A DNA stretch of 64,000 bases, from contig JAFWZZ010000029.1 of NCBI GenBank assembly GCA_017522185.1, positions 124,001 to 188,000 on the forward strand, read 5' to 3'. The notes under the pieces were generated by a model. That model was not told where the DNA came from and did no database searches. It worked only from the letters and a program-made list of their open reading frames with translations. Each line of letters starts with the position of its first letter. Positions within the stretch are counted from its first letter, which is position 1. Source of the DNA: Bacillota bacterium. Its GTDB lineage: Bacteria; Bacillota; Clostridia; Peptostreptococcales; Anaerovoracaceae. This document shows positions 1 to 64,000 of this stretch, one piece after another. The position numbers and the translations under genes were made by a program.

Positions 1-1
1 A

Positions 2-901
2 TTCAAATTCATTGAAAACAGAAAGATTTTCTACATGATTAGTGTGGCTGTCATCGTAGTAGGCCTGGTATTCTCTGTCGCAAGAGGATTCAACTACGGT
101 ATTGACTTTACAGGCGGTACCATGATGCAGATTCATATGGGCAAGACCGTAGAAACAGAAGAAGTAAAAGACGTTCTGAAAGACTATGAATTAGAAGATT
201 TATCCATCGTTCTTGCGGGGGATAACAACGATGAAATTATTATCAAGACAACAACTGCATTAAACAACGACGCGAGACATGAGCTTATTCATACGCTTGG
301 AGAAAAGTATGGCATTTCAGATGACAGCGTGCTTGCTTCTGAAGAATTCGGACCAACTGTTGGTAACGAACTGAAGACGAATGCTGTTAAATCCGTATTA
401 TTTGCTGCAGTAGGTATGCTGATTTACATCATTTTCAGATTTAAATCCTGGAAATATGGTGCCGCATCTATTGTAGGTGTTGCACATGACGTTCTGTTTG
501 TACTTGCATTCTATGCAATCTTCAATGTGACCATTAATAACCCATTTATTGCCGGTATTTTAACGGTAGTTGGGTACTCTATTAATGATACTATCGTTAT
601 CTTTGACAGAGTCAGAGAAAACAAGCGTATTTACAAAAAGGAAAACAACTTGACTGTTCTGAACCGAAGCATAAACCAGACATTAGACAGATCCGTTATG
701 ACTTCCTTAACAACGTTAATCTGTATGGTACCATTATTCTTCATGGTATCCACTTCTATCAGAGAATTCGTGATTCCTCTGATGGTTGGCGTACTGGTTG
801 GTACTTATTCCTCCATCTTTGTCTGCAGCCCGCTGTATTATGAAATGGCAAAGAGCGAAGATGAATCCAAGTATCTGACAGCACAGAAGAAAAAGAAGTA
901 A
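2..901 (+). CDS. secF: SecF, protein translocase subunit (5' end cut by window edge)
   Basis: SecF works with SecD in the membrane, using the proton gradient to help pull proteins through SecYEG. The reading frame is open from base 2, upstream of the ATG at 35, and reads FKFIENRKIFYM, which is the usual SecF N-terminus, so only a few codons are missing. Visible are the first membrane helix, the conserved FNYGIDFTGGTMMQI segment, a periplasmic domain, and a C-terminal block of about five helices including GYSINDTIVIFDRVREN, the SecD/F signature. SecD would be expected just left of the window. It is followed 29 bp downstream by rel. Confidence 0.95.
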   Translation, partial: FKFIENRKIFYMISVAVIVVGLVFSVARGFNYGIDFTGGTMMQIHMGKTVETEEVKDVLKDYELEDLSIVLAGDNNDEIIIKTTTALNNDARHELIHTLGEKYGISDDSVLASEEFGPTVGNELKTNAVKSVLFAAVGMLIYIIFRFKSWKYGAASIVGVAHDVLFVLAFYAIFNVTINNPFIAGILTVVGYSINDTIVIFDRVRENKRIYKKENNLTVLNRSINQTLDRSVMTSLTTLICMVPLFFMVSTSIREFVIPLMVGVLVGTYSSIFVCSPLYYEMAKSEDESKYLTAQKKKK

Positions 902-930
902 TTCACACTAATATTTAGGAGCTGGCATTT

Positions 931-3132
931 ATGGAGACTAGAAAAAAATATTTAGAAGAGATTGCCTCGATAAATGATAATTATAATATGGAGTTAATTG
1001 GCAAGGCTTTTGATACGGGCCGCAGCCTCCATGACGGACAGCTGCGTAAGAGCGGCGAACCATATTTTATCCATCCTGTTGCTGTGTCAAAAATTCTGGC
1101 CAGCCTGGGCATGGATGACGAAACCATTGTCGGCGGTCTGCTTCACGACGTAGTAGAAGACACTGAATATACGAGAGAACAGCTGGTCGAAGATTTTAGT
1201 GAAGATGTGGCTCTGTTAGTTGACGGGGTAACAAAACTGGGTTCTATCAAGTTTGACTCCAAGGAAGAGCAGCAGGCCGAAAACCTGCGCAAGATGTTCC
1301 TTGCCATGTCAAAAGATATCCGTGTTTTGATCATCAAACTGGCTGACCGGCTGCATAATATGAGAACTCTGGAGTTTATGCGTCCAGAGAAGAAAATTGA
1401 AAAATCCAGAGAAACTTTGGATATTTACGCTCCTTTAGCCAGCAGACTGGGGATTTATGCGGTGAAGTTCGAATTGGAAGACATCGCACTCATGTATCTT
1501 CAGCCGGAAGAATACGAAAAGCTAAAGAAGGATATTTCCGAAAAGAAAGAACAGCGCCTGGAATTCATTAATCAGGTAATTGATGAAATTAAAGAAGCCT
1601 TAGATGATATGAACATGAAGTATGAAATCTATGGCAGATCCAAGCATTTGTACAGCGTATACAAGAAGATGAAGCTGCAGAACAAGCAGTTAGATGAAAT
1701 CTTTGACCTGACGGCTGTACGTATTATCGTAGAAGACGTCAGAGACTGTTATGCTGTTTTGGGACAGGTTCACACTATGTGGAACCCGATTCCGGGCAGA
1801 TTCAAGGACTATATCGCAACACCAAAGCCGAACATGTACCAGTCCCTGCATACGACAGTACTGGGTGACAACGGGGAACCTTTCGAGATTCAGATCAGAA
1901 CTTACGAAATGCACCGCGTTGCTGAGTACGGTATCGCGGCTCACTGGAAATACAAGGAAGGAAATACAAAGGGCGAACAGAATAACGACGAGATGAAACT
2001 GGCATGGGTTCGTCAAACCCTGGAATGGCAGAAGGAAATGAAGGATCCGAAAGAGTTCATGGAAGCACTGAAAATGGACTTATTCGCCAGCCAGGTATTC
2101 GTATTCTCGCCAAAGGGAGAGGTCATCGACCTGCCATCGGGCTCTACTCCACTTGATTTCGCGTTTAAGATTCATACCGCAGTCGGCTGTAAGTGTGTCG
2201 GCGCCAAGGTAAACGGTAAGATGGTAACCATTGACCATCCGTTAAACAACGGTGACATTGTCGAAATCATCACATCATCCAACTCCAGCGGCCCAAGCAT
2301 CGACTGGCTGAAGATGGTAAAGAGTTCTCACGCGAGAAACAAGATCCGTCAGTGGCTGAAGAAGGAAAACAAATCCGACGATGTGGACCGTGGCAAAGAC
2401 GCTTTGGATAAGATGATCAGGAAGCGTGGATATGAACCGCAGCAGATCGGTAAGGCACAGTATCTGAACAAGGCGATGAAGGAAATGAACATTGCCACAT
2501 TGGATGAACTTTATGCACAGATCAGCCGTGGCGGCACGCTGCTTTCCAAACTGGTAAATCTTCTGGCCGGTTACTTTACGGAAGACCGTAGAATCGAACA
2601 GAAGAAGGAAGAGGAAAAACAGAGAAAGCTGCTGGAAAGCAACGAAAGAAAAGAAAAAATCCAGCGTCATCAGCGCGAAAACCCTGGTATTGTCGTAAAA
2701 GGCATGGACAACCTGATGATTCGTGTATCCAGATGCTGCAATCCGGTTCCGGGTGACGATATCGTTGGCTTTATCACCAAGGGCAGAGGCATTTCCGTTC
2801 ACAGGAAAGACTGCACCAATGTGGTATCTCTGCCGGAACACGAAAAAGCACGATTCATCGATGTGGAATGGGAAGACCTGAAGTTCGGCAAATCCTATAA
2901 CACCGATATCTGTATCGTTGCCGCAGACAGAAAGGGCATCCTGGCCGATCTTTCCAGAGTCTGTGAAGATATGGATGTTCACATATCTGGAGTTAATGCA
3001 AAGAGCGGCAAAGACGGTCTTGCAAACATTACGATGACATTATCCATTACGAGCACCCATCAGATCCACAGACTGCTTCGTCAGCTGAGACAGGTGCCAA
3101 ACGTAAGCAACGTATTCAGAGCAAGAGCGTAA
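931..3132 (+). CDS. relA: Bifunctional (p)ppGpp synthetase/hydrolase Rel
   Basis: Makes and degrades the stringent-response alarmone (p)ppGpp. At 733 aa it is full length for a long RSH protein. The HD hydrolase domain is intact (FIHP around residue 48, HDVVEDT at 72-78), so hydrolysis is expected. The synthetase domain follows at about 234-345 with YGRSKHLYSVYKKM and the MYQSLHTTV and QIRT motifs. A TGS domain (VFVFSPKGEVIDLPSG) lies at about 390-450, then a conserved-cysteine region (SRCCNPVPGD) and a C-terminal ACT domain at about 660-733. AGGAG lies before the ATG. It is read together with the hydrolase gene 24 bp downstream. Confidence 0.97.
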   Translation: METRKKYLEEIASINDNYNMELIGKAFDTGRSLHDGQLRKSGEPYFIHPVAVSKILASLGMDDETIVGGLLHDVVEDTEYTREQLVEDFSEDVALLVDGVTKLGSIKFDSKEEQQAENLRKMFLAMSKDIRVLIIKLADRLHNMRTLEFMRPEKKIEKSRETLDIYAPLASRLGIYAVKFELEDIALMYLQPEEYEKLKKDISEKKEQRLEFINQVIDEIKEALDDMNMKYEIYGRSKHLYSVYKKMKLQNKQLDEIFDLTAVRIIVEDVRDCYAVLGQVHTMWNPIPGRFKDYIATPKPNMYQSLHTTVLGDNGEPFEIQIRTYEMHRVAEYGIAAHWKYKEGNTKGEQNNDEMKLAWVRQTLEWQKEMKDPKEFMEALKMDLFASQVFVFSPKGEVIDLPSGSTPLDFAFKIHTAVGCKCVGAKVNGKMVTIDHPLNNGDIVEIITSSNSSGPSIDWLKMVKSSHARNKIRQWLKKENKSDDVDRGKDALDKMIRKRGYEPQQIGKAQYLNKAMKEMNIATLDELYAQISRGGTLLSKLVNLLAGYFTEDRRIEQKKEEEKQRKLLESNERKEKIQRHQRENPGIVVKGMDNLMIRVSRCCNPVPGDDIVGFITKGRGISVHRKDCTNVVSLPEHEKARFIDVEWEDLKFGKSYNTDICIVAADRKGILADLSRVCEDMDVHISGVNAKSGKDGLANITMTLSITSTHQIHRLLRQLRQVPNVSNVFRARA

Positions 3133-3156
3133 AACAATAGAATTTGGGAGAACTAT

Positions 3157-3780
3157 ATGAGAGTATATCGATTTGTAACAGGCCCGATTCAGGTGAATAC
3201 CTATCTGGCTTTTGACGAAACAAAAAAAGGCTTTATCGTTGACCCGGGTGGGTTTTCCTACGAACTCACCGGCGTGGTTGACCAGGAAGGCCTTGAAATA
3301 GAATATATCATCCTGACCCATGGACACGCCGACCACATCGGCGGTGTGGCTGAGTTTCAGGAAAAATATCCAAATGCAAAGGTCATCGCTTACACTGCAG
3401 AAAGAGATATGCTGGAAGATCCGGCATTAAACTCTTCTTATGATATTTACAGAAGAGCGATTACCGTAACGCCTGACAGATATGTCAGCGATAGAGAAAC
3501 GCTGACGGTAGGAGATACAGAACTTACCTTCATTCATACACCTGGACACAGTCTGGGTGGTATGTGTATTCTGACGCCGGGATATGTGTTCAGCGGAGAT
3601 ACAATCTTCAGGGCATCCATCGGCAGAACAGACTTCTACGGTGGCAGCTTTGACCAGCTGGCAAAATCCATCAGAGAAAGATTATATATCCTGCCTGACC
3701 AGACACTGGTACTGCCGGGACATATGAGTGAAACAACCATTGGTTTTGAAAAGGAGCACAATCCATTTGTACCGAATTAA
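3157..3780 (+). CDS. MBL-fold metal-dependent hydrolase, glyoxalase-II-like (YqgX type)
   Basis: A 207-aa metallo-beta-lactamase-fold hydrolase. The metal-binding motif THGHADHIGG is at residues 54-63 (H55, H57, D59, H60). Further ligands are in HTPGHSLGGM, FSGDTIF and the C-terminal LPGHM. The compact size, with no C-terminal glyoxalase II extension, fits the YqgX/hydroxyacylglutathione-hydrolase-like family found next to rel in Firmicutes. The true substrate cannot be told from sequence; thioester hydrolysis or methylglyoxal-related detoxification is the family guess. GGGAG precedes the ATG. Its 3' end overlaps the start of hemZ. Confidence 0.85.
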   Translation: MRVYRFVTGPIQVNTYLAFDETKKGFIVDPGGFSYELTGVVDQEGLEIEYIILTHGHADHIGGVAEFQEKYPNAKVIAYTAERDMLEDPALNSSYDIYRRAITVTPDRYVSDRETLTVGDTELTFIHTPGHSLGGMCILTPGYVFSGDTIFRASIGRTDFYGGSFDQLAKSIRERLYILPDQTLVLPGHMSETTIGFEKEHNPFVPN

Positions 3781-5143
3781 GATATTACATTTTGAAAAGA
3801 CATATTTATTAAATGAACTGATTAAGATTTTCCTTCAGCCTGACCAGTACGAACTGACAGACGATACTACAGACAGCATGGATGATGCTGACTGCATCGT
3901 TTTCAACGAAGCAGGACATAGCGATATCAATCAGATCAAAAGGGAAATTTACGATACACTTTCCAAGCTGACTGGTCAGAAACCGGAATGGGGCATTCTG
4001 ACCGGTGTCAGACCGGTGAAACTTTGCGGCGAAACCTATGAACTGCTGGGAGATGCCGATGCTGCAGTTGCTTTTCTCATGGAGAACTATTACCTATGTG
4101 AAGAAAAAGCCAGACTGATCATGGATATGTATCTTCATCAACAGGAATTCTGCGGCATCATAGAAGACAAAAGTGCCTGCGTCTATGTGGGCATTCCGTT
4201 CTGTCCAACCAGATGTGTTTACTGTTCCTTCGCTTCCAATCAGGTTCCGGATGCAGAAATTGCAAGATATCTGGAGGCACTGCTGAAGGAAGTAAAGCAT
4301 GTGGGAAAACGCATGAAGGAGACAGGCATTGTACCGGAAACCATCTATATCGGTGGCGGTACGCCGACTACACTAAACGCCGGACAGCTGGACGTTTTGA
4401 TTGAAACCATGAAAACATCCTTTGATATGTCCAAGGTCAAAGAGTTCACCATCGAAGCAGGTAGACCGGACACCATTACGGAAGATAAACTGTCTGTCAT
4501 TGCAGGACACGGGATTACGCGAATCAGCATCAATCCACAGTCTATGAAAGCCAGAACCCTGGAACTCATTGGCAGAAGTCATGAACCGGAAGATATCGAG
4601 AAAGCCTTTGCCATGGCCAAAGCCCAGGGATTTGACAACATCAATGCCGACATCATCGCGGGACTGCCGGAAGAGAGTGTGGAAGACTTCGTTAACACAC
4701 TGACGAAGGTCATTGAGCTGGATCCGGAGAGCATTACGGTGCACTGTCTGGCAGTGAAACGGGCTTCCAAACTGATAGAACAGGATCCCGGTTTCCACTA
4801 CAAACAGGCGGAACTGGTTGCCGATATGCTGGCAGAGAGCAGAAGAATCCTGGCTGAAGCCGGATACGAACCATATTATCTGTACAGACAGAAGCATATG
4901 GCCGGTGCTTTTGAAAATGTGGGCTACTGCAAGAAAGACAAAGACTGCATCTATAACGTGCGCATCATGGATGAACACCAGATCAACATGGCGCTGGGTG
5001 CAGGGGGCATCAGCAAGATGTACTATCCGGAAGAGAACCGTCTGGAACGCGTTCCAAACGTAACCAACTATCAGGAATACATAAATCGTATTGACGAAAT
5101 GTTAGATAGAAAAGAGAAAAATATATTTAAGGAGGTAAAATAA
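3767..5143 (+). CDS. hemZ: HemZ, radical SAM coproporphyrinogen dehydrogenase family
   Basis: Radical SAM enzyme related to HemN; the family is annotated as oxygen-independent coproporphyrinogen III dehydrogenase. The [4Fe-4S] cluster motif CPTRCVYCSF (CX3CX2C) follows YVGIPF, and GGGTPTTL and the NPQSM/NADIIAGLP segments are typical. The N-terminal 140 residues are the HemZ-specific extension. I place the start at TTG 3767, ten bases after AAGGAG (3751-3756), giving MYRIKILHF and 458 aa. A GTG at 3728 would lie upstream of that ribosome site and add 13 unlikely residues. The start overlaps the hydrolase gene by 14 bp. Its TAA overlaps the ATG of hisS by one base, so translation is probably coupled. 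Confidence 0.9.
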   Translation: MYRIKILHFEKTYLLNELIKIFLQPDQYELTDDTTDSMDDADCIVFNEAGHSDINQIKREIYDTLSKLTGQKPEWGILTGVRPVKLCGETYELLGDADAAVAFLMENYYLCEEKARLIMDMYLHQQEFCGIIEDKSACVYVGIPFCPTRCVYCSFASNQVPDAEIARYLEALLKEVKHVGKRMKETGIVPETIYIGGGTPTTLNAGQLDVLIETMKTSFDMSKVKEFTIEAGRPDTITEDKLSVIAGHGITRISINPQSMKARTLELIGRSHEPEDIEKAFAMAKAQGFDNINADIIAGLPEESVEDFVNTLTKVIELDPESITVHCLAVKRASKLIEQDPGFHYKQAELVADMLAESRRILAEAGYEPYYLYRQKHMAGAFENVGYCKKDKDCIYNVRIMDEHQINMALGAGGISKMYYPEENRLERVPNVTNYQEYINRIDEMLDRKEKNIFKEVK

Positions 5144-6399
5144 TGACTACAATTATTGCACCAAAAGGAACAAAAGATATGTTACCTGCACAGGCACACA
5201 AATGGCACTATGTAGAGAAGGCATTTGCTGAAATCTGTGACAAGTACGGATTCAAAGAAGTAAGAACACCTTTGTTCGAACATACAGAACTGTTCAGAAG
5301 AGGTGTAGGTGATACAACAGACATCGTACAGAAGGAAATGTACACCTTCAACGATTATGCAGGCAGAAGCATTACGCTGAAGCCAGAAGGAACTTCCCCT
5401 GTAACAAGAGCATTCATCGAACACAAGCAGTATGCGGAAGTACAGCCTACGAAGTACTATTACATCACACCTTGTTTCAGATATGAAAAGCCACAGTCCG
5501 GCAGACTGAGAGCATTCCACCAGTTCGGTATCGAAATCTTTGGTACGCCAAACATGCTGGCTGACTCCGAATGTATCTGTTTAGGCTACGACTTCCTGCA
5601 CAAGATGGGCCTGCACGATGTGAAACTGAAGATTAACAGCGTTGGCTGCCCAACATGCAGACAGAAACACAGAGAAGCGCTGAGAAAGTTCTTAGAACCT
5701 GTATATGATCAGCTGTGCGGCACCTGTAAGGACAGATTCGAACGTAACCCAATGAGAATCTTAGACTGCAAGTCTGAAATCTGTCAGGACTTAGTAAAAG
5801 ACGCACCTGACATGCTGGATTACTTATGCGACGAATGCCACGATGCATTTGAAGATGTAAAGAGCAATCTGGATGCGATGGGCGTTGAATATATCGTAGA
5901 TCCAAGAATCGTGAGAGGTCTGGACTACTACACAAAGACAGCATTTGAATTCGTTATCGACAGCAATGGCACACAGGGTACCGTTTGCGGCGGCGGCAGA
6001 TATGACCACCTGATTGAAGAAATCGGCGGACCTCCAATCCCAGGCGTTGGCTTCGGTTTAGGTATCGAAAGACTGCTGATGCTGATGGATCAGTACGGCA
6101 TTGAAATTCCGGAACCGGAACCTGTAAAGGTATTCATCGCCGTAATGGGTGACGATGCGAAGAAGTTCGGCATCAAGCTGATCAGAGAACTGAGAAATCA
6201 CGGCGTAAAGGCTGAAATGGATACGCTGGCAAGAAACATCAAGGGCCAGTTCAAGTATGCAGACAGATTAGGCGCACAGTACACCATCGTAATCGGTGAT
6301 AACGAACTGGCAGAAGGCGTAGTTTCCGTTAAGGAAATGGCAACTTCCACCCAGACACAGGTGAAATTAGAAGACCTGACAAAAGAATTAACAAAATAG
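5143..6399 (+). CDS. hisS: Histidine-tRNA ligase
   Basis: Charges tRNA-His. It is 418 aa, the normal length for a bacterial HisRS. Class II motif 2 is CFRYEKPQSGRLRAFHQFG. The histidine-specific signature GLDYYTKTAFEF lies in the middle and motif 3 is FGLGIERLLML. A C-terminal anticodon-binding domain starts at about residue 325 (VKVFIAVMGDDAK). GGAGG precedes the ATG, which overlaps the hemZ stop as TAATG. It is followed by aspS after 13 bp, the common hisS-aspS pair of Firmicutes. No T-box leader is visible, as expected for a gene internal to an operon. Confidence 0.97.
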   Translation: MTTIIAPKGTKDMLPAQAHKWHYVEKAFAEICDKYGFKEVRTPLFEHTELFRRGVGDTTDIVQKEMYTFNDYAGRSITLKPEGTSPVTRAFIEHKQYAEVQPTKYYYITPCFRYEKPQSGRLRAFHQFGIEIFGTPNMLADSECICLGYDFLHKMGLHDVKLKINSVGCPTCRQKHREALRKFLEPVYDQLCGTCKDRFERNPMRILDCKSEICQDLVKDAPDMLDYLCDECHDAFEDVKSNLDAMGVEYIVDPRIVRGLDYYTKTAFEFVIDSNGTQGTVCGGGRYDHLIEEIGGPPIPGVGFGLGIERLLMLMDQYGIEIPEPEPVKVFIAVMGDDAKKFGIKLIRELRNHGVKAEMDTLARNIKGQFKYADRLGAQYTIVIGDNELAEGVVSVKEMATSTQTQVKLEDLTKELTK

Positions 6400-6412
6400 G
6401 AGATCATGTTAC

Positions 6413-8176
6413 ATGGCAGAATTACTGAAGAGAACCCACATGTGCGGTACACTGACCGCAGCCAATGTGGATGAAGAAGTTGTATTAAACGGCTGGGTTG
6501 CCAAGCAGAGAAGCCTTGGCGGCCTGATTTTCGCAGACTTAAGAGACAAGACCGGTATCGTGCAGATCACATTTGACGACACCATTCCGGAAGAAGTGTT
6601 CAAACTTGCAGAGTCTCTGAGAAGCGAATACGTTATCGGCGTAAAAGGTATCGTAAAAGAAAGATCCGCAAAGAATCCGAACCTGCCAACAGGCGAAATC
6701 GAAGTTTTTGCGAAGGAACTGGTGCTGTATTCTGAATCCGAAACACCACCAATCTACATCAAAGACGACGATAACGTAGACGATAACTTAAGATTAAAGT
6801 ACAGATACTTAGACTTAAGAAAACTGAAGATGCAGGAAAACCTGAAGTTTAGACACAAGGTAACTAAGGTTGCAAGAGACTACTTCGATGAAAACGGTTT
6901 CATGGAAGTGGAAACTCCGATTCTAATCAAATCCACACCGGAAGGTGCGAGAGACTACCTGGTACCGTCCAGAGTAAACCCAGGCAGTTTCTATGCACTG
7001 CCGCAGTCTCCACAGCTGTTCAAGCAGCTGCTGATGGTCAGCGGATGCGACAGATATATGCAGATTGCGAAGTGTTTCAGAGACGAAGACTTAAGAGCAG
7101 ACAGACAGCCTGAATTTACTCAGATTGACCTGGAAATGTCCTTCGTTGATCAGGATGATGTCATCGCGATGCAGGAAGGCTTCCTGAAGAGAGTCTTCAA
7201 AGACTGTCTGAACGTGGACATTCAGACACCGTTCCCAAGAATTCCATACGATGAAGCGATGGAAAGATACGGCAGTGATAAACCTGATACCAGATTCGGT
7301 TTCGAACTGAAGTCCTTAAACGAAGTGGTGAAAGATACAGAATTCAAGGTATTTGCTGACGCATTAGCAGGCGGCGGCGATGTAAGAGGTATCTGTATCG
7401 ACGGCGGCTCTCCAAAGTTCAGCCGTAAGGATATCGACAAGCTGACTGACAGAACAAAGGCATATGGTGCGAAGGGTGTCGTATGGCTGAGAGTGGAAGA
7501 GGGTGAATACAAGTCTTCTGTTAATAAGTTCTTTGATCAGGACCAGCTGGCGGAAATCGCAAAGGTTTTCGATGCAAAGGTTGGTGACTTAATTCTGATC
7601 GTTGCAGACAAGGCCAAGGTTGTTTTCGACAGCTTAGGCTTCCTGAGAAGACATATTGCTGATTTATTAGGTTTATTAGACGATACACAGTTTAACCTGT
7701 TATGGGTAACAGAATTCCCTATGTTCGAAAAGGATGACGAAACCGGTGAACTGAAGGCAATGCACCATCCGTTCACACATCCGAAGGAAGAAGACATCCC
7801 ATTACTGGATACAGAACCTGAGAAGGTAAAGGCTGACGCTTATGACATCGTATTAAACGGCGTTGAACTGGGCGGCGGCAGCATCAGAATCCACGAAAGA
7901 GACCTGCAGGCAAAGATGTTCAAAGCACTGAACCTGACAGAAGAAGAATGTCAGGAAAAGTTCGGATTCTTATTAGATGCATTTAAATACGGTGCACCTC
8001 CTCACGGCGGCCTGGCTTACGGATTGGACAGACTGGTGATGCTCTTATGCGGACAGCACAGCATCAGAGAAATCATCGCATTCCCTAAAAACCAGAACGC
8101 ACAGTGCATGGTATGTGAAGCACCGGGCACCGTAGAAGATGATCAGCTAGAAGAATTAGGCATCGCATTAAGATAA
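6413..8176 (+). CDS. aspS: Aspartate-tRNA ligase
   Basis: Class II synthetase for tRNA-Asp, 587 aa, the usual bacterial length. An N-terminal OB-fold anticodon-binding domain (about 1-105) is followed by the catalytic core with motif 2 CFRDEDLRADRQPEFTQID, a bacterial GAD insertion domain (about 290-420), and motif 3 GLAYGLDRLVML near the C-terminus. The start ATG follows GGAGATC. Whether it also charges tRNA-Asn (a non-discriminating enzyme) cannot be decided here because no asnS or gatCAB genes are in view. Confidence 0.97.
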   Translation: MAELLKRTHMCGTLTAANVDEEVVLNGWVAKQRSLGGLIFADLRDKTGIVQITFDDTIPEEVFKLAESLRSEYVIGVKGIVKERSAKNPNLPTGEIEVFAKELVLYSESETPPIYIKDDDNVDDNLRLKYRYLDLRKLKMQENLKFRHKVTKVARDYFDENGFMEVETPILIKSTPEGARDYLVPSRVNPGSFYALPQSPQLFKQLLMVSGCDRYMQIAKCFRDEDLRADRQPEFTQIDLEMSFVDQDDVIAMQEGFLKRVFKDCLNVDIQTPFPRIPYDEAMERYGSDKPDTRFGFELKSLNEVVKDTEFKVFADALAGGGDVRGICIDGGSPKFSRKDIDKLTDRTKAYGAKGVVWLRVEEGEYKSSVNKFFDQDQLAEIAKVFDAKVGDLILIVADKAKVVFDSLGFLRRHIADLLGLLDDTQFNLLWVTEFPMFEKDDETGELKAMHHPFTHPKEEDIPLLDTEPEKVKADAYDIVLNGVELGGGSIRIHERDLQAKMFKALNLTEEECQEKFGFLLDAFKYGAPPHGGLAYGLDRLVMLLCGQHSIREIIAFPKNQNAQCMVCEAPGTVEDDQLEELGIALR

Positions 8177-8202
8177 CAGCTTAAGGTAACAGCGAGGTTA
8201 AT

Positions 8203-8814
8203 ATGGGCCAGATTGGAATATTAGGCGGCAGTTTTGACCCGTTCCATTACGGACATCTGTCCATTGCAAAAGCGGCATTGAAAGAGTGCGGTCTTTCCAA
8301 GGTCGTGCTGATGCCGACAAAGGTACAGCCCTTCAAATTGGGCAAAAAACGTGCCAGCGAGGAAGACCGGGTTAACATGGTCCGCTTAATCGCAAAGAAA
8401 AACGAAAACTTTGCAGTATCAACCATAGAAGCTTTCAGCCAGGATGTGTCTTATACTTATAAGACACTCCAGGCTTTGAGTGAAGAATATGGACGTGAAA
8501 AACTGCATTTTATCCTGGGTACAGATTCTTTCCTCAGCATTGAGACCTGGTACAGGGGAGAGGATCTTCTGCGAGAGTATTCCTTTATTGTCGGCGTCAG
8601 ACCGGGCTACAAGGAAAACGAAACTGAGGAGAAAATGCGGTATTTCCAGGAGAAATATGGCACAAAGGTAAAGATTCTACATAATCGTGTATTAGAAGTA
8701 TCTTCTACCGAGATTAAGGAAAGAATCAGGAACAAAGAGAGCATCCGCCAGTTTGTTCCCTATGAGATTGAAAGGTATATCGATGAACACGGACTCTATC
8801 AGGACCTATATTGA
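8203..8814 (+). CDS. nadD: Nicotinate-nucleotide adenylyltransferase
   Basis: Converts nicotinate mononucleotide and ATP to deamido-NAD in NAD synthesis. It is 203 aa, normal for NadD. The nucleotidyltransferase motif GILGGSFDPFHYGH is at residues 4-17 and the C-terminal SSTEIKERIRN matches the SSTxIR motif. GAGG lies before the ATG. The gene heads the conserved nadD-yqeK-rsfS block and its 3' end overlaps yqeK. Confidence 0.96.
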   Translation: MGQIGILGGSFDPFHYGHLSIAKAALKECGLSKVVLMPTKVQPFKLGKKRASEEDRVNMVRLIAKKNENFAVSTIEAFSQDVSYTYKTLQALSEEYGREKLHFILGTDSFLSIETWYRGEDLLREYSFIVGVRPGYKENETEEKMRYFQEKYGTKVKILHNRVLEVSSTEIKERIRNKESIRQFVPYEIERYIDEHGLYQDLY

Positions 8815-9352
8815 AAAGAATTTTTCGGAAAAGAGGAAGATTCATACAGAAGGAGTCAGACAGACGGCAATCCGCCTTGCTGAAAAGTACGGCGTAGATC
8901 CGGAAAAGGCTGAAATCGCGGCTTTGTTCCATGATATGTACAGAGGTGTGTCGGTTGACGTGCTGAATTATTATGTAAAGCACCTTGATCTGGACACAAA
9001 ATATCTGAACAACGCCAATCTTGCCCACGGTAAGATTGCGGCAATCATCATGGAACGTGATTATGGCGTTACCGATGGGGATATCATCAACGCCGTAAGC
9101 TACCACACCACAGGAAGAGCCGGTATGTCTGAGCTGGAGAAGGTCATCTACATTGCAGACGCTATTGAACCGAACCGCCGTTATCCCGGCGTGGAGGAAT
9201 TGCGCAAAGCCGTATGGGAGGACCTGGACCAGGCGTGCCTCATGTCGATAAATCATACAATACAATACGTTTCCGGTCAGGGGCACTATTTAGATCCTGA
9301 CACGCTTTTGGCCAGAGATGATTTTATGAAGAAGGAGAAATGCAATGAATAA
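8783..9352 (+). CDS. yqeK: YqeK family HD-domain hydrolase (symmetrical Ap4A hydrolase)
   Basis: HD-domain phosphohydrolase; family members cleave diadenosine tetraphosphate symmetrically to two ADP. The metal site is visible as HTEGV, ALFHDMYRG, HGKIAA and YHTTGR. I use ATG 8783 (MNTDSIRTYIEKNF), preceded by AAAGG at 8771-8775. An in-frame ATG at 8762 and TTG at 8753 are possible but would extend far into nadD. The chosen start still overlaps nadD by 32 bp, and the 3' end overlaps rsfS by 8 bp, the usual nadD-yqeK-rsfS arrangement. Confidence 0.92.
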   Translation: MNTDSIRTYIEKNFSEKRKIHTEGVRQTAIRLAEKYGVDPEKAEIAALFHDMYRGVSVDVLNYYVKHLDLDTKYLNNANLAHGKIAAIIMERDYGVTDGDIINAVSYHTTGRAGMSELEKVIYIADAIEPNRRYPGVEELRKAVWEDLDQACLMSINHTIQYVSGQGHYLDPDTLLARDDFMKKEKCNE

Positions 9353-9689
9353 CAAAGAATATGCACTGTTAGCTGCGAAGACACTTAGTGACAAGAAGGC
9401 TGCTGATATTGCCGCTATCGATATCGCGGAAAAAGCATCCTTTGCAGACTATCTTGTTATCGCTACAGGTAATTCTGACAGACAGGTGAACTCTCTCATC
9501 GACGATGTAGAAGATGCATTCGCAAAGAATGACCTGTTCGTAAAGAACGTAGAAGGCAAGCAGGGATCAGGCTGGGTTCTGATGGACTTCGGCGATATCA
9601 TCGTCAACATCTTTACGAAGGAAATGAGAGAAAAATACGGAATTGAAAAAGTGTGGGGCGACTGTACTTTTTTAGATATTGAGGAGTAA
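9345..9689 (+). CDS. rsfS: Ribosome silencing factor RsfS
   Basis: Small (114 aa) protein that binds ribosomal protein uL14 and blocks 30S-50S joining during starvation. Family marks are visible: KKAADIAAIDI, FADYLVIATGNSDRQV, and the conserved C-terminal GSGWVLMDFGDIIVNIFTKE. The ATG follows AGAAGGAGAAATGCA inside yqeK, so translation is probably coupled. leuS starts 7 bp after the stop, repeating a common Firmicute order. Confidence 0.95.
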   Translation: MNNKEYALLAAKTLSDKKAADIAAIDIAEKASFADYLVIATGNSDRQVNSLIDDVEDAFAKNDLFVKNVEGKQGSGWVLMDFGDIIVNIFTKEMREKYGIEKVWGDCTFLDIEE

Positions 9690-9695
9690 CAGGAA

Positions 9696-12167
9696 ATGAA
9701 CGAAAGATATAATCACGTAGAAATTGAAGGTAAATGGCAAAAATACTGGGAAGACCATAACGTATTTAAGACTGTAGAAGACGAAACAAAGAAGAAATAC
9801 TATGTATTAGAAATGTTCCCATATCCATCCGGTAAGCTGCATATGGGTCACGTTAGAAACTATTCCATCGGTGACGTTATCGCAAGATGCCTGAAGATGC
9901 AGGGCTATAACGTACTGCATCCAATGGGCTTTGACTCTTTTGGTCTGCCTGCAGAAAACGCAGCAATCCAGCGTGGTGTAGAACCTGGAAAGTGGACATG
10001 GTCCAATATCGCCGAAATGGAAGAACAGCTGAAACAGCTGGGTCTGTCTTATGACTGGGACAGAGAAGTACAGACATGTAACCCTGATTACTACAAGTGG
10101 ATGCAGTGGATCTTCATTCAGTTCTATAACAAGGGACTGGCATATAAGAAGGAAAACCCTGTAAACTGGTGTCCAAGCTGTCAGACCGTACTGGCAAACG
10201 AACAGGTTGTAGATGGCTGCTGCGAAAGATGTAAGTCTCCTGTAGGCAAGAAGAACCTGTCTCAGTGGTACTTCAAGATTACAGACTATGCAGAAAGACT
10301 GTTAGATAACCTGGATAAGCTGGACGGCTGGCCAAGCAAGGTTAAAGTGATGCAGAAGAACTGGATCGGTAAGTCCATCGGTGCTGAAATCGATTTCCCA
10401 ATCGCAGACACAAACAAGCTGATGAAGGTCTTCACAACACGTGCGGATACATTATTCGGAGTAACATACATGGTAATGGCTCCAGAACATCCATACGTAA
10501 TGGAACTGGTGAAGGGCACAGAATACGAAGCACCTGTTCTGGAATACTTAGATAAGGTTCAGCATATGAACGATATCGAAAGAACTTCCACAACCAACGA
10601 AAAGACTGGCGTATTCATCGGACACTATGCTGTAAACCCTGTAAACGGTAAGAAGGTTCCAATCTACATTTCTGACTACGTACTGATGGGTTATGGTACC
10701 GGTGCCATCATGGCCGTACCTGCCCACGACCAGAGAGACTTTGAATTTGCGAAGAAGTTCGATCTGGACATCATTCCTGTAGTTGATCCGGGAACAGATG
10801 AAATCGATGTAAACAACCTGACAGAAGCTTTTGCTGCTGAAGGTACGATGATCAATTCCGGTAAGTTCGACGGCATGAACAACAAAGAAGCCATCGAAGC
10901 TGTTATCAACTGGCTGGACGGTGAAGGTATCGGTAAGAAGACTGTGAACTACAGACTGCGTGACTGGCTGATTTCCAGACAGAGATACTGGGGTACTCCA
11001 ATCCCAATGATTTACTGCGAACACTGCGGATGGGTTCCTGAAAAGGAAGAAAACCTTCCTGTATTACTGCCTGAGGACGTTGAATTTACAGGTACAGGCG
11101 CGTCCCCACTGACAACTTCCGCACACTTTGCTGACTGCAAGTGTCCGAAGTGCGGCGCAGATGCGAAGAGAGAAATGGATACTATGGATACCTTCCTGGA
11201 TTCCTCCTGGTATTTCTTAAGATACTGCGATCCAAAGAATCCAAACGAAGCATTCAATAAGGAAAAGGCAGATTACTGGATGGATGTTGACCAGTACATC
11301 GGCGGCGTTGAACATGCGATTCTGCACCTGATGTATGCAAGATTCTTCCAGATGGCATTGTATGACTTAGGTCTGACAAAGTTTGAAGAACCGTTCAAAA
11401 ACCTGTTAACACAGGGTATGGTAAACAAGGACGGACGTAAGATGAGTAAGTCCATCGGCAACGTTGTCAGCCCGGAAGAAATCATTACCAAGTACGGTGC
11501 CGATACTGCGAGATTATTCATCCTGTTCGCAGCACCGCCTGAAAGAGAATTAGACTGGTCTGATGCCGGCGTAGAAGGAAGTTACAGATTCTTAAACCGT
11601 GTATGGCGTCTGGTTTACGACTTCGCGCAGAACTGGCAGGGCGGCAGCGCGCCTTACGAAGTGAAGACTGCTGCTGACAAAGAACTGAACTACGTGCTGA
11701 ACACTACAATCAAGAAGGTAACAGAAGACGTAGGCGGCAGATTCAGCTTCAACACAGCTATTTCCTCCATCATGGAATTAGTAAACGAGTTATATAAGTA
11801 TAAGGAATTGGAAGATGCAAATCAGGCCTTCCTGGAAAAGGCGATTGAAACATTAGTTGTGATTCTGTCTCCATTCACTCCACATATCTGTGAAGAAATG
11901 TGGGAAGGACTGGGTTACACAGACTCTCTGAAGGATGTTCCATGGCCGGCTTATGATGAAGCAGCTTTAGTAAAAGATACTATCGAAATCGTTGTACAGA
12001 TCAACGGTAAAGTAAAAGAAAAATTACATGTTTCTAACAATTTAAGCAGAGAAGACCTTGAAAAAGAAGCACTTTCCAATGACAACGTGAAAGCTTTGAC
12101 GGAAGGTAAGAATATCGTAAAGGTAATTGCTGTTCCTAACAAGCTTGTAAATATTGTTATTAAGTAA
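9696..12167 (+). CDS. leuS: Leucine-tRNA ligase
   Basis: Class I synthetase for tRNA-Leu, 823 aa. The HIGH motif appears as [14 protein letters not shown] near residue 49 and KMSKS as [13 protein letters not shown] near residue 580. The CP1 editing domain contains [13 protein letters not shown] and a zinc-type cysteine pair region ([21 protein letters not shown]). The leucine-specific insertion, anticodon-binding and C-terminal domains follow. CAGGAAATG provides a weak ribosome site. The 3' end lies just upstream of rnj. Confidence 0.97.
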
Positions 12168-12177
12168 AGGGGAAAGT

Positions 12178-14031
12178 ATGAGAGATTACAACAGTAAAAA
12201 GCCATCCAGGAAGGTGGCGGGGAAGAAACCCCAGTCGAAGAGCAACAAGCCTGCGAAAGCGGCAAAAGCTGTGGCACCTGCGAAACCTTCTAAAAAGAAG
12301 AAGCAGGTACTGCCGATGAGAGGGTCTTCAAAACGAACTGTTGCAGTGCAGGAAAAGAATGAAAAGAAGGTCAGACTGGCAGATAATCTGAAAGTCATTC
12401 CAATTGGTGGATTGAATGAAATCGGTAAGAATATGACGGTCCTTGAATATAAGGACCAGATTCTTATCGTTGACTGCGGATTATCCTTCCCGGAAGACGA
12501 AATGTACGGTATCGACGTGGTAATTCCGGATTTCAGCTATCTGGAAAAACACGCTAATAAGATTATGGGGCTTGTGATTACACATGGTCACGAAGATCAT
12601 ATCGGTGCGGTTCCGTATTTGCTGAAGAAACTGAACGTTCCGGTTTACGGAACAAGATTAACCTTAGGGTTAATTGAGAATAAGCTAAAGGAACACGGGT
12701 TGAAAGGAAAACTGAACACCATCAAGGCAGGTCAGAAATTCCGTGTCGGTGAATTTAAGATTGAAGCAATCCGTACGACCCATTCCATCGCAGATGCCAT
12801 CTGTCTGTACATTCAGACTCCGGCTGCAACCGTGTTCCATACGGGCGATTTTAAGATTGACTATACGCCAATCGACGGAGAACCTATCGACCTTGCAAAA
12901 TTCGCTGAAATCGGCAAAAAAGGCGTTGATTTGATGCTCGCAGACAGCACCAATGCACTTCGTTCCGGATTCACGGCTTCCGAAAAGGTGGTAGGTACTA
13001 CATTGGACGGAATCTTCCGCCAGGCAGATAAGCGTATTATTATCGCAACCTTCTCTTCCAACGTACACCGTGTGCAGAAAATCATCGAGCTGGCCGTGAA
13101 ATACGGCAGAAAGTTTGCTGTATCCGGCAGAAGTATGGAAAACGTCGTTGCTTTGGCCGTGGAACTGGGTTACCTGAAGATTCCGGCAGGCACTTATGTG
13201 GACTTGAATAAGACAAAGAATATTCCGGATGATCAGCTTGTCATCATTACGACAGGCAGTCAGGGAGAGCCGATGTCTGCACTGTCCAGAATGGCAAACG
13301 ATGAGCACCGTAGTGTAAAACTGAAGAAGGGTGACATGGTTATCCTGTCTTCCACACCGGTACCGGGCAACGAGAAGACGGTTTCCACCGTTGTAAACAG
13401 ACTCTTCGAAAAGGGAGTCAATGTGATCTACAATGATATTGCGGATATTCACGTCTCCGGACATGCGTGTCAGGAAGAGCTGAAACTGATCCATACGCTG
13501 ATTAAGCCGAAGTTTTTCATGCCGGTCCACGGTGAATTCAGACATCTGGTGCAGCATTCCGTAATTGCGGAATCCATCGGTATGAAACCAGACAGAATCT
13601 TCATTCTGGCCAATGGCGATCAGCTGACCATCGACAAAAAGCACGCGATGAAGTTCCAGAATGTGGCCAGTGCCGAAGATATTCTGGTAGACGGTCTGGG
13701 CGTAGGCGATGTAGGCAACATCGTTCTCCGGGACAGAAAGCTTCTGTCAGAATCCGGACTCCTCATCGTAGTGGCTGCCATCGACAGAGCTTCCGGCGAA
13801 CTGGTTTCCGGACCGGATATCGTATCCAGAGGTTTTGTCTATGTGAGAGAAAACGAAGACTTGATTAACGACGCAAAAGATCTGGCAAGGGCATCCCTGG
13901 AAGCTGGCCTGGCTGCAGGCAACAGAGACTGGAACGGATTGAAGAACCTGGTTCGTGACGATTTACGGAAGTTTATCTTCACGAGAACCAAGAGAAGTCC
14001 GATTATCCTGCCGATTTTCTTAGATGTTTAA
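12178..14031 (+). CDS. rnj: Ribonuclease J
   Basis: Beta-CASP metallo-beta-lactamase nuclease with 5'-3' exonuclease and endonuclease activity, used for mRNA decay and rRNA maturation. The catalytic motif THGHEDHIGAVPYL, HTGDFKID, and the beta-CASP motifs (SGRSMENVV, HVSGHACQEELKLI, PVHGEFRHL) are all present. The protein starts with a 60-residue Lys/Ala/Pro-rich tail absent from Bacillus RNase J1, probably disordered and RNA- or ribosome-contacting. I chose ATG 12178 (617 aa), preceded by AAAGGGGAAAGT; the upstream TTG 12154 would overlap leuS by 14 bp. Only one RNase J paralogue is in the window. Confidence 0.94.
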   Translation: MRDYNSKKPSRKVAGKKPQSKSNKPAKAAKAVAPAKPSKKKKQVLPMRGSSKRTVAVQEKNEKKVRLADNLKVIPIGGLNEIGKNMTVLEYKDQILIVDCGLSFPEDEMYGIDVVIPDFSYLEKHANKIMGLVITHGHEDHIGAVPYLLKKLNVPVYGTRLTLGLIENKLKEHGLKGKLNTIKAGQKFRVGEFKIEAIRTTHSIADAICLYIQTPAATVFHTGDFKIDYTPIDGEPIDLAKFAEIGKKGVDLMLADSTNALRSGFTASEKVVGTTLDGIFRQADKRIIIATFSSNVHRVQKIIELAVKYGRKFAVSGRSMENVVALAVELGYLKIPAGTYVDLNKTKNIPDDQLVIITTGSQGEPMSALSRMANDEHRSVKLKKGDMVILSSTPVPGNEKTVSTVVNRLFEKGVNVIYNDIADIHVSGHACQEELKLIHTLIKPKFFMPVHGEFRHLVQHSVIAESIGMKPDRIFILANGDQLTIDKKHAMKFQNVASAEDILVDGLGVGDVGNIVLRDRKLLSESGLLIVVAAIDRASGELVSGPDIVSRGFVYVRENEDLINDAKDLARASLEAGLAAGNRDWNGLKNLVRDDLRKFIFTRTKRSPIILPIFLDV

Positions 14032-14042
14032 TGGAGGTAACG

Positions 14043-14381
14043 ATGAACGTATATGATCAGGCACACAATTTAGCCAGAGCAATCAAGGAATCCGAAGAGT
14101 TCAAACAGTATGACTACCTGAAGAAAGTCATCGACCAGAACGAAGAATTAGCAAAAATGATTAAGGATTTCCAGGCAAAGCAGTTTGAAATGCAGGCCAA
14201 GCAGATGATGGGAGAAGAAATGGCACCAGACATGATGCAGACCATTCAGGAACTGTATCAGATTATCATGACAGATCCGACAGCGTCCCAGTATATGCAG
14301 GCTGAAATGCGTTTCTCTCTGATGATGAACGACGTCTATAAGATTTTAGGCGAAGTTATGGGACTTGGAAATATGCAATAA
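14043..14381 (+). CDS. YlbF/YmcA family protein
   Basis: 112-aa all-helical protein of the YlbF/YmcA family. In Bacillus, YlbF, YmcA and YaaT form a complex that acts with RNase Y in RNA processing and affects sporulation and biofilm timing. Typical features are NVYDQAHNLARAIKESEEF, the long helical middle and PTASQYMQAEMRF. GGAGG at 14033-14037 places the start at ATG 14043; another ATG at 14031 overlaps the rnj stop and lacks its own ribosome site. Its position directly after rnj suits an RNA-decay role, but that is inference. Confidence 0.85.
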   Translation: MNVYDQAHNLARAIKESEEFKQYDYLKKVIDQNEELAKMIKDFQAKQFEMQAKQMMGEEMAPDMMQTIQELYQIIMTDPTASQYMQAEMRFSLMMNDVYKILGEVMGLGNMQ

Positions 14382-14393
14382 TCGCCATATCTG

Positions 14394-14422
14394 TTGAAAT
14401 ATCACGAACGGTATGGTATAAT
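14394..14422 (+). promoter_or_regulatory. Sigma-A promoter for efp
   Basis: TTGAAA (14394-14399), a 17-bp spacer and TATAAT (14417-14422) with an extended TG before the -10. It lies in the 87-bp gap between the ylbF-like gene and efp, about 45 bp before the efp start. The same TGG-TATAAT form recurs at 32135-32143. Confidence 0.85.
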
Positions 14423-14468
14423 ACAGGTTAGTTTAGTAGAAAATTTATAAGAAAGCGAGAATAGACCC

Positions 14469-15029
14469 ATGATTTATGCAAGTGATTTTAGAAAAGGCAT
14501 GACTTTTGAAATTAACGGCGATCCACATGTAGTTGTTGATTTCCAGCACGTAAAGCCAGGTAAGGGCGCTGCGTTCGTTAGAACAAAGTATAAGAACATC
14601 TTAACAGGTGCAACAAGAGAAGAAGCATTCAATCCGGATGACAAATTCCCTAAGGCACACATCGAAACAAGAAAGATGCAGTACCTGTACAACGATGGTG
14701 ACCTGTACTACTTCATGGATCCTGAAACATATGATCAGATTCCTTTAGCATATGATCAGGTTGAAGAAGCTATGAAGTATCTGAGAGACAACGATGAAGC
14801 TACAATCAAGTTCTACAAGGGAAGCGCATTCTTAGTAGAAGCTCCAAACTTCGTAGACTTAGTAGTAACTGAAACAGAACCAGGCGTAAAGGGCAACACT
14901 GCTACAAACGTTACAAAGGCTGCTACAGTTGAAACTGGTGCAGTAATCCAGGTTCCTATCTTCATCGAAGCAGGTGAAAAGATCCAGATCGACACAAGAA
15001 CTGGCGAATACTTAGGCAGAGCAAAATAG
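14469..15029 (+). CDS. efp: Elongation factor P
   Basis: Relieves ribosome stalling at consecutive prolines by entering the E site. It is 186 aa, the usual length, with three OB-like domains. The KOW-like N-terminal domain carries [17 protein letters not shown] with the conserved Lys near residue 32 at the loop tip that is modified in other bacteria. The modification route is unknown here, as no epmA/epmB-type gene is nearby. It has its own strong promoter and terminator and looks highly expressed from its restricted codon choice. Confidence 0.97.
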
Positions 15030-15043
15030 TTAAAAAACATCTG

Positions 15044-15074
15044 AAAGGGACGTAGCGATGCGTCCCTTTGTTTT
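15044..15074 (+). terminator. Intrinsic terminator after efp
   Basis: Perfect 9-bp stem AAAGGGACG / CGTCCCTTT with an 8-base loop, followed by GTTTT. It starts 14 bp after the efp stop. The in-frame ATG at 15058 sits in its loop, which argues that mltG really starts downstream at 15091. Confidence 0.85.
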
Positions 15075-15090
15075 AGTAAAGGACACAGAA

Positions 15091-16146
15091 ATGAACAACC
15101 TACAATCCAAGAAAAAGATCATCGCAATCGTATCCGCAATCGTTGCCGTCTGCATTCTCGGCGGCGTTGTTTTCTTTGTTTCCGGCCTTGGTGCCGTATC
15201 AAAGGATGACACGGCAGATGTCGTTGTAACCGTGGAATCCGGAAGCGGTGCCTACGATATCCTCTATGCTTTAGATGAAGCCGGACTGGTAAAGAACGGT
15301 TTCTGCGGTAAGCTGTACATGAAATTCTTTGCACCGGATACGTTGCAGGCCAATACATACGTGTTAAACAAGACCTTATCTTTGAAAGAGCAGGTGAACA
15401 TCATCGCAACCGGTGATCTTCATTATGTGCAGAGCAGCAGATTTACGATCATCGAAGGCGCCACATACAAAGACGCCGCAGCTGCGATTTCCAAAACCCT
15501 TGGTTTCAGCGAAGAGGAAATCATTGCAAAGTGGTCCGATACTGCATTCTTAAAAGAACTGATTGGCGAATACTGGTTCCTGACAGAAGAAATCCTGAAA
15601 GACGGCATCATTTGCCCGTTAGAAGGCTATCTCTATCCTGAAACCTACACTATCATGGACTCCGATCCTGACATTGAGGGTGTAACCAGGATGATTATGG
15701 ACTTAACAGGCAGCCAGCTGGAACCTTTGAAGGAGGATATTCCATCTTTAGGCATGTCCTGCCATGAATTCCTGGCCTTTGCTTCCGTTGTAGAAAACGA
15801 GTCCTTGTTCGAAGAGGACAGAGCAAAGATTGCAGGTGTGTTCATGAACCGTCTTAAGAAAGACATTGCGCTGCAGAGCGACATCACCGTATTATACGCT
15901 CTGGGCGAAAAGAGAGTCGATGTTACCTATGCGGATTTAGAAGTAGACTCTCTGTACAACACTTACAAACACGCAGGTCTGCCGGTCGGTCCGGTATCCA
16001 ATCCGTACATAAAGACCATGGAAGACTGCATCAACTACGAAAAACACGATTACTACTACTTCTTTGCGACAGAAGACGGTAAGGTGCTGTACACAAAGAC
16101 CCTTGCTGAACATGAGCAGGTCGTAGAAGAGAATCTGTGGTACTAA
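15091..16146 (+). CDS. mltG: Endolytic murein transglycosylase MltG (YceG-like)
   Basis: Membrane-anchored lytic transglycosylase that cuts nascent peptidoglycan strands. One N-terminal membrane helix (IIAIVSAIVAVCILGGVVFFV) is followed by a LysM-like subdomain and the YceG catalytic domain. The catalytic Glu lies in ASVVENESLFEEDRAKIAGVFMNRL, and the domain ends with GLPVGPVSNP. Start at ATG 15091 (351 aa) is supported by AAAGGA at 15078-15083; an ATG at 15058 lies inside the efp terminator. It begins the mltG-trmR-trhP run known from Bacillus (yrrLMNO). Confidence 0.93.
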   Translation: MNNLQSKKKIIAIVSAIVAVCILGGVVFFVSGLGAVSKDDTADVVVTVESGSGAYDILYALDEAGLVKNGFCGKLYMKFFAPDTLQANTYVLNKTLSLKEQVNIIATGDLHYVQSSRFTIIEGATYKDAAAAISKTLGFSEEEIIAKWSDTAFLKELIGEYWFLTEEILKDGIICPLEGYLYPETYTIMDSDPDIEGVTRMIMDLTGSQLEPLKEDIPSLGMSCHEFLAFASVVENESLFEEDRAKIAGVFMNRLKKDIALQSDITVLYALGEKRVDVTYADLEVDSLYNTYKHAGLPVGPVSNPYIKTMEDCINYEKHDYYYFFATEDGKVLYTKTLAEHEQVVEENLWY

Positions 16147-16158
16147 GGAGTTATTAAT

Positions 16159-16830
16159 TTGAAAAATATTACGAATGATAAAGTAACTGCATATATATGC
16201 CAGTATTATCATCCTGTTAACGAGGATCTGGCACATTTGAGAGAAATCGGTGAACGTGATAACGTACCGATCATTCTCAAGGAGACAGAGATGATCCTGA
16301 CAACGTTGTTAAACCTGAAGCGTCCTGCGAAGATTCTGGAAATCGGTACGGCAATCGGATATTCATCCATCTACTTCGCCACTGTCTGTCCGGAAGCTGA
16401 AGTCTATACTATCGAAAAGAACGAGCAGATGCTGCAGGCAGCAAGACATAACATCGCTGAATCCGGTTTTGAAAACAGAATTCATTCTCTGTTTGGCGAT
16501 GGACAGGAACAGATTGAAAAGCTGGCGTCACAGGGTATTACCGGTTTTGATTTTGTCTTTATTGACGCTGCAAAGAGTCACTACAGAAGATTCTTTGATG
16601 CTGCTGTCAGCGTATGCGTTCCGGGCGCACTGATTGTTTCTGACAACGTGCTGCAGAGAGGGATGACCGTAGCGGATGAATACGATACGCACGGCAAACA
16701 CAAAACCAATTCCAGAAATATGAGAGAATTCGTAGAATACATCACGAGCGACCAGGACTACCATACTTCCCTGATGAGTATCGGTGACGGCCTTGCGATT
16801 TCTACGTATAGGGGAGACTATGAAGAATAA
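16159..16830 (+). CDS. trmR: TrmR-type O-methyltransferase (tRNA 5-hydroxyuridine methyltransferase)
   Basis: SAM-dependent class I O-methyltransferase of the COMT-like family, 223 aa. The SAM motif EIGTAIGYSSIYFA and VFIDAAKSHYRRFFD with metal-binding Asp are visible, followed by DNVLQRG. The Bacillus orthologue YrrM (TrmR) methylates 5-hydroxyuridine at tRNA position 34 to 5-methoxyuridine. The assignment rests on the mltG-trmR-trhP gene order as well as the motif pattern. The start codon is TTG, eight bases after AAGGAG, so initiation may be modest. The 3' end overlaps the next gene by 11 bp. Confidence 0.88.
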   Translation: MKNITNDKVTAYICQYYHPVNEDLAHLREIGERDNVPIILKETEMILTTLLNLKRPAKILEIGTAIGYSSIYFATVCPEAEVYTIEKNEQMLQAARHNIAESGFENRIHSLFGDGQEQIEKLASQGITGFDFVFIDAAKSHYRRFFDAAVSVCVPGALIVSDNVLQRGMTVADEYDTHGKHKTNSRNMREFVEYITSDQDYHTSLMSIGDGLAISTYRGDYEE

Positions 16831-18049
16831 ATTTGAATTACTTGCCCCTGCAGGGGATTTAGAAAAACTGAAAACGGCCATTATCTATGGTGCCGATGCG
16901 GTATATTTCGGAGGCGAAATGTTCAGCCTTCGTGCCGGTGCAGGCAATCTGACACTGGACGAGATGAGAGAAGGAGTCGCTTTTGCCCACGAACGCGGCA
17001 AAAAATGCTACCTGACCATCAATATTTTCGCCCATAACGAAGACATCGAGCCACTGACAAAGTATTTAGAGGACATCAGAGAAATCGATATCGATGCGTT
17101 CATCGTATCCGATCCCGGTATTGTTGACCTGATTCAGGAAGTGATTCCTGGTGCCGAGATCCATCTGAGTACCCAGGCTAACATGACAAACTACAGAACG
17201 GCTAACTTCTGGCACAAGATGGGCGTAGAAAGACTGGTTCTTGCGAGAGAACTGACTTTCAAGGAAATCAAGGAAATCAGAAAGAACATTCCTGCGGATA
17301 TGGAACTGGAAGCTTTTGTACACGGAGCTATGTGCATTTCCTATTCCGGCAGATGCCTGCTCAGCAACTTCATGATTGAGCGTGATGCTAACAGAGGTGC
17401 CTGTGCACATCCATGCAGATGGAAGTATGCGCTGGTAGAAGAAAAGAGACCAGGCGAATATTATCCAGTAGAAGAAGACGAAAGAGGCACCTATATCCTT
17501 AATTCCCGGGATTTATGTATGATCGAACATCTGCCAGAAATCATCGAAAGCGGCATCATGAGTGCGAAAATCGAAGGCAGAATGAAGAGTGTATTCTATG
17601 TTGCAACGATTGTACACGCTTACAGAAAGGCAATCGACGCATACTTTGCAGATCCGGAGAATTACAAGTTCAATCCGGAATGGATGAATGAGCTGAAGAA
17701 AGTGAGCCACAGAGAATTCACGACCGGCTTCTACTTCGATAAGCCAACCAACAAAGACCAGAACTACCAGACAAGCGCATATACCAGAGATTATTCTTTC
17801 GTCGGCGTAGTCAGAAGCTACGACGAAACATCCGGTTATGCGGTAGTAGAGCAGAGAAATAAGATGTCTGTCGGCGAAGAAATCGAAGTCTTTGGACCTG
17901 ATATTGAGTTCTTTGCACAGGATATCACAGAAATGTATGATAACGAATCCGGTGAACCAATCGAATCTGCACCGCATCCGCAGCAGATTATCAAAATGAA
18001 GATGGCGCAGCCGGTAAAACCGAACTATATTTTACGTAAGAAAAAATAA
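16820..18049 (+). CDS. trhP: TrhP, peptidase U32 family tRNA hydroxylation protein
   Basis: 409-aa U32-family protein. The U32 signature reads EAFVHGAMCISYSGRCLLS, followed by RGACAHPCRWKY, giving the conserved cysteines thought to hold an iron-sulfur cluster. Family members with this layout (TrhP, YegQ/YrrO) catalyse prephenate-dependent hydroxylation of uridine 34 in tRNA rather than proteolysis. Together with the preceding methyltransferase it would complete 5-methoxyuridine formation. The start is ATG 16820 after GGGGAG, overlapping trmR by 11 bp; the open frame extends upstream to 16784 but without a ribosome site. Bacillus has two paralogues (yrrN, yrrO); here there is one. Confidence 0.88.
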   Translation: MKNKFELLAPAGDLEKLKTAIIYGADAVYFGGEMFSLRAGAGNLTLDEMREGVAFAHERGKKCYLTINIFAHNEDIEPLTKYLEDIREIDIDAFIVSDPGIVDLIQEVIPGAEIHLSTQANMTNYRTANFWHKMGVERLVLARELTFKEIKEIRKNIPADMELEAFVHGAMCISYSGRCLLSNFMIERDANRGACAHPCRWKYALVEEKRPGEYYPVEEDERGTYILNSRDLCMIEHLPEIIESGIMSAKIEGRMKSVFYVATIVHAYRKAIDAYFADPENYKFNPEWMNELKKVSHREFTTGFYFDKPTNKDQNYQTSAYTRDYSFVGVVRSYDETSGYAVVEQRNKMSVGEEIEVFGPDIEFFAQDITEMYDNESGEPIESAPHPQQIIKMKMAQPVKPNYILRKKK

Positions 18050-18063
18050 GGAGTGTGAGATTG

Positions 18064-19365
18064 ATGACTACTGATATCGGTAGTTTACCTGAGGGATTAC
18101 TGTTTACACTGATTTTTATTGCCATTTTGCTGAACGGACTGATCGTTCTTTCCAATACGGCGCTGAATACCGTGAACCGGAACAAGATTAAACAGCTGCT
18201 TCATGACCCTGACAGATCCAAAAAGGCAGAACAGCTGGTGAATCTGTTGGAAAAACCTTCCGAATACCGTTTTACCAACAGACTGCTTAGCTATATGTTC
18301 ATCGGCACCGGTATGTATTTTTCCTTGCAGCTTCCGTATAACAATGCGTTATCTTTCGCGCTGTTCATCCTTTGTAATGTTACCTTTGCAGAATACTTTA
18401 CAAGAAAACTTGCACAGCAGCACAGCATGGGAATCGCGTTCAAGGTAACCGCAATGGAGGAAACGCTGGTTATTCTTCTGAAGCCTTTCGTATTCCTGCT
18501 GACTGTTCTGGCAAATATGTTCCTGCGCCTGTTCCGTCAGGAAACAAATGTGGATTTCAGCGGTTATTCAGAAGAAACCGTAATGTCCATTTTGGAAGAA
18601 GGGCAGCAGACCGGCGCCATCAAGGAAGAGGGCAAGAAGATGATCAACAGTATCTTTGCGTTCGACGATGAACTGGCATATGAAATCATGACACCGAGAA
18701 CAGACGTCTTCGTCATCGATATCAACGACCCGGTAGATGAATACCTGGACGAGCTGATGGAACTACGCTACTCCAGAATCCCGGTTTGCGAAGATGACAC
18801 CGACAATATCATCGGTATTCTGAACATCAAAGACTACCTGATTCAGGCCAGAACCGCCGGTTTCGACAAGGTTGACATCAGAAGCATTCTGAGAAAGGCA
18901 TATTTTGTGCCGGAAACGAAGAATATCGACTCTCTGTTTATCGAATTCCAGAAGGAAAAGCAGCATATCGCAATCCTGATTGATGAATATGGCGGATTCA
19001 GCGGTATCGTTACCATGGAAGACATTGTAGAAGAAATCGTTGGGGATATTAACGACGAATACGACGAAGAAGAACAGATTGTAGAGAAAGTTAACGATAA
19101 TATATTTATTGTTGATGGCGACGTTTCCTTAAACGACTTACAGGAAGATTACAATATCAATCTGGTTTCCGATACCAGTGAGACCATCGGCGGCTTCATC
19201 ATCGACTTATTGGGCGAAATTCCAGATGACGGCGATGAAAACCGCGAAATCGAACTGGATCAGTATATGCTGACCATCCTGTCTGTACGTGAAAGACGTA
19301 TCGAAAAGGTAAGAATCGAAATCAAAGCATTAGAAGAAGCTGAAAAGGAAGATGAACAACAATAA
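18064..19365 (+). CDS. Hemolysin-family membrane protein with CBS pair (CNNM/CorC-like)
   Basis: Polytopic protein of about 433 aa. An N-terminal membrane domain of about four helices (first about residues 8-30, then around 80-160) is followed by a CBS pair (EIMTPRTDVFVIDINDPVDEYL... YSRIPV... IGILNIKDYL and LIDEYGGFSGIVTMEDIVEEIVGDI) and a C-terminal CorC/HlyC domain. Family members take part in divalent cation (magnesium or cobalt) export or homeostasis; hemolysis is a historical name. AAGGAG at 18048-18053 could serve TTG 18061 or ATG 18064; I prefer the ATG. The 3' end overlaps the next gene by 14 bp. Confidence 0.85.
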   Translation: MTTDIGSLPEGLLFTLIFIAILLNGLIVLSNTALNTVNRNKIKQLLHDPDRSKKAEQLVNLLEKPSEYRFTNRLLSYMFIGTGMYFSLQLPYNNALSFALFILCNVTFAEYFTRKLAQQHSMGIAFKVTAMEETLVILLKPFVFLLTVLANMFLRLFRQETNVDFSGYSEETVMSILEEGQQTGAIKEEGKKMINSIFAFDDELAYEIMTPRTDVFVIDINDPVDEYLDELMELRYSRIPVCEDDTDNIIGILNIKDYLIQARTAGFDKVDIRSILRKAYFVPETKNIDSLFIEFQKEKQHIAILIDEYGGFSGIVTMEDIVEEIVGDINDEYDEEEQIVEKVNDNIFIVDGDVSLNDLQEDYNINLVSDTSETIGGFIIDLLGEIPDDGDENREIELDQYMLTILSVRERRIEKVRIEIKALEEAEKEDEQQ

Positions 19366-21916
19366 TCTTACAATTGGAATATTAGCACATGTGGATGCCG
19401 GAAAGACGACCCTGTCCGAAGGCATCCTTTATCAGCAGAAAAGCATCCGTTCTATGGGTCGTGTCGATCATGGCGATGCTTTTCTGGACACTTATCAGTT
19501 GGAGCGTGCGAGGGGAATTACCATATTCTCCAAGCAGGCTGTTTTTTCGTTGGGAGATTTTCAGGTTACGCTGCTGGATACACCGGGACACATGGATTTT
19601 TCGGCAGAAATGGAGCGTACGTTGCAGGTTCTGGACTATGCCATTCTGGTAATCAACGGCGCAGACGGGGTAACCGGATATGTAAAAACACTGTGGTCCC
19701 TGTTAGAACGGTACCGGGTGCCGGTATTCCTCTTCATCAACAAGCTGGACCAGGTTGGCGTTGACCTGGACAAGGTGTATGAAACCCTGCAGGAAAGCCT
19801 GGATGAACGCATTCTGCTGTGGGATACGGAAGATGCTGAACTCCATGAGAAGATGGCGCTGACGGACGAGACTGCACTGGAAGAACTGTTAGAATCTGCG
19901 GCGCTGTCACTGGAAACCATGCAGCGTCTTGTGGCAGATCGTAAGATTTTCCCTTGCTTTGGTGGCAGTGCACTGAAAATGGAAGGCGTCGACGGCTTCC
20001 TGGATGGCATTGCATCCATGGTCCGTCCTTCATCGCACAACGATGCCTTCGGTGCCAGAGTGTTCAAAATCACCCGCGATGACAACGGCCAGAGACTGAC
20101 ACATATGAAGATTACAGGCGGAACGCTGGCGGTCAAATCCGTCATAGGAGAAGAGAAGATCAATCAGATCAGGATCTATAATGGAACGAAGTTTACTGCC
20201 GTAGACAGTGCCGAGGCAGGCATCATCTGCGCCGTAACAGGCCTGGATCAAAGCTACATCGGCCAGGGTCTTGGATTCGAGGATGGAGGGAAAAAGCCTG
20301 TTCTCGACACGGTACTGAACTATCAGGTTCTGCTGGAAGATGGACAGGATCCATACAAAGCTTACGAGAGACTTTCGCTGCTTTCGGAGGAGATTCCGGA
20401 GCTTCACGTGGTCTGGGGCGCCGCAAATTCCGAAATCCAGCTGCAGCTGATGGGGGAAGTGCAGGCTGAAATCATTCAGTCCATTGTACAGGCGCGATTC
20501 GGCATGAATATCGCCTTTGGCACGCCATCCATTTTATATAGAGAAACCATCGAGAATAAGGTGGAGGGGGTTGGTCATTTTGAGCCCCTCCGTCATTATG
20601 CGGAGGTCCATCTGATCATGGAACCGCTTCCAGCGGGCAGCGGACTGGTCTTTGACTCAAGCTGCAAAGAAGATGATTTCGACAGGAACTGGCAGCGTCT
20701 TGTCATGGGACACCTGTCCGAACGTCAGCATCCCGGCGTACTGACCGGTTCCCCGATAACGGATATGAAGATTACTCTGGCGGCAGGGAAAGCCCATCTG
20801 AAACATACAGAGGGCGGTGACTTCCGTCAGGCAACATACAGAGCAGTTCGACAGGGACTGCGCAAAGCGAAGTGCCGGCTGCTGGAGCCATATTATGACT
20901 TCAGGCTGGAGCTTTCTATGGATCTGGTTGGCCGTGCCATGTCAGATATTCAGCAGATGTACGGCACCTGCAATCCACCGGAAACCGTCGGCGAGGCAGT
21001 CGTATTGACAGGAGAGGCTCCTGTTTCCACTATGAACGGCTATCACCGTGATGTGATTAGCTACACGAAAGGTCAGGGCAGACTCTACACGGTATTCAAA
21101 GGCTACCTGCCTTGTCATAATCAGGATGAAGCCGTGGCTGCAATCGGCTACGATGCCGATACAGATCCTGACAATCCAACAGGATCCGTATTCTGTTCCC
21201 ATGGAGCCGGAACATACATTCCATGGGATGAGGTAGAAAAGTATATGCATATTCCAGGCGTTCTAAAGGAAACAAAGGAACACGCTGATACTTTCAGCCG
21301 TGCCTACACGACGACTTCCCGTCAGTATACCGACGAGGAACTGACGGCCGTGTTCCAGCAGACCTACGGAGTCAGCAAGCGGGAAAAGAACCATTTCAAG
21401 CGGTCGCCGAAGGTCATCAAAGGAGACGCATACTTTGGTAATGGTCCGGGACCACGGGTCAAAAGCCCGCTGAACAATGCTGCGGCGGAAGAGATTCTCG
21501 TCGTTGACGGCTACAACATCATCTTCGCCTGGGATGACCTGAAGGAAATGTCTAAGCTGAACCTGGAAAGCGCCAGAGACATGCTGATCGATATTCTCAG
21601 AAACTATCAGGGATACACGGGTAAGAAGATGCTTGTCATCTTTGATGCCTATAAGAATCCGGGAAGCATCGGACACAGGGAACAGTGGGACGACCTGGAA
21701 GTTGTCTATACCAAAGAAAACGAAACCGCCGACCACTATATAGAGAAATTCGTAGTGGAAAACGTGAAGAAATACCGCATTACCGTCGCAACCTCCGACG
21801 GACTGGAGCAGATGCTGATCTTCGGGCAGGGCGCACTGCGTATGCCTGCGAGAGAGCTGCGGGAGCGTGTCATCTCTGCAAACAGGGAAATGCGGGAGAA
21901 ATATTTAGGAAAGTAG
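19352..21916 (+). CDS. TetM-like ribosome GTPase fused to a NYN (YacP/Rae1-like) nuclease domain
   Basis: An 854-aa translational GTPase with an extra C-terminal domain. G motifs are intact: AHVDAGKTT (about 12-20), ERARGITIF, DTPGHMDF, NKLD. EF-G/TetM-like domains II-V follow to about residue 645. Where Tet(M) has the PVSTP loop that reaches the tetracycline site, this protein reads KHTEGGDFRQATYRA (about 484), so drug protection is doubtful. After a basic linker, residues about 711-850 form a NYN domain (EEILVVDGYNIIFAW, LVIFDAYK, ETADHYIEKF, VATSDGLEQ) like YacP/Rae1, a nuclease that cuts mRNA in the ribosomal A site. I infer a ribosome-targeted RNA-cutting factor. The start overlaps the CBS gene by 14 bp. 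Confidence 0.9.
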   Translation: MNNNNLTIGILAHVDAGKTTLSEGILYQQKSIRSMGRVDHGDAFLDTYQLERARGITIFSKQAVFSLGDFQVTLLDTPGHMDFSAEMERTLQVLDYAILVINGADGVTGYVKTLWSLLERYRVPVFLFINKLDQVGVDLDKVYETLQESLDERILLWDTEDAELHEKMALTDETALEELLESAALSLETMQRLVADRKIFPCFGGSALKMEGVDGFLDGIASMVRPSSHNDAFGARVFKITRDDNGQRLTHMKITGGTLAVKSVIGEEKINQIRIYNGTKFTAVDSAEAGIICAVTGLDQSYIGQGLGFEDGGKKPVLDTVLNYQVLLEDGQDPYKAYERLSLLSEEIPELHVVWGAANSEIQLQLMGEVQAEIIQSIVQARFGMNIAFGTPSILYRETIENKVEGVGHFEPLRHYAEVHLIMEPLPAGSGLVFDSSCKEDDFDRNWQRLVMGHLSERQHPGVLTGSPITDMKITLAAGKAHLKHTEGGDFRQATYRAVRQGLRKAKCRLLEPYYDFRLELSMDLVGRAMSDIQQMYGTCNPPETVGEAVVLTGEAPVSTMNGYHRDVISYTKGQGRLYTVFKGYLPCHNQDEAVAAIGYDADTDPDNPTGSVFCSHGAGTYIPWDEVEKYMHIPGVLKETKEHADTFSRAYTTTSRQYTDEELTAVFQQTYGVSKREKNHFKRSPKVIKGDAYFGNGPGPRVKSPLNNAAAEEILVVDGYNIIFAWDDLKEMSKLNLESARDMLIDILRNYQGYTGKKMLVIFDAYKNPGSIGHREQWDDLEVVYTKENETADHYIEKFVVENVKKYRITVATSDGLEQMLIFGQGALRMPARELRERVISANREMREKYLGK

Positions 21917-21926
21917 GAAGAGATCA

Positions 21927-22694
21927 ATGCAAAACTATTTATCAAGTGTCAATGCGGGCGCATTCTATCTGATCGTCGCATTGGTGATGCTGTTTATTAC
22001 GGCAATGTGCCTGGTATTTTTGGAAAAAAGTTACCGCGCCGGCATCAAAATCGGCATGGACCCAAAGGTCTTACGCAAGACCATTACGGCAAGTGCAACC
22101 TTTACGCTGCTGCCGTCCATCAGTATCCTATTGGGTGTTATCGCCTTATCCGGTACCCTGGGTGTGCCGTTTTCCTGGCTGCGTCTGTCCGTCATCGGTG
22201 CGCTACAGTATGAACTGAATGTGGCGGAAATCGCGGCACAGAGCGTGGGGCTTTCCGGTCTGAATCTGGGCGAACTGAACATGAGTGCCTTTGTTACTAT
22301 CGCGCTGGTGATGACATTTGGCATCTTAGGCGGCGTATTCTGCTGCATCTTCTTCTTGAAGAAATACCTGGGTAAACTGCAGGCGAAGCCAAAAACAGAA
22401 CCGGTCGAAGGAGAGGCGGAAACAAAGAAGAAACCTGGATTTGGTGCACACGCAACTACTGCCATGTTCGTGGGTCTGTGCGCGGCATACATCGGCTCCT
22501 ATATCGGCAAGCTGACACCGGCCGGCGGCTCTGATTTCATGCCGATGATTGTAGCTGTTATCGCAGCGATCTGTATGGCGGTATTTGAATTTTTTATCCA
22601 GAAGAAGAACATGTTGGTGTTAGAAAACTTCAGCCTGGCGGCAAGTATGCTCTTTGCCATGACGGCGGCTGTTTTCATCAACATGGCGTTATAG
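21927..22694 (+). CDS. DUF5058 family membrane protein
   Basis: 255-aa integral membrane protein with about six hydrophobic segments and one charged loop near residue 155 (KTEPVEGEAETKKKPG). I recognise it as DUF5058 from the GTLGVPFSWLRLSVIGALQYELNVAEIAAQ segment; its function is not established. It lies 10 bp after the GTPase gene and 16 bp before another membrane protein and an M20 peptidase. The most economical reading is a two-part transporter working with the peptidase, for example in peptide or acylated amino acid uptake. That role is inference only. Confidence 0.75.
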   Translation: MQNYLSSVNAGAFYLIVALVMLFITAMCLVFLEKSYRAGIKIGMDPKVLRKTITASATFTLLPSISILLGVIALSGTLGVPFSWLRLSVIGALQYELNVAEIAAQSVGLSGLNLGELNMSAFVTIALVMTFGILGGVFCCIFFLKKYLGKLQAKPKTEPVEGEAETKKKPGFGAHATTAMFVGLCAAYIGSYIGKLTPAGGSDFMPMIVAVIAAICMAVFEFFIQKKNMLVLENFSLAASMLFAMTAAVFINMAL

Positions 22695-22710
22695 AAGGGA
22701 GGCGTCAGAT

Positions 22711-23391
22711 ATGAATACAAGAGAAAAAGAAATATTCTTTACTGAATTCAATAACGGTCTCCACAGAATCGGCAGAATCACGCTGATACTTGCGGTTGCC
22801 ATGCTTGTAGCTGTTCCTTTTGTCATCGGTATGATGAACGGCGTATCTCCTGACTGGGGCGGATTCTTATCCGGTTTCGCAAAGGTTGGGATTATCTATA
22901 TTCCTGTTGCCATCGTGGAATTCCTGGTGTATACGCCGATGCTGGGGGTAGGGGGAAGCTACCTGTCCTTTATCACCGGTAACGTAACCAACATGAAGAT
23001 CCCTTGCGTGATGAATGCCAAGGAAATCGCCGGCACGGAATCTGGAACGCCGGAGCACGAAATTATCTCCACCATCAGTGTGGCGACTAGTGCAATTGTA
23101 ACGACGCTGGTTATCGTGGCAGGTGTGGTTTTACTGGTGCCACTGCAGCCGGTTCTGCAGGCGGAAGTGCTTCTTCCGGCCTTTAATAACGTGGTGCCTG
23201 CGTTGTTCGGTGCTCTGGGACTGAAATACTTCATCAAGAGTCCGCAGATTGCAGTGATCCCACTGGTTCTGATGAGTGCTCTGTGCGTTCTGGTTCCTGC
23301 GGCTATCAGTCAGACGTCTCTGCTACTCATTCCAAGCGGCGGCCTGGCGCTACTCATCGGCTTCGTATTATTTAAGAAAGACAAACTCTAA
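22711..23391 (+). CDS. Membrane protein paired with DUF5058 (putative transporter partner)
   Basis: 226-aa membrane protein with about six helices, for example ITLILAVAMLVAVPFVIGMM, VGIIYIPVAIVEFLVYTPML and IVTTLVIVAGVVLLVPLQPV. The conserved-looking loop GVGGSYLSFITGNVTNMKIP between helices 2 and 3 could be a substrate or pore segment. GGGAGG precedes the ATG. I do not recognise a named family with certainty. Its fixed position between DUF5058 and the peptidase suggests it forms a complex with the DUF5058 protein. Confidence 0.7.
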   Translation: MNTREKEIFFTEFNNGLHRIGRITLILAVAMLVAVPFVIGMMNGVSPDWGGFLSGFAKVGIIYIPVAIVEFLVYTPMLGVGGSYLSFITGNVTNMKIPCVMNAKEIAGTESGTPEHEIISTISVATSAIVTTLVIVAGVVLLVPLQPVLQAEVLLPAFNNVVPALFGALGLKYFIKSPQIAVIPLVLMSALCVLVPAAISQTSLLLIPSGGLALLIGFVLFKKDKL

Positions 23392-23405
23392 AGAGGTGAA
23401 CAAAT

Positions 23406-24839
23406 ATGAAAATCCTGTTATACATCATCGCTGCAGTCATCCTGTTTCTGCTTCTGGTCGTTTTGAAGACAGCGCTGTTGAAGCCGACTGCCGCAAAAGA
23501 CGCGAAAGTACAGTTAGACACCAGTGAACGTGCAGAAAGATACGGCAGAATCCTGTCCACCATGGTACAGAAGGAGACCATCTCCGGCCGTGACCAGGAA
23601 GACAGAACCAAATACTATGAATTCCATGAAATTCTGGCGGAGTTATTCCCGCTGGTGCATCAGCAACTGGAAAAGACCGTGTTAAACGGCAGCCTGTTAT
23701 TCAAGTGGAAAGGCTCTGGTGATGGAGATCCCATCATGCTGATGAGCCATCAGGACGTGGTTGAAGCCACAGGAGAATGGGAGCATGATCCGTTCAGCGG
23801 TCACATCGACGAAACAGGCCGTGTATGGGGCAGAGGTACCGTAGATACCAAGGCCAGCCTGATGTGCATCTTCCAGTCTGTGGAAGAACTGCTGGCTGAA
23901 GGCTTTGTGCCTGCCTGTGATGTATATATTGCAAGCTCATGCACGGAAGAATGGTCTGGTGAAGGCGCACCGCTTACCTGCCAGTATCTGAAGGACAATG
24001 GTGTGGAACTGAAGCTCCTGCTGGACGAAGGCGGTATGATCTTAGAAGAGCCTGTTGGCGGTGTCAAAGGTACATACGGCATGGTCGGCATCGTGGAAAA
24101 AGGCTACGGCGACGTGAAGTTTACGGCCCACGGCCACGGCGGTCACGCCAGCGCACCGGGCAAAAATACGCCGCTGGTACGTCTCGGCAAGTTCATGTGC
24201 GACGTGGAAAAGAAGAATCCGTTCGACGCACAGTTCACGCCAACCGTTCAGGAAATGTTTACCAGAATGGCACCCAACATGGTATTCTACATGAAGCTGC
24301 TGTTCTCCAACATCTGGCTGTTCAAACCGCTCATCATCAAGCTTCTGCCTGCAGTCAGCTCTGCGGCTGCGGCTATGCTCCGTACGACCCTGGCATTCAC
24401 CATGGCAAAGGGTGCAGACGGCGCCAACGTGCTGCCACAGGAAGCGTCTGTAGTGGGTAACATGCGTTTCATCCAGCATCAGCCTAACAAGGAAAGCCTT
24501 GACTGCATCAGCAAAATCGCTGCCAAATATGACATCGAAACAGAAGTCATCTATCAGGATGACCCTTGTCCGATTGTGGATTTCAAAGGCGAACAGTTTA
24601 AGCTGATCGAAGCCGTTGCTGCAGACGTGTATCCGGGAGTCGGCATCTGTCCATACGTTATGACAGGCGGAACCGACGCCAAATTCTACAGCGACGTTTG
24701 TAAGAACGCCATTCGTTTCGCACCGCTGTACATCGACGAACAGCAGTATGAAAGCATCCACGGCCTCAATGAAAACATCTATCAAGGCACGTTGCCGATG
24801 GGCGTGGATTTCTATAAAGAAGTGATTAAGAGAAGCTAG
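23406..24839 (+). CDS. M20 family metallopeptidase, membrane-anchored
   Basis: 477-aa zinc peptidase or amidohydrolase of the M20 family. An N-terminal hydrophobic helix (ILLYIIAAVILFLLLVVLKTA) should anchor or export it. Metal and catalytic residues: LMSHQDVVEA (His near 115), GRGTVDTKAS (bridging Asp), CTEEWSGEG (catalytic Glu pair), LLDEGG and the C-terminal ESIHGLNE. The overall form resembles carboxypeptidase-like PM20D1/CPS1 enzymes that act on N-acyl amino acids or dipeptides. It ends the DUF5058 operon and has a strong terminator. The exact substrate is unknown. Confidence 0.85.
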   Translation: MKILLYIIAAVILFLLLVVLKTALLKPTAAKDAKVQLDTSERAERYGRILSTMVQKETISGRDQEDRTKYYEFHEILAELFPLVHQQLEKTVLNGSLLFKWKGSGDGDPIMLMSHQDVVEATGEWEHDPFSGHIDETGRVWGRGTVDTKASLMCIFQSVEELLAEGFVPACDVYIASSCTEEWSGEGAPLTCQYLKDNGVELKLLLDEGGMILEEPVGGVKGTYGMVGIVEKGYGDVKFTAHGHGGHASAPGKNTPLVRLGKFMCDVEKKNPFDAQFTPTVQEMFTRMAPNMVFYMKLLFSNIWLFKPLIIKLLPAVSSAAAAMLRTTLAFTMAKGADGANVLPQEASVVGNMRFIQHQPNKESLDCISKIAAKYDIETEVIYQDDPCPIVDFKGEQFKLIEAVAADVYPGVGICPYVMTGGTDAKFYSDVCKNAIRFAPLYIDEQQYESIHGLNENIYQGTLPMGVDFYKEVIKRS

Positions 24840-24854
24840 CTTATAAAGATGAAT

Positions 24855-24899
24855 AAATCCCCATAGAATGCAGTATGAATTGCTTTTATGGGGATTTTT
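24855..24899 (+). terminator. Intrinsic terminator after the M20 peptidase gene
   Basis: Perfect 11-bp stem AAATCCCCATA / TATGGGGATTT with a 21-base loop, running into a T tract, 15 bp after the stop codon. It closes the operon that began upstream. Confidence 0.85.
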
Positions 24900-25025
24900 C
24901 TTGTGTTTATTTATACATACTTTTTACGAGATAGTTTGCTATAACGATTTATATACTACTTAACATCCTCTTTATTCCAAGTTTTACAACGAAATTTTGT
25001 TAAATTAAAATCCTATTAGTGGTCG

Positions 25026-25071
25026 TATACAACAGCCCATGGTTGTTGTATAATAATATCTATACTATAAA
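25026..25071 (+). promoter_or_regulatory. Candidate promoter and dyad upstream of the surface protein gene
   Basis: A 9-bp inverted repeat TATACAACA / TGTTGTATA (25026-25034 and 25044-25052) lies over the -35 region of a possible promoter, TTGTTG (25043-25048), 17 bp, TATAAA (25066-25071). The dyad could be an operator or an RNA hairpin. The rest of the 267-bp gap is AT-rich with no visible gene. Confidence 0.45.
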
Positions 25072-25106
25072 ACTCGTAAACAATAAGGAAAAGGGAGGCA
25101 TTCAGA

Positions 25107-27878
25107 ATGAAATATAAAAAACTACTTTTCATTATGGTGTTGATTATTTCAGTAATGTTATCTGGTATTACTGTAAATGCGCAAGAAACAGAGTTTGCTG
25201 GCGGCACAGGTTCTGTGGAGAATCCGTATCAAATTTCAAATAAATATCAATTGGATCATGTTAGAAATTACCCCAATGCAAACTATATATTGATAAATGA
25301 TATTGTTTTTACGGATAGCGACTTTCAGACAGGAGGTCAATTCTACAATGATGGAGAAGGGTGGGTTGAAATTCCAACGCTCTCTGGAACATTGAATGGA
25401 AATGGACACAGCATTGTCAACTTATATTGCAGAAATAGCGGTGTGTATTTTATTAGTGAAATCACTACATCGGGCGCTTTGATCAACATGGAATTCAAAA
25501 ATATTGACATGAATGCTGGTGGTTTTGAAGGAGATGCAATGTCGAATATTCAAGCGATAGTGAAAGATAATTACGGAACAATCGAGAATTGTTTTGTTCA
25601 TGGTAAAGCCGGAGGCGTTTACGTGAATGGCTTTGCATATAAGAATTACGGTACGATTTCACGATGTGTATCGAATCTTCAACTGCTTGGATGCATGGAT
25701 TCATGGGCATTTTCATCAGAAAACTACGGAATAATCGAAAACTGTTTAAACCTCTCTGTAGATACATTTTATTGGGGTAATAAAAAAGGCGGTATTGCGA
25801 CAGGAACTGGTACAATTCGTAATTGCGTAAGCATTGGTGGTCATAAAAACATGGTTCCTTTTCGCGATAATGCAAATGCTGACTGCTATTATATCGCTAC
25901 ATATAATGTGAAAAATGCTGGGAAAGCTACTGCTGTTCCTATAGAACGTTTGGGTGAAAAAGATGCATTTCCAACCCTGGATTTTCAACAAATATGGGAA
26001 ATGTCTTCGTCTCAGGGATTTCCTGTTTTGAAGAATAATCCAAGTTATGATTATTTTACTGGATTAGCAAATATCTCTAAACCAATTTCAAATTTAAAGG
26101 TAGAAGGACACAGCTACAATAGTATCAAATTAAGCTGGGACCCGGTTCCAGGTGCTTCTGCCTATTATATTACATCAAACAAAAATTGGCAGTCTCCATT
26201 AAACTACGAGGATATTATTACAAAAAATACAGAATATATCGATCAAAACTTAGCAGTTTCTCTTGCTGTAAGTGGATATCCTGGAAACGCAAAACCAAAC
26301 TTTGACTACTATGTTATCCCGTTATTTGAAAATAATGATATGTACTTCTTTGGTACATATAGTGCATATGGTTCGGGGAAAGCTGTTGATTTAAGTTCTG
26401 AATCCGAATATGCTGATTATACTGTTCCGGTATTAAAGTCTATCGAATTATTATCGCCGAAGGCTTTTAAACCAGGAACCTGCGATTTGAGAATTGTTGC
26501 AGACGATTTTGGAAGCGGGATTGAAACGATTACAGTTGAAATCGGATATAACACTACCAATATCTCTCATACTTTTTATCTGGACCAGGTAAAAGAACTA
26601 GATAGCGTATTTAAATTCCCTGTACCAATGGAAATCGACAGTTCTATATCAGATGTTAAAGTCCCGGTTGAAACAGGAGATTATATCATTCGTTCCATCG
26701 TTTTGAAAGATGCGGCAGGAAATGAAGAACATATAGGGGACACCTTGGGTGGAGTTTTTGGAGCGGAGATACTTCCTGATAAAACTGTACATATCGATGA
26801 TGAATTTGATGTAGAGTTTACCGGTTATTTATCAAATATTTCCGTTGCAGACCAATTAACGAAAATGCCTGAAGGAAAAACGGTTGTATTAAAAATTAAC
26901 GAAAAATCCAGGGGTATTTTAAAGAAAGAGATCCTGGATGCAATCAAGGGGCAGGATAAAACCATTGTCGTGTATGCAGATGACAATGCGAGTATGCAGT
27001 GGGTATTCTACGGAAAGGATATCACCGGAGCAACAAAAGATATCAATATCAACGTAAAATCCGAAAAGATAAACGGAAACAGGTTTGGCAGTAAATACGA
27101 TATAATTAAGCTGGAATACGAAGACAATGGAAAACTGCCAGGTATAATCCAGTTCAGACTAAAATCTAAATATATCAGTGCGATCAACAATTCCAAGGAT
27201 GATCTATTCTTGTATTATGATAACGGTAAAAAGCTTAATTTAGAACAAAGCAACTGTCCGATTATTAAAGATGGTTCCAATAACTGGTGCTATGTTGATT
27301 TGAGCCATAACTCAACATTTTATTTAAGTTCTGAAAAACTGACCAAATACGAGGGCACAGCTTTTAAGGGAAAGATTAAGCTTTCCAAGTCAGAATATGT
27401 GTATACAGGTAAAGTAAAAAACCCAAAACTGACTGTAAAAACGAGCGATGGCAAAACGCTGAAAAAGGGAACTGATTACACTGTTTCCACTCCGAAAGGC
27501 AGAAAAGCCATTGGCAAGTATACCTACACGGTAACATTTAAAGGAAACTATTCTGGTAAGAAAAAAGTGACATTGACAATCAAACCGACGGCACCGACAT
27601 TAAAAAAGCCTGCAGCCACAAAAAAGACAATTACAGTCAAGTGGAAAAAGGGTACGAAGGCACAGGCTTCTGGCTATCAGGTTATGATTGCAACCGATAA
27701 AAAATTTAAGAACGCGGTAAAAAAGTACAGCGTAAAAAGCTACAAGAAGACATCTAAGAAGATTTCTAAGCTGAAAACAAAGAAAACGTACTACGTAAAA
27801 ATCAGAACTTACAAGACTGTGAAGGGTATCAAGATTTACTCCGACTGGTCTAAGGTAAAACAAATTAAAACAAAATAA
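25107..27878 (+). CDS. Secreted multidomain surface protein (GLUG-like repeats, FN3-like domains)
   Basis: 923 aa. A signal peptide (MKYKKLLFIMVLIISVMLSG, cleavage near VNA-QE) is followed by a beta-helix-like region with GLUG-type repeats (YGTIENCFVHGKAGGVYVNGFAYKN and similar, split here only as seen), about residues 60-290. A fibronectin-III-like domain (ISNLKVEGHSYNSIKLSW) starts at about 327. The middle carries Ig-like segments. The last 170 residues are a Lys-rich pair: an MBG/Ig-like repeat (YVYTGKVKNPKLTVK) and an FN3-like module (ITVKWKKGTKAQASGYQV). No LPXTG is seen, so the basic C-terminus may hold it to the wall. The DNA is more AT-rich than its neighbours, suggesting acquisition. 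The binding partner is unknown. Confidence 0.8.
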   Translation: MKYKKLLFIMVLIISVMLSGITVNAQETEFAGGTGSVENPYQISNKYQLDHVRNYPNANYILINDIVFTDSDFQTGGQFYNDGEGWVEIPTLSGTLNGNGHSIVNLYCRNSGVYFISEITTSGALINMEFKNIDMNAGGFEGDAMSNIQAIVKDNYGTIENCFVHGKAGGVYVNGFAYKNYGTISRCVSNLQLLGCMDSWAFSSENYGIIENCLNLSVDTFYWGNKKGGIATGTGTIRNCVSIGGHKNMVPFRDNANADCYYIATYNVKNAGKATAVPIERLGEKDAFPTLDFQQIWEMSSSQGFPVLKNNPSYDYFTGLANISKPISNLKVEGHSYNSIKLSWDPVPGASAYYITSNKNWQSPLNYEDIITKNTEYIDQNLAVSLAVSGYPGNAKPNFDYYVIPLFENNDMYFFGTYSAYGSGKAVDLSSESEYADYTVPVLKSIELLSPKAFKPGTCDLRIVADDFGSGIETITVEIGYNTTNISHTFYLDQVKELDSVFKFPVPMEIDSSISDVKVPVETGDYIIRSIVLKDAAGNEEHIGDTLGGVFGAEILPDKTVHIDDEFDVEFTGYLSNISVADQLTKMPEGKTVVLKINEKSRGILKKEILDAIKGQDKTIVVYADDNASMQWVFYGKDITGATKDININVKSEKINGNRFGSKYDIIKLEYEDNGKLPGIIQFRLKSKYISAINNSKDDLFLYYDNGKKLNLEQSNCPIIKDGSNNWCYVDLSHNSTFYLSSEKLTKYEGTAFKGKIKLSKSEYVYTGKVKNPKLTVKTSDGKTLKKGTDYTVSTPKGRKAIGKYTYTVTFKGNYSGKKKVTLTIKPTAPTLKKPAATKKTITVKWKKGTKAQASGYQVMIATDKKFKNAVKKYSVKSYKKTSKKISKLKTKKTYYVKIRTYKTVKGIKIYSDWSKVKQIKTK

Positions 27879-27885
27879 TCAATCC

Positions 27886-27918
27886 ATAGAGACTCCGTTT
27901 ATCGGGGTCTCTATTTTT
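27886..27918 (+). terminator. Intrinsic terminator after the surface protein gene
   Basis: 12-bp stem ATAGAGACTCCG / CGGGGTCTCTAT with one G-U pair and a five-base loop, followed by TTTTTG. It separates the surface protein from the spoIIIA operon. Confidence 0.85.
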
Positions 27919-27933
27919 GTCCCCAAAAACCAC

Positions 27934-27961
27934 GCATATCTCTTTGTCCAAGGCATATATT
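27934..27961 (+). promoter_or_regulatory. Sigma-E-type promoter for the spoIIIA operon
   Basis: GCATATC (27934-27940), 13 bp, CATATATT (27954-27961) closely resembles the mother-cell sigma-E consensus (KMATATW, 13-15 bp, CATACAMT). It ends 28 bp before the spoIIIAA ATG. In Bacillus this operon is sigma-E dependent, so position and sequence agree. No sigma-A promoter is seen here. Confidence 0.75.
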
Positions 27962-27989
27962 GTTACAAATGCAGAAAGGACAAGACGCT

Positions 27990-28841
27990 ATGAATCATTT
28001 GGAACAGGTTTTCTCCTGTTTTCCCCAGCAGATCCGGCAGCAGATCAGCACGCTGGATCCATTTACCAGACAGCATCTGCAGGAAATCCGGGTCTACAAG
28101 AACAGGGAAGTTCAGGTCTTTGCCGACAACAGGCGTATGCAGCTTAGCGGCGTCATCAAAGGCAGCGACATCAACAATATCCTCAACAATCTGATGAAGT
28201 TTTCTTATTACGCCTATGAGGAAGACCTGGCCAAAGGTTTCATTACCATCGACGGAGGTCATCGTGTCGGCATCTGCGGCAAAGCCGTCATGGAGAAGGG
28301 CAGGGTAACGCTGCTGCGGGAAATCAGTTCATTTAACATCCGTTATGCAAAGGAAATCATCGGCTGCAGCGACACGGTGATGCACCATGTCATTTCAACA
28401 GACAATGCAATACATAATGTAATCATCGTCTCTCCGCCCGGTTGCGGCAAGACCACGATGCTGCGCGACATCGCACGGAATCTCAGCCTGAAACACTACA
28501 AAGTTGCCATCTGCGACGAGCGTTCAGAGATTGCAGGTATGCACGATGGAATCTCCAGCTATCACTTCGGTCCCATGGTGGACGTCCTGGACGGCTGTCC
28601 CAAGGCGGAAGGCATGATGATGCTGATTCGCTGCATGTCGCCGGACGTCATCATTGCAGACGAAATCGGGAGGCCAGAAGACATGAAAGCTATTGAAACA
28701 TGCCGCCACGCCGGTGTTTCCATCATCACGACGGCTCATGGCTATTCCATGGAAGATATTGACGCTATCCATTTTGACAAGGTCATTTTCTTGCAGGACC
28801 GGCCCCATCCGGGCAGCGTCAGGGAGGTCATCGATGTATAA
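27990..28841 (+). CDS. spoIIIAA: Stage III sporulation protein AA (ATPase)
   Basis: Secretion-type ATPase on the mother-cell side of the SpoIIIA-SpoIIQ channel that links mother cell and forespore. The Walker A motif is SPPGCGKTTMLRD (about residues 148-160) and Walker B is DVIIADEIGR. The domain order fits VirB11/PilT-like ATPases. Start at ATG 27990 follows AGAAAGGA at 27973-27980 and gives 283 aa; the frame is open upstream to TTG 27960, which lies within the promoter -10. The 3' end overlaps spoIIIAB by 8 bp. Confidence 0.95.
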   Translation: MNHLEQVFSCFPQQIRQQISTLDPFTRQHLQEIRVYKNREVQVFADNRRMQLSGVIKGSDINNILNNLMKFSYYAYEEDLAKGFITIDGGHRVGICGKAVMEKGRVTLLREISSFNIRYAKEIIGCSDTVMHHVISTDNAIHNVIIVSPPGCGKTTMLRDIARNLSLKHYKVAICDERSEIAGMHDGISSYHFGPMVDVLDGCPKAEGMMMLIRCMSPDVIIADEIGRPEDMKAIETCRHAGVSIITTAHGYSMEDIDAIHFDKVIFLQDRPHPGSVREVIDV

Positions 28842-29349
28842 ATGTATCGCAATATTACTAATGTTTTCGTGCTGCTCCATCATCGGATTGTTTCAGTCCG
28901 GGCAGCTGATGAGACGAAAGAAACTATTGTTACAGTACAGGGACCTGCTCCAGAAACTGGACACGGAGATGGGGTATTTCAAAGAGCCACTGCCATTGAT
29001 TTTCCAAAGGCTCCAGACTGCGGATAATGAACCCGTGGATATTTTGCTGCGGCAGTGTCTTCTGCAAATGAGGGACAGTTCCGCGAGCATTTCAGAGCTA
29101 TGGGGCAAGGCTGTAGAATCTGCCTATGAGAATGAGCCGCTAAAAACAGACGATATCGCCGTCTTTTCTAAATGCGGCGCATTCCTCGGCCAAAGCGATT
29201 TTCAAAGCCAGAAAGGCCATTTTACGCTCCTGCAGGGGGAATTAGAGAAGCAGATCCGGGAAGCGGAGGAGAATATCAGAACAAAGGGCAGCCTGTACAG
29301 CAAAGCCGGCTTTTCCATCGGCGCCGTCATTGCCATCGCCTTACTATAA
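28834..29349 (+). CDS. spoIIIAB: Stage III sporulation protein AB
   Basis: 171 aa, the same size as the Bacillus protein. It resembles GspF-like inner membrane components: an N-terminal helix (CIAILLMFSCCSIIGLF), a helical cytoplasmic stretch and a C-terminal helix (AGFSIGAVIAIALL). The start ATG 28834 follows GGGAGG inside spoIIIAA. The longer open frame upstream is a shadow of spoIIIAA. Confidence 0.92.
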   Translation: MYKCIAILLMFSCCSIIGLFQSGQLMRRKKLLLQYRDLLQKLDTEMGYFKEPLPLIFQRLQTADNEPVDILLRQCLLQMRDSSASISELWGKAVESAYENEPLKTDDIAVFSKCGAFLGQSDFQSQKGHFTLLQGELEKQIREAEENIRTKGSLYSKAGFSIGAVIAIALL

Positions 29350-29371
29350 CGCTACACGAAGGAGAACATAT

Positions 29372-29566
29372 ATGGATGTAACCGTTATCTTCAAAATCGC
29401 CGCCATCGGCATCTGCGTGGCGCTTCTGAACCAGATTCTGATTAAGTCAGACAAAGAGGAAATCGCCATGATGACCACTTTGGCCGGCGTCATCATCGTC
29501 CTTGCCATCATCGTCAAGATGCTTGCACAGTTCTTTGATACCATCAAAGTCTTCATGGAGTTCTGA
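29372..29566 (+). CDS. spoIIIAC: Stage III sporulation protein AC
   Basis: 64-aa protein with two membrane helices (VTVIFKIAAIGICVALLNQIL and AMMTTLAGVIIVLAIIVKML), the standard SpoIIIAC form. ATG 29372 follows AAGGAG at 29359-29364. It lies one base before the spoIIIAD start, and the two proteins are presumed to form one membrane unit. Confidence 0.93.
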   Translation: MDVTVIFKIAAIGICVALLNQILIKSDKEEIAMMTTLAGVIIVLAIIVKMLAQFFDTIKVFMEF

Positions 29567-29567
29567 C

Positions 29568-29951
29568 ATGGAAGTGCTAAAAATCGCCGCCCTTGCGCTG
29601 TGTGCCGTCATCCTTATCGTACTGGTGAAGAACTACAAGCCGGAGCTGGGCACTCTGACTGCGTTGGCATGCAGCCTGCTGATTCTGTATTTTCTCGTCG
29701 ACAGCATCAAGTACGCCTTTGCTTATGTCGCCAGTCTGTACGACGGCCTGGAAGCGGGAAAGGCCTATTTCCCGGTCATCATCAAAGTCCTTGCTATCGC
29801 ATATATCACAGAATTTACGGCGCAGCTCTGTAAGGACGCAGGGGAGTCGTCCATCGCATCCAAGGTCGAACTGGGCGGCAAAATTATCATATTCTGCGTC
29901 GCAATTCCGGTCTTTAGATCTATATTCAGCCTGGTGGAGCAGCTGCTATGA
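29568..29951 (+). CDS. spoIIIAD: Stage III sporulation protein AD
   Basis: 127-aa membrane protein with about four helices, starting MEVLKIAALALCAVILIVLV, followed by KNYKPELGTLTALACSLLIL, as is typical for SpoIIIAD. The start ATG 29568 is one base after the spoIIIAC stop, so translation is coupled. The 3' end overlaps spoIIIAE by four bases (ATGA). Confidence 0.93.
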   Translation: MEVLKIAALALCAVILIVLVKNYKPELGTLTALACSLLILYFLVDSIKYAFAYVASLYDGLEAGKAYFPVIIKVLAIAYITEFTAQLCKDAGESSIASKVELGGKIIIFCVAIPVFRSIFSLVEQLL

Positions 29952-31030
29952 AGGAAACACTGAAGAAACAACTGGAAAACATCATAGATACGGAAAAGAC
30001 TACTGATCTTTCTGAATACGCATCCCATCTGACAGGCGGCATATCCGATTACTTTACCCTGGACGAGATTCTCCATGCCACACTGGAAGGAAAGAGCATT
30101 TTCGACCAGCCGCAGCTGATTGAGTCCCTGAAGGACCTGCTTTTGCTCGAAGTACGGAGTGCCATGGTCATCAGCGTCGAAATCCTGGGCATCTGTATCA
30201 TCGCAGGCCTGCTGAAGAACATGTCCGGCTCCTTTGCCAGCAAAGGCGTCAGCGACATCGCATCCTTTGTATGCATGATTTCCATCGTGGGCGTGACCAT
30301 CCTGCATTTTAATCAGGTGTACGACATGACTCTGGATGCCATGAAGACCATGACCTATACCATGGAAATCCTTCTGCCAGTCATGATAGGTATCCTAATC
30401 GCCATGGGGCAGGTGACCACAGGCACGATTATGAGTCCGCTTCTGCTCACCGTTGTCACTGCATTTCACCATATCATTAAAAACATCATACTTCCTGCCG
30501 TTTTTTTCTCTGCAGTGTTTACTCTGCTGAATTGTATAACAGAAAAGGATTATGTTAACCAGCTGGCGAAAATTATACGGAAGGCGGCTCTCTACGGGAC
30601 AGGGCTTCTGGTCACACTGATGACAGGCATCATCAACATCCAGGGACTGATTACCAAGACCTCCGATGGCCTGATCATCAACACCGCAAAGTATTCCATC
30701 GACGCATTTATTCCCATCGTAGGCGGATTTACAGCGGACACCGTGGAACTCTTTCTGACCTGTATGAGATCCATCAAAAATATCGTTGGTCTTTTCGGTA
30801 TCTTCCTGATCCTGACCCTGATTCTTGTGCCTGTACTGAAGCTTCTTGTCATAGCGGCCATCTACAAGCTCACCGCCTGCCTGACTGAGCCTGTGGCAGG
30901 CAGAAAGACGGCGGAAGGCATCAGCGATATCGGCAGCGTGTTGATTACACTTACGGCGATTTTGTTCTTTTCCTCCCTGTTGTTTATTCTGTTTATCACA
31001 TCCATCATGAAACTGGGAGGCAGCCTATGA
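29948..31030 (+). CDS. spoIIIAE: Stage III sporulation protein AE
   Basis: 360-aa polytopic protein, the largest membrane part of the SpoIIIA complex. About 70 soluble N-terminal residues precede roughly eight helices, with the conserved-looking MTYTMEILLPVMIGILIAMG and KYSIDAFIPIVGGFTADTVE segments. Many SpoIIIAE proteins begin with a signal peptide; none is evident here, so the N-terminus may stay in the cytoplasm. It overlaps both neighbours by four bases. Confidence 0.92.
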   Translation: MKETLKKQLENIIDTEKTTDLSEYASHLTGGISDYFTLDEILHATLEGKSIFDQPQLIESLKDLLLLEVRSAMVISVEILGICIIAGLLKNMSGSFASKGVSDIASFVCMISIVGVTILHFNQVYDMTLDAMKTMTYTMEILLPVMIGILIAMGQVTTGTIMSPLLLTVVTAFHHIIKNIILPAVFFSAVFTLLNCITEKDYVNQLAKIIRKAALYGTGLLVTLMTGIINIQGLITKTSDGLIINTAKYSIDAFIPIVGGFTADTVELFLTCMRSIKNIVGLFGIFLILTLILVPVLKLLVIAAIYKLTACLTEPVAGRKTAEGISDIGSVLITLTAILFFSSLLFILFITSIMKLGGSL

Positions 31031-31194
31031 ACGAGATTACAACATGGGTACGGGAAGTTTTCATTATCATTTTGTCCATCACGTTTCTGGAAATTCTTTT
31101 GCCGGAAGGATCCATGAAGAAATACGTCAAATTCATATACAGTATCGTCATCATGGCTGTCATATTGAGTCCCATTTTACATACATTGGAGTGA
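31027..31194 (+). CDS. spoIIIAF: Short stage III sporulation protein AF (N-terminal membrane part only)
   Basis: A 55-codon gene between spoIIIAE and spoIIIAG. The product has two membrane helices separated by LLPEGSMKKYVKF, which matches the N-terminal region of SpoIIIAF (Bacillus has LLPSSSMQKYAK, recalled from memory). The roughly 150-residue soluble C-terminal domain of longer homologues is absent. The ATG overlaps the spoIIIAE stop by four bases, and the TGA is followed six bases later by spoIIIAG. No frameshifted remainder is seen in the following DNA, so this looks like a compact natural form rather than a broken gene. Confidence 0.85.
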   Translation: MNEITTWVREVFIIILSITFLEILLPEGSMKKYVKFIYSIVIMAVILSPILHTLE

Positions 31195-31200
31195 AAGACT

Positions 31201-31572
31201 ATGTTAGAGCATATCAGATTATCAAAAGAATCCGTGACCAGGCTGGTGGTCGTGCTAATCGTTTCGGCCGTCGTTTTTCTGTCCCTCAGCATACTGACTG
31301 ATTCCGACGACGGACGGGGCATCATATCCGATAACAACGGTGCAAGCGAATCGGCCCTTTGCAGCATTCTTTCGGAGATCAAAGGTGCGGGCGCTGTCAA
31401 CGTCCTGGTGGAATACGGGGAAGAAGGGAAAGCCTGTGGCGTCATCGTCACGGCCGAAGGGGCAGATGATCCCGTGGTAAAAAACGATATCGTCAAAGGG
31501 GTATCCACGCTGTACGGCATACCTGCATCCAGCGTCATGGTATTCGAAAAGAAGGGAGAACAGAAAGAATGA
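31201..31572 (+). CDS. spoIIIAG: Stage III sporulation protein AG (compact form)
   Basis: 123 aa, against about 230 in Bacillus. One membrane helix (LVVVLIVSAVVFLSLSIL, about 16-33) is followed by a short linker and a ring-building-motif-like domain (SALCSILSEIKGAGAVNVLV, GVIVTAEGADDPVVKNDIVK, LYGIPASSVMVF). This domain forms the oligomeric ring spanning the space between the two membranes. The insertion that forms the wider beta-ring in Bacillus SpoIIIAG seems to be missing. It overlaps spoIIIAH by four bases. Confidence 0.9.
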   Translation: MLEHIRLSKESVTRLVVVLIVSAVVFLSLSILTDSDDGRGIISDNNGASESALCSILSEIKGAGAVNVLVEYGEEGKACGVIVTAEGADDPVVKNDIVKGVSTLYGIPASSVMVFEKKGEQKE

Positions 31573-32111
31573 GAAGAAAATTTCATTTTGATATAAAGGG
31601 GTTTTTGAATAAGAAGGAGAATCTGGCGCTGCTTACCATGGCAGTCGTTCTATGTGCAGGTCTGGTGCTGACCAACGTAAAAAACCAGATTCCTCTTCAC
31701 GACGGCGATGTTCTCGTAGACAGCAAAGCCGTGACTGAAGAAACTGCATCCGAAGGTTTGACCGAGGCATCCACCCTGGAACAGAAACGTGCCAATCTGG
31801 ATCTGGAGCGGAACCAGCTGATTGCAGCCTTTGATGAGACCATCAAAAACTCCGCCAGCGATGCAGAAAAGAAGAATGCCATCAAACAGAAGGAGCAGCT
31901 TGCCGGATACATGGAGCAGGAAGTCGCCGTCGAAGGCATTTTGAGCACCAAGAATCTGCCAGACTGTCTGGTCATCATCACAGACAGCACCGTAACGGTC
32001 ACCGTTGACGAACAGGATCTGAAACAGAATATGGTTACGAAAATCTGTAGCGTCGTTATGACAGAGACTGGCCGGTCTGCTGACAAAATCATCATCCAGA
32101 GTCTTTATTAA
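31569..32111 (+). CDS. spoIIIAH: Stage III sporulation protein AH
   Basis: 180-aa mother-cell protein with one helix (NLALLTMAVVLCAGLVLTNV) and an extracellular ring-building domain. In other spore formers it binds forespore SpoIIQ to connect the two membranes. The region EQKRANLDLERNQLIAAFDE and the C-terminal domain (TVTVTVDEQDLKQNMVTKIC) are typical. It is the last spoIIIA gene; no terminator is seen before the next promoter four bases later. Confidence 0.92.
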   Translation: MRRKFHFDIKGFLNKKENLALLTMAVVLCAGLVLTNVKNQIPLHDGDVLVDSKAVTEETASEGLTEASTLEQKRANLDLERNQLIAAFDETIKNSASDAEKKNAIKQKEQLAGYMEQEVAVEGILSTKNLPDCLVIITDSTVTVTVDEQDLKQNMVTKICSVVMTETGRSADKIIIQSLY

Positions 32112-32114
32112 AAG

Positions 32115-32143
32115 TTGCGCATCATCCCGGATAATGGTATAAT
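32115..32143 (+). promoter_or_regulatory. Sigma-A promoter for the yqhY-nusB-xseAB operon
   Basis: TTGCGC (32115-32120), 17 bp, TATAAT (32138-32143) with an extended TG at 32135-32136. It is immediately after the spoIIIAH stop and 27 bp before the Asp23-family start, so these housekeeping genes do not depend on sporulation transcription. Confidence 0.85.
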
Positions 32144-32169
32144 ACTTCTGTTAGAAAGGATGGCGTATC

Positions 32170-32532
32170 ATGAGTCAAGAACAACTGGGAACGATTAAGA
32201 TTTCCGACGAAACCATTACCGCTTACGCTGCCGGTGTTACATTGGCAATAGACGGTGTACACGAGTTGACCGGCGGCCTGACAGACAGTATTTCCAAGAA
32301 CATTCTGGGCAAAGAATCCAGTGGAAAAGGTGTCAGATTGACACGTAGCGAAGAAGGTCTGATCCTGGATATTTACATCATCGTAGAATACAAGGTGAAG
32401 ATTCCACAGCTGGCCTGGGAAATTCAGGGCACGGTAAAACGTGAAGTTGAAACAAAAACAGACTTAACAGTTTTAGAAGTAAATATACATGTACAGGGCG
32501 TGAATCTGCCCGGAGAGGAAGACGTAAGATAA
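32170..32532 (+). CDS. Asp23/Gls24 family protein (YqhY-like)
   Basis: 120-aa envelope-stress-type protein of the Asp23/Gls24 family. The pattern GTIKISDETITAYAAGVTLAIDGVHEL, the K-V-R-L-T core and VNIHVQGV are typical, with a linked VEYKVKIPQLAWEIQ segment. In Bacillus the gene is yqhY, next to accBC and nusB, and is thought to influence lipid synthesis; accB and accC are absent here. The stop codon directly abuts the nusB ATG. Confidence 0.88.
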   Translation: MSQEQLGTIKISDETITAYAAGVTLAIDGVHELTGGLTDSISKNILGKESSGKGVRLTRSEEGLILDIYIIVEYKVKIPQLAWEIQGTVKREVETKTDLTVLEVNIHVQGVNLPGEEDVR

Positions 32533-32946
32533 ATGACAAGAAAAGATGCAAGAGAACTGATGATGCAGGTGTTTTTCCAGATGGAAGCCTGCAATGACTT
32601 CGACGTAAACAACAGAGAGACTTATCTGAGCCAGGATGTAGTTCGCAGCCAGAGAGACTACTGCAACGAACTGTTCTCCTTACTGTGTAACAAGAAGGAC
32701 GAAATCGATGAAATGTTAGAGACATACAGCAAAGGCTGGAAGTTGAGCCGTATGCCTAAAACAGATGTGGCCGTACTGAGAGTATCCGTTTGTGAAATGG
32801 TATACCTGAATCTGCCTGCAGCTGTGTCCATCAACGAAGCAGTTGATCTGGCAAAATTATACGGAACAGATGATTCCGCAAAGTACGTCAATGCAATTTT
32901 AGGCAAGGTTGCAGCAAACTGCACCAAAAAGAATGAAGAAGCATAA
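32533..32946 (+). CDS. nusB: Transcription antitermination protein NusB
   Basis: 137-aa all-helical RNA-binding protein that acts with NusE (S10) at boxA in rRNA antitermination. Family marks are ARELMMQVFFQMEA, LSRMPKTDVAVLRVSVCEM and INEAVDLAKLYGTDDSAKYVNAILGKV. It begins right after the upstream stop and overlaps the TsaD-like gene by 14 bp. Confidence 0.95.
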   Translation: MTRKDARELMMQVFFQMEACNDFDVNNRETYLSQDVVRSQRDYCNELFSLLCNKKDEIDEMLETYSKGWKLSRMPKTDVAVLRVSVCEMVYLNLPAAVSINEAVDLAKLYGTDDSAKYVNAILGKVAANCTKKNEEA

Positions 32947-33889
32947 TACACTGATACTGGGTATCGACACCAGCAATTACAAGACTTCCGTGGCTGTAAC
33001 GGACAGGGAAGGACAGATTATCTGTAATTATCAGGAATTTCTAGAGGTAAAAAAGGGCGAAAGAGGGTTAAGGCAATCTAACGCTCTTTTTCAGCATATA
33101 ATGAAGCTGCCGGAACTCATAGAGGACGCCATGTCCTGCATCAATCCGGACGATATCGCAGGGATAGCGGTTTCCACAAGACCGAGACCTGTAGAAGGTT
33201 CCTATATGCCGGTCTTCAACGCAGGACTGTCAACTGCAAGAACCCTGGGAGCGGCCCTGCAGGTTCCGGTGATGTGTTTTTCCCATCAGGAAGGGCATAT
33301 CGAGGCAGTCAAGCATTATTCTGAAATGAGGGATGAGAACAAACTGATCTGCTTTCACTTTTCCGGCGGCACTTCAGAAGCCCTGCTGGTAGAAGAAGGG
33401 GAAGACGGCATGACCATCGACATCATCGGCGGCAGCAAGGACCTTGCCTTCGGACAGGTTCTGGACAGATTGGGCGTTGCCCTTGGCATGTCATTCCCAA
33501 GCGGACAGGAGATGGACGACATCGCCTGCAGAACCCGGCTGGACAAGCCTAACATTCTGCCTAAAATCAAATGCCAGGACGGATATATCAACCTATCCGG
33601 CATCGAAACTAAATGCCAGCGTTCCATCGGCACGGTCAGTGATGAACAGCTCATTACTATGACTTTCCAGCGTCTCGCAGAATCTATCGAAACCATGTGC
33701 AGACAGCTGGCTGACAAGTATGGAATCAGGAAATTCCTCTTCGCAGGAGGGGTTTCATCCAGTCAATATATCAGAGTTTACCTGCAGAAGAGCCTGAAAG
33801 ATTTCGAAATCTGCTTCGGCGACCCTGCGTTAAGCACAGACAATGCAGTAGGCATTGCATTTCTCGGAGGAAAGCACCTATGGCCCTGA
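32933..33889 (+). CDS. TsaD/Kae1-like paralogue
   Basis: 318-aa ASKHA-fold protein related to TsaD, which makes t6A in tRNA. The metal motif HQEGH (residues 118-122) matches HxEGH, and the phosphate loops (ILGIDTSNYKTSVAV, FSGGTSEALL, FAGGVSSSQY, LSTDNAVGIAFLGG) are present. The N-terminus differs from canonical TsaD (GIETSCDETA), and EIASR is missing, so I read it as the clostridial paralogue of unknown role rather than TsaD itself. It sits where Bacillus has folD, between nusB and xseA. Start ATG 32933 lies inside nusB; the ribosome site is weak. Confidence 0.75.
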   Translation: MKKHNTLILGIDTSNYKTSVAVTDREGQIICNYQEFLEVKKGERGLRQSNALFQHIMKLPELIEDAMSCINPDDIAGIAVSTRPRPVEGSYMPVFNAGLSTARTLGAALQVPVMCFSHQEGHIEAVKHYSEMRDENKLICFHFSGGTSEALLVEEGEDGMTIDIIGGSKDLAFGQVLDRLGVALGMSFPSGQEMDDIACRTRLDKPNILPKIKCQDGYINLSGIETKCQRSIGTVSDEQLITMTFQRLAESIETMCRQLADKYGIRKFLFAGGVSSSQYIRVYLQKSLKDFEICFGDPALSTDNAVGIAFLGGKHLWP

Positions 33890-35040
33890 AGCCGATAACC
33901 GTATCACAACTGAATGATTATATCAGCAGGGTGCTGGGCACGGACCCTTTACTGGGCGCCGTGGTTGTAAAAGGCGAGATTTTCAGCCTGAAATACCATT
34001 CCAGCGGTCACGTGTATTTTTCCATCATGGACACAAACAGCAAGGTCAGCTGTTTCCTGCCTCGGGAATACGCACAGACGCTGCAGTTTCCATTATCTGA
34101 CGGACAGGAAGTGGTTTTGACCGGTGCCATCAATGTGTATAAGAAGAACGGAACCTATTCTCTCTATGTGCGTCACATAGAAGTAGAGGGAGAAGGGGAT
34201 CTGGCCGTTGCATTTGAGCAGATGAAGGCTAAACTACAGAAAGAAGGCCTCTTTGATCCTGCTCACAAGAAACCGATTCCCCAGTTTCCAAAGAAAATCG
34301 GCGTGATTACATCAAAGACGGGCGCGGCAGTTCGGGACATCCTCAAAATCCTCCAAACGAGAAATCACATGGTGGATGTTGTAATCTTCCCGGTACTGGT
34401 GCAAGGCGACGCTGCTGCGGCAGACATCGCAGGAATGATCGACTATGTGGATGCACATTTTGATGATATCGATACGCTGATTGTCGGAAGAGGCGGCGGC
34501 AGCGCAGACGATCTCTGGGCATTTAACGAAGAAATCGTGGCCCGCAGCATATACCGATGCAGTATTCCGGTGATTTCCGCTGTAGGGCATGAAATAGACT
34601 TTACCATTTCTGATTTTGTTGCTGACAAGCGGGCGGAAACACCGACGGCGGCGGCACAGCTGGCAGTTCCGGACACCAGGGAGCTGGCAGAAAGATTAAA
34701 AGAGATGAAAGATTACCTGTATGTGCAGCTTTCCAATAAGCTGATGTACCACAGGCTGTATGTGGACAATCTTGTTTCCGACATGAGACAGCAGCTTGAG
34801 CATAAGATACAGGAACGCAGACACAGCATAGAAAACCTGAAGATAGTGCTTGAGGAAAACAATCCGCTAAAGATTCTTGACAGCGGATATGCGGTGATGA
34901 CCGATGATGACGGTCAGCTCATGCGGAGCATCAGTCAGTTACAACAGGGCGGTCACTACCGTGTACGGTTAAAAGACGGATACGCCAGAGTTCTGGCAGA
35001 AGAGATAGGAAGTGAAATACATGGACAAGATGAAGTTTGA
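33880..35040 (+). CDS. xseA: Exodeoxyribonuclease VII large subunit
   Basis: 386-aa catalytic subunit of exonuclease VII, which degrades single-stranded DNA from both ends. An N-terminal OB domain (VSQLNDYISRVLGTDPLL, KGEIFSLKYHSSGHVYFSI) precedes the nuclease domain with GRGGGSADDLWAFNEE and the helical C-terminal part. It overlaps the upstream gene by 10 bp and xseB by 20 bp. The protein is at the short end of the XseA range, with a shorter coiled-coil region. Confidence 0.94.
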   Translation: MALKPITVSQLNDYISRVLGTDPLLGAVVVKGEIFSLKYHSSGHVYFSIMDTNSKVSCFLPREYAQTLQFPLSDGQEVVLTGAINVYKKNGTYSLYVRHIEVEGEGDLAVAFEQMKAKLQKEGLFDPAHKKPIPQFPKKIGVITSKTGAAVRDILKILQTRNHMVDVVIFPVLVQGDAAAADIAGMIDYVDAHFDDIDTLIVGRGGGSADDLWAFNEEIVARSIYRCSIPVISAVGHEIDFTISDFVADKRAETPTAAAQLAVPDTRELAERLKEMKDYLYVQLSNKLMYHRLYVDNLVSDMRQQLEHKIQERRHSIENLKIVLEENNPLKILDSGYAVMTDDDGQLMRSISQLQQGGHYRVRLKDGYARVLAEEIGSEIHGQDEV

Positions 35041-35209
35041 AGACGCTTTGGACAAGCTGGCAGAAATGTCTGACCGAATCAAAGGACAGGATACCAGCCT
35101 GGAAGAAGCTATCGCATGTTACACAAAGGGCATGGAGTATTATCAGATTTGTCATGAAATATTAGAAAACGCAAAACAGACCATTGAAACCTTTGAAGGC
35201 GAGGTGTAA
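35021..35209 (+). CDS. xseB: Exodeoxyribonuclease VII small subunit
   Basis: 62-aa small subunit that binds the coiled coil of XseA. The pattern FEDALDKLAEMSDRIKGQD, TSLEEAIACYTKGMEY is standard. Start ATG 35021 follows ATAGGA; a GTG at 35012 and ATG at 35030 are alternatives. It lies inside the 3' end of xseA and three bases before ispA. Confidence 0.92.
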   Translation: MDKMKFEDALDKLAEMSDRIKGQDTSLEEAIACYTKGMEYYQICHEILENAKQTIETFEGEV

Positions 35210-35212
35210 ACC

Positions 35213-36109
35213 ATGATGAAAGAGAATTTTGATGAATATGTAGAACTGGTCAACGAGTATCTTGTTGACTATCTTCCAAGAATCGATTCGAAAAGCAGCA
35301 CATTATATGACGCGATGAAGTATTCCCTGACCGCAGGCGGCAAGCGTCTGCGAAGCGTTCTGCTGCTTGCATCCTGTGAGTTCGCAGGCGGCAAGGCACA
35401 GACCGCACTTCCATATGCATGTGCGATGGAGTACATCCATACTTATTCTTTGATTCATGACGATTTACCTTGCATGGACAACGACGACCTTCGCAGAGGC
35501 AGACCGACCAATCACATCGTTTATGGCGAAGGTATGGCTACACTGGCAGGAGACGGGCTGCTGAACTCCGCCTTCGAAGTGATGAACAAAGATATGCTGC
35601 TTTATCTGGATAATCTGGACGAGCTGAAGAAGCGCATCAACGCATCCTACACCATCTCAAAAGGTGCCGGTGTCCGCGGTATGGTAGCCGGTCAGGTTTC
35701 CGACATCGAAGCAGAGAACAAACCTTGTTCCAACGAAATGCTGGAATATATCCATCTGAACAAAACCGGAGCGCTGATTACAGCCGCAATCCGTGCAGGC
35801 CTGTACCTGGGCGGCGCCGATGATGAGATGATGGCAGACATGACAGAATACGCAGAAAATCTGGGTTTAGCCTATCAGATTGCAGACGATATCCTGGATG
35901 TCATCGGCTCTGAAGAAGAATTGGGCAAGAAAACCGGCGCAGACCAGCTGATGGAGAAAACGACTTATGTTACATTGAATGGTCTGGAGGCATCCAAGGC
36001 AAAGCTGCATGAGCTGACACAAAACGCGGTCGACGCCATTGCAGACTATTACGACAACGCTGAGTTTTTCAGAGACCTGGTGCTCATGTTAGAGACAAGA
36101 ACAAAATAA
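35213..36109 (+). CDS. ispA: Polyprenyl (farnesyl/geranyl) diphosphate synthase
   Basis: 298-aa trans-prenyltransferase that condenses isopentenyl and allylic diphosphates. The first aspartate-rich motif is HDDLPCMDNDDLRRGRPTNH and the second is YQIADDILDV; GKRLRSVLL and GQVSDIEAE are also present. The spacing of the aromatic residues before the first motif (YIHTYSLIHDD) fits a short-chain farnesyl diphosphate synthase. It lies beside dxs, the first enzyme of the same isoprenoid route. Confidence 0.94.
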   Translation: MMKENFDEYVELVNEYLVDYLPRIDSKSSTLYDAMKYSLTAGGKRLRSVLLLASCEFAGGKAQTALPYACAMEYIHTYSLIHDDLPCMDNDDLRRGRPTNHIVYGEGMATLAGDGLLNSAFEVMNKDMLLYLDNLDELKKRINASYTISKGAGVRGMVAGQVSDIEAENKPCSNEMLEYIHLNKTGALITAAIRAGLYLGGADDEMMADMTEYAENLGLAYQIADDILDVIGSEEELGKKTGADQLMEKTTYVTLNGLEASKAKLHELTQNAVDAIADYYDNAEFFRDLVLMLETRTK

Positions 36110-36148
36110 ATCAAAGAAAACAGACACATTAGAAAAGGAGCAGTTTAT

Positions 36149-37999
36149 ATGACAACAAATCTGAAAAAGTATGACTTTCCGGATTGTATCAAAGATATGA
36201 CACTGGATCAGATGGAACTGCTGGCAGTTGAGATTCGAGAGTTTTTAATAGATAAAGTTTCCAAAACGGGCGGACATCTGGCGTCCAACCTGGGTGTAGT
36301 GGAACTGACCCTGGGCTTACATCACGTTTTTGACAGTCCTAAGGACAAGTTCATTTTCGATGTTGGCCATCAGTCCTACGTCCACAAAATTCTGACCGGT
36401 CGTATCGATGAATTCGACAGACTGCGTCAGTTTGGCGGCATGAGCGGTTTCCCAAAGACAAAAGAAAGCGTCCATGACGTCTATGAAACCGGACATTCCA
36501 GTACATCCATCTCCGCTGCAGCCGGTATGGCTGCCGCACGTGACCTGAAAGGGGAAAAACACGAAGTCATTGCGGTCATCGGTGATGGATCACTCACCGG
36601 CGGCATGGCTTACGAAGCACTGAACAACATCGGTGCATCAAAGGAAAAGGTCATCGTCATTCTCAATGACAACGGCATGTCCATTTCCCATAACATCGGT
36701 GGTGTTTCCCAGCATTTATCCAAGCTTCGTACTTCTATCGGTTACAACAAGGCGAAGATGACAGCGAAGAAAGCCCTCAAGGGCATTCCCGGCGTCGGTG
36801 AAACACTTTACGACAGCATCGATCTGGCAAAAGACAGACTGAAATATGCGATGATGCATGGAGGGGTTATCTTCGAAGAACTTGGATTTACCTATCTGGG
36901 GCCCATTGACGGACATAATCTCCACGATGTGATTGCAGCCATGCAGCTTGCGAAGACATCGCCTGATCCTGTATTACTGCATGTTATTACAAAGAAGGGC
37001 AAAGGATACAAAAACGCAGAGAAAGATCCGAATAAATTCCACGGAATCGGACCATTTGATCCTGAAACCGGAGCACTGAAGAAAAACGGCGGCATGACCT
37101 ATTCCAAGGTGTTTGGACAAACCTGTGAAGAAATCGCTGCAGAACGCGACGATGTGGTTGCAATCTCCGCTGCGATGGGGGATGCGACCGGCCTGGGCGG
37201 TTTCTATCAGAAATATCCGAAGAGATTCTTTGATGTAGGCATTGCGGAAGCCCATGGCGTGACATTTGCTGCCGGACTTGCGAAATCCGGTATGCGTCCG
37301 ATTGTTGCCATCTATTCTTCCTTCCTGCAGAGAGCATACGACCAGATTATCGAGGATGTAGCCCTGCAGAACCTGCCGGTGGTCTTTGGAATCGACAGAG
37401 CAGGGGTAGTTGGTGCAGACGGCGAAACCCACCACGGAGTTTTCGACCTTTCCTATCTGCTTCCAATCCCGAATATGACGGTTCTGACACCGAAAGACGG
37501 ATATCAGCTGGCTGCCATGCTGCGTTACGCGGTCACATTGGATGGCCCTGTGGCAGTCCGTTATCCACGCGGCGGCTGTGAATACCACGATCTGAGCAAA
37601 CCTGTCTTTGACGGCAGAAACAAACGCTCCAAATCAGGCAGAGACGTTGATATCTGGGCCTGTGGCAGAATGGTTTCCGTCGCAGAAGAAGCAGCAGCAA
37701 AGCTTGCAGAGAGGGGGATCGACGCCGGAATCGTCGAAGTTGCAAGTGTGAAACCCCTTGACCTGTCCGAATATAGAGTCGACGATAATAAGTTATTGGT
37801 AACACTTGAAGACAACCTGCTTGCAGGCGGTTTTGGCGAAACCTTTGCTTCCAAAACCGGGGCAGGAAATGTTTTGATGTTCGGCTGGCCGGACAAGTTC
37901 GTAGAGCATGGCGATTGTGATACGTTATATCAGGAATACGGCCTGGATGCCGATTCCATCGTAGAAAGGATTTGTGAACGTTTTGAAAGAAAGGCTTGA
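36149..37999 (+). CDS. dxs: 1-deoxy-D-xylulose-5-phosphate synthase
   Basis: 616-aa thiamine diphosphate enzyme that joins pyruvate and glyceraldehyde 3-phosphate in the MEP pathway. The catalytic His motif GGHLASNLGVVELTLGLH, the ThDP-binding GDGSLTGGMAYEALNN, the transketolase Glu region (FDVGIAEAHGVTFAAGLA) and the C-terminal transketolase domain are all present. AAAAGGAG precedes the ATG. Its 3' end overlaps the tlyA-like gene by 26 bp. Confidence 0.96.
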   Translation: MTTNLKKYDFPDCIKDMTLDQMELLAVEIREFLIDKVSKTGGHLASNLGVVELTLGLHHVFDSPKDKFIFDVGHQSYVHKILTGRIDEFDRLRQFGGMSGFPKTKESVHDVYETGHSSTSISAAAGMAAARDLKGEKHEVIAVIGDGSLTGGMAYEALNNIGASKEKVIVILNDNGMSISHNIGGVSQHLSKLRTSIGYNKAKMTAKKALKGIPGVGETLYDSIDLAKDRLKYAMMHGGVIFEELGFTYLGPIDGHNLHDVIAAMQLAKTSPDPVLLHVITKKGKGYKNAEKDPNKFHGIGPFDPETGALKKNGGMTYSKVFGQTCEEIAAERDDVVAISAAMGDATGLGGFYQKYPKRFFDVGIAEAHGVTFAAGLAKSGMRPIVAIYSSFLQRAYDQIIEDVALQNLPVVFGIDRAGVVGADGETHHGVFDLSYLLPIPNMTVLTPKDGYQLAAMLRYAVTLDGPVAVRYPRGGCEYHDLSKPVFDGRNKRSKSGRDVDIWACGRMVSVAEEAAAKLAERGIDAGIVEVASVKPLDLSEYRVDDNKLLVTLEDNLLAGGFGETFASKTGAGNVLMFGWPDKFVEHGDCDTLYQEYGLDADSIVERICERFERKA

Positions 38000-38780
38000 T
38001 ATTTTATTAGTAAAGAAGGGACTTTGTCCTTCCAGAGAAAAGGCTAAGGCGTCTATTATGGCTGGCATCGTCTACGTAGACGGTCAGAAAAGCGACAAAG
38101 CCGGCAACATGGTAGATGAAAACGCTGAGATTATCGTAAAATCCAACATCTGTCCATACGTAAGCCGCGGCGGCCTGAAGCTGGAAAAATCCATGAAAGA
38201 ATGGGACTTAAACCTGGAAAACAAGGTCTGCATGGACATCGGCGCATCTACTGGCGGGTTTACGGACTGTATGCTGCAGAACGGTGCGACCAAGGTTTAT
38301 GCCATCGATGTGGGATACGGTCAGCTTGACTACAAGCTTCGTATCGATGAGAGGGTAGTCAATATGGAAAAATGCAATGTCCGCTATCTGGATCCGGAAA
38401 CCATTGCAGAACCCATCGATTTTATCAGCATTGACGTATCTTTCATCTCACTGAAGCTGATTTTCCCTGTCTGTGCAAAAGTACTGGCGGAAGACGGACG
38501 GATCGTATGTCTGGTAAAACCGCAGTTCGAGGCAGGCAGAGAACAGGTCGGAAAGAAAGGCATTGTTCGCGACAAAAATGTGCATAGAGAAGTCATCGAA
38601 AATGTGATAAAATACGCAGAGGACAACGGATTCTATCCTGTCGGCCTGACGTTCTCACCGGTAACCGGTGCAAAAGGTAATATTGAATATCTTTTGGCTC
38701 TTTCCAAAACGGAAAATCCGTGCTATAATGTATCTTGTATACAAGAAGTCGTTGAAAACTCTCACGCAGAGTTAGAATAA
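37974..38780 (+). CDS. TlyA family rRNA (2'-O) methyltransferase / hemolysin
   Basis: 268-aa protein with an N-terminal S4 RNA-binding domain (LDILLVKKGLCPSREKAKAS) and an FtsJ-like methyltransferase domain (DIGASTGGFTDCMLQNGATKVYAID split around residues 84-108; YVSRGGLKLEKS; VKPQFEAGRE). Relatives methylate ribosomal RNA; the Bacillus counterpart is YqxC downstream of dxs. The start is uncertain: GTG 37974 has AAGGA only three bases upstream, while TTG 37983 has better family agreement (MKERLD) and a 12-base spacer. Confidence 0.88.
   Translation: MNVLKERLDILLVKKGLCPSREKAKASIMAGIVYVDGQKSDKAGNMVDENAEIIVKSNICPYVSRGGLKLEKSMKEWDLNLENKVCMDIGASTGGFTDCMLQNGATKVYAIDVGYGQLDYKLRIDERVVNMEKCNVRYLDPETIAEPIDFISIDVSFISLKLIFPVCAKVLAEDGRIVCLVKPQFEAGREQVGKKGIVRDKNVHREVIENVIKYAEDNGFYPVGLTFSPVTGAKGNIEYLLALSKTENPCYNVSCIQEVVENSHAELE
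38701..38746 (+). promoter_or_regulatory. Extended -10 promoter with palindrome for the aminotransferase gene
   Basis: TTTCCA (38701-38706), 17 bp, TATAAT (38724-38729) with TG one base upstream. A perfect 14-bp palindrome TCTTGTATACAAGA (38733-38746) covers the expected start point. Both lie within the 3' end of the tlyA-like gene, leaving a leader of about 90 bases before the aminotransferase. Palindromes of this size occur by chance a few times per window, so the operator reading is tentative. Confidence 0.55.
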
Positions 38781-38827
38781 ATTGTATATTATATTTTTAT
38801 GTTTAATTTAAAAGGAGACTTGGACCA

Positions 38828-40018
38828 ATGAAATTATCTAACAAAGTAGAATCCATGCAGTTTTCCCCAATCAGAAGATTCAATCCTATCGCTCAGAAGG
38901 CAAAGGATGCTGGTAAGAAAGTTTACCATCTGAACATTGGACAGCCTGACGTGGAAACTCCAGAATGCTTCATGGAAGCAATCAGAGGCTATGAACCAAA
39001 AGTTATCGCTTACGCTGAATCCCAGGGTTTACCTGTATTACAGGACGCTGTAATCGAGTACTTCAAGAACTACGACATGGACGTTGAAAGAGGCGACATG
39101 ATCATCACAACTGGTGGTTCTGAAGCTTTAACAATGATCTTCACAGCTTTATTAGACGAAGGCGACGAAGTATTACTGGCTGAACCATTCTACACAAACT
39201 ATCATACATTCGCTACAGCTGCTGGTGGTAAGGTTGTTCCTATCACTACAAAGGCTGAAGATGGTTACCACTATGCAAAGAGAGAACAGATTGAACCATT
39301 AATCACAGAAAGAACAAAGGCAATCTGCTGCATCAACCCAGGTAACCCAACAGGTACAGTTCTGACTAAGGAAGAAATGCAGTTAATCGCTGACATCGCT
39401 GAAGAACACAACCTGTGGATCATCGCTGACGAAGTTTACAGAGAATTCGCTTATGACGGCAGAGTTGCTGTTTCCTTCGGCCAGATCGAATCCGCTAAGG
39501 ACAGAGTTATCATCGTTGACTCCGTATCCAAGAGACACTCCGCTTGCGGCGCTAGAATCGGTTTCTTATTATCCAAGAACAAGGAATTCATGTCCAACGT
39601 AATGAAGATTGCGCAGGGCAGACTGTGCGTATCCACAGTTGACCAGGTAGGTGCTGCTGCATTATTCAGATTACCATTATCCTACTATGATGAAGTTAAG
39701 GCTGAATACTGCGGAAGAAGAGACGTTGTATACGAAGAATTAATGAAGATTCCTGGCGTAGTTTGCCAGAAGCCAGGTGGTTCTTTCTACATCACTGCTA
39801 AGTTACCAGTTGCTGACGTAGAAGACTTCTTAATCTTCTTATTAGAAGAATTCGAAGACAACGGCGAAACAGTAATGTTCGCTCCAGCTGCAGGTTTCTA
39901 TGCAACTGAAGGTTTAGGTAAGGACGAAATGAGAATCGCTTACGTTCTGAACCAGGCTGACATGAGAAGAGCTGTAGAACTGATCAGATTAGGTATCGAA
40001 GCTTACAACGCTAGATAA
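38828..40018 (+). CDS. PLP-dependent aminotransferase, class I/II (aspartate aminotransferase-like)
   Basis: 396-aa fold-type I aminotransferase. The PLP Schiff-base lysine is in VDSVSKRHSACGARIGFL, and INPGNPTG, ADEVYREF and the C-terminal arginine region (DEMRIAYVLN) are present. The codon set is narrower than in the neighbours (for example TTA, GCT, CCA, TCC), which suggests very high expression. It has its own promoter and a strong terminator. Likely roles are transamination in amino acid fermentation or synthesis; substrate choice is not readable from the sequence. Confidence 0.88.
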   Translation: MKLSNKVESMQFSPIRRFNPIAQKAKDAGKKVYHLNIGQPDVETPECFMEAIRGYEPKVIAYAESQGLPVLQDAVIEYFKNYDMDVERGDMIITTGGSEALTMIFTALLDEGDEVLLAEPFYTNYHTFATAAGGKVVPITTKAEDGYHYAKREQIEPLITERTKAICCINPGNPTGTVLTKEEMQLIADIAEEHNLWIIADEVYREFAYDGRVAVSFGQIESAKDRVIIVDSVSKRHSACGARIGFLLSKNKEFMSNVMKIAQGRLCVSTVDQVGAAALFRLPLSYYDEVKAEYCGRRDVVYEELMKIPGVVCQKPGGSFYITAKLPVADVEDFLIFLLEEFEDNGETVMFAPAAGFYATEGLGKDEMRIAYVLNQADMRRAVELIRLGIEAYNAR

Positions 40019-40046
40019 TCAAATCTACATAACAGAAACTTACAGG

Positions 40047-40073
40047 AGACCGCCCTTCAGGGCGGTCTTTTCT
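40047..40073 (+). terminator. Intrinsic terminator after the aminotransferase gene
   Basis: 9-bp GC-rich stem AGACCGCCC / GGGCGGTCT with a TTCA loop, then TTTTCTT, starting 28 bp after the stop codon. Confidence 0.92.
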
Positions 40074-40086
40074 TGTCTAAAACAAC

Positions 40087-40114
40087 TTGCGAAACCTGCT
40101 TATTCTGTTATAAT
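40087..40114 (+). promoter_or_regulatory. Sigma-A promoter for the secreted repeat protein
   Basis: TTGCGA (40087-40092), 16 bp, TATAAT (40109-40114) with an extended TG at 40106-40107. It lies between the terminator and the TTG start at 40174. Confidence 0.75.
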
Positions 40115-40173
40115 TAGGTTTGGCGATTCTATTTACATACGAATTAAAGATAAATTTTTATGGAGGGAAATCT

Positions 40174-41391
40174 TTGAAAAAGAGAGTTATCATACTGTTA
40201 TTATGTATTTTAGCCTTAGCCGGTTTTGATACAGCCTTTGCGGAAACAACTGGCATTATTGCAGAGGAAACCGGAAACTTCTATTATGAAAACGGTGTAA
40301 AGTTTGTTCCGGAATCCTATGGCATCTACGAAAAAGGAGGCAGCCATTACTATTTTGATGCTGTCGGACGGATGAAGACAGTAACGGAAGCCGGTTTTCA
40401 CGAAATCGATGGGCAGACCTATTACTTTAACGCGGACAGCTCCATCAAGACAGTGACATCCAGCGGATATAAGCTTATTGACGGCATCTATTACTACATG
40501 AAAAAACCATACTATGTAGACGATACCAAGGCCAGAAAAATCGTTTCTAATAATTTACGTTACTACTATGACCCGGACGGTAATCTGCTTACATCTGCAA
40601 ATGCTTCCCGAACTACCTTGAAACGCAACGGTTCCAAACTGGAACTGCGCGCGGCAGCAGGACAGTATGTAGGCGGCTATGACACCCTACAGGGCAGCTG
40701 CACTGACGGTACTTACGCCTATTACGTGCTCTACAACAGAAACGTGGAAAAGTGTAAGATTGTAAAAATCCGTTTGTCCGATAACAAGGTTATCAAGGTC
40801 TCCGGCGTACTGAAGATTCATCATGGTAACGGCCTGACCTACAACCCGGACCAGAACTGCCTCGTCGCAGTACATAATACGGTTTTCCCTCTGAAACTTT
40901 CGGTCATCAATCCGAACACACTCAAGGTAAAGAAATCACTGACAGTAAAAATTCCGTCCAAGCTGGACGGGGCTACGAAGGACAACCTGAAGAAAATCAA
41001 AGGCTTCGGTAGCATCTCCTATAACAGTGACCAGGGAATTTATGTGGTACTCCTCAGTGGTTCCCACAACCTGCTGTTTCTCAACGAAAACTTCAAGGCA
41101 GAGGAATACCGCAAGTTGTCAGAAAAACCAGGCGGTATTTACCAGTGTATCGACACAACAGAGGATTTCATTCTGATCGGTCTCAGCCCGGGAAGCGGCC
41201 TTGCATCCAATGTAGTCTGTGTCTATGAATGGGACGGCAGCTATCGTTTCATGATCAACGTAAAGGACGGATCTGAGCTGGAAAGCATCTTCCACGTGGG
41301 GAAGAAGCTCTATGCAGGGTTCTACCAAAGCTCCTATAATAACCGTCGGAACTATGTTTACAGACTCAGCAATATTGTCTGGGAGATTTAA
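40174..41391 (+). CDS. Secreted protein with cell-wall-binding-like repeats and a propeller-like domain
   Basis: 405 aa from TTG 40174, preceded by GGAGGG. A signal peptide (KKRVIILLLCILALAG, cleavage near AFA-ET) is followed by YYF-type repeats (GSHYYFDAVGRMKTV, GQTYYFNADSSIKTV, GIYYYMKKPYYVDD, RYYYDPDGNL; about 35-145) resembling choline/cell-wall-binding repeats. The C-terminal 250 residues have spaced beta-rich blocks (GLTYNPDQNCLVAVHN, SISYNSDQGIYVVLL) suggesting a beta-propeller. No catalytic motif is visible. It is a single-gene unit between its own promoter and terminator. Function unknown; wall-attached sensor or adhesin is a guess. Confidence 0.75.
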   Translation: MKKRVIILLLCILALAGFDTAFAETTGIIAEETGNFYYENGVKFVPESYGIYEKGGSHYYFDAVGRMKTVTEAGFHEIDGQTYYFNADSSIKTVTSSGYKLIDGIYYYMKKPYYVDDTKARKIVSNNLRYYYDPDGNLLTSANASRTTLKRNGSKLELRAAAGQYVGGYDTLQGSCTDGTYAYYVLYNRNVEKCKIVKIRLSDNKVIKVSGVLKIHHGNGLTYNPDQNCLVAVHNTVFPLKLSVINPNTLKVKKSLTVKIPSKLDGATKDNLKKIKGFGSISYNSDQGIYVVLLSGSHNLLFLNENFKAEEYRKLSEKPGGIYQCIDTTEDFILIGLSPGSGLASNVVCVYEWDGSYRFMINVKDGSELESIFHVGKKLYAGFYQSSYNNRRNYVYRLSNIVWEI

Positions 41392-41406
41392 CACAAAAGA
41401 TTACAG

Positions 41407-41434
41407 AAAAGAACAGTTTTAACTGTTCTTTTTT
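41407..41434 (+). terminator. Intrinsic terminator before mutS
   Basis: Stem AAAAGAACAGTT / AACTGTTCTTTT with a tight TT loop and a run of six Ts at the end. It starts 16 bp after the secreted protein's stop codon and runs into the region of the mutS promoter. Confidence 0.85.
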
Positions 41435-41443
41435 GATGCATTT

Positions 41444-41452
41444 TGATATAAT
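41444..41452 (+). promoter_or_regulatory. Extended -10 element for mutS
   Basis: TGATATAAT (41444-41452) is an extended -10 box, 38 bp before the mutS ATG. No good -35 is seen at 16-18 bp, where the terminator arm lies. The element could work without a -35. Confidence 0.55.
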
Positions 41453-41489
41453 ATAGGTTGGATTTTTATGCAAAGGAGCAAAGCTTTTT

Positions 41490-44120
41490 ATGGCAAACAA
41501 CACCAAACTTTCCCCGATGATGCAGCAATATCTGGCCATCAAAGAGAAGCACCAGGACTGTATTCTGTTCTTCAGACTGGGCGACTTCTACGAGATGTTT
41601 TTTGATGACGCCAAGCTGGTATCAAAGGAACTGGAACTGACATTAACAGGCAGAAACTGCGGATTAGAAGAGCGTGCACCTATGTGCGGCGTTCCGTTCC
41701 ATTCTGCCGATACATATATCGCAAGACTGGTAGAGAAGGGCTACAAGGTGGCCATCTGCGAGCAGGTGGAAGATCCGGCCACAGCCAAAGGCATCGTGGA
41801 GCGTGACGTCATCCGGATCATCACACCTGGTACCGTCACATCCCAGACCATGCTGAATGAGAAGGAGAACAACTATCTGGCTTCCGTTTATGTGGACAAA
41901 CAGGGTATGTCCATCTCTTACTGTGACATCTCCACCGGTGAACTTTACACTACGGAAGAAGCAGACTCTCTGAATCTCTACGAAACCATCCTCAATGAAC
42001 TGGTAAAGATTGACGCGAAGGAAATCATCGTTAACGAGGAATTCATGGAACGTTTCGGCGATGACGACATCAAAGTCGTAACCGGAGGCTACATCTTCCC
42101 ACTAAACAACGCTTATTATACAAAGAAATCAACAGAAGATGCCATCAAAGCCCAGTTTGGATCAGTCTCCATGACCAGCCTGGGACTTGCCGGCAGAGAG
42201 CATTGCGTGCTGTCTCTCGGCGCGCTGCTGGCATATCTGTTAGAGACCCAGAAGCAGAGCCTAAAGCAGATTACGAGATGTAATTTCTACGAGATGGGCA
42301 AGCACATGTCTCTGGACAAGGCTACCTTACGCAATCTGGAAATCACCGAGACTCTCTACGAAAAGCGGGTGCAGGGATCTCTTCTGGGCGTATTGGACAA
42401 GACCGGAACCGCCATGGGCAGCCGTAAGCTGAAGCAGTGGCTGAGAGAACCTTTGAACAATGCAGCAGAAATCAACTGGCGTCTGGACGCGGTGGAAGAG
42501 CTGACACAGCAGCCTTTGCTGGAGAACAACCTGCGTGAAGCACTAAAGGAAATCTATGACTTCGAGCGACTCACCGGCCGTATCGCATCCGGAAACGCCA
42601 ACGGAAAGGATCTCATCGCACTGAAAGCTTCCGTCGGCGCGCTACCGGACATCAAAGAAAATCTGGCTTATACCGAGGCAGACATGCTGCAGACACTCCG
42701 TAGCCAAATCCACGATTTAGAAGAAATCTATGATCTGATTGATATCGCCATTACAGAGGAACCGCCGTTTACCATCAAAGAAGGCGGCCTGATCAAAGCC
42801 GGCTACTGTGAAGAGCTGGATAACCTTAAGTTCTCAATCAAGGACGGCAAGCAGTGGATTGCAAACCTGGAAAATGCAGAAAGAGAACGTACCGGCATCA
42901 AGAACCTGAAGGTCGGTTTCAATAAGGTCTTCGGCTACTATATCGACGTAACCAAAGCCAATACCCATCTGGTTCCGGAAGACTACATCAGAAAACAGAC
43001 CCTGGTCAACAACGAAAGATACATCACACCGGAACTGAAGGAAATGGAAAACCTGGTTCTCAATGCGGAAAGCAAGATTAACCAGATGGAATACGAACTG
43101 TTCACGGAAATCCGTCTGAAGATTCAGAGCTATATCAGAGAACTACAGGAGACATCCCAGGCCATCGCGGTTCTGGACGTGCTCTGTTCCTTCTCCAACG
43201 TAAGTAATAAACTGGGCTATGTGAAGCCTGTCATCGATGACAGCTATGAACTGATCATCGAAAAGGGCAGACATCCTGTCATCGAGCAGATGACAGCAGA
43301 CGGTCTGTTCGTGGCCAACGACACCTATCTAAACAATACGGATACCAGCATGCTGGTGATTACAGGACCGAATATGGCCGGTAAATCCACTTATATGCGC
43401 CAGACCGCATTGATTGTTTTGATGGCTCAGGCAGGCTGTTTTGTGCCTTGTGAAGCGGCAAGAATCGGGGTAGTGGACAGAATCTTCACCCGTATCGGCG
43501 CATCGGACAACCTGGCCCAGGGACAGTCTACCTTCTTTGTGGAAATGAGCGAGCTGGCTTATATCCTCAACTGTTCCAAGGACCGCAGTTTAATTATTTT
43601 AGACGAAATCGGCAGAGGCACCAGTACCTATGACGGCCTGTCCATCGCATGGGCTGCCGTAGACTATCTGTGCAATGCCAATACCCATATCAGAACGCTG
43701 TTTGCGACCCATTACCACGAACTGACGGTTCTGGAAGATGAGATTACAGGCGTTCGCAACCTCAACGTAGATGTAGCGGAAGAAAACGGTAATATCGTCT
43801 TCCTCCATAAGATTATCCCAGGCTCCGCAAGCCGCAGCTACGGTGTCCACGTTGCCAAGCTGGCCGGCGTACCACACGCACTGCTGGAAAATGCGGAGAA
43901 TAAGCTTATGCAGCTGGAGGAGGGGGCGATAGAGATCAAGAGCGCTCCGGTGCAGGAAATCAGCGCACCGGCGTCCAGGGTAGAAGAAGAGCAGATTTCC
44001 TTCTTCATGCCGGGTACCCATCCTGCGGTAGAAAGACTGAAGGCCCTGGATCTGATGGAAGTGACGCCATCCCAGGCCATCCGCATCTTAGAAGAATTAA
44101 AGGAAATTATCAATGATTAA
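41490..44120 (+). CDS. mutS: DNA mismatch repair protein MutS
   Basis: 876-aa mismatch recognition ATPase. The mismatch-binding motif is FFRLGDFYEMFFDDAK at residues 24-39 (Phe-X-Glu core). The connector, lever and clamp domains follow, then the ATPase with Walker A GPNMAGKSTYMRQTA (about 630), the STFFVEMSE signature, DEIGRGTSTYDG and ATHYHEL. AAAGGAGC precedes the ATG. It overlaps mutL by 8 bp, so the two repair proteins are made together. Confidence 0.97.
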   Translation: MANNTKLSPMMQQYLAIKEKHQDCILFFRLGDFYEMFFDDAKLVSKELELTLTGRNCGLEERAPMCGVPFHSADTYIARLVEKGYKVAICEQVEDPATAKGIVERDVIRIITPGTVTSQTMLNEKENNYLASVYVDKQGMSISYCDISTGELYTTEEADSLNLYETILNELVKIDAKEIIVNEEFMERFGDDDIKVVTGGYIFPLNNAYYTKKSTEDAIKAQFGSVSMTSLGLAGREHCVLSLGALLAYLLETQKQSLKQITRCNFYEMGKHMSLDKATLRNLEITETLYEKRVQGSLLGVLDKTGTAMGSRKLKQWLREPLNNAAEINWRLDAVEELTQQPLLENNLREALKEIYDFERLTGRIASGNANGKDLIALKASVGALPDIKENLAYTEADMLQTLRSQIHDLEEIYDLIDIAITEEPPFTIKEGGLIKAGYCEELDNLKFSIKDGKQWIANLENAERERTGIKNLKVGFNKVFGYYIDVTKANTHLVPEDYIRKQTLVNNERYITPELKEMENLVLNAESKINQMEYELFTEIRLKIQSYIRELQETSQAIAVLDVLCSFSNVSNKLGYVKPVIDDSYELIIEKGRHPVIEQMTADGLFVANDTYLNNTDTSMLVITGPNMAGKSTYMRQTALIVLMAQAGCFVPCEAARIGVVDRIFTRIGASDNLAQGQSTFFVEMSELAYILNCSKDRSLIILDEIGRGTSTYDGLSIAWAAVDYLCNANTHIRTLFATHYHELTVLEDEITGVRNLNVDVAEENGNIVFLHKIIPGSASRSYGVHVAKLAGVPHALLENAENKLMQLEEGAIEIKSAPVQEISAPASRVEEEQISFFMPGTHPAVERLKALDLMEVTPSQAIRILEELKEIIND

Positions 44121-45951
44121 AGTTTTAGATAAGACAGTTGCAGACAAGATCGCGGCAGGCGAGGTCATCGAACGTCCGGTCTCCATCGTAAAGGAACTGG
44201 TGGAGAACGCCATCGATTCCGGCGGTGATTCCATCGTAGTAGAGATTAAGAACGGCGGCAAAACCTATATCCGTGTCACAGACAATGGTTGCGGCATCCC
44301 CGCAGATCAGGTGGAAACGGCCTTCCTGCGTCATGCCACCAGCAAGATCGAGACGGCCCGTGATTTAGACGCCATTCTGACACTCGGTTTCCGTGGTGAA
44401 GCGTTAGCATCCATTGCAGCTGTCACCCATACAGAACTGATTACAAAGCCAAAAGAGGCGAAGCTGGGCACCAGACTGCTGATCCACGGCAGCGAGGTCC
44501 TGTCCAATTCCGGCACAGGCTGTCCCGATGGTACTACCATCATCGTGACAGACCTGTTCTATAACACGCCGGCGAGACAGAAGTTCCTCAAGTCTGACGC
44601 CGCAGAAAGCGGACAGATCATCGATTTCATGTCCCAGATTGCCCTGGCTTATCCAACTATCAAAATCCGTTTCATCAACAACGGAAATATCGTCTTTTCC
44701 ACCACAGGAAACGGCGACGTACTGGCAACTATTCTGGCGGTCTACAAGCTGAAGGAATACAAGGATCTGGTTCCTGTTTCTTATGCAGAAGACGGTACAA
44801 AGGTTACAGGATACATCTCCAGACCATCCCTGTCCCGCACCAACCGGAGAAACCAGATTTTCTTCGTCAACGGACGCGTCGTTTCCAGTAAAGTCATCGA
44901 ACGAGGGGTCACCGCAGGATACAGGGAGCGTCTGTTCGAGGGCAGATATCCGGTCTGCTTCTTATTCATCGAAACGGAACCCGGACGTCTGGACGTAAAC
45001 ATCCATCCAAATAAGAGAGAAGTCCGTTTCGACAGAGAAGAGGAGATTGTAACACTAGTTTCCGAGGCCATCAAAGCAGCATTGGGAACGAGAGCTGCCG
45101 TCATCGAGGCGAAAAACATCTTCAGAGACGAAACTGCACCTTCTGCAAAAGTAGAAGAGAAGAAACAAAAACAGGTAGACTTGAAAGAATTATTGTCTAC
45201 TAAAAGGCAATCCGAAAAGGCACCTGTTGTTCATGAACAGGAAATCACCTATACGGCACCGGTCCACAGAGAACCACCTGTAAAAGTTACTGCTACACCA
45301 GTTGTTCTGTCATCAGAAAAGAAAGAACCTGTCAAACCGGACATTTCCCTGGAAACACCGGCTTTGCAGCCTTTTGATTTTACTGATTTACGCATTACCG
45401 GTGCAGTTTTCGGCACCTATATTACCGCGGAGGACGGACAGAGCTTCTATCTGATCGACCAGCACGCGGCCCACGAACGCATTTTCTACGAAAAACTGGT
45501 TGGAGAATATCTGGCAGAAAACAAGCTCCGCCAGCCAATTCTGACGCCGATTATGACAGAAGTACCCCTTGCAGTCAAAGAAAACGAATACGACTGGCTG
45601 GATTCTCTGGCAGAAATGGGATTCCTCATCCATAATTTTGGGCAGAATACCTACATTATTAAGGAAATTCCAACCTTTATGACCATCACTGAGGCGGAAG
45701 ATTTCGTCAATGCCTTTGTCGACAGTATCAGCGAAGGCACGAAACTGGAAAACACCATCGTCATTAATAAACTGATTACAAAGTCCTGCAAATCCGCTGT
45801 CAAAGCCGGGGATTATCTTTCTATGACAGAGATGGAAGCTTTGATGAAACAGCTTGCGGCATGTAAGAATCCGTTCTCCTGTCCACACGGAAGACCGACC
45901 TTCATCCGCATGACCAAATATCAGATTGAAAAAATGTTTAAGAGAGTATAA
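44113..45951 (+). CDS. mutL: DNA mismatch repair protein MutL
   Basis: 612-aa GHKL ATPase with endonuclease-type C-terminal half. Motif I is ENAIDSGGDSI, motif II DNGCGIP, motif III RHATSKI/GFRGEALASI, then the GRVVSSKVIERGV and NIHPNKREVRF segments. The linker (about 345-430) is Lys/Pro-rich. The C-terminal domain has DQHAAHERIFYEKL, which contains the DQHAxxER endonuclease motif, as expected for bacteria without MutH. It is followed by miaA nine bases later. Confidence 0.96.
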   Translation: MIKVLDKTVADKIAAGEVIERPVSIVKELVENAIDSGGDSIVVEIKNGGKTYIRVTDNGCGIPADQVETAFLRHATSKIETARDLDAILTLGFRGEALASIAAVTHTELITKPKEAKLGTRLLIHGSEVLSNSGTGCPDGTTIIVTDLFYNTPARQKFLKSDAAESGQIIDFMSQIALAYPTIKIRFINNGNIVFSTTGNGDVLATILAVYKLKEYKDLVPVSYAEDGTKVTGYISRPSLSRTNRRNQIFFVNGRVVSSKVIERGVTAGYRERLFEGRYPVCFLFIETEPGRLDVNIHPNKREVRFDREEEIVTLVSEAIKAALGTRAAVIEAKNIFRDETAPSAKVEEKKQKQVDLKELLSTKRQSEKAPVVHEQEITYTAPVHREPPVKVTATPVVLSSEKKEPVKPDISLETPALQPFDFTDLRITGAVFGTYITAEDGQSFYLIDQHAAHERIFYEKLVGEYLAENKLRQPILTPIMTEVPLAVKENEYDWLDSLAEMGFLIHNFGQNTYIIKEIPTFMTITEAEDFVNAFVDSISEGTKLENTIVINKLITKSCKSAVKAGDYLSMTEMEALMKQLAACKNPFSCPHGRPTFIRMTKYQIEKMFKRV

Positions 45952-45960
45952 GGAGCAGCT

Positions 45961-46887
45961 ATGAAACGGGAAATCATTGTCATTTGCGGTCCGACGGCCG
46001 TAGGAAAAACGAAATATGCCATTGAAACGGCGCTTCATGCTGGAGGCGAAGTGGTTTCCTGTGACTCCATGCAGCTCTATAAATACATGGATATCGGCAG
46101 TGCCAAACCGACGCCTGAAGAACAGGCCCAGGTGAAGCATCACTTAGTTGATGAGATTGACCCTGGTGAACCGTTTTCCGTAGCAAGATATCAGAAACTG
46201 GCGAAAGAGGCCATCGAGGACATTTTTGCCCGCGGCAAAACGCCTGTCATTGCAGGTGGCACAGGCCTCTATCTCAACGCTTTGCTATATGACATGGACT
46301 TCAGCGCACCACCTCGGGATGAAAGCTACAGGGAACAGCTCTACAAAGATGCAGAAGAATTCGGACCTGTGTACCTGCACAATAAGCTGCAGATGGTGGA
46401 TCCGGAGGCGGCAGAGCGTATCCATCCGAATAACATCAAGAAGGTCGTCCGTGCCCTGGAAGCAGCCGAAGGGGGCAACAAGGTCAAGGATTTTGCCACC
46501 GAGCTGGTGCCGACGAAAGACTACAGCTATAAGCTGATCGGCCTGACACGAGACCGCGCTGAGCTTTATGACCGCATCAACCTGCGCGTAGACCTTTTGA
46601 TGGAAATGGGGCTGTTGGAAGAGGTGAAAGGCCTGCTGGACATGGGGCTGACAGAAGGGGACATTTCCATGAAAGGCATCGGCTACAAGGAGATCATCGG
46701 CTATTACAACGGGGAATACGACCTGGATGAGGCAATCCGTCTTGTAAAGAAAAACAGCCGCAGATACGCAAAACGCCAGTTAACCTGGTTTAAGAGATAT
46801 AAGGATATGCAGTGGTTCGACATTTCTACTTATGAGAATGACGAAGCCTGTTTAGAGGAGATTTATAAGTGGCTGGAAAAGAACTGA
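45961..46887 (+). CDS. miaA: tRNA dimethylallyltransferase
   Basis: 308-aa enzyme that adds the dimethylallyl group to A37 of tRNAs reading U-starting codons; its substrate comes from the isoprenoid route represented by dxs and ispA. The P-loop ICGPTAVGKTKYAIE is at residues 8-22; DSMQLYKYMDIGSAKPT, HLVDEIDP, GGTGLYLNALLY and KRQLTWFKR are also present. GGAGC precedes the ATG. It overlaps the recombinase gene by 19 bp. Confidence 0.95.
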   Translation: MKREIIVICGPTAVGKTKYAIETALHAGGEVVSCDSMQLYKYMDIGSAKPTPEEQAQVKHHLVDEIDPGEPFSVARYQKLAKEAIEDIFARGKTPVIAGGTGLYLNALLYDMDFSAPPRDESYREQLYKDAEEFGPVYLHNKLQMVDPEAAERIHPNNIKKVVRALEAAEGGNKVKDFATELVPTKDYSYKLIGLTRDRAELYDRINLRVDLLMEMGLLEEVKGLLDMGLTEGDISMKGIGYKEIIGYYNGEYDLDEAIRLVKKNSRRYAKRQLTWFKRYKDMQWFDISTYENDEACLEEIYKWLEKN

Positions 46888-47996
46888 AGATTCATAACAA
46901 AAGCGACAAACCCAATAACATCGTAGAGAAGGAAGCCCGCATCTTTCAGGAATGCGAAGACATCGAAAGACAGCTTCCGTCTTTCCTGCGCGGTTTTTTC
47001 CTGTATCTGAAGGGCAACGTGCTGCCAATGAGCAGACTGGCTTATCTTCACGATCTGAAGTTCTTCTTCAATTATTTGGTCAACGAAACCGGCCTGACCG
47101 ATGCTGAGGAGCCGCGGAAGATTACTCTGGCTGAAATGCAGGAAATCAAGGCCATCGACATCAACCTCTATCTTGATTACTGTCGTAAATATAAGGTGGA
47201 AACAGAAAAGAACATTTATATTTACGAGAATAATAACAAGACCCTTGCACGAAAGAAGTCTTCCGTTTCCGTCATGTTCAAACATCTGTACCGCGACGGA
47301 CTGCTGCCGGAAAACATCACTGACGGCTTTGATCCTATCCGCGTGCCAAAGGCCGGAGAACGGGAAATCAAGGCTCTCCAAGACGACGAGGTCATGATTA
47401 TGCTGGACGCGGTTTCTACAGGAAACGGCCTGACAGGACATCAGCACGCTTACTGGGAGAAGACAAAGAAACGTGACAAGGCTATTTTGATGCTGTTTCT
47501 GACTTACGGACTCAGACTGTCCGAGCTGCAACAGCTGAATGTATCGTCGTTTAACTTCTCCAGAGGTGAGTTTAAAATCTACAGAAAGCGGGGTAAAGAG
47601 TCCATCATGCCGCTGAACATGTCTGTAACTGCGACGTTAGAAGACTATCTGGCCAACGAAAGACCTGCAGAAGACACTCTGGCTGATGAACACCGTGATG
47701 CATTGTTTTTGTCCCTGCAGGGGAAGCGCATGACGGAGAGACAGATTCGGGAACTTGTCAAAAAATATACGGCTATCGCGCTGAAAACCACCCAGCATGG
47801 CGGTTACAGTCCCCACAAACTGAGAGCGACTGCGGCGACCAGCCTGATTGGCCGCGGCAATTCCATTTATGACGTGGCGGCGCTCTTAGACCATGAACAG
47901 GTAACCACAACCCAGCTCTATGCGAGACATAAACAAAACGTAAAACGTGACCTGGTAAAGGACATGGAGTGGGAAAAGGAGAGAACAGAAAAGTGA
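46869..47996 (+). CDS. Tyrosine recombinase (XerC/XerD-like)
   Basis: 375-aa site-specific recombinase. The catalytic set is complete: R216 (TYGLRLSEL), K243 (KRGKES), H316 and R319 (SPHKLRAT), H342 (LDHEQ), Y351 (TTQLYARH). The N-terminal SAM-like core-binding domain is longer than in XerD, with about 40 extra residues before it. It starts at GTG 46869 after GAGGAG and lies among core genes, with no att-like repeats, excisionase or phage genes nearby. That points to a resident Xer protein, perhaps for chromosome dimer resolution, rather than a mobile integrase. Confidence 0.85.
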   Translation: MAGKELKIHNKSDKPNNIVEKEARIFQECEDIERQLPSFLRGFFLYLKGNVLPMSRLAYLHDLKFFFNYLVNETGLTDAEEPRKITLAEMQEIKAIDINLYLDYCRKYKVETEKNIYIYENNNKTLARKKSSVSVMFKHLYRDGLLPENITDGFDPIRVPKAGEREIKALQDDEVMIMLDAVSTGNGLTGHQHAYWEKTKKRDKAILMLFLTYGLRLSELQQLNVSSFNFSRGEFKIYRKRGKESIMPLNMSVTATLEDYLANERPAEDTLADEHRDALFLSLQGKRMTERQIRELVKKYTAIALKTTQHGGYSPHKLRATAATSLIGRGNSIYDVAALLDHEQVTTTQLYARHKQNVKRDLVKDMEWEKERTEK

Positions 47997-48895
47997 AAAA
48001 CAATGAATTAAAAGGAATTATCCTGATGCTGCTTGCATCGCTGATCTGGAGTTTTTCCACGGTGATGATTAAATCAGCCATCGATGACCTTGGCCCATGG
48101 ACCTTCAACGCCGTGCGAAGCTTCTTAGGCGCGCTGTCCATGGTGCCTCTTGTATTTATATTTGATTTTAAATTAAATAAAGACGAAAACCAGAAGCTGC
48201 ATCTGACACCTGCCGTATGGCGCGATTCCATTGCACTGGGCATCGTCATCGGTTCTTATATGGTGCTGGCACAGACCGGTATGGCCTATACGACCATCGG
48301 AAAGACAGGATTTATTACGGCTCTGTACATCATTTTCGTACCGGTACTGGGCATCTTCTTACATAGAAAACAGCCGATTCGTATCTGGATCTGTGTGGCT
48401 GTGGCACTGATTGGCTTCTACCTGATGTCCATGACGGAAGGGCTGTCGTCCATCAACAAAGGGGACGTACTGATCTTTATCGGTGCTATATTCTGTACCT
48501 TCCAGATTTATCTCATCGACACGCTGTCGAAGAGAATCAGCCCGATGCTGCTGACCTGTTTCCAGTTCCTCTTTGCAGGACTGTTCTGTATGGCAGGAGC
48601 ATTTTTGTTCGAACATCCGTCACTTGCGGAGATTCTGAACGCCATTGTTCCGCTGCTGTACACTGGTGTCGTTTCCTGCGGCATCGGCTACATGATTCAG
48701 GCTTTCGGACAGAAGTACCTGGATCCGGTCAAAGCATCATTCTTATTCAGCAGCGAAACCATTTTTACCATGATTTTAGGATTCCTGGTGTTCCACGAAA
48801 TCATGTCCTTTAGAGAATACTTTGGATGTGCATTGATTTTCTCTGCCATCATCGTTTCATTAATAGAACCAAAAGAGAAAGGGAATAACAATTAA
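47993..48895 (+). CDS. DMT-superfamily EamA-type transporter
   Basis: 300-aa protein with about ten membrane helices in two EamA repeats (GIILMLLASLIWSFSTVMIK at the start; YTGVVSCGIGYMIQAFGQKY in the second half). Relatives export amino acids or other metabolites. The start GTG 47993 overlaps the recombinase stop as GTGA and follows AAAGGAGAG. It lies one base before a PLP lyase gene, so amino-acid-related export is a possible link, but this is inference. Confidence 0.85.
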   Translation: MKNNELKGIILMLLASLIWSFSTVMIKSAIDDLGPWTFNAVRSFLGALSMVPLVFIFDFKLNKDENQKLHLTPAVWRDSIALGIVIGSYMVLAQTGMAYTTIGKTGFITALYIIFVPVLGIFLHRKQPIRIWICVAVALIGFYLMSMTEGLSSINKGDVLIFIGAIFCTFQIYLIDTLSKRISPMLLTCFQFLFAGLFCMAGAFLFEHPSLAEILNAIVPLLYTGVVSCGIGYMIQAFGQKYLDPVKASFLFSSETIFTMILGFLVFHEIMSFREYFGCALIFSAIIVSLIEPKEKGNNN

Positions 48896-48896
48896 T

Positions 48897-50192
48897 ATGA
48901 GCCTAAGTTATACTGACGAATTATTAATCAAAGAACTGGAGATTTCTCCAAGAGTATTAAATTTTGTAAAGGAAGCCGAAGCTGAAGTCTGTGAACAGTT
49001 CGCAGCTTTAGACGACGTAACCGCATATAACCAGTACAAGGTTCTGTCTGCACTGCAGAAGAACCGTATCGCGGACATGCATTTCGGCTGGAAGACCGGT
49101 TACGGCTACGACGATCCAGGCAGAGATGCCGTTGAAAAGGTCTATGCCGAAATCTTTGGAACAGAATCAGCCCTGGTGCGTACTACCATCGTAAACGGCA
49201 CCCATGCACTGGCAATCACTCTGATGGGAGTACTTCGTCCGGGAGATGAGATGATTTACTGCTCCGGCGGTCCTTACGACACCCTGGAAGAAGTTATCGG
49301 CATCAGAGGAGAGGGCATGGGCTCCCTGAAAGAATACGGTGTGACATATAAACAGGTGGATTTACTGCCTGACGGCTCCATCGATTTGGAAACTCTGGGC
49401 AAAACCATCAGCGAAAAGACGAAAATGGTCTGTGTGCAGCGTGCAACTGGCTATGGTTGGCGGAAATCAATTACGGTAAACCAGATTGAGGAAATGTGTA
49501 AGTTCGTTCACGACATCCGCGAAGACATCGTCTGCATGGCGGATAACTGCTATGGCGAGTTCCTGGATATCAAAGAGCCTACAAACGTTGGAATTGACGT
49601 AATGGCAGGCTCTCTTATCAAGAATCCGGGTGGCGGATTGGCCCTGGCCGGCGGCTATGTTGCAGGCCGTCAGGATCTGATCGAAAAGATTTCTTACAGA
49701 ATGACCTGTCCTGGTATCGGCGGAGAATGCGGCTTGACATTCGGTCAGACCAGAACTGTGCTGCAGGGCCTGTTCATGGCACCTAAAGTAGTGAATGGCG
49801 CCGTAAAAGGGGCAATTCTCTGTGCAAAAGTCTATGAAAAGCTGGGTTATCCTGTCTGTCCTGCGTCTTCTGACAGCAGAAGCGACATCATTCAGGCGGT
49901 ACAGCTGGGAGATGCGGATGCGGTTGTTGCATTCTGCGAAGGCATCCAGGCTGCGGCACCAATTGATGCCCACGTGACACCGATTCCATGGGCAATGCCT
50001 GGCTACGAGGATGAGGTTGTTATGGCGGCTGGTGCCTTTGTTGGCGGATCTTCTATTGAATTAAGTGCCGACGCGCCGATTCGTCCGCCATATAACGTGT
50101 ATTTCCAGGGGGGACTTACATACGAACATTCAAAATTCGGCGTTATCAAATCGCTGAACCAGTTATATCAAAAGGGATTTGTAAGAATTTAA
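48897..50192 (+). CDS. Methionine gamma-lyase family PLP enzyme (aluminum resistance protein family)
   Basis: 431-aa PLP-dependent protein of the family called methionine gamma-lyase or aluminum resistance protein (Bacillus YnbB). The PLP lysine region is MAGSLIKNPGGGLALAGGYVAG; RTTIVNGTHALAITLMGVLRPGDEM and MADNCYGEF are also visible. Bacillus ynbB also lies near miaA, so the location is conserved. The real substrate is not settled; cystathionine- or methionine-type beta/gamma elimination is the fold-based expectation. Confidence 0.85.
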   Translation: MSLSYTDELLIKELEISPRVLNFVKEAEAEVCEQFAALDDVTAYNQYKVLSALQKNRIADMHFGWKTGYGYDDPGRDAVEKVYAEIFGTESALVRTTIVNGTHALAITLMGVLRPGDEMIYCSGGPYDTLEEVIGIRGEGMGSLKEYGVTYKQVDLLPDGSIDLETLGKTISEKTKMVCVQRATGYGWRKSITVNQIEEMCKFVHDIREDIVCMADNCYGEFLDIKEPTNVGIDVMAGSLIKNPGGGLALAGGYVAGRQDLIEKISYRMTCPGIGGECGLTFGQTRTVLQGLFMAPKVVNGAVKGAILCAKVYEKLGYPVCPASSDSRSDIIQAVQLGDADAVVAFCEGIQAAAPIDAHVTPIPWAMPGYEDEVVMAAGAFVGGSSIELSADAPIRPPYNVYFQGGLTYEHSKFGVIKSLNQLYQKGFVRI

Positions 50193-50214
50193 AGGGAAAA
50201 TATAGGGATTTTAC

Positions 50215-50910
50215 ATGAAAAAAGCGATACCGATTATAAAACTGCTGCTTTTGCTGTGTATTGTCATCGTCATTCCGGCAAATATTGTGCTGTATCATCA
50301 CGATATCATCGATAAGTTTGAGAATTTCGAAGATGTTATTGCATTTTTGGAGCACTATCACTGGCAGAGCATCCTGGTTTACATTGCTATACAAACCGTG
50401 CAGGTAATCATCAGCGTCATTCCTGGACAGGCGTTCCAGTTTGCCGCAGGCTATCTGTACACGTTTCTGCCGGGACTGCTGTTCTCTTTGATCGGGGCGG
50501 CCCTTGGAACATTCGTTTCCTTCTTTCTGGCGAAAGTGCTGGGGAAGGACGCGATTCATCTGTTTCTTGGAGAGGCGAAGACGGCCTATTACGTGGAGAG
50601 GCTCAACAGCAGGAGGGCCTATGCCATCGTGTTTCTGATTTATCTGATTCCTGGCATTCCAAAGGATATTGTCAGCTATGCCGCAGGCATTTCGGAAATG
50701 GAGTTTCATCCCTTCTTTATTTTTTCTATGATGGGCAGACTTCCGGGTATGGCAGGAAGCCTCTTGATTGGTGCATTATATATGCGTGAACATTATGTCT
50801 GGATGGGTATTGTAGCCGCTGTGGCTATCATTGCTTTTGTTGCAGGGGTAATATATAGGAAGAAACTACACGGATATTTGGATAAATTATACGATAAGGT
50901 AACGCATTAG
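50215..50910 (+). CDS. TVP38/TMEM64 family (VTT domain) membrane protein
   Basis: 231-aa membrane protein of the DedA/VTT group. The motif region includes GQAFQFAAGYLYTFLPGLLFS, LIGAALGTFVSFFLAKVLG, YLIPGIPKDIVSYAAGIS and GRLPGMAGSLLIGALY, with the helix-breaking prolines typical of this fold. Homologues are linked to lipid scrambling or membrane homeostasis. It is followed nine bases later by an acyltransferase, which fits a membrane lipid role. Confidence 0.85.
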   Translation: MKKAIPIIKLLLLLCIVIVIPANIVLYHHDIIDKFENFEDVIAFLEHYHWQSILVYIAIQTVQVIISVIPGQAFQFAAGYLYTFLPGLLFSLIGAALGTFVSFFLAKVLGKDAIHLFLGEAKTAYYVERLNSRRAYAIVFLIYLIPGIPKDIVSYAAGISEMEFHPFFIFSMMGRLPGMAGSLLIGALYMREHYVWMGIVAAVAIIAFVAGVIYRKKLHGYLDKLYDKVTH

Positions 50911-50919
50911 GAGGAAATT

Positions 50920-51642
50920 ATGACACGAATTCTATTAATGGTATGGAGAAACATTCTGCGTGTTCCAAGCATGTGGTTCAAGCTTTGCCGTTACGCGAAG
51001 CATCTGGACAAGTATTCCGAACAGGAGCGCTGGGACCATATCTCCTATATTCTGCAGAGAGCCGTTCTGACCGGCAATCTGGACCTGACTGTGACTGGTG
51101 TGGAGAACATTCCTGCGCCGGACGCAGGAGGATTTTTGATGTATGGAAATCATCAGGGCATGTTCGACGTGGTTGCTATCGCGGCAACATCAAAGACGCC
51201 CCTTGCCGCAGTATTAAAGAAAGAACTGGAAGGCATTCCTTTCGTCCAGCAGATTATCGACTGCACCCGTTCTTATCCTATGGATCGTGAAGACCCTCGG
51301 CAGTCCATGCGCGTGATGCAGCAGGTAACAAAGGATGTGCAGGAAGGCCGCGGCGTACTCATTTTCCCGGAAGGCACAAGAAGCAAGAAGGGCAACGAGA
51401 TGCTTGAGTTTCACGGCGGCAGCTTCAAATGCGCGCTGAAAGCAAAGTGCCCAATCATTCCAATCGCTATGATTGACTGCTATAAGGTGCTGGATCAGAA
51501 GGGCACTGCCCCTGTGAAAGTACAGTTACATTATTTAGAACCAATTCCTTACGAAGAATACCAGGATATGAAGACCGGTGAACTGGCTGCATACGTACAG
51601 CAGAAAATCCGTGCTGCCATGGATGCGAATATAGAAGGTTAG
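50920..51642 (+). CDS. 1-acyl-glycerol-3-phosphate acyltransferase (PlsC-like)
   Basis: 240-aa lysophospholipid acyltransferase. The catalytic HX4D motif is NHQGMFDVVAI (about residue 76), followed by the phosphate-binding FPEGTRSKKGNEM. It would make phosphatidic acid from lysophosphatidic acid at the membrane. AGGAGG precedes the ATG. It lies next to the VTT protein gene. Confidence 0.9.
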   Translation: MTRILLMVWRNILRVPSMWFKLCRYAKHLDKYSEQERWDHISYILQRAVLTGNLDLTVTGVENIPAPDAGGFLMYGNHQGMFDVVAIAATSKTPLAAVLKKELEGIPFVQQIIDCTRSYPMDREDPRQSMRVMQQVTKDVQEGRGVLIFPEGTRSKKGNEMLEFHGGSFKCALKAKCPIIPIAMIDCYKVLDQKGTAPVKVQLHYLEPIPYEEYQDMKTGELAAYVQQKIRAAMDANIEG

Positions 51643-51649
51643 AGGGCTG

Positions 51650-52828
51650 ATGATGATAAGAAAAATGACCGGATGCGGTTTATCTATCTTTTGGGGCGGT
51701 GTTATCGCCTTTGGGTATTCCGGCGTCATGAGTGCTTACTGGCAGGAACGGTTTTCTGTTGGAAGCGCTGAAATCGGACTGATTATTACTTTTATGCTGC
51801 TTGCTCTGGCTGTGGCCATGTTCTTTAGCGGCAAAGTCCATGCAAAAGTCGGCATGGCCAAATGTGTCCTGATCGGTTCCTTCTTATATGTGCTGGCCTT
51901 TGGAATCCTACTTGCTGCACGTAATATCTACTGGGTTTACGCCTGGGGATTTGTCGGCAATCTGGGATGCAGCTTTATCTACGGGCCTGGGTTAACTACG
52001 GTGCAAAGAGCCTGCCCAGAGAAAAAAGGCCTTGTCAGCGGCATTTTAAACCTCTTATTCGGTGTTTCAGCGGCAATCATGTCACCAGTCCTGAATCTTC
52101 TGCTGGAAGTGAGCGGATATTTGTTCGTGAATTTGTTCGTGATTGTTCTGATTATGCTGACCAATGTGGTTGCATTTGTGCTGCTCCATCAAGCTGAAAA
52201 AAATGAAATATCCGCTGAATCCGGCCCTATGCTGGATATGTCAAAAGATCTTACCGTTAAGGAAGCATTACGAACCAGACAGTTCTGGCTCATTTGGTTC
52301 CTTTGGGTATTCATGGGTGCTTCCGGCATCTCGATGATATCTCTATCAAAGAGTTATACGCTTGCACTTGGGCTGACCGGTGTAACCATACTGACCGCAT
52401 TTAATCTGGCCAACGGATGTATCCGTATCTTCGTGGGCATCCTGACAGACAAAATCGGTGCGAAAATTACAGGTATGGCAGCTTTTACAATGGCTGGACT
52501 TGGTTATATTCTGATGCCGCATATGGTTGGAATTCCAATGATTTCACTCTGTGCGATATGTGTGGGAATCGGCTTTGGCACGCTGTTTACCGTGACAGGA
52601 CCGATGGCATCTGAGCTGTTTGGACTGAAGAACTTTGGTATGATATTCGGCCTGATTTTCACTGCATACGGCATGGTCGGCGGTATTGTCGGACCTGCGG
52701 TTTCCGGATTGTTACTCGAAAGAACAGGAGGGGACTATGGTCTCGTCTTTACATATCTGGGTGTTATGGCACTGATTGGTGTTGTGCTGATGGGCTGCAT
52801 CAAAGTCGTAAAACTCAGGAAATCGTAA
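51650..52828 (+). CDS. MFS transporter, OFA (oxalate:formate antiporter-like) type
   Basis: 392-aa major facilitator with about 12 helices. The N-terminal GYSGVMSAYWQERFSVGSAEIG and the central VKEALRTRQFWLIWFLWVFMGASG are typical of the OFA group; LTDKIGAKITG is the loop 8-9 motif. These carriers move organic anions such as oxalate, formate or other monocarboxylates; the substrate here is not known. The start is ATG 51650, or ATG 51653, after AGAGGG. Its terminator ends the long plus-strand run. Confidence 0.85.
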   Translation: MMIRKMTGCGLSIFWGGVIAFGYSGVMSAYWQERFSVGSAEIGLIITFMLLALAVAMFFSGKVHAKVGMAKCVLIGSFLYVLAFGILLAARNIYWVYAWGFVGNLGCSFIYGPGLTTVQRACPEKKGLVSGILNLLFGVSAAIMSPVLNLLLEVSGYLFVNLFVIVLIMLTNVVAFVLLHQAEKNEISAESGPMLDMSKDLTVKEALRTRQFWLIWFLWVFMGASGISMISLSKSYTLALGLTGVTILTAFNLANGCIRIFVGILTDKIGAKITGMAAFTMAGLGYILMPHMVGIPMISLCAICVGIGFGTLFTVTGPMASELFGLKNFGMIFGLIFTAYGMVGGIVGPAVSGLLLERTGGDYGLVFTYLGVMALIGVVLMGCIKVVKLRKS

Positions 52829-52848
52829 TATATATAGGAAGTAATAAG

Positions 52849-52883
52849 GAACTGTGTTGTGTTTGCAATGCAGTTCTATTTTT
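52849..52883 (+). terminator. Intrinsic terminator after the MFS gene
   Basis: Stem GAACTG...CAGTTC with an inner TTG/CAA extension, followed by TATTTTT. It isolates the next gene's SOS-type promoter from upstream transcription. Confidence 0.75.
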
Positions 52884-52896
52884 GTTCACACTTATG

Positions 52897-52968
52897 CGAA
52901 CAAATGTTTATTTCTCTATTGACAACGAACATCCATTCTGTTATATTATAGAAAACGAACAAATGTTT
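52897..52968 (+). promoter_or_regulatory. SOS-type promoter with two LexA boxes
   Basis: The promoter TTGACA (52919-52924), 17 bp, TATATT (52942-52947) has a perfect -35. Two identical copies of CGAACAAATGTTT (52897-52909 and 52956-52968) match the Gram-positive LexA form GAACN4GTTY. One is just upstream of the -35 and one overlaps the transcription start. A weaker copy, GAACATCCATTC (52927-52938), lies in the spacer. The second box ends 16 bp before the ATG. Confidence 0.85.
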
Positions 52969-52984
52969 AGAAAGGGTGAACACC

Positions 52985-53287
52985 ATGAAGAAGAAATACA
53001 GAGTCGCATCAAAATTCAGATTTACAGTTTTCCTGGTAATCATGTTCTTATGCGTGATGACAGCAGTCGGCACATTATTAGGTTTCAATACAGCAAGCAG
53101 CGCATCTTTGAATCAGTACAATCTGGTTAACGTAGAATCCGGCGACACCTTATGGAACATCGCTTGTGAATATGGACCTGATGATATGGACGTCCGCGTG
53201 GTTGTTCACGACATTTGTGACATCAACGAAATTTCTGCAGACGAACTGACTGCAGGATCCAAGATTATCGTACCTGTATATCAATAG
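52985..53287 (+). CDS. yneA: YneA-like LysM protein, probable SOS cell-division inhibitor
   Basis: 100-aa protein with one N-terminal membrane helix (FRFTVFLVIMFLCVMTAVGTLL) and a LysM domain (YNLVNVESGDTLWNIACEYGP ... IIVPVY). This is the layout of YneA, the LexA-controlled division inhibitor of Bacillus, which acts from the outer face of the membrane near the septum. The LexA boxes in front of the gene support this strongly, although lexA itself is not adjacent. AAAGGG at 52971-52976 sets the start at ATG 52985. Confidence 0.85.
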   Translation: MKKKYRVASKFRFTVFLVIMFLCVMTAVGTLLGFNTASSASLNQYNLVNVESGDTLWNIACEYGPDDMDVRVVVHDICDINEISADELTAGSKIIVPVYQ

Positions 53288-53693
53288 AAGGTCTCTGAAG
53301 CATAGAATCTGGTAGTTTTCGTGCCGGAATGCATCATAATGACAAAAAGACAGATTTCGCGGTTTTTACGAAAAAAAGCGGTGGACCAATGAATCGACCG
53401 CTAAAAATAAAATCGCTTAAAACGCAATTTTGAGCTTCATTTTTTCGCAGGGAAATCCTGCGGTCACTTAAAATTCCCATAATGAAAATCTCCGGCAGGA
53501 TATAGGTAAAACTATAGAAATAACCGGAGATTTTTAATTATATAAATAATAATAGAAAACATGTACCTGTTGGAAATACAGGTTCGGGGGGCTCATGGTA
53601 TGAAAAACACGGCATGTTCAGACCTTTCAAATTTTCCAGTCATAACTATTCCCAAAATTATGTTTTTAGGAATAGTTATAGATTATAAAATAT
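53288..53693. other. Gene-free segment rich in hairpins
   Basis: About 400 bp with no convincing gene but many stem-loops: AGCGGT/ACCGCT at 53377-53402 (an A7 run on its left makes it a minus-strand terminator), CGCAGG/CCTGCG at 53446-53462, an 11-bp stem at 53485-53534 ending in T5 on the plus strand, ACCTGT/ACAGGT at 53565-53583, and a perfect 11-bp stem ATAACTATTCC/GGAATAGTTAT at 53642-53679 without a T tract. One or more small RNAs could be encoded here. I do not recognise a known family. Confidence 0.5.
53485..53535 (+). terminator. Plus-strand terminator-like hairpin downstream of yneA
   Basis: AAAATCTCCGG (53485-53495) pairs with CCGGAGATTTT (53524-53534) and is followed by T and AATTA. 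The 28-base loop holds a smaller TATAG/CTATA stem. It lies about 200 bases past the yneA stop, so it may end a long 3' UTR or a separate small RNA. Confidence 0.6.
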
Positions 53694-53725
53694 AGAGGGC
53701 ACAGCCTGCTTTGGCCACGCCCTCT
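53680..53725 (-). terminator. Minus-strand terminator after the XRE regulator gene
   Basis: On the minus strand AGAGGGC ... GCCCTCT (53694-53725) with an inner GGCC-type stem is followed by ATATTTTATAATC. It begins six bases after the stop codon of the XRE gene. Confidence 0.7.
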
Positions 53726-53730
53726 TACGT

Positions 53731-53943
53731 CTATTCTTCATCTTTCTGATACTCTAATATATCTCCCGGCTGACATTCCAACACTTCGCAAATTGCATCT
53801 AATGTTGAAAATCTGATTGCACTGACTTTGCCGGTCTTTAATTTGGATAAGTTTACATTGGCTACACCAACGCGTTCAGATAATTCTTTTAGTGACATCT
53901 TACGGTCAGCCATGACACGATCTAATCTTAATATAATTGCCAT
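53731..53943 (-). CDS. Short XRE/Cro-type transcriptional regulator
   Basis: 70-aa helix-turn-helix protein of the Cro/CI class, the compact YozG-like form with almost nothing beyond the DNA-binding domain (RLDRVMADRKMSLKELSERV, then VNLSKLKTGKVSAIRFSTLD and CEVLECQPGDILEY). It is 12 bp downstream of the DUF2975 gene and follows an AAGGAGG site. Such pairs of a DUF2975 membrane protein and a small XRE protein are common in Firmicutes. I infer that it binds the twin 17-bp dyads at the operon promoter and represses its own synthesis. Confidence 0.88.
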   Translation of the reverse strand: MAIILRLDRVMADRKMSLKELSERVGVANVNLSKLKTGKVSAIRFSTLDAICEVLECQPGDILEYQKDEE

Positions 53944-53955
53944 GTCTTTGCCTCC

Positions 53956-54627
53956 TTATAATGTCTCATCAGATTCCTGCTGCAAAGCCGCACCGTAACG
54001 GAAAATCGCAGATAACATAAAAATCATGACAACCAGAAATACGGTTAACAAATCCACGCTCAGCTGTATATTCACCTTCCCTGTCATAAATCCGTCTACA
54101 CCATTTTCTACGATTGGTGCCAGAACAGCTACAGGAATTAAGGAAATCGCAACTTTCTTTAACTGGTCAGAAATCGCTTCTGTGAACGGTGTTTCACAGT
54201 CTCTGAAGGTTTTACAAAGCTTTTCAACCAGATGAGCAGCAACAATACAGCATGCGATAAATACAACAGCTGCAATCAACACCCAAAGACCGTCTTTGGC
54301 ATAAATAGTAGTTGCATCAGATGATAAGTCTGCAGATAACTGATTGCCGTCAGTTGTTACTTTATCAGCATTGTATGTAATGCCGTTAAGCTCAAATTCT
54401 GCCATATCCGGATCCATTTCCATGATATGATCATAATCCAGATTAAACTTAACTACTGCATCATGAGACATGGTAATGGATGCAGCCTCTCTTGGCATCA
54501 TCATTAGAAGTCCGGATCCTACGATACAAGCTACTGCTGCAATAATCAGGATAACCTTAATGATTTTCGCAATGATTTCACCGGCTTTACCCATTTTGTT
54601 TATCTTTAAAATAACTTCGTTTTTCAT
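53956..54627 (-). CDS. DUF2975 domain-containing membrane protein
   Basis: 223-aa membrane protein with four helices: about residues 18-45 (IAKIIKVILIIAAVACIVGS), 118-140, 163-185 and 193-215. An extracytoplasmic region of about 65 residues lies between the first two (SHDAVVKFNLDYDHIMEMDP). It matches the DUF2975 family typically paired with a small XRE regulator. The function is unknown; a membrane-linked partner that modulates the regulator is one possibility. AAAGGGG precedes the ATG. Confidence 0.82.
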   Translation of the reverse strand: MKNEVILKINKMGKAGEIIAKIIKVILIIAAVACIVGSGLLMMMPREAASITMSHDAVVKFNLDYDHIMEMDPDMAEFELNGITYNADKVTTDGNQLSADLSSDATTIYAKDGLWVLIAAVVFIACCIVAAHLVEKLCKTFRDCETPFTEAISDQLKKVAISLIPVAVLAPIVENGVDGFMTGKVNIQLSVDLLTVFLVVMIFMLSAIFRYGAALQQESDETL

Positions 54628-54663
54628 AAAAGATACCCCTTTCTTATGTTTAAGATTAATTTG

Positions 54664-54737
54664 TTAACGTTTATCGTTAAACATACTTTAGCATAGGGAT
54701 ATACATTTGTCAATAAGAAATTAACGTTTATCGTTAA
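54664..54737 (-). promoter_or_regulatory. Promoter of the DUF2975-XRE operon between two identical 17-bp dyads
   Basis: TTAACGTTTATCGTTAA occurs at 54664-54680 and again at 54721-54737; each copy is a perfect TTAACG-N5-CGTTAA dyad. Between them, on the minus strand, lies TTGACA (54708-54713), 17 bp, TAAAGT (54685-54690). The downstream copy covers the expected start site and the upstream copy adjoins the -35, overlapping the stop codon of the preceding gene. Centre-to-centre distance is 57 bp. Confidence 0.85.
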
Positions 54738-55222
54738 TAAAACCATTCTGTCGGCAGATAGAACAGATATGGTGCTGTGAAAATGGTCATAAATAAGGCA
54801 AGTTTCTTCTTATGCCAGTCTTCCAAACCCGTGTTCTTATAGCATATCTTATAATTAAATAAGTAAATGCACACAGCTGAGATTACGAAACACATGGTTA
54901 CCCACAAGAATGCCCATAGGTTCGTAAACGGGTTCATCATGACGCCATTTACGAAATCAACGTTCATATCCAACAATGCCGGTGCGAACATCAGTGCAGA
55001 ACCGATGATATCTGCTGCAAAACCAAGCATCCACACGGCAACAATACTTCTCTTGGCTACTTCCTTTCGGTTTTCCACACCCATAAACCGCATAGTCAAA
55101 TAAATGACCATGAAATCAATAGCAAGATTGGCCGGAATGACAATCAGCCAGGTCATCGGAATGATCCAAAGTAGCCATACCGGAAAAATCACGTTATATA
55201 GGCGAACATCTGTGTTTTTCAT
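54734..55222 (-). CDS. Four-helix membrane protein of unknown function
   Basis: 162-aa protein with about four to five membrane helices (YNVIFPVWLLWIIPMTWLIV, LAIDFMVIYLTMRFMGV, SIVAVWMLGFAADIIGSALM, LWAFLWVTMCFVISAVCIYL) and a positively charged C-terminal part. I do not recognise a named family. It follows the XRE regulator gene at 55253 by 30 bp and has an AGGAGG site, so the two are one operon. Its last codons overlap an operator copy of the next operon. Confidence 0.75.
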   Translation of the reverse strand: MKNTDVRLYNVIFPVWLLWIIPMTWLIVIPANLAIDFMVIYLTMRFMGVENRKEVAKRSIVAVWMLGFAADIIGSALMFAPALLDMNVDFVNGVMMNPFTNLWAFLWVTMCFVISAVCIYLFNYKICYKNTGLEDWHKKKLALFMTIFTAPYLFYLPTEWFY

Positions 55223-55252
55223 GAGAAATCCCTCCTCTTTTGAACAAAACCC

Positions 55253-55696
55253 CTATAACTGTTCTAAATGCAGCTTAATTTCTTCTAAATCAAAGCTGGA
55301 ATATACCCTCTCATCCTGCGCGTTTAAGATACGATAGTGCTGGGAAATGATATTCTGTTGAATCTTGTAACCGTATCGTTCCTCAATCTGACGCCACCAG
55401 ACATGACCTCCCATGGTCTTCGGATAAACGCGTTCCGTATGCGAAAATGCCAACGCCTGAATGATATCCGTCGGCTCCCCGCCAAAAGTAGACCATAATA
55501 TTTTACTGTCGCTAAATAGTGTGCACAGCGCGATACTGCCGGTCCAGCCTAAAGATGAACGGCCTTTCTCGATTTCCACCAGCGTTTTCTTGGATATACC
55601 CAGGATTTCACTCATCTTCTCCTGACTAAAAGAAAACTCCGTTCGGATCAGCTTCTCTATTTCATTACATTTATCAATAAATTCATTCTTGTTCAT
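55253..55696 (-). CDS. XRE-type transcriptional regulator
   Basis: 147-aa protein with an N-terminal helix-turn-helix (FSFSQEKMSEILGISKKTLVEIEKG split at residues about 21-45) and a C-terminal part of unknown fold (MGGHVWWRQIEERYGYKIQQ, YRILNAQDERVYSSFD). AGGAG precedes the ATG. A perfect 28-bp palindrome lies 30 bp upstream. It is cotranscribed with the membrane protein gene downstream. Autoregulation is inferred. Confidence 0.82.
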   Translation of the reverse strand: MNKNEFIDKCNEIEKLIRTEFSFSQEKMSEILGISKKTLVEIEKGRSSLGWTGSIALCTLFSDSKILWSTFGGEPTDIIQALAFSHTERVYPKTMGGHVWWRQIEERYGYKIQQNIISQHYRILNAQDERVYSSFDLEEIKLHLEQL

Positions 55697-55713
55697 TGGT
55701 TTGCTCCTAATTT

Positions 55714-55754
55714 AGTATAATACTATATTTATAGTGTAAATTTACACTATAAAT
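55714..55754 (-). promoter_or_regulatory. Perfect 28-bp palindrome at the XRE gene promoter
   Basis: ATTTATAGTGTAAA (55727-55740) is followed at once by its exact reverse complement (55741-55754). On the minus strand the possible promoter is TTTACA (55740-55735) and TATACT (55719-55714), with a 15-bp spacer, so the palindrome covers the -35. Such a long exact dyad is not expected by chance and is best read as an operator. Confidence 0.8.
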
Positions 55755-55772
55755 GAGCGGATGTCAAGACTA

Positions 55773-55849
55773 AGATGTATCCTATAAACTCGAAAAATAG
55801 AGTCAAAAATGGTAATTCCGTCAAAAAACAACGTTTATAGGATACATCT
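55773..55849. repeat. Long inverted-repeat element (17-bp perfect arms)
   Basis: AGATGTATCCTATAAAC (55773-55789) recurs inverted at 55833-55849, with 43 bases between. The middle holds two TCAAAAA blocks. There is no T tract on either side, so it is not a plain terminator. It could be a small intergenic repeat of the MITE type, a structured RNA or a processing hairpin at the end of the alcohol dehydrogenase transcript. Confidence 0.65.
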
Positions 55850-55854
55850 CCAAT

Positions 55855-55882
55855 AAAAAAAATGCCTGCATTTGCAGACATT
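55855..55882 (-). terminator. Intrinsic terminator after the alcohol dehydrogenase gene
   Basis: On the minus strand AATGTCTGC-AAAT-GCAGGCATT is followed by eight Ts (plus-strand A run 55855-55862). It starts six bases after the stop codon. Confidence 0.88.
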
Positions 55883-55888
55883 TTCTCA

Positions 55889-57070
55889 TTATCTTGCCAT
55901 TTCAAAGATCTTCGCAAAGTCCTCTTCGTAGAGAACCTTTGCGCTTCCCTTCTTTCCGCCGCAGGCAACAGCTGCCTTATGTGCAAGTTCACGGATTTCC
56001 TCATCGGTCGGCTCTACGCCAAGTTCTTTTAGTGAAGTCGGCATGCCGATTTTCTTGAAGAAACGTTCCAAAGCCTCGATACCATCTATGGCAACGCCAT
56101 ACATGTTAAACGGGTCTGCGTCGATTTCCATCACATCGACTGCAAACTTGAAGAACCTGTACATGCAGTCTTCCATCACATAACGTGCCCAGCTGCCCCA
56201 GATTGCGGATAATCCGGCCCCATGAGCCACATCATACATGCCACCTAGTTCGTGTTCCAGTCCGTGAGTGACAAAATCCGTGCTCTTGGTTCCGCAACCG
56301 GTCAGGCCGTTGTGAGACAGGCTTCCTGCCCACATGACTTCCGCACGGGACTTGTAATTATCCGGATCCTCTTTCAGAATCAGCGCGTGTTTCATCACAG
56401 TCTTAAGCAGACCTTCTGCGATGGCATCGGTCATGTCGGAATTGCCATCCTGCGTAAAATAACGCTCCAGTGTGTGCATCAGGATGTCCGTACAACCGCA
56501 CATTGTCTGATACTCCGGTAATGTCTTCGTCAGTTCCGGATTCAGGATCGCAAACTTCGGTCTTGATGCATCGTGTCCATAGGAACGCTTCAAAGCGCCC
56601 TCTTCCTTCGTAATCACGGAACTGTTGCTCATTTCGGATCCGGTCGCCGCCATGGTCAGAATGACGCCGATTGGTGCACACTTATCGGTTTTTCGGGTGT
56701 GCTCATATAAGTCCCAGACGTCAAAGTCGTTGGTAATGCCGTATCCGATGGCTTTTGCTGAGTCGATAACACTGCCTCCACCGACAGCCAAAATAAAATC
56801 TACGCCTTCTTTTCGGCAAAGTTCAATGCCCTCATACACCTTGGAAAGACGCGGATTCGGTACCACGCCGCCCAGTTCCACATATGGAACACCGGCTTCT
56901 TCCAAGGACGCCTTTACCCTGTCCAACAGCCCGCTGCGCACGACGCTGCCGGATCCATAATGAATCAACACCTTGGATGCCCCCTGCTCTTTTACCAGCT
57001 GGCCGACCTGTTCTTCTGTATCTTTTCCAAAAATCACCTTTGTCGGTGTATAATATGTAAAATCAAACAT
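55889..57070 (-). CDS. Iron-containing alcohol dehydrogenase (YqhD/butanol dehydrogenase-like)
   Basis: 393-aa group III alcohol dehydrogenase. The NAD(P)-binding GGGSVIDSAKAIGYGI is near residue 95. The metal-site histidines are in MHTLERYF, FVTHGLEHELGGMYDVAHG. The N-terminal MFDFTYYTPTKVIFGKDTEEQV resembles YqhD/BdhA proteins, which reduce aldehydes. It starts nine bases after the threonine aldolase stop with AAGGAG before the ATG, so acetaldehyde released by the aldolase is a natural substrate. Confidence 0.9.
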   Translation of the reverse strand: MFDFTYYTPTKVIFGKDTEEQVGQLVKEQGASKVLIHYGSGSVVRSGLLDRVKASLEEAGVPYVELGGVVPNPRLSKVYEGIELCRKEGVDFILAVGGGSVIDSAKAIGYGITNDFDVWDLYEHTRKTDKCAPIGVILTMAATGSEMSNSSVITKEEGALKRSYGHDASRPKFAILNPELTKTLPEYQTMCGCTDILMHTLERYFTQDGNSDMTDAIAEGLLKTVMKHALILKEDPDNYKSRAEVMWAGSLSHNGLTGCGTKSTDFVTHGLEHELGGMYDVAHGAGLSAIWGSWARYVMEDCMYRFFKFAVDVMEIDADPFNMYGVAIDGIEALERFFKKIGMPTSLKELGVEPTDEEIRELAHKAAVACGGKKGSAKVLYEEDFAKIFEMAR

Positions 57071-57079
57071 GTCTACTCC

Positions 57080-58114
57080 TTACAGGGTGTCGATGACCGC
57101 AAGTAATGCGTCCACTTCTTCCCTCTTTGTGCTCCAGCTTGTGCAGAAACGCAGCACATGGCGTCCGTCATCTAAGCCTTCGATGTATTCGTAGATGAAC
57201 TTTTCACCCAGTTTCGCCATCAAAGCATCGTCAGCAATGATAAACTGCTGGTTTGTCGGGCTGTCAATATATAGAGGTACGTTCTTTGCCTGGAAAGCTG
57301 CTTTGATTTCCATAGCGTAGTCGATTGCCTGTTTTGCGATATCAAAATACAGTCCGTCCTTGAACATGGTGTCAAACTGCACGCCCAGCAGCCAGCCCTT
57401 TGCAAGCATCGCACCGTTCTGCTTCATATATGCGCGGAAATCCTGGTGGAGCCATTCCTTTGTCAGAACCAAAGCCTCACCGAATAAAGTTCCGCACTTT
57501 GTGCCGCCCAGATAGAAAGCATCTGCAATGGCAGCCAGATCAGCCAGGGTAACATCGTTTTCCGGTGCAGCCAGGCCGTAGCTCATACGCGCACCGTCGA
57601 TGAACAGAATCAGACCGAATTCATCGCAAACGGCTTTGATGTCCAGCAGTTCCTGCTTAGAGTACAGAGTTCCGAATGCTGTCGGGAAGGACAGATACAC
57701 CAGCTTCGGCTGTGTAACGTGTTCCTGACAGTCGCAGTTTGCATAAGTTGCAGCTTCCTTTCGGATTTGTTCTGCACGCAGCTTGCCGTTGGTATTTGGT
57801 TGGATCAAAAGCTTGTGGCCGGTGTTTTCCACCGCACCTGTTTCGTGGCCGTTAACGTGGCCGCAGTCCGCACAAATCACGCTCTGGAACGGCTTCAGCG
57901 CCGCAGCAATCAGCGTATAGTTGGTCTGTGTGCCGCCTAATAAGAAATGTACGTGTGCATTGGGGCAGTCCAAATATTTCTTGATTTCTGCCTCGGCTTT
58001 TTCACACATCGGATCCAGTCCGTAGCCGTTGAAAGACTGGTCATTTGTCGCCATCAAAGCTTCCAGAATCGCCGGATGCGCGCCGTGGTTATAGTCGTTT
58101 TTCATGATGTACAT
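57080..58114 (-). CDS. Low-specificity threonine aldolase family enzyme
   Basis: 344-aa PLP enzyme of the threonine aldolase/beta-eliminating lyase family. It opens with MKNDYNHGAHPAILEAL and contains HVNGHETGAVENTGHKLL, FIDGARMSYGLA and the PLP lysine region YLGGTKCGTLFGEALV. The reaction would split L-threonine (or allo-threonine) into glycine and acetaldehyde. GGAGG seven bases upstream supports ATG 58114. It shares an operon with an alcohol dehydrogenase. Confidence 0.9.
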   Translation of the reverse strand: MYIMKNDYNHGAHPAILEALMATNDQSFNGYGLDPMCEKAEAEIKKYLDCPNAHVHFLLGGTQTNYTLIAAALKPFQSVICADCGHVNGHETGAVENTGHKLLIQPNTNGKLRAEQIRKEAATYANCDCQEHVTQPKLVYLSFPTAFGTLYSKQELLDIKAVCDEFGLILFIDGARMSYGLAAPENDVTLADLAAIADAFYLGGTKCGTLFGEALVLTKEWLHQDFRAYMKQNGAMLAKGWLLGVQFDTMFKDGLYFDIAKQAIDYAMEIKAAFQAKNVPLYIDSPTNQQFIIADDALMAKLGEKFIYEYIEGLDDGRHVLRFCTSWSTKREEVDALLAVIDTL

Positions 58115-58159
58115 AATATATCCTCCAGATAATATCTTCTTAAATTTCGTTATGAATAT

Positions 58160-58188
58160 ATTGTAGCATGGAATTGGATAAAGGAAAA
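58160..58188 (-). promoter_or_regulatory. Extended -10 promoter for the threonine aldolase operon
   Basis: On the minus strand TGCTACAAT (-10 TACAAT at plus 58160-58165) gives an extended -10; the -35 at 17 bp is only TTTTCC. The predicted start is about 40 bp before the ATG. Confidence 0.55.
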
Positions 58189-58214
58189 GACAGCAGATTG
58201 TACTGCTGCCTTTT
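58185..58214 (-). terminator. Intrinsic terminator after the MBL-DUF1893 gene
   Basis: On the minus strand AAAAGGCAGCAG-TACAAT-CTGCTGTCTTTT, a 12-bp stem with one G-U pair followed by CCTTTA. It starts six bases after the stop codon and ends the preQ1-controlled operon. Confidence 0.85.
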
Positions 58215-58219
58215 CGTCT

Positions 58220-59599
58220 TTATATGACCGTTTTACTTGCGTTTAATTTGTATCCCCTTCTTTGTTTCTCTGCATCTAAAAGTTCCATCTGGCGACGAAG
58301 TTTCTCTAAATCCAGTTCACCGTCACCCATTTCCAGTTCAGATGAGAATGCTGCACGTGCATCTTCGATCTGGCAGATTGGCATGGACTTGAGACGTTCA
58401 CGGTATTTTGCTTCTTCAACAAGATTTTTTAAAGCATCCTTCAGCAAAGCAGGAACTCCATCCGGCGTTTCAATATTCCATACTGTCCGCTCCATAGGAC
58501 AAAATCCGTCCTTTGTGCGGTTCTGAATAGCGTCGACTAGAATCTCATACTCACACAAGATGTCATATTTCTCAAAAACACCTAGTGCAGGCTTGCTGAT
58601 GACGCCGGCATACACATAAGAAACACCAAGAAGCACATATAAGAAGGCAGCTGCCTTTCCGATAACCTTATCTGCCGCAATGCCGCCTCGCAGGTCTGTT
58701 CCGGCATCCAGCCAGTCAAGCAGTGGCTTCACACCACGATGATGGCTGGTATAAATCTCATGACCTTTGATGATATAACAGGTATACCCGCCTTCGCGAA
58801 GTGCCAGTCGTGCGCGGTTACGTACTTCCATGGATGCCGCATCTACGATGACATAGAAATCATCGAACTGATACTTCAGAAGCGGCTGTGGATCGCCATA
58901 ATAGTTGTAAGTTGTGCCGGAAACTTCCTTTCCGATGGCTGTGCCACGTCGGATTTCATACAGGGCGTTACGCAGTTCAGTCAGTTTTTCTTTGTTTACC
59001 ATAATTTCATTATGGGAACTATATACATAATCGATGTCATCGCAGCGTTTCAGCACTTTTTCCATGGAAATCCAGTAACCTTCCAGGCTGGATCTGCCGA
59101 ATTGCGGATCATCCATCTGGACAAACAGCGGACCGTTGTAGTAACTATCCCCCACGAAAAGCACCTTATAATCCAAGTCGTGAAGCATGATGCAGTCGTT
59201 GCTGTGTCCGGGCGTATAAATCACTTCTAAGCGTCTGTTTCCCAGATCGAACACGTAACTGTCTGACACGATTTCGCGGCTATATGGCTTAATTTTCAGC
59301 CTTTCAGAGCCTTCTCGGGCCACCAGGTCTGCATTTTCGCCAGGCGCTCCGTAGACAACAGGAAATCTCCAATTGTCTCCCACGTGGTCAAAATGGGAAT
59401 GACTGTTTACGACAACTAATTCACCCTGCCAAAGCTTCTCCACTTCATCCTTTATATTCTCTCTGCCCATGCCGGTGTCAAATAGCAGAGCTCTCTCCGA
59501 ACCGATGATCAGAAAAGACTTGACGTCTTCAGAATCATGTGGTTCGCAGATTGCATAGACATCCTGCGGCAGTTTCTCGATTTCAAACCAGTTACTCAT
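58220..59599 (-). CDS. MBL-fold hydrolase fused to a DUF1893 domain
   Basis: 459 aa. Residues 1 to about 230 are a metallo-beta-lactamase fold with NSHSHFDHVGDN (H67, H69, D71, H72), IYTPGHSNDCIML and FVGDSYYNGPLF. From about 270 to 395 there is a DUF1893-like domain (GHEIYTSHHRGVKPLLDWLD, GGIAADKVIGKAAAFLYVLL, VYAGVISKPALGVFEKYDI, DGFCPMERTVWNIETPDG). DUF1893 normally occurs alone. The last 65 residues are charged and helical. ATG 59599 lies five bases after the SDR stop; a TTG at 59617 is the alternative. Substrate unknown. Confidence 0.82.
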   Translation of the reverse strand: MSNWFEIEKLPQDVYAICEPHDSEDVKSFLIIGSERALLFDTGMGRENIKDEVEKLWQGELVVVNSHSHFDHVGDNWRFPVVYGAPGENADLVAREGSERLKIKPYSREIVSDSYVFDLGNRRLEVIYTPGHSNDCIMLHDLDYKVLFVGDSYYNGPLFVQMDDPQFGRSSLEGYWISMEKVLKRCDDIDYVYSSHNEIMVNKEKLTELRNALYEIRRGTAIGKEVSGTTYNYYGDPQPLLKYQFDDFYVIVDAASMEVRNRARLALREGGYTCYIIKGHEIYTSHHRGVKPLLDWLDAGTDLRGGIAADKVIGKAAAFLYVLLGVSYVYAGVISKPALGVFEKYDILCEYEILVDAIQNRTKDGFCPMERTVWNIETPDGVPALLKDALKNLVEEAKYRERLKSMPICQIEDARAAFSSELEMGDGELDLEKLRRQMELLDAEKQRRGYKLNASKTVI

Positions 59600-59604
59600 A
59601 TCTG

Positions 59605-60258
59605 TTACTCTTTCCAAACAAAGTTATAGTTGATGGATTCTCCCCCGTCCACCAGGATGTTCTGTCCTGTGCAGAAGGTGTTGGTCACGGTCAGGAAATA
59701 GGACCATTCCGCGATTTCTTCCGGTGCAGCCCATCTTTTCAGCGGTGTTTCTTCCATGATTTCCGCCCAAAGCTTTGGATCTTCAATGACACAGGCATTG
59801 AGCGGTGTCAAAACGCCACCCGGATCCAGACTGTTGCAGGTCGCCCCAAAAGGCGCGATGCGCATGGCTACGTTCTTCGTATATGCCAATACGCCGCCTT
59901 TGCTGGCACAGTATTCCGGAAATTCCGCGCCGGTATGACCGCTGGCAGAACCTACATGGAGCACAGATTTAATCGCAGGCTGAATGCCGTAACGCTCTGT
60001 CATATAAATCAGGCCTTTCAGATTGATGTCGATATCATCCTCATTCTGGGTTCCCGCGTTATTTACCAGGATTTCTACGTTCTGTATCTCCGGAAGTGAC
60101 TCTTTGTCTCTGATGTCGCACTGATAGTGGGTGTATGCGCTGTGGTCAATGGATGCCGCCTGGCGGTCGATACCGATAACCGTATGTCCTTTTTCCAGGA
60201 AAAGCTTTGCGATTGCCTTTCCGATTCCCTGTGAAGTTCCTGTAATCAAAATTCTCAT
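59605..60258 (-). CDS. Short-chain dehydrogenase/reductase
   Basis: 217-aa SDR. The NAD(P)-binding TGTSQGIGKAIAKLF is at residues 7-21, NNAGTQ at about 66, the catalytic Ser in HVGSASGH and YCASKGG holds Tyr and Lys. It is slightly shorter than most SDRs of the FabG type. It starts one base after the VUT transporter stop, so it belongs to the riboswitch-controlled operon. A role in modifying or recycling queuosine precursors is conceivable but not shown. Confidence 0.85.
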   Translation of the reverse strand: MRILITGTSQGIGKAIAKLFLEKGHTVIGIDRQAASIDHSAYTHYQCDIRDKESLPEIQNVEILVNNAGTQNEDDIDINLKGLIYMTERYGIQPAIKSVLHVGSASGHTGAEFPEYCASKGGVLAYTKNVAMRIAPFGATCNSLDPGGVLTPLNACVIEDPKLWAEIMEETPLKRWAAPEEIAEWSYFLTVTNTFCTGQNILVDGGESINYNFVWKE

Positions 60259-60259
60259 C

Positions 60260-60997
60260 TTATCTACACTCCTTAATATGGGCTAAATATTCCGCACCAA
60301 CGTTTTGTTCTTTCCATCGCATCAGAATCCGGTAACCGAACGGTGCGAATCCTACGGCCATGATAACCTCGGCCACGGCTCCGGTCAAAGCACAGGTCCC
60401 GCACTGAAGGATGGTCCAATGGAATCCATCCCAGAATACAGGCGCAAAGAACACGAATACGATGATAGAAAAGATAAAGTTATCCATGAACTGACCAACA
60501 AAGGTAGACACATAGGTCTGGGTGGCAAAGGCCAGTTTACCATCCGGATTTTCCCGGAAAGCCTTCCCAATGGTCCAGTTCATAAAATTGTTAATCACGG
60601 CAGACGCCAGAAAGGCGATGGTGCTTCCCAGCAGGATAAACCATGTCCCTCCGAAAATGCTGTCAAAGGCCGTATAATCGTCCGCGTGTGACGGAATAAT
60701 GCTGGCGATATAGAAAATCAGGCAGGTCAGCACGTTGATGGCAGACGCAAGGATGGCAATCTGGTTAGATGCCTTCGGTCCGAAATACTTGGTAATGATG
60801 TTCATGCACATGAAGGACAGCCAGGAAATGAGAATCCCTCCGTCCAGTGCGATCCAGTAATTCTGCACCAGGGTCTTATTGGCCAGCAGGTTCATACAGA
60901 TGACGCTGACCACAAAGAGTGACACCACCGCCGCCGGCACATTTCGCAGTAGAATGGCCGTTTCTTCTTTTTCTTTCATAATCCAGTGCTTAATCAA
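60260..60997 (-). CDS. VUT family queuosine precursor transporter (YhhQ-like)
   Basis: 245-aa membrane protein with about six to seven helices of the VUT/YhhQ family; E. coli YhhQ takes up preQ0/preQ1. Visible marks are CMNLLANKTLVQNYWIALDGG, SAVINNFMNWTIGKAF and TYVSTFVGQFMDNFIFSI. The start is TTG 60997, seven bases after AAGGAGG; the next in-frame ATG is six codons later. The preQ1 riboswitch upstream supports the substrate assignment. Confidence 0.9.
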   Translation of the reverse strand: MIKHWIMKEKEETAILLRNVPAAVVSLFVVSVICMNLLANKTLVQNYWIALDGGILISWLSFMCMNIITKYFGPKASNQIAILASAINVLTCLIFYIASIIPSHADDYTAFDSIFGGTWFILLGSTIAFLASAVINNFMNWTIGKAFRENPDGKLAFATQTYVSTFVGQFMDNFIFSIIVFVFFAPVFWDGFHWTILQCGTCALTGAVAEVIMAVGFAPFGYRILMRWKEQNVGAEYLAHIKECR

Positions 60998-61038
60998 TTT
61001 TCTTCCTCCTTATAAGCACAAGACTACTTCTAATCCAT

Positions 61039-61067
61039 AAAAAATGGCTTTGCAAAACGCAAAGCCA
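61039..61067 (-). terminator. Riboswitch-associated intrinsic terminator
   Basis: On the minus strand TGGCTTTGC-GTTTT-GCAAAGCCA followed by six Ts, located between the preQ1 aptamer and the transporter's ribosome site. It is the likely expression platform. Confidence 0.9.
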
Positions 61068-61096
61068 CTTATCACAAAAAATATTATGAATCGTAG

Positions 61097-61140
61097 TCCT
61101 GGTTTTGTTTAACGACAGGATGGTACAAACGAACTGTCGG
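61097..61140 (-). ncRNA. preQ1-I riboswitch aptamer
   Basis: On the minus strand the P1 stem CGACAG / CTGTCG (plus 61134-61139 and 61113-61118) encloses a 15-base loop ending in ACCATC, followed by the A-rich tail GTTAAACAAAACCAGG. The tail is very close to that of the Thermoanaerobacter preQ1-I aptamer (CAGUUAACAAAACAAGG, from memory), and the loop CC can pair with the final GG to form the pseudoknot. A terminator and a YhhQ-type transporter follow, as expected. The loop is a little longer than usual. Confidence 0.85.
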
Positions 61141-61147
61141 TATATAA

Positions 61148-61176
61148 ATTATATATGATTTCTTTCATTTCGGCAA
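61148..61176 (-). promoter_or_regulatory. Promoter of the preQ1-controlled operon
   Basis: On the minus strand TTGCCG (plus 61171-61176), 17 bp, TATAAT (plus 61148-61153). Transcription would start at about 61141, right at the first base of the aptamer. Confidence 0.8.
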
Positions 61177-61195
61177 CTCCTAAGGCACATTGAAA

Positions 61196-62281
61196 TTACG
61201 AAAACCTGATTTCCTCAACAAATTCCAGTTTTCGTCTATAGTCCATCTCAATAAAGTCTGTAGGTCTCACCTGCCCTGGCAGTTTCTCAAAGTATGCCAT
61301 GTCCGCTTCCTTCAACATGCGGTATACAAACTGGGAGCAAAACATAATATTCGGCTTATATGACTTCTTTGTCACCAGTCCCATCATGTTGTAGGCACTT
61401 CCCTCTTCGTTGATTCTTTTTATCGTATTCAGGATTGTCTCTTTCTGTGCTCTCGTTGCGGCAATCCTATAAATCAGCACGGATGCGTCTTCCTTCTGAT
61501 GAAAATGCAAGAGTAATTCTGCATTCATTCCCGGCGGATAGATGTTCTGTCCTCCGTTATAGCTTAGAATCGTCTCCAGTTCCCGATCAAAAGCAAGGGA
61601 CGCATGATTGTATTCTCTTCTTGTCACCGAACCAATGATTTCACTGGCTGCACTTCCTGTGTCAGATATCACGATGTACATCCATGGATCGTCAAAGGAC
61701 GCCTCGGCTTTTTGAAAAAATTCTTCAGTCAGACTGCCTTTATTGACATATTTTACCGAGCTGTGCCCAGAACTTCCACCCAATGCGCCAGCCAGGTTTT
61801 CGGGAGTCAGTTTTGTCGTCACCCGTTCGATATCGTCAAAGGTCCGGCTAATTGAATCTTTGTTATCTTTGAGGTAGGAAAAACTGATGGTTTTGATTTC
61901 TTCCACAGATGGCAGATAGAATTGTGCGCTTTTGTTGGAAGTCACCAGTCGTTCAACGAACAGTGGCAGTGCCATGAAAATTACGCCGACAGCCCGCAGA
62001 CACCAGTACCAGATAAAATGTTGATGGTTTATCGCAAATATAACTGTAGTAATGAATAATATCTGAAATTGCATGATTGCCAGATAGCTTATGCAGATCA
62101 AAATCTTATCTCTTTTTCTGAAGCCGGCAGCCAGTGCCCTTGCAATCATCACAATGGTAATCACCGTGTATGCTGCCACATAAATCACGATATTTCCTGA
62201 TATAAAGATCATGAATGCCAGTAGTTTGAGGATTGTGTCACTTTGTTTTGCCCTGTCTAATAAATCTCTTTTTGTTCCCAT
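61196..62281 (-). CDS. Membrane protein with C-terminal permuted papain-like (YiiX-type) domain
   Basis: 361 aa. Four helices fill residues about 17-110 (LLAFMIFISGNIVIYVAAYT, ILICISYLAIMQFQILFITT and others). A linker to about 195 includes LGGSSGHSSVKYV. The C-terminal domain reads DDPWMYIVISDTGSAASEII, YNHASLAFD with H226, and IMFCSQFVYRML with C315. The order His then Cys is that of permuted NlpC/P60 (YiiX-like) hydrolases. It may act on peptides, amides or lipids at the membrane; the substrate is unknown. Single gene between purL and the riboswitch promoter. Confidence 0.75.
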   Translation of the reverse strand: MGTKRDLLDRAKQSDTILKLLAFMIFISGNIVIYVAAYTVITIVMIARALAAGFRKRDKILICISYLAIMQFQILFITTVIFAINHQHFIWYWCLRAVGVIFMALPLFVERLVTSNKSAQFYLPSVEEIKTISFSYLKDNKDSISRTFDDIERVTTKLTPENLAGALGGSSGHSSVKYVNKGSLTEEFFQKAEASFDDPWMYIVISDTGSAASEIIGSVTRREYNHASLAFDRELETILSYNGGQNIYPPGMNAELLLHFHQKEDASVLIYRIAATRAQKETILNTIKRINEEGSAYNMMGLVTKKSYKPNIMFCSQFVYRMLKEADMAYFEKLPGQVRPTDFIEMDYRRKLEFVEEIRFS

Positions 62282-62340
62282 ATTTGCTCCGTTCTATTCT
62301 TCTGTAACTCTCGTTCATGACTCACATCATGTAGAAACAG

Positions 62341-62376
62341 AAACCCTGCCGAAAAGACAGGGTTTCGTAATCACTG
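62341..62376 (-). terminator. Terminator-like hairpin after purL
   Basis: On the minus strand AAACCCTG...CAGGGTTT (plus 62341-62365), a perfect 8-bp stem with a nine-base loop. It is followed by CTGTTTCT, a weak T tract, so termination may be partial. It starts 12 bases after the purL stop. Confidence 0.6.
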
Positions 62377-62377
62377 T

Positions 62378-64000
62378 TTATTTAAAGTAAGCTACTGCAG
62401 CCTTGAACATTTCCATGTCGAATTCGCCTGGAACGTTCTTGTACAGACCTGCACCGATTCTTTCGGAGTGTCCCATCTTACCAAGTACTCTTCCGTCTGG
62501 GGAAGTGATACCCTCGATGGATGCGTAAGAACCGTTAGGGTTGTACTGGATTTCGCTGGATACGTTGCCTTCTAAGTCAACGTACTGTGTGATAATCTGA
62601 CCGTTTGCAGCCAGTTCTTCGATCAGTTCTCTGGAAGCGATGAATCTGCCTTCACCGTGGGAAATAGGAACTGTGAAGATGTCGCCAGGTTTTGTGTTAG
62701 CTAACCATGGAGACTTGTTGGAAGCGATTCTCGTTCTAACCAGCTTGGACTGGTGACGGGAAATTTCGTTGAATGTCAGGGTTGGGCAGTTTTCATCAGT
62801 GTCGATGATCTTGCCGTAAGGTACCAGACCTAACTTGATCAGAGCCTGGAAACCGTTACAGATACCAGCCATCAGGCCGTCTCTGTTTTCTAACAGGTCA
62901 GTTACAGCTTCCTTAACTTCCTTGTTTCTGAAGAATGCTGTGATGAACTTACCGGAACCATCTGGTTCGTCACCGCCGGAGAAGCCGCCTGGGATGAAGA
63001 TCATCTGGGATTCCTTCACCTTTGCAGCAAACTCTTCTACAGATTTTGCGATTGCTTCAGCAGTCAGGTTGTTGATAACAAAGATTTCTGGCTGCGCGCC
63101 TGCATCTCTGAATGCTTTTGCAGTATCGTATTCGCAGTTTGTGCCAGGGAATACAGGAATCAGTACCTTTGGTACGTCAACTGTATAGCCTGCGTGTGGT
63201 CTTTCTGCAGCTTCATATGTGTATGTTTCCAGCTTATTTTCTTCCGGTGTGATGTTACATGGGAAGATTGGTTCCAGCTTAGATTCGTAAATATCGTTTA
63301 ATTCACACAGGCAGATCTTTTCTTCGCCGTATGTGATTTCGTAGCTTTCCGTAGTATGGCCTAGGTCAACCAGTGCAACACCTTCAGCTTCTACATCAAA
63401 GTTGGTAACTTCGCCAGCTAATTCTAATACGAATGCACCGTAGTTGTAACCGAAGATGTCGTTCATGTCAACGTTATCAGTGTAAGCAAAACCGATTGCG
63501 TTACCCATTGTCATCTTCAGAACTGCTTCAGCAACACCGCCGATACCTGGAGTGTATGCGGAGATGACAGCACCTTCTCTTACGCCTTCAGCAACGATGT
63601 CGTAGATTGCCTTCAGAGCTTCAGCCTTTGGCAGACCCTGTTCGTCCTTTTCAGGAACCAGCAGAACTACGTCATGGCCTGCAGCCTTGAATTCTGGGGA
63701 GATGATGTTCTTCACATCGTCAGTTGTTACAGCGAAGGATACCAGTGTAGGTGGAACGTCAATGTCTTCGAATGTACCACTCATGGAGTCCTTACCACCG
63801 ATAGCAGCAACGCCCAGTTCCTTCTGTGCCTTGAATGCACCCAGAACTGCAGCCATTGGCTTACCCCATCTCTTAGGTTCTTTCATCAGCTTTTCGAAGT
63901 ATTCCTGGAAGGACAGGTAAACGTCTTCGAAGGAAGCACCTGTTGCAACCAGCTTAGAAACGGATTCCACAACTGCCAGGTATGCACTGTGGTATGGAGA
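62378..64000 (-). CDS. purL: Phosphoribosylformylglycinamidine synthase, C-terminal part (window edge)
   Basis: The frame is open to the last base, so this is the 3' part (about 540 codons) of a large PurL of roughly 1250 aa. The visible part has the second AIRS-type ATP-binding half (GGKDSMSGTFEDIDVPPTLVS split at about residue 60; GIGGVAEAVLKMTMGNAIGF) and a fused class I glutamine amidotransferase domain: LIPVFPGTNCEYDTAKAFRD, FIPGGFSGGDE, nucleophile Cys in GICNGFQALIKLG, and the His/Glu pair in ISHGEGRF. It makes FGAM from FGAR using glutamine in purine synthesis. The fused form means purQ and purS are not needed separately. Confidence 0.95.
   Translation of the reverse strand, partial: SPYHSAYLAVVESVSKLVATGASFEDVYLSFQEYFEKLMKEPKRWGKPMAAVLGAFKAQKELGVAAIGGKDSMSGTFEDIDVPPTLVSFAVTTDDVKNIISPEFKAAGHDVVLLVPEKDEQGLPKAEALKAIYDIVAEGVREGAVISAYTPGIGGVAEAVLKMTMGNAIGFAYTDNVDMNDIFGYNYGAFVLELAGEVTNFDVEAEGVALVDLGHTTESYEITYGEEKICLCELNDIYESKLEPIFPCNITPEENKLETYTYEAAERPHAGYTVDVPKVLIPVFPGTNCEYDTAKAFRDAGAQPEIFVINNLTAEAIAKSVEEFAAKVKESQMIFIPGGFSGGDEPDGSGKFITAFFRNKEVKEAVTDLLENRDGLMAGICNGFQALIKLGLVPYGKIIDTDENCPTLTFNEISRHQSKLVRTRIASNKSPWLANTKPGDIFTVPISHGEGRFIASRELIEELAANGQIITQYVDLEGNVSSEIQYNPNGSYASIEGITSPDGRVLGKMGHSERIGAGLYKNVPGEFDMEMFKAAVAYFK

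Follow-up and report, generated by a model that had tools for sequence, protein, structure and literature searches.

Proteins in which a translational GTPase is joined to an NYN nuclease domain were already published in 2015, when Tet proteins bearing an NYN domain of the YacP type were described in ten clostridial species and an RNase-based resistance was guessed at (Atkinson 2015, PMC4342817). The sentence given to them there makes no link to loss of Rae1, decayed yacP genes, a linker motif or unfused relatives. The nuclease part is related to Rae1/YacP of B. subtilis (5mq8, 5mq9), a stand-alone protein of ~175 aa, normally one per genome, which is encoded in the order rlmB-yacP-sigH without a GTPase and is reported to attack mRNA at the ribosomal A site (PMC12320835). 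Tet-type factors and EF-G are described as having overlapping binding sites in the A site (PMC8161019). For the GTPase-NYN fusion itself, no tested function is given in the papers found. RelE-type toxins and SmrB/MutS2-type collision factors likewise act on the ribosome, on mRNA or collided ribosomes; their folds are different and no translational GTPase is known in the same chain. What is new here is the identity of the protein that the fusion replaces, namely stand-alone Rae1.

In the window, by which we mean the whole stretch of 64,000 nucleotides that was analysed, the complete fusion gene lies at 19352..21916 on the + strand, as do all the features given below with coordinates. It is a single uninterrupted open reading frame with an ATG start, and encodes 854 aa comprising a Tet/EF-G-type GTPase, a linker and an NYN_YacP domain. 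A sequence-only reading had proposed a GTPase and a Rae1/YacP-like nuclease in one protein, and this was borne out by the ORF list and translation and by Pfam and PDB matches; all the motifs that it quoted are present in the translation, AHVDAGKTT at residues 12-20, DTPGHMDF from residue 76 and NKLD at 130-133 in the GTPase, and VVDGYNIIF, IFDAYK, ETADHY and SDGLEQ in the nuclease. Since a Tet-type GTPase is here combined with an NYN domain like that of YacP, the protein fits the clostridial Tet-NYN description, and it appears to belong to that group, whose members consist of the same two parts.

The GTPase part spans residues 5-591. Its G domain (residues 5-224, 19364..20023; GTP_EFTU, E 9e-48), domain IV (392-507, 20525..20872; EFG_IV, 9e-19) and domain V (509-591, 20876..21124; EFG_C, 8e-17) were matched above the Pfam cut-off, and domains II (234-300, 20051..20251; EF-G_D2, 26.7 bits) and III (322-390, 20315..20521; EFG_III, 15.6 bits) weakly, below the cut-off of 27. 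The domain II region falls within the stretch aligned to TetM, and EFG_III was matched at 1e-5 by 42 of the 53 aligned proteins. Among PDB sequences, the closest solved relatives of this part are TetM/TetO (3j9y, 4v6v), which share the GTPase motifs; TetM 3j9y aligns collinearly over residues 6-586 (6e-74). Unlike the window protein, TetM/TetO carry no nuclease.

The GTPase is followed by a C-terminal extension (residues 592-650, 21125..21301) in which SVFCSHGAGxxxPWDEVEKYMH is conserved in the alignment, and the C-termini of unfused relatives fall at or shortly past it. The linker (residues 651-713, 21302..21490) is specific to the fusion, being absent from the C-termini of unfused relatives and from the starts of stand-alone YacP. 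It holds the motif EELTAVFQQTYG (residues 662-673, 21335..21370; consensus xELxxIFxRTYG), whose strict pattern was observed in 71 of the 91 fused rows scanned, as against 0/91 in each of two control windows; one row, L222, was left out of the scan, the pattern for the NYN start having missed it. Most of the 20 rows that lack the strict pattern show the motif by eye with a flanking residue changed, and L187 does not.

The predicted C-terminal nuclease was found as a complete Rae1/YacP NYN domain (residues 714-854, 21491..21913). The Pfam NYN_YacP match covers residues 716-851 (162.9 bits against a cut-off of 24.6, E 8e-48), corresponding to profile positions 1-138 of 166 only, and B. subtilis YacP 5mq8/5mq9 aligns to residues 714-848 at 1e-30 when the nuclease domain alone is used. 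Row alignment of fused and stand-alone forms places the four presumed catalytic acids at D719 (21506..21508), D765 (21644..21646), D794 (21731..21733) and D816 (21797..21799). At each of the four positions, D is found in all 131 fused rows and in all 19 stand-alone ones, that of B. subtilis among them, so that the presumed catalytic aspartates, anticipated to be intact, are lost in none of these fused proteins. Such a set of four acids would presumably fit any PIN-like endoribonuclease. Two residues past D765, the fused rows carry Y767 (130/131), whereas 16 of the 19 stand-alone rows, and B. subtilis Rae1 after its FDA motif, have H.

In order to compare the two forms across genomes, we tallied the 375 genomes with NYN_YacP above the Pfam cut-off. 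The frame measured at least 700 aa in 159 and less than 300 aa in 210; the 6 between turned out on inspection to be 5 of the fusion type and 1 stand-alone. An intact fusion together with an intact stand-alone Rae1 (~175 aa) was observed in none of the 375. In the class sample (n=137), 51 genomes were fused, 41 alone, 0 both and 45 neither (Fisher p 5e-11, a value that ignores relatedness). In its own genome the fusion is the sole NYN_YacP match, and in the own-family sample 100 of 140 genomes have the domain, nearly always in fusion-length frames; the phylum sample of 149 genomes gave 73 short frames. The presence of the fusion in other Clostridia, suspected from the sequence, was confirmed, with 68 fused rows from several families of Clostridia and two Erysipelotrichaceae rows, and in alignment A2 48 of 53 proteins match NYN_YacP, five rows being unfused. 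Both forms can coexist within a single genus (g106, g322). NYN_YacP was not found above the cut-off in 40/140 genomes of the family, 10/149 of the order, 45/137 of the class and 64/149 of the phylum sample, and the many genomes with neither form indicate that the function is dispensable.

At 18 stand-alone loci yacP lies with sigH in all 18 and additionally with rlmB in 14, in the order rlmB-yacP-sigH. No yacP frame was observed beside rlmB in any of 48 fusion genomes; rlmB is followed by sigH in 21 of them, and the old yacP locus was judged in these only, sigH being outside the examined stretch in the remaining 27. In the own genome no yacP separates rlmB from sigH, whose frames touch or share up to 8 nt. 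Debris of yacP was detected downstream of rlmB, ahead of sigH, in 4/48 fusion genomes (G200, G290, G309 and, weakly, G272) and in 0/48 reversed controls, and G200 shares its genus with G228, whose yacP is intact. Fusion genomes are thus without an intact stand-alone Rae1, and yacP is gone from its old locus wherever that locus is recognisable. These observations suggest that the fused protein has replaced ordinary stand-alone Rae1 in many gut Clostridia. On the NYN tree one change of state separates fused from alone, with modest support for a single fusion (51/99), and on the tree of the host marker rlmB there are nine. One nested clade of 6 rows has kept the GTPase without NYN, which implies that this part is to some extent useful by itself.

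Based on this replacement, we think it probable that the fusion is the Rae1 of its lineage, a GTPase-tethered A-site mRNA endonuclease acting on stalled ribosomes; a Rae1-like role in the A site is more likely than the motifs alone would make it, since the fusion occurs instead of stand-alone Rae1. The mechanism that we infer, with binding to the ribosome, cleavage at the A site and control by GTP in a particular order, is as follows. The EF-G/Tet-like part would bind ribosomes having a vacant A site; the GTP-bound protein would sample the stalled ribosome, and upon GTP hydrolysis domain IV would withdraw and the linked nuclease enter. The tethered NYN domain could then cut the mRNA in or beside the A site, and the shortened mRNA would be left to rescue of the tmRNA type and to decay. 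The sequence-only reading had suggested that GTP is used to place the nuclease in the A site; as domain IV would occupy the A site where the nuclease must act, sequential hand-over from domain IV to NYN is more plausible than their simultaneous placement. The protein of genome G097, in which G/II/III-like domains and NYN share a frame and nothing was matched at residues 385-661, is without domains IV-V and fits poorly with a required domain IV. It is possible, though we hold this only tentatively, that the protein is a GTP-gated surveillance endonuclease, whose GTPase serves as a timer that tests the A site, empties it where necessary, and hands over only after hydrolysis to the tethered Rae1, which cuts the codon, so that stalled translation is both recognised and cut by a single protein; such a protein would have spread between Clostridia, displacing classical Rae1. 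Loss of yacP alongside the fusion could also reflect mere redundancy of NYN activity and not direction by the GTPase. If the fusion is indeed the lineage's Rae1, then in many gut Clostridia the endonuclease for A-site mRNA is carried by a translational GTPase and is not a small separate protein, and the manner in which Rae1 finds its ribosome becomes directly testable by setting the fusion against stand-alone Rae1 among sister species (g106, g322).

The two parts might instead have independent functions on one chain, an ordinary Rae1 and a GTPase with its own job on the ribosome, fused for co-expression or local concentration and cutting without GTP control. We regard this as rather unlikely. 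It would agree with the occurrence of unfused orthologues in Bacilli and Clostridia, with the nested clade that dropped NYN and retained its GTPase, and with the length and variable sequence of the linker. The unfused proteins, annotated 'translation factor GTPase family protein', are found in Neobacillus, Paenibacillus, Clostridium puniceum, Ligilactobacillus salivarius, Bifidobacterium and Collinsella; they are 43-55% identical to the fusion (five aligned rows) and share its C-terminal extension, but are without linker motif and NYN domain. A stand-alone NYN_YacP accompanies the unfused GTPase in 10/12 named genomes, though in only 3 of the 7 in the class sample, and we claim no excess of co-occurrence. 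Against independent functions stand the conserved linker motif, absent from both separate forms, the tyrosine at 767, specific to the fusion and close to a presumed catalytic acid, a hint that the domain has adapted to being fused, and the continued joining of the parts throughout the fused rows from several families of Clostridia and from Erysipelotrichaceae.

The proposal made in 2015 was of a ribosomal-protection antibiotic-resistance factor acting through RNase activity (Atkinson 2015, PMC4342817), and we consider it improbable for this protein. The relationship to TetM/TetO speaks for it, as does the TetM/TetW/TetO/TetS family annotation of 13 of the 15 plasmid relatives listed. However, the window protein scores 400.5 bits against the cut-off of 775 for tet_protect (NF012153), and loop III of its domain IV reads KHTEGGDFR (residues 484-492, 20801..20827) in place of the PVSTP of Tet(M)-type rows. 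The replacement of this loop, pointed out in the sequence-only reading, is common to fused and unfused relatives: KHTxGGDF was observed in 65/68 fused rows, 21/22 unfused relatives and 0/5 tet-type rows, three of which have PVSTP, and it therefore marks the GTPase subfamily and not the fusion. Separate Tet-type genes with SPVSTPADF accompany the fusion in four genomes (G308, G218, G207, G201), and the domain's prevalence in the own family, where it replaces a housekeeping nuclease, also argues against resistance. To judge from these sequence comparisons, tetracycline resistance is unlikely to be the main role, in line with that reading's doubt about simple tetracycline resistance. If the fusion is indeed a Rae1, many publicly annotated tetracycline resistance genes, such as those 13 plasmid relatives, are probably mislabelled, which bears on resistance-gene counts in gut metagenomes.

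Processing of rRNA or tRNA rather than mRNA, an older prediction for NYN domains (cited in PMC4342817), is very improbable, for although the acids are as permissive as said above and the stand-alone gene adjoins rlmB, an rRNA methyltransferase gene, the homologous B. subtilis Rae1 targets A-site mRNA and the domain is missing altogether from many genomes.

Neither mobile elements nor gene neighbours offer a main context for the fusion. Of 1242 plasmid records with a match, 2, measuring 252 and 518 kb, cover 80% or more of the query, and among the 80 loci listed of 141 in the viral collection none matches beyond residue 634, so none of these shows NYN there. An efp gene lies nearby, and in B. 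subtilis an efp defect is reported to be suppressed by loss of rae1 (PMC6613710); we set it aside as functional evidence, and rejected a conserved operon partner, since window neighbours within ~7 kb recur in 0/63 other fused contexts. The gene adjoining the fusion upstream (18055..19365) encodes a CNNM/CBS/CorC_HlyC membrane protein and overlaps it by 14 nt. A CorC-type gene was seen beside none of 28 other fused loci searched, and it lies upstream of the fusion in 10 of the 11 other loci of the own genus and at one locus of another genus (L020).

The gene at 19352-21916 on the forward strand was found intact in the ORF list and on translation, and encodes a protein of 854 aa. Pfam assigned GTP_EFTU to residues 5-224, EFG_IV to 392-507, EFG_C to 509-591 and NYN_YacP to 716-851, the last scoring 162.9 bits (cut-off 24.6); the protein scored below the cut-offs of both models for domains II and III. 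In a PDB sequence search, TetM aligned over residues 6-586 and B. subtilis YacP over residues 714-848. The longest frame listed antisense to the gene is 175 aa. The final 14 nt of a CNNM/CBS/CorC_HlyC gene directly upstream overlap its start, and farther upstream lie genes for a U32 peptidase, an O-methyltransferase, a YceG-like protein (MltG) and efp. An efp mutant is suppressed by loss of rae1 or yacO (rlmB), according to extracts of an earlier report (PMC6613710). Downstream, a DUF5058 gene and a frame without a Pfam match (21927-23391) were not detected beside the fusion in the stretches compared from other genomes, same genus included.

The GTPase motifs are kept in both fused proteins and relatives lacking the NYN domain: AHVDxGKT in 66/68 fused and 22/22 unfused rows, DTPGH in 68/68 and 21/22, and NKxD in 67/68 and 22/22. 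Loop I of domain IV has the majority sequence GHFEPLRHYAEV, which differs from Tet, and loop III reads KHTxGGDF in 65/68 fused and 21/22 unfused rows and in none of five tet-type rows, three of which carry PVSTP. In TetM, Pro-509 lies at the drug site, as stated in excerpts of PMC8161019. The NCBIfam tetracycline-protection model gave the window protein 400.5 bits, short of its cut-off of 775. Since the domain IV loops are unlike those of Tet and this score falls below the cut-off, the GTPase part is, as judged from sequence, related to Tet proteins but not itself one of them.

D719, D765, D794 and D816 of the nuclease part are aspartate in all 131 fused rows, in which a few genes (e.g. the window's own) are counted twice, and in 19/19 stand-alone rows. 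We take these to be the catalytic acids, as in PIN-like nucleases. Position 767 is Y in 130/131 fused rows as against H in 16/19 stand-alone rows. A fusion-specific linker (window 21302-21490) between the C-terminal extension and the NYN domain carries a conserved motif, xELxxIFxRTYG, about 54 residues ahead of the NYN start. Its strict pattern was observed in 71/91 fused rows, compared to 0/91 for either of two control windows taken from these proteins, and the motif was not found in the unfused GTPase C-termini examined.

Across four genome samples (family 140, class 137, phylum 149, order 149), 375 distinct genomes had NYN_YacP above the cut-off. The frame was 700 aa or longer in 159 of them, shorter than 300 aa in 210 and of intermediate length in 6; most were classed by frame length alone, long frames being confirmed as GTPase fusions in the fetched loci. 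Among the mid-length frames, G346 has a stand-alone gene in rlmB-yacP-sigH, G079 and G087 have fusions ended by contig ends, and in G106 the fusion matched over residues 5-848. In G221 (L125) the fusion gene is divided between two frames, one of 584 aa for the GTPase and one of 347 aa for NYN, either by an assembly fault or as a broken gene; the sixth mid-length frame, that of G097, is a fusion without domains IV-V. The short frames of G062 and G178 are located at contig ends and could represent truncated fusions. Where a second NYN_YacP match occurred, no genome held an intact fusion together with an intact stand-alone gene: beside their fusions, G294 has a match below the cut-off and G072 an 88-aa fragment above it; the matches of G123 are pieces of one frame, G449 has two copies of the stand-alone gene, and G470 a single one in two pieces. 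The two equal-scoring matches of Ruminococcus flavefaciens FD-1 (frames 940 and 360) perhaps reflect a duplicated contig. In the class sample (n=137), 51 genomes were fused, 41 stand-alone, 0 both and 45 neither. Families f2, f3, f28, f29 and f33 contain genomes of either form, as do single genera of f33 (g106) and f3 (g322). The window's genus has the fusion in 11 of 12 genomes, the twelfth being 73% complete, and in six named fusion genomes NYN_YacP occurred in fusion-type frames only.

Since the fusion is present where Rae1 is missing, its predicted nuclease very likely fills the role of Rae1. From the available portions of the sources, mRNA in the A site is open to Rae1 attack (PMC12320835), and Tet proteins bind in the A site at a position overlapping that of EF-G (PMC8161019). 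The GTPase part is a member of a group of which those studied act in the A site on drug-stalled ribosomes with P-site tRNA (PMC8161019). This state is close to the one in which Rae1 works. Domain IV would occupy the A site, which favours a sequential hand-over: it would fill the site first and cede it to the nuclease after GTP hydrolysis. The chief rival is that GTPase and nuclease are two uncoupled functions on one chain. Evidence against sequential hand-over, if the frame is real, comes from G097 (L360, ~435-2240, minus strand), in which one frame matches GTPase residues 3-385 and NYN residues 661-849 and domains IV-V of the fusion are unmatched; this short relative is either an assembly fault or a natural variant. 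The architecture itself was noted previously: extracts of Atkinson 2015 (PMC4342817) describe Tet proteins with a YacP-like NYN domain in ten clostridial species and propose RNase-based resistance. Among the matches listed, mainly from non-subscription literature and thus no proof of absence, no other report evidently joined YacP/Rae1 to a Tet-type GTPase.

At 18 stand-alone loci, yacP lies with sigH in all and also with rlmB in 14; the four where rlmB was not found all belong to family f29, one of them being a short stretch. A set of 48 fusion genomes (18 + 30), selected from those found, showed no yacP frame beside rlmB. Instead, rlmB is followed by sigH in 21, at spacings from overlap to ~540 nt; in the other 27, the 1.5 kb examined did not contain sigH. 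The rlmB and sigH frames of the window's own genome directly adjoin each other or share up to 8 nt, with the start codon assumed. A translated search of the 1.2 kb after rlmB detected yacP debris in 4/48 and, in reversed stretches as control, in 0/48. That of G200 (2.5e-17) is spread in pieces over two or more frames, one of them containing six stops; G290 gave 8e-7, G309 2.5e-5 and G272 a weak 6e-5 over 31 aa only. G200 and the stand-alone G228 belong to one genus and sit next to each other in the rlmB tree (support 89). This tree (48 fused, 14 stand-alone) needs nine trait changes, at least three forced by strongly supported branches, against one on the NYN tree, the row sets being different. 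Acquisition of the fusion by transfer, with yacP decaying afterwards, would explain both the vacated locus and the tree mismatch; an ancestor with both forms and repeated loss is a possible alternative.

On the NYN tree, the one change parts 69 fused from 19 stand-alone rows. The branch has SH-aLRT support of 99 and an unsettled bootstrap of 51, and 49% of bootstrap trees need one change, so that a single fusion event appears the best reading, though not a firm one. The GTPase tree, rooted on five tet-type rows, was built by a quick method with SH-aLRT only and leaves 32 of 92 inner forks open. One side (support 93) holds 16 unfused rows (Neobacillus, Paenibacillus, Clostridium and others) and the other (support 88) 68 fused and six unfused rows. 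These six form a single clade (support 100) of Bifidobacterium, Collinsella, Lactiplantibacillus and one viral-collection contig, and appear to have lost NYN later and to have been transferred into other groups. The viral-collection contigs L241, L242 and L271 carry unfused GTPases of the same subfamily; those of L241 and L242 stand at the very contig start and so are perhaps host genes bordering a prophage.

Named carriers among the best 80 loci of a longer list include Anaerovorax odorimutans, Ruminococcus flavefaciens, Intestinimonas butyriciproducens, Holdemania massiliensis, many Lachnospiraceae and a Mogibacterium. Two relatives on plasmid records, one fused and one unfused (L352:3989-6790 and L353:3980-5914), are annotated as TetM/TetW/TetO/TetS resistance proteins, which is likely an over-annotation. 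The unfused GTPase of a Ligilactobacillus salivarius megaplasmid adjoins an rpsN (S14) gene (L353:3523-3792). An 875-aa fusion frame (L351:3802-6426) lies in a record labelled Bacteriophage sp. (MT835563.1, unverified, human faeces), possibly host DNA. Elsewhere in the window, a 923-aa frame (25107-27878), whose start resembles a signal peptide and whose sole Pfam trace is a sub-threshold fn3, lies within the part of lowest GC (0.363 at 26-28 kb), and at ~54000-56000 the GC skew drops from positive to -0.16.
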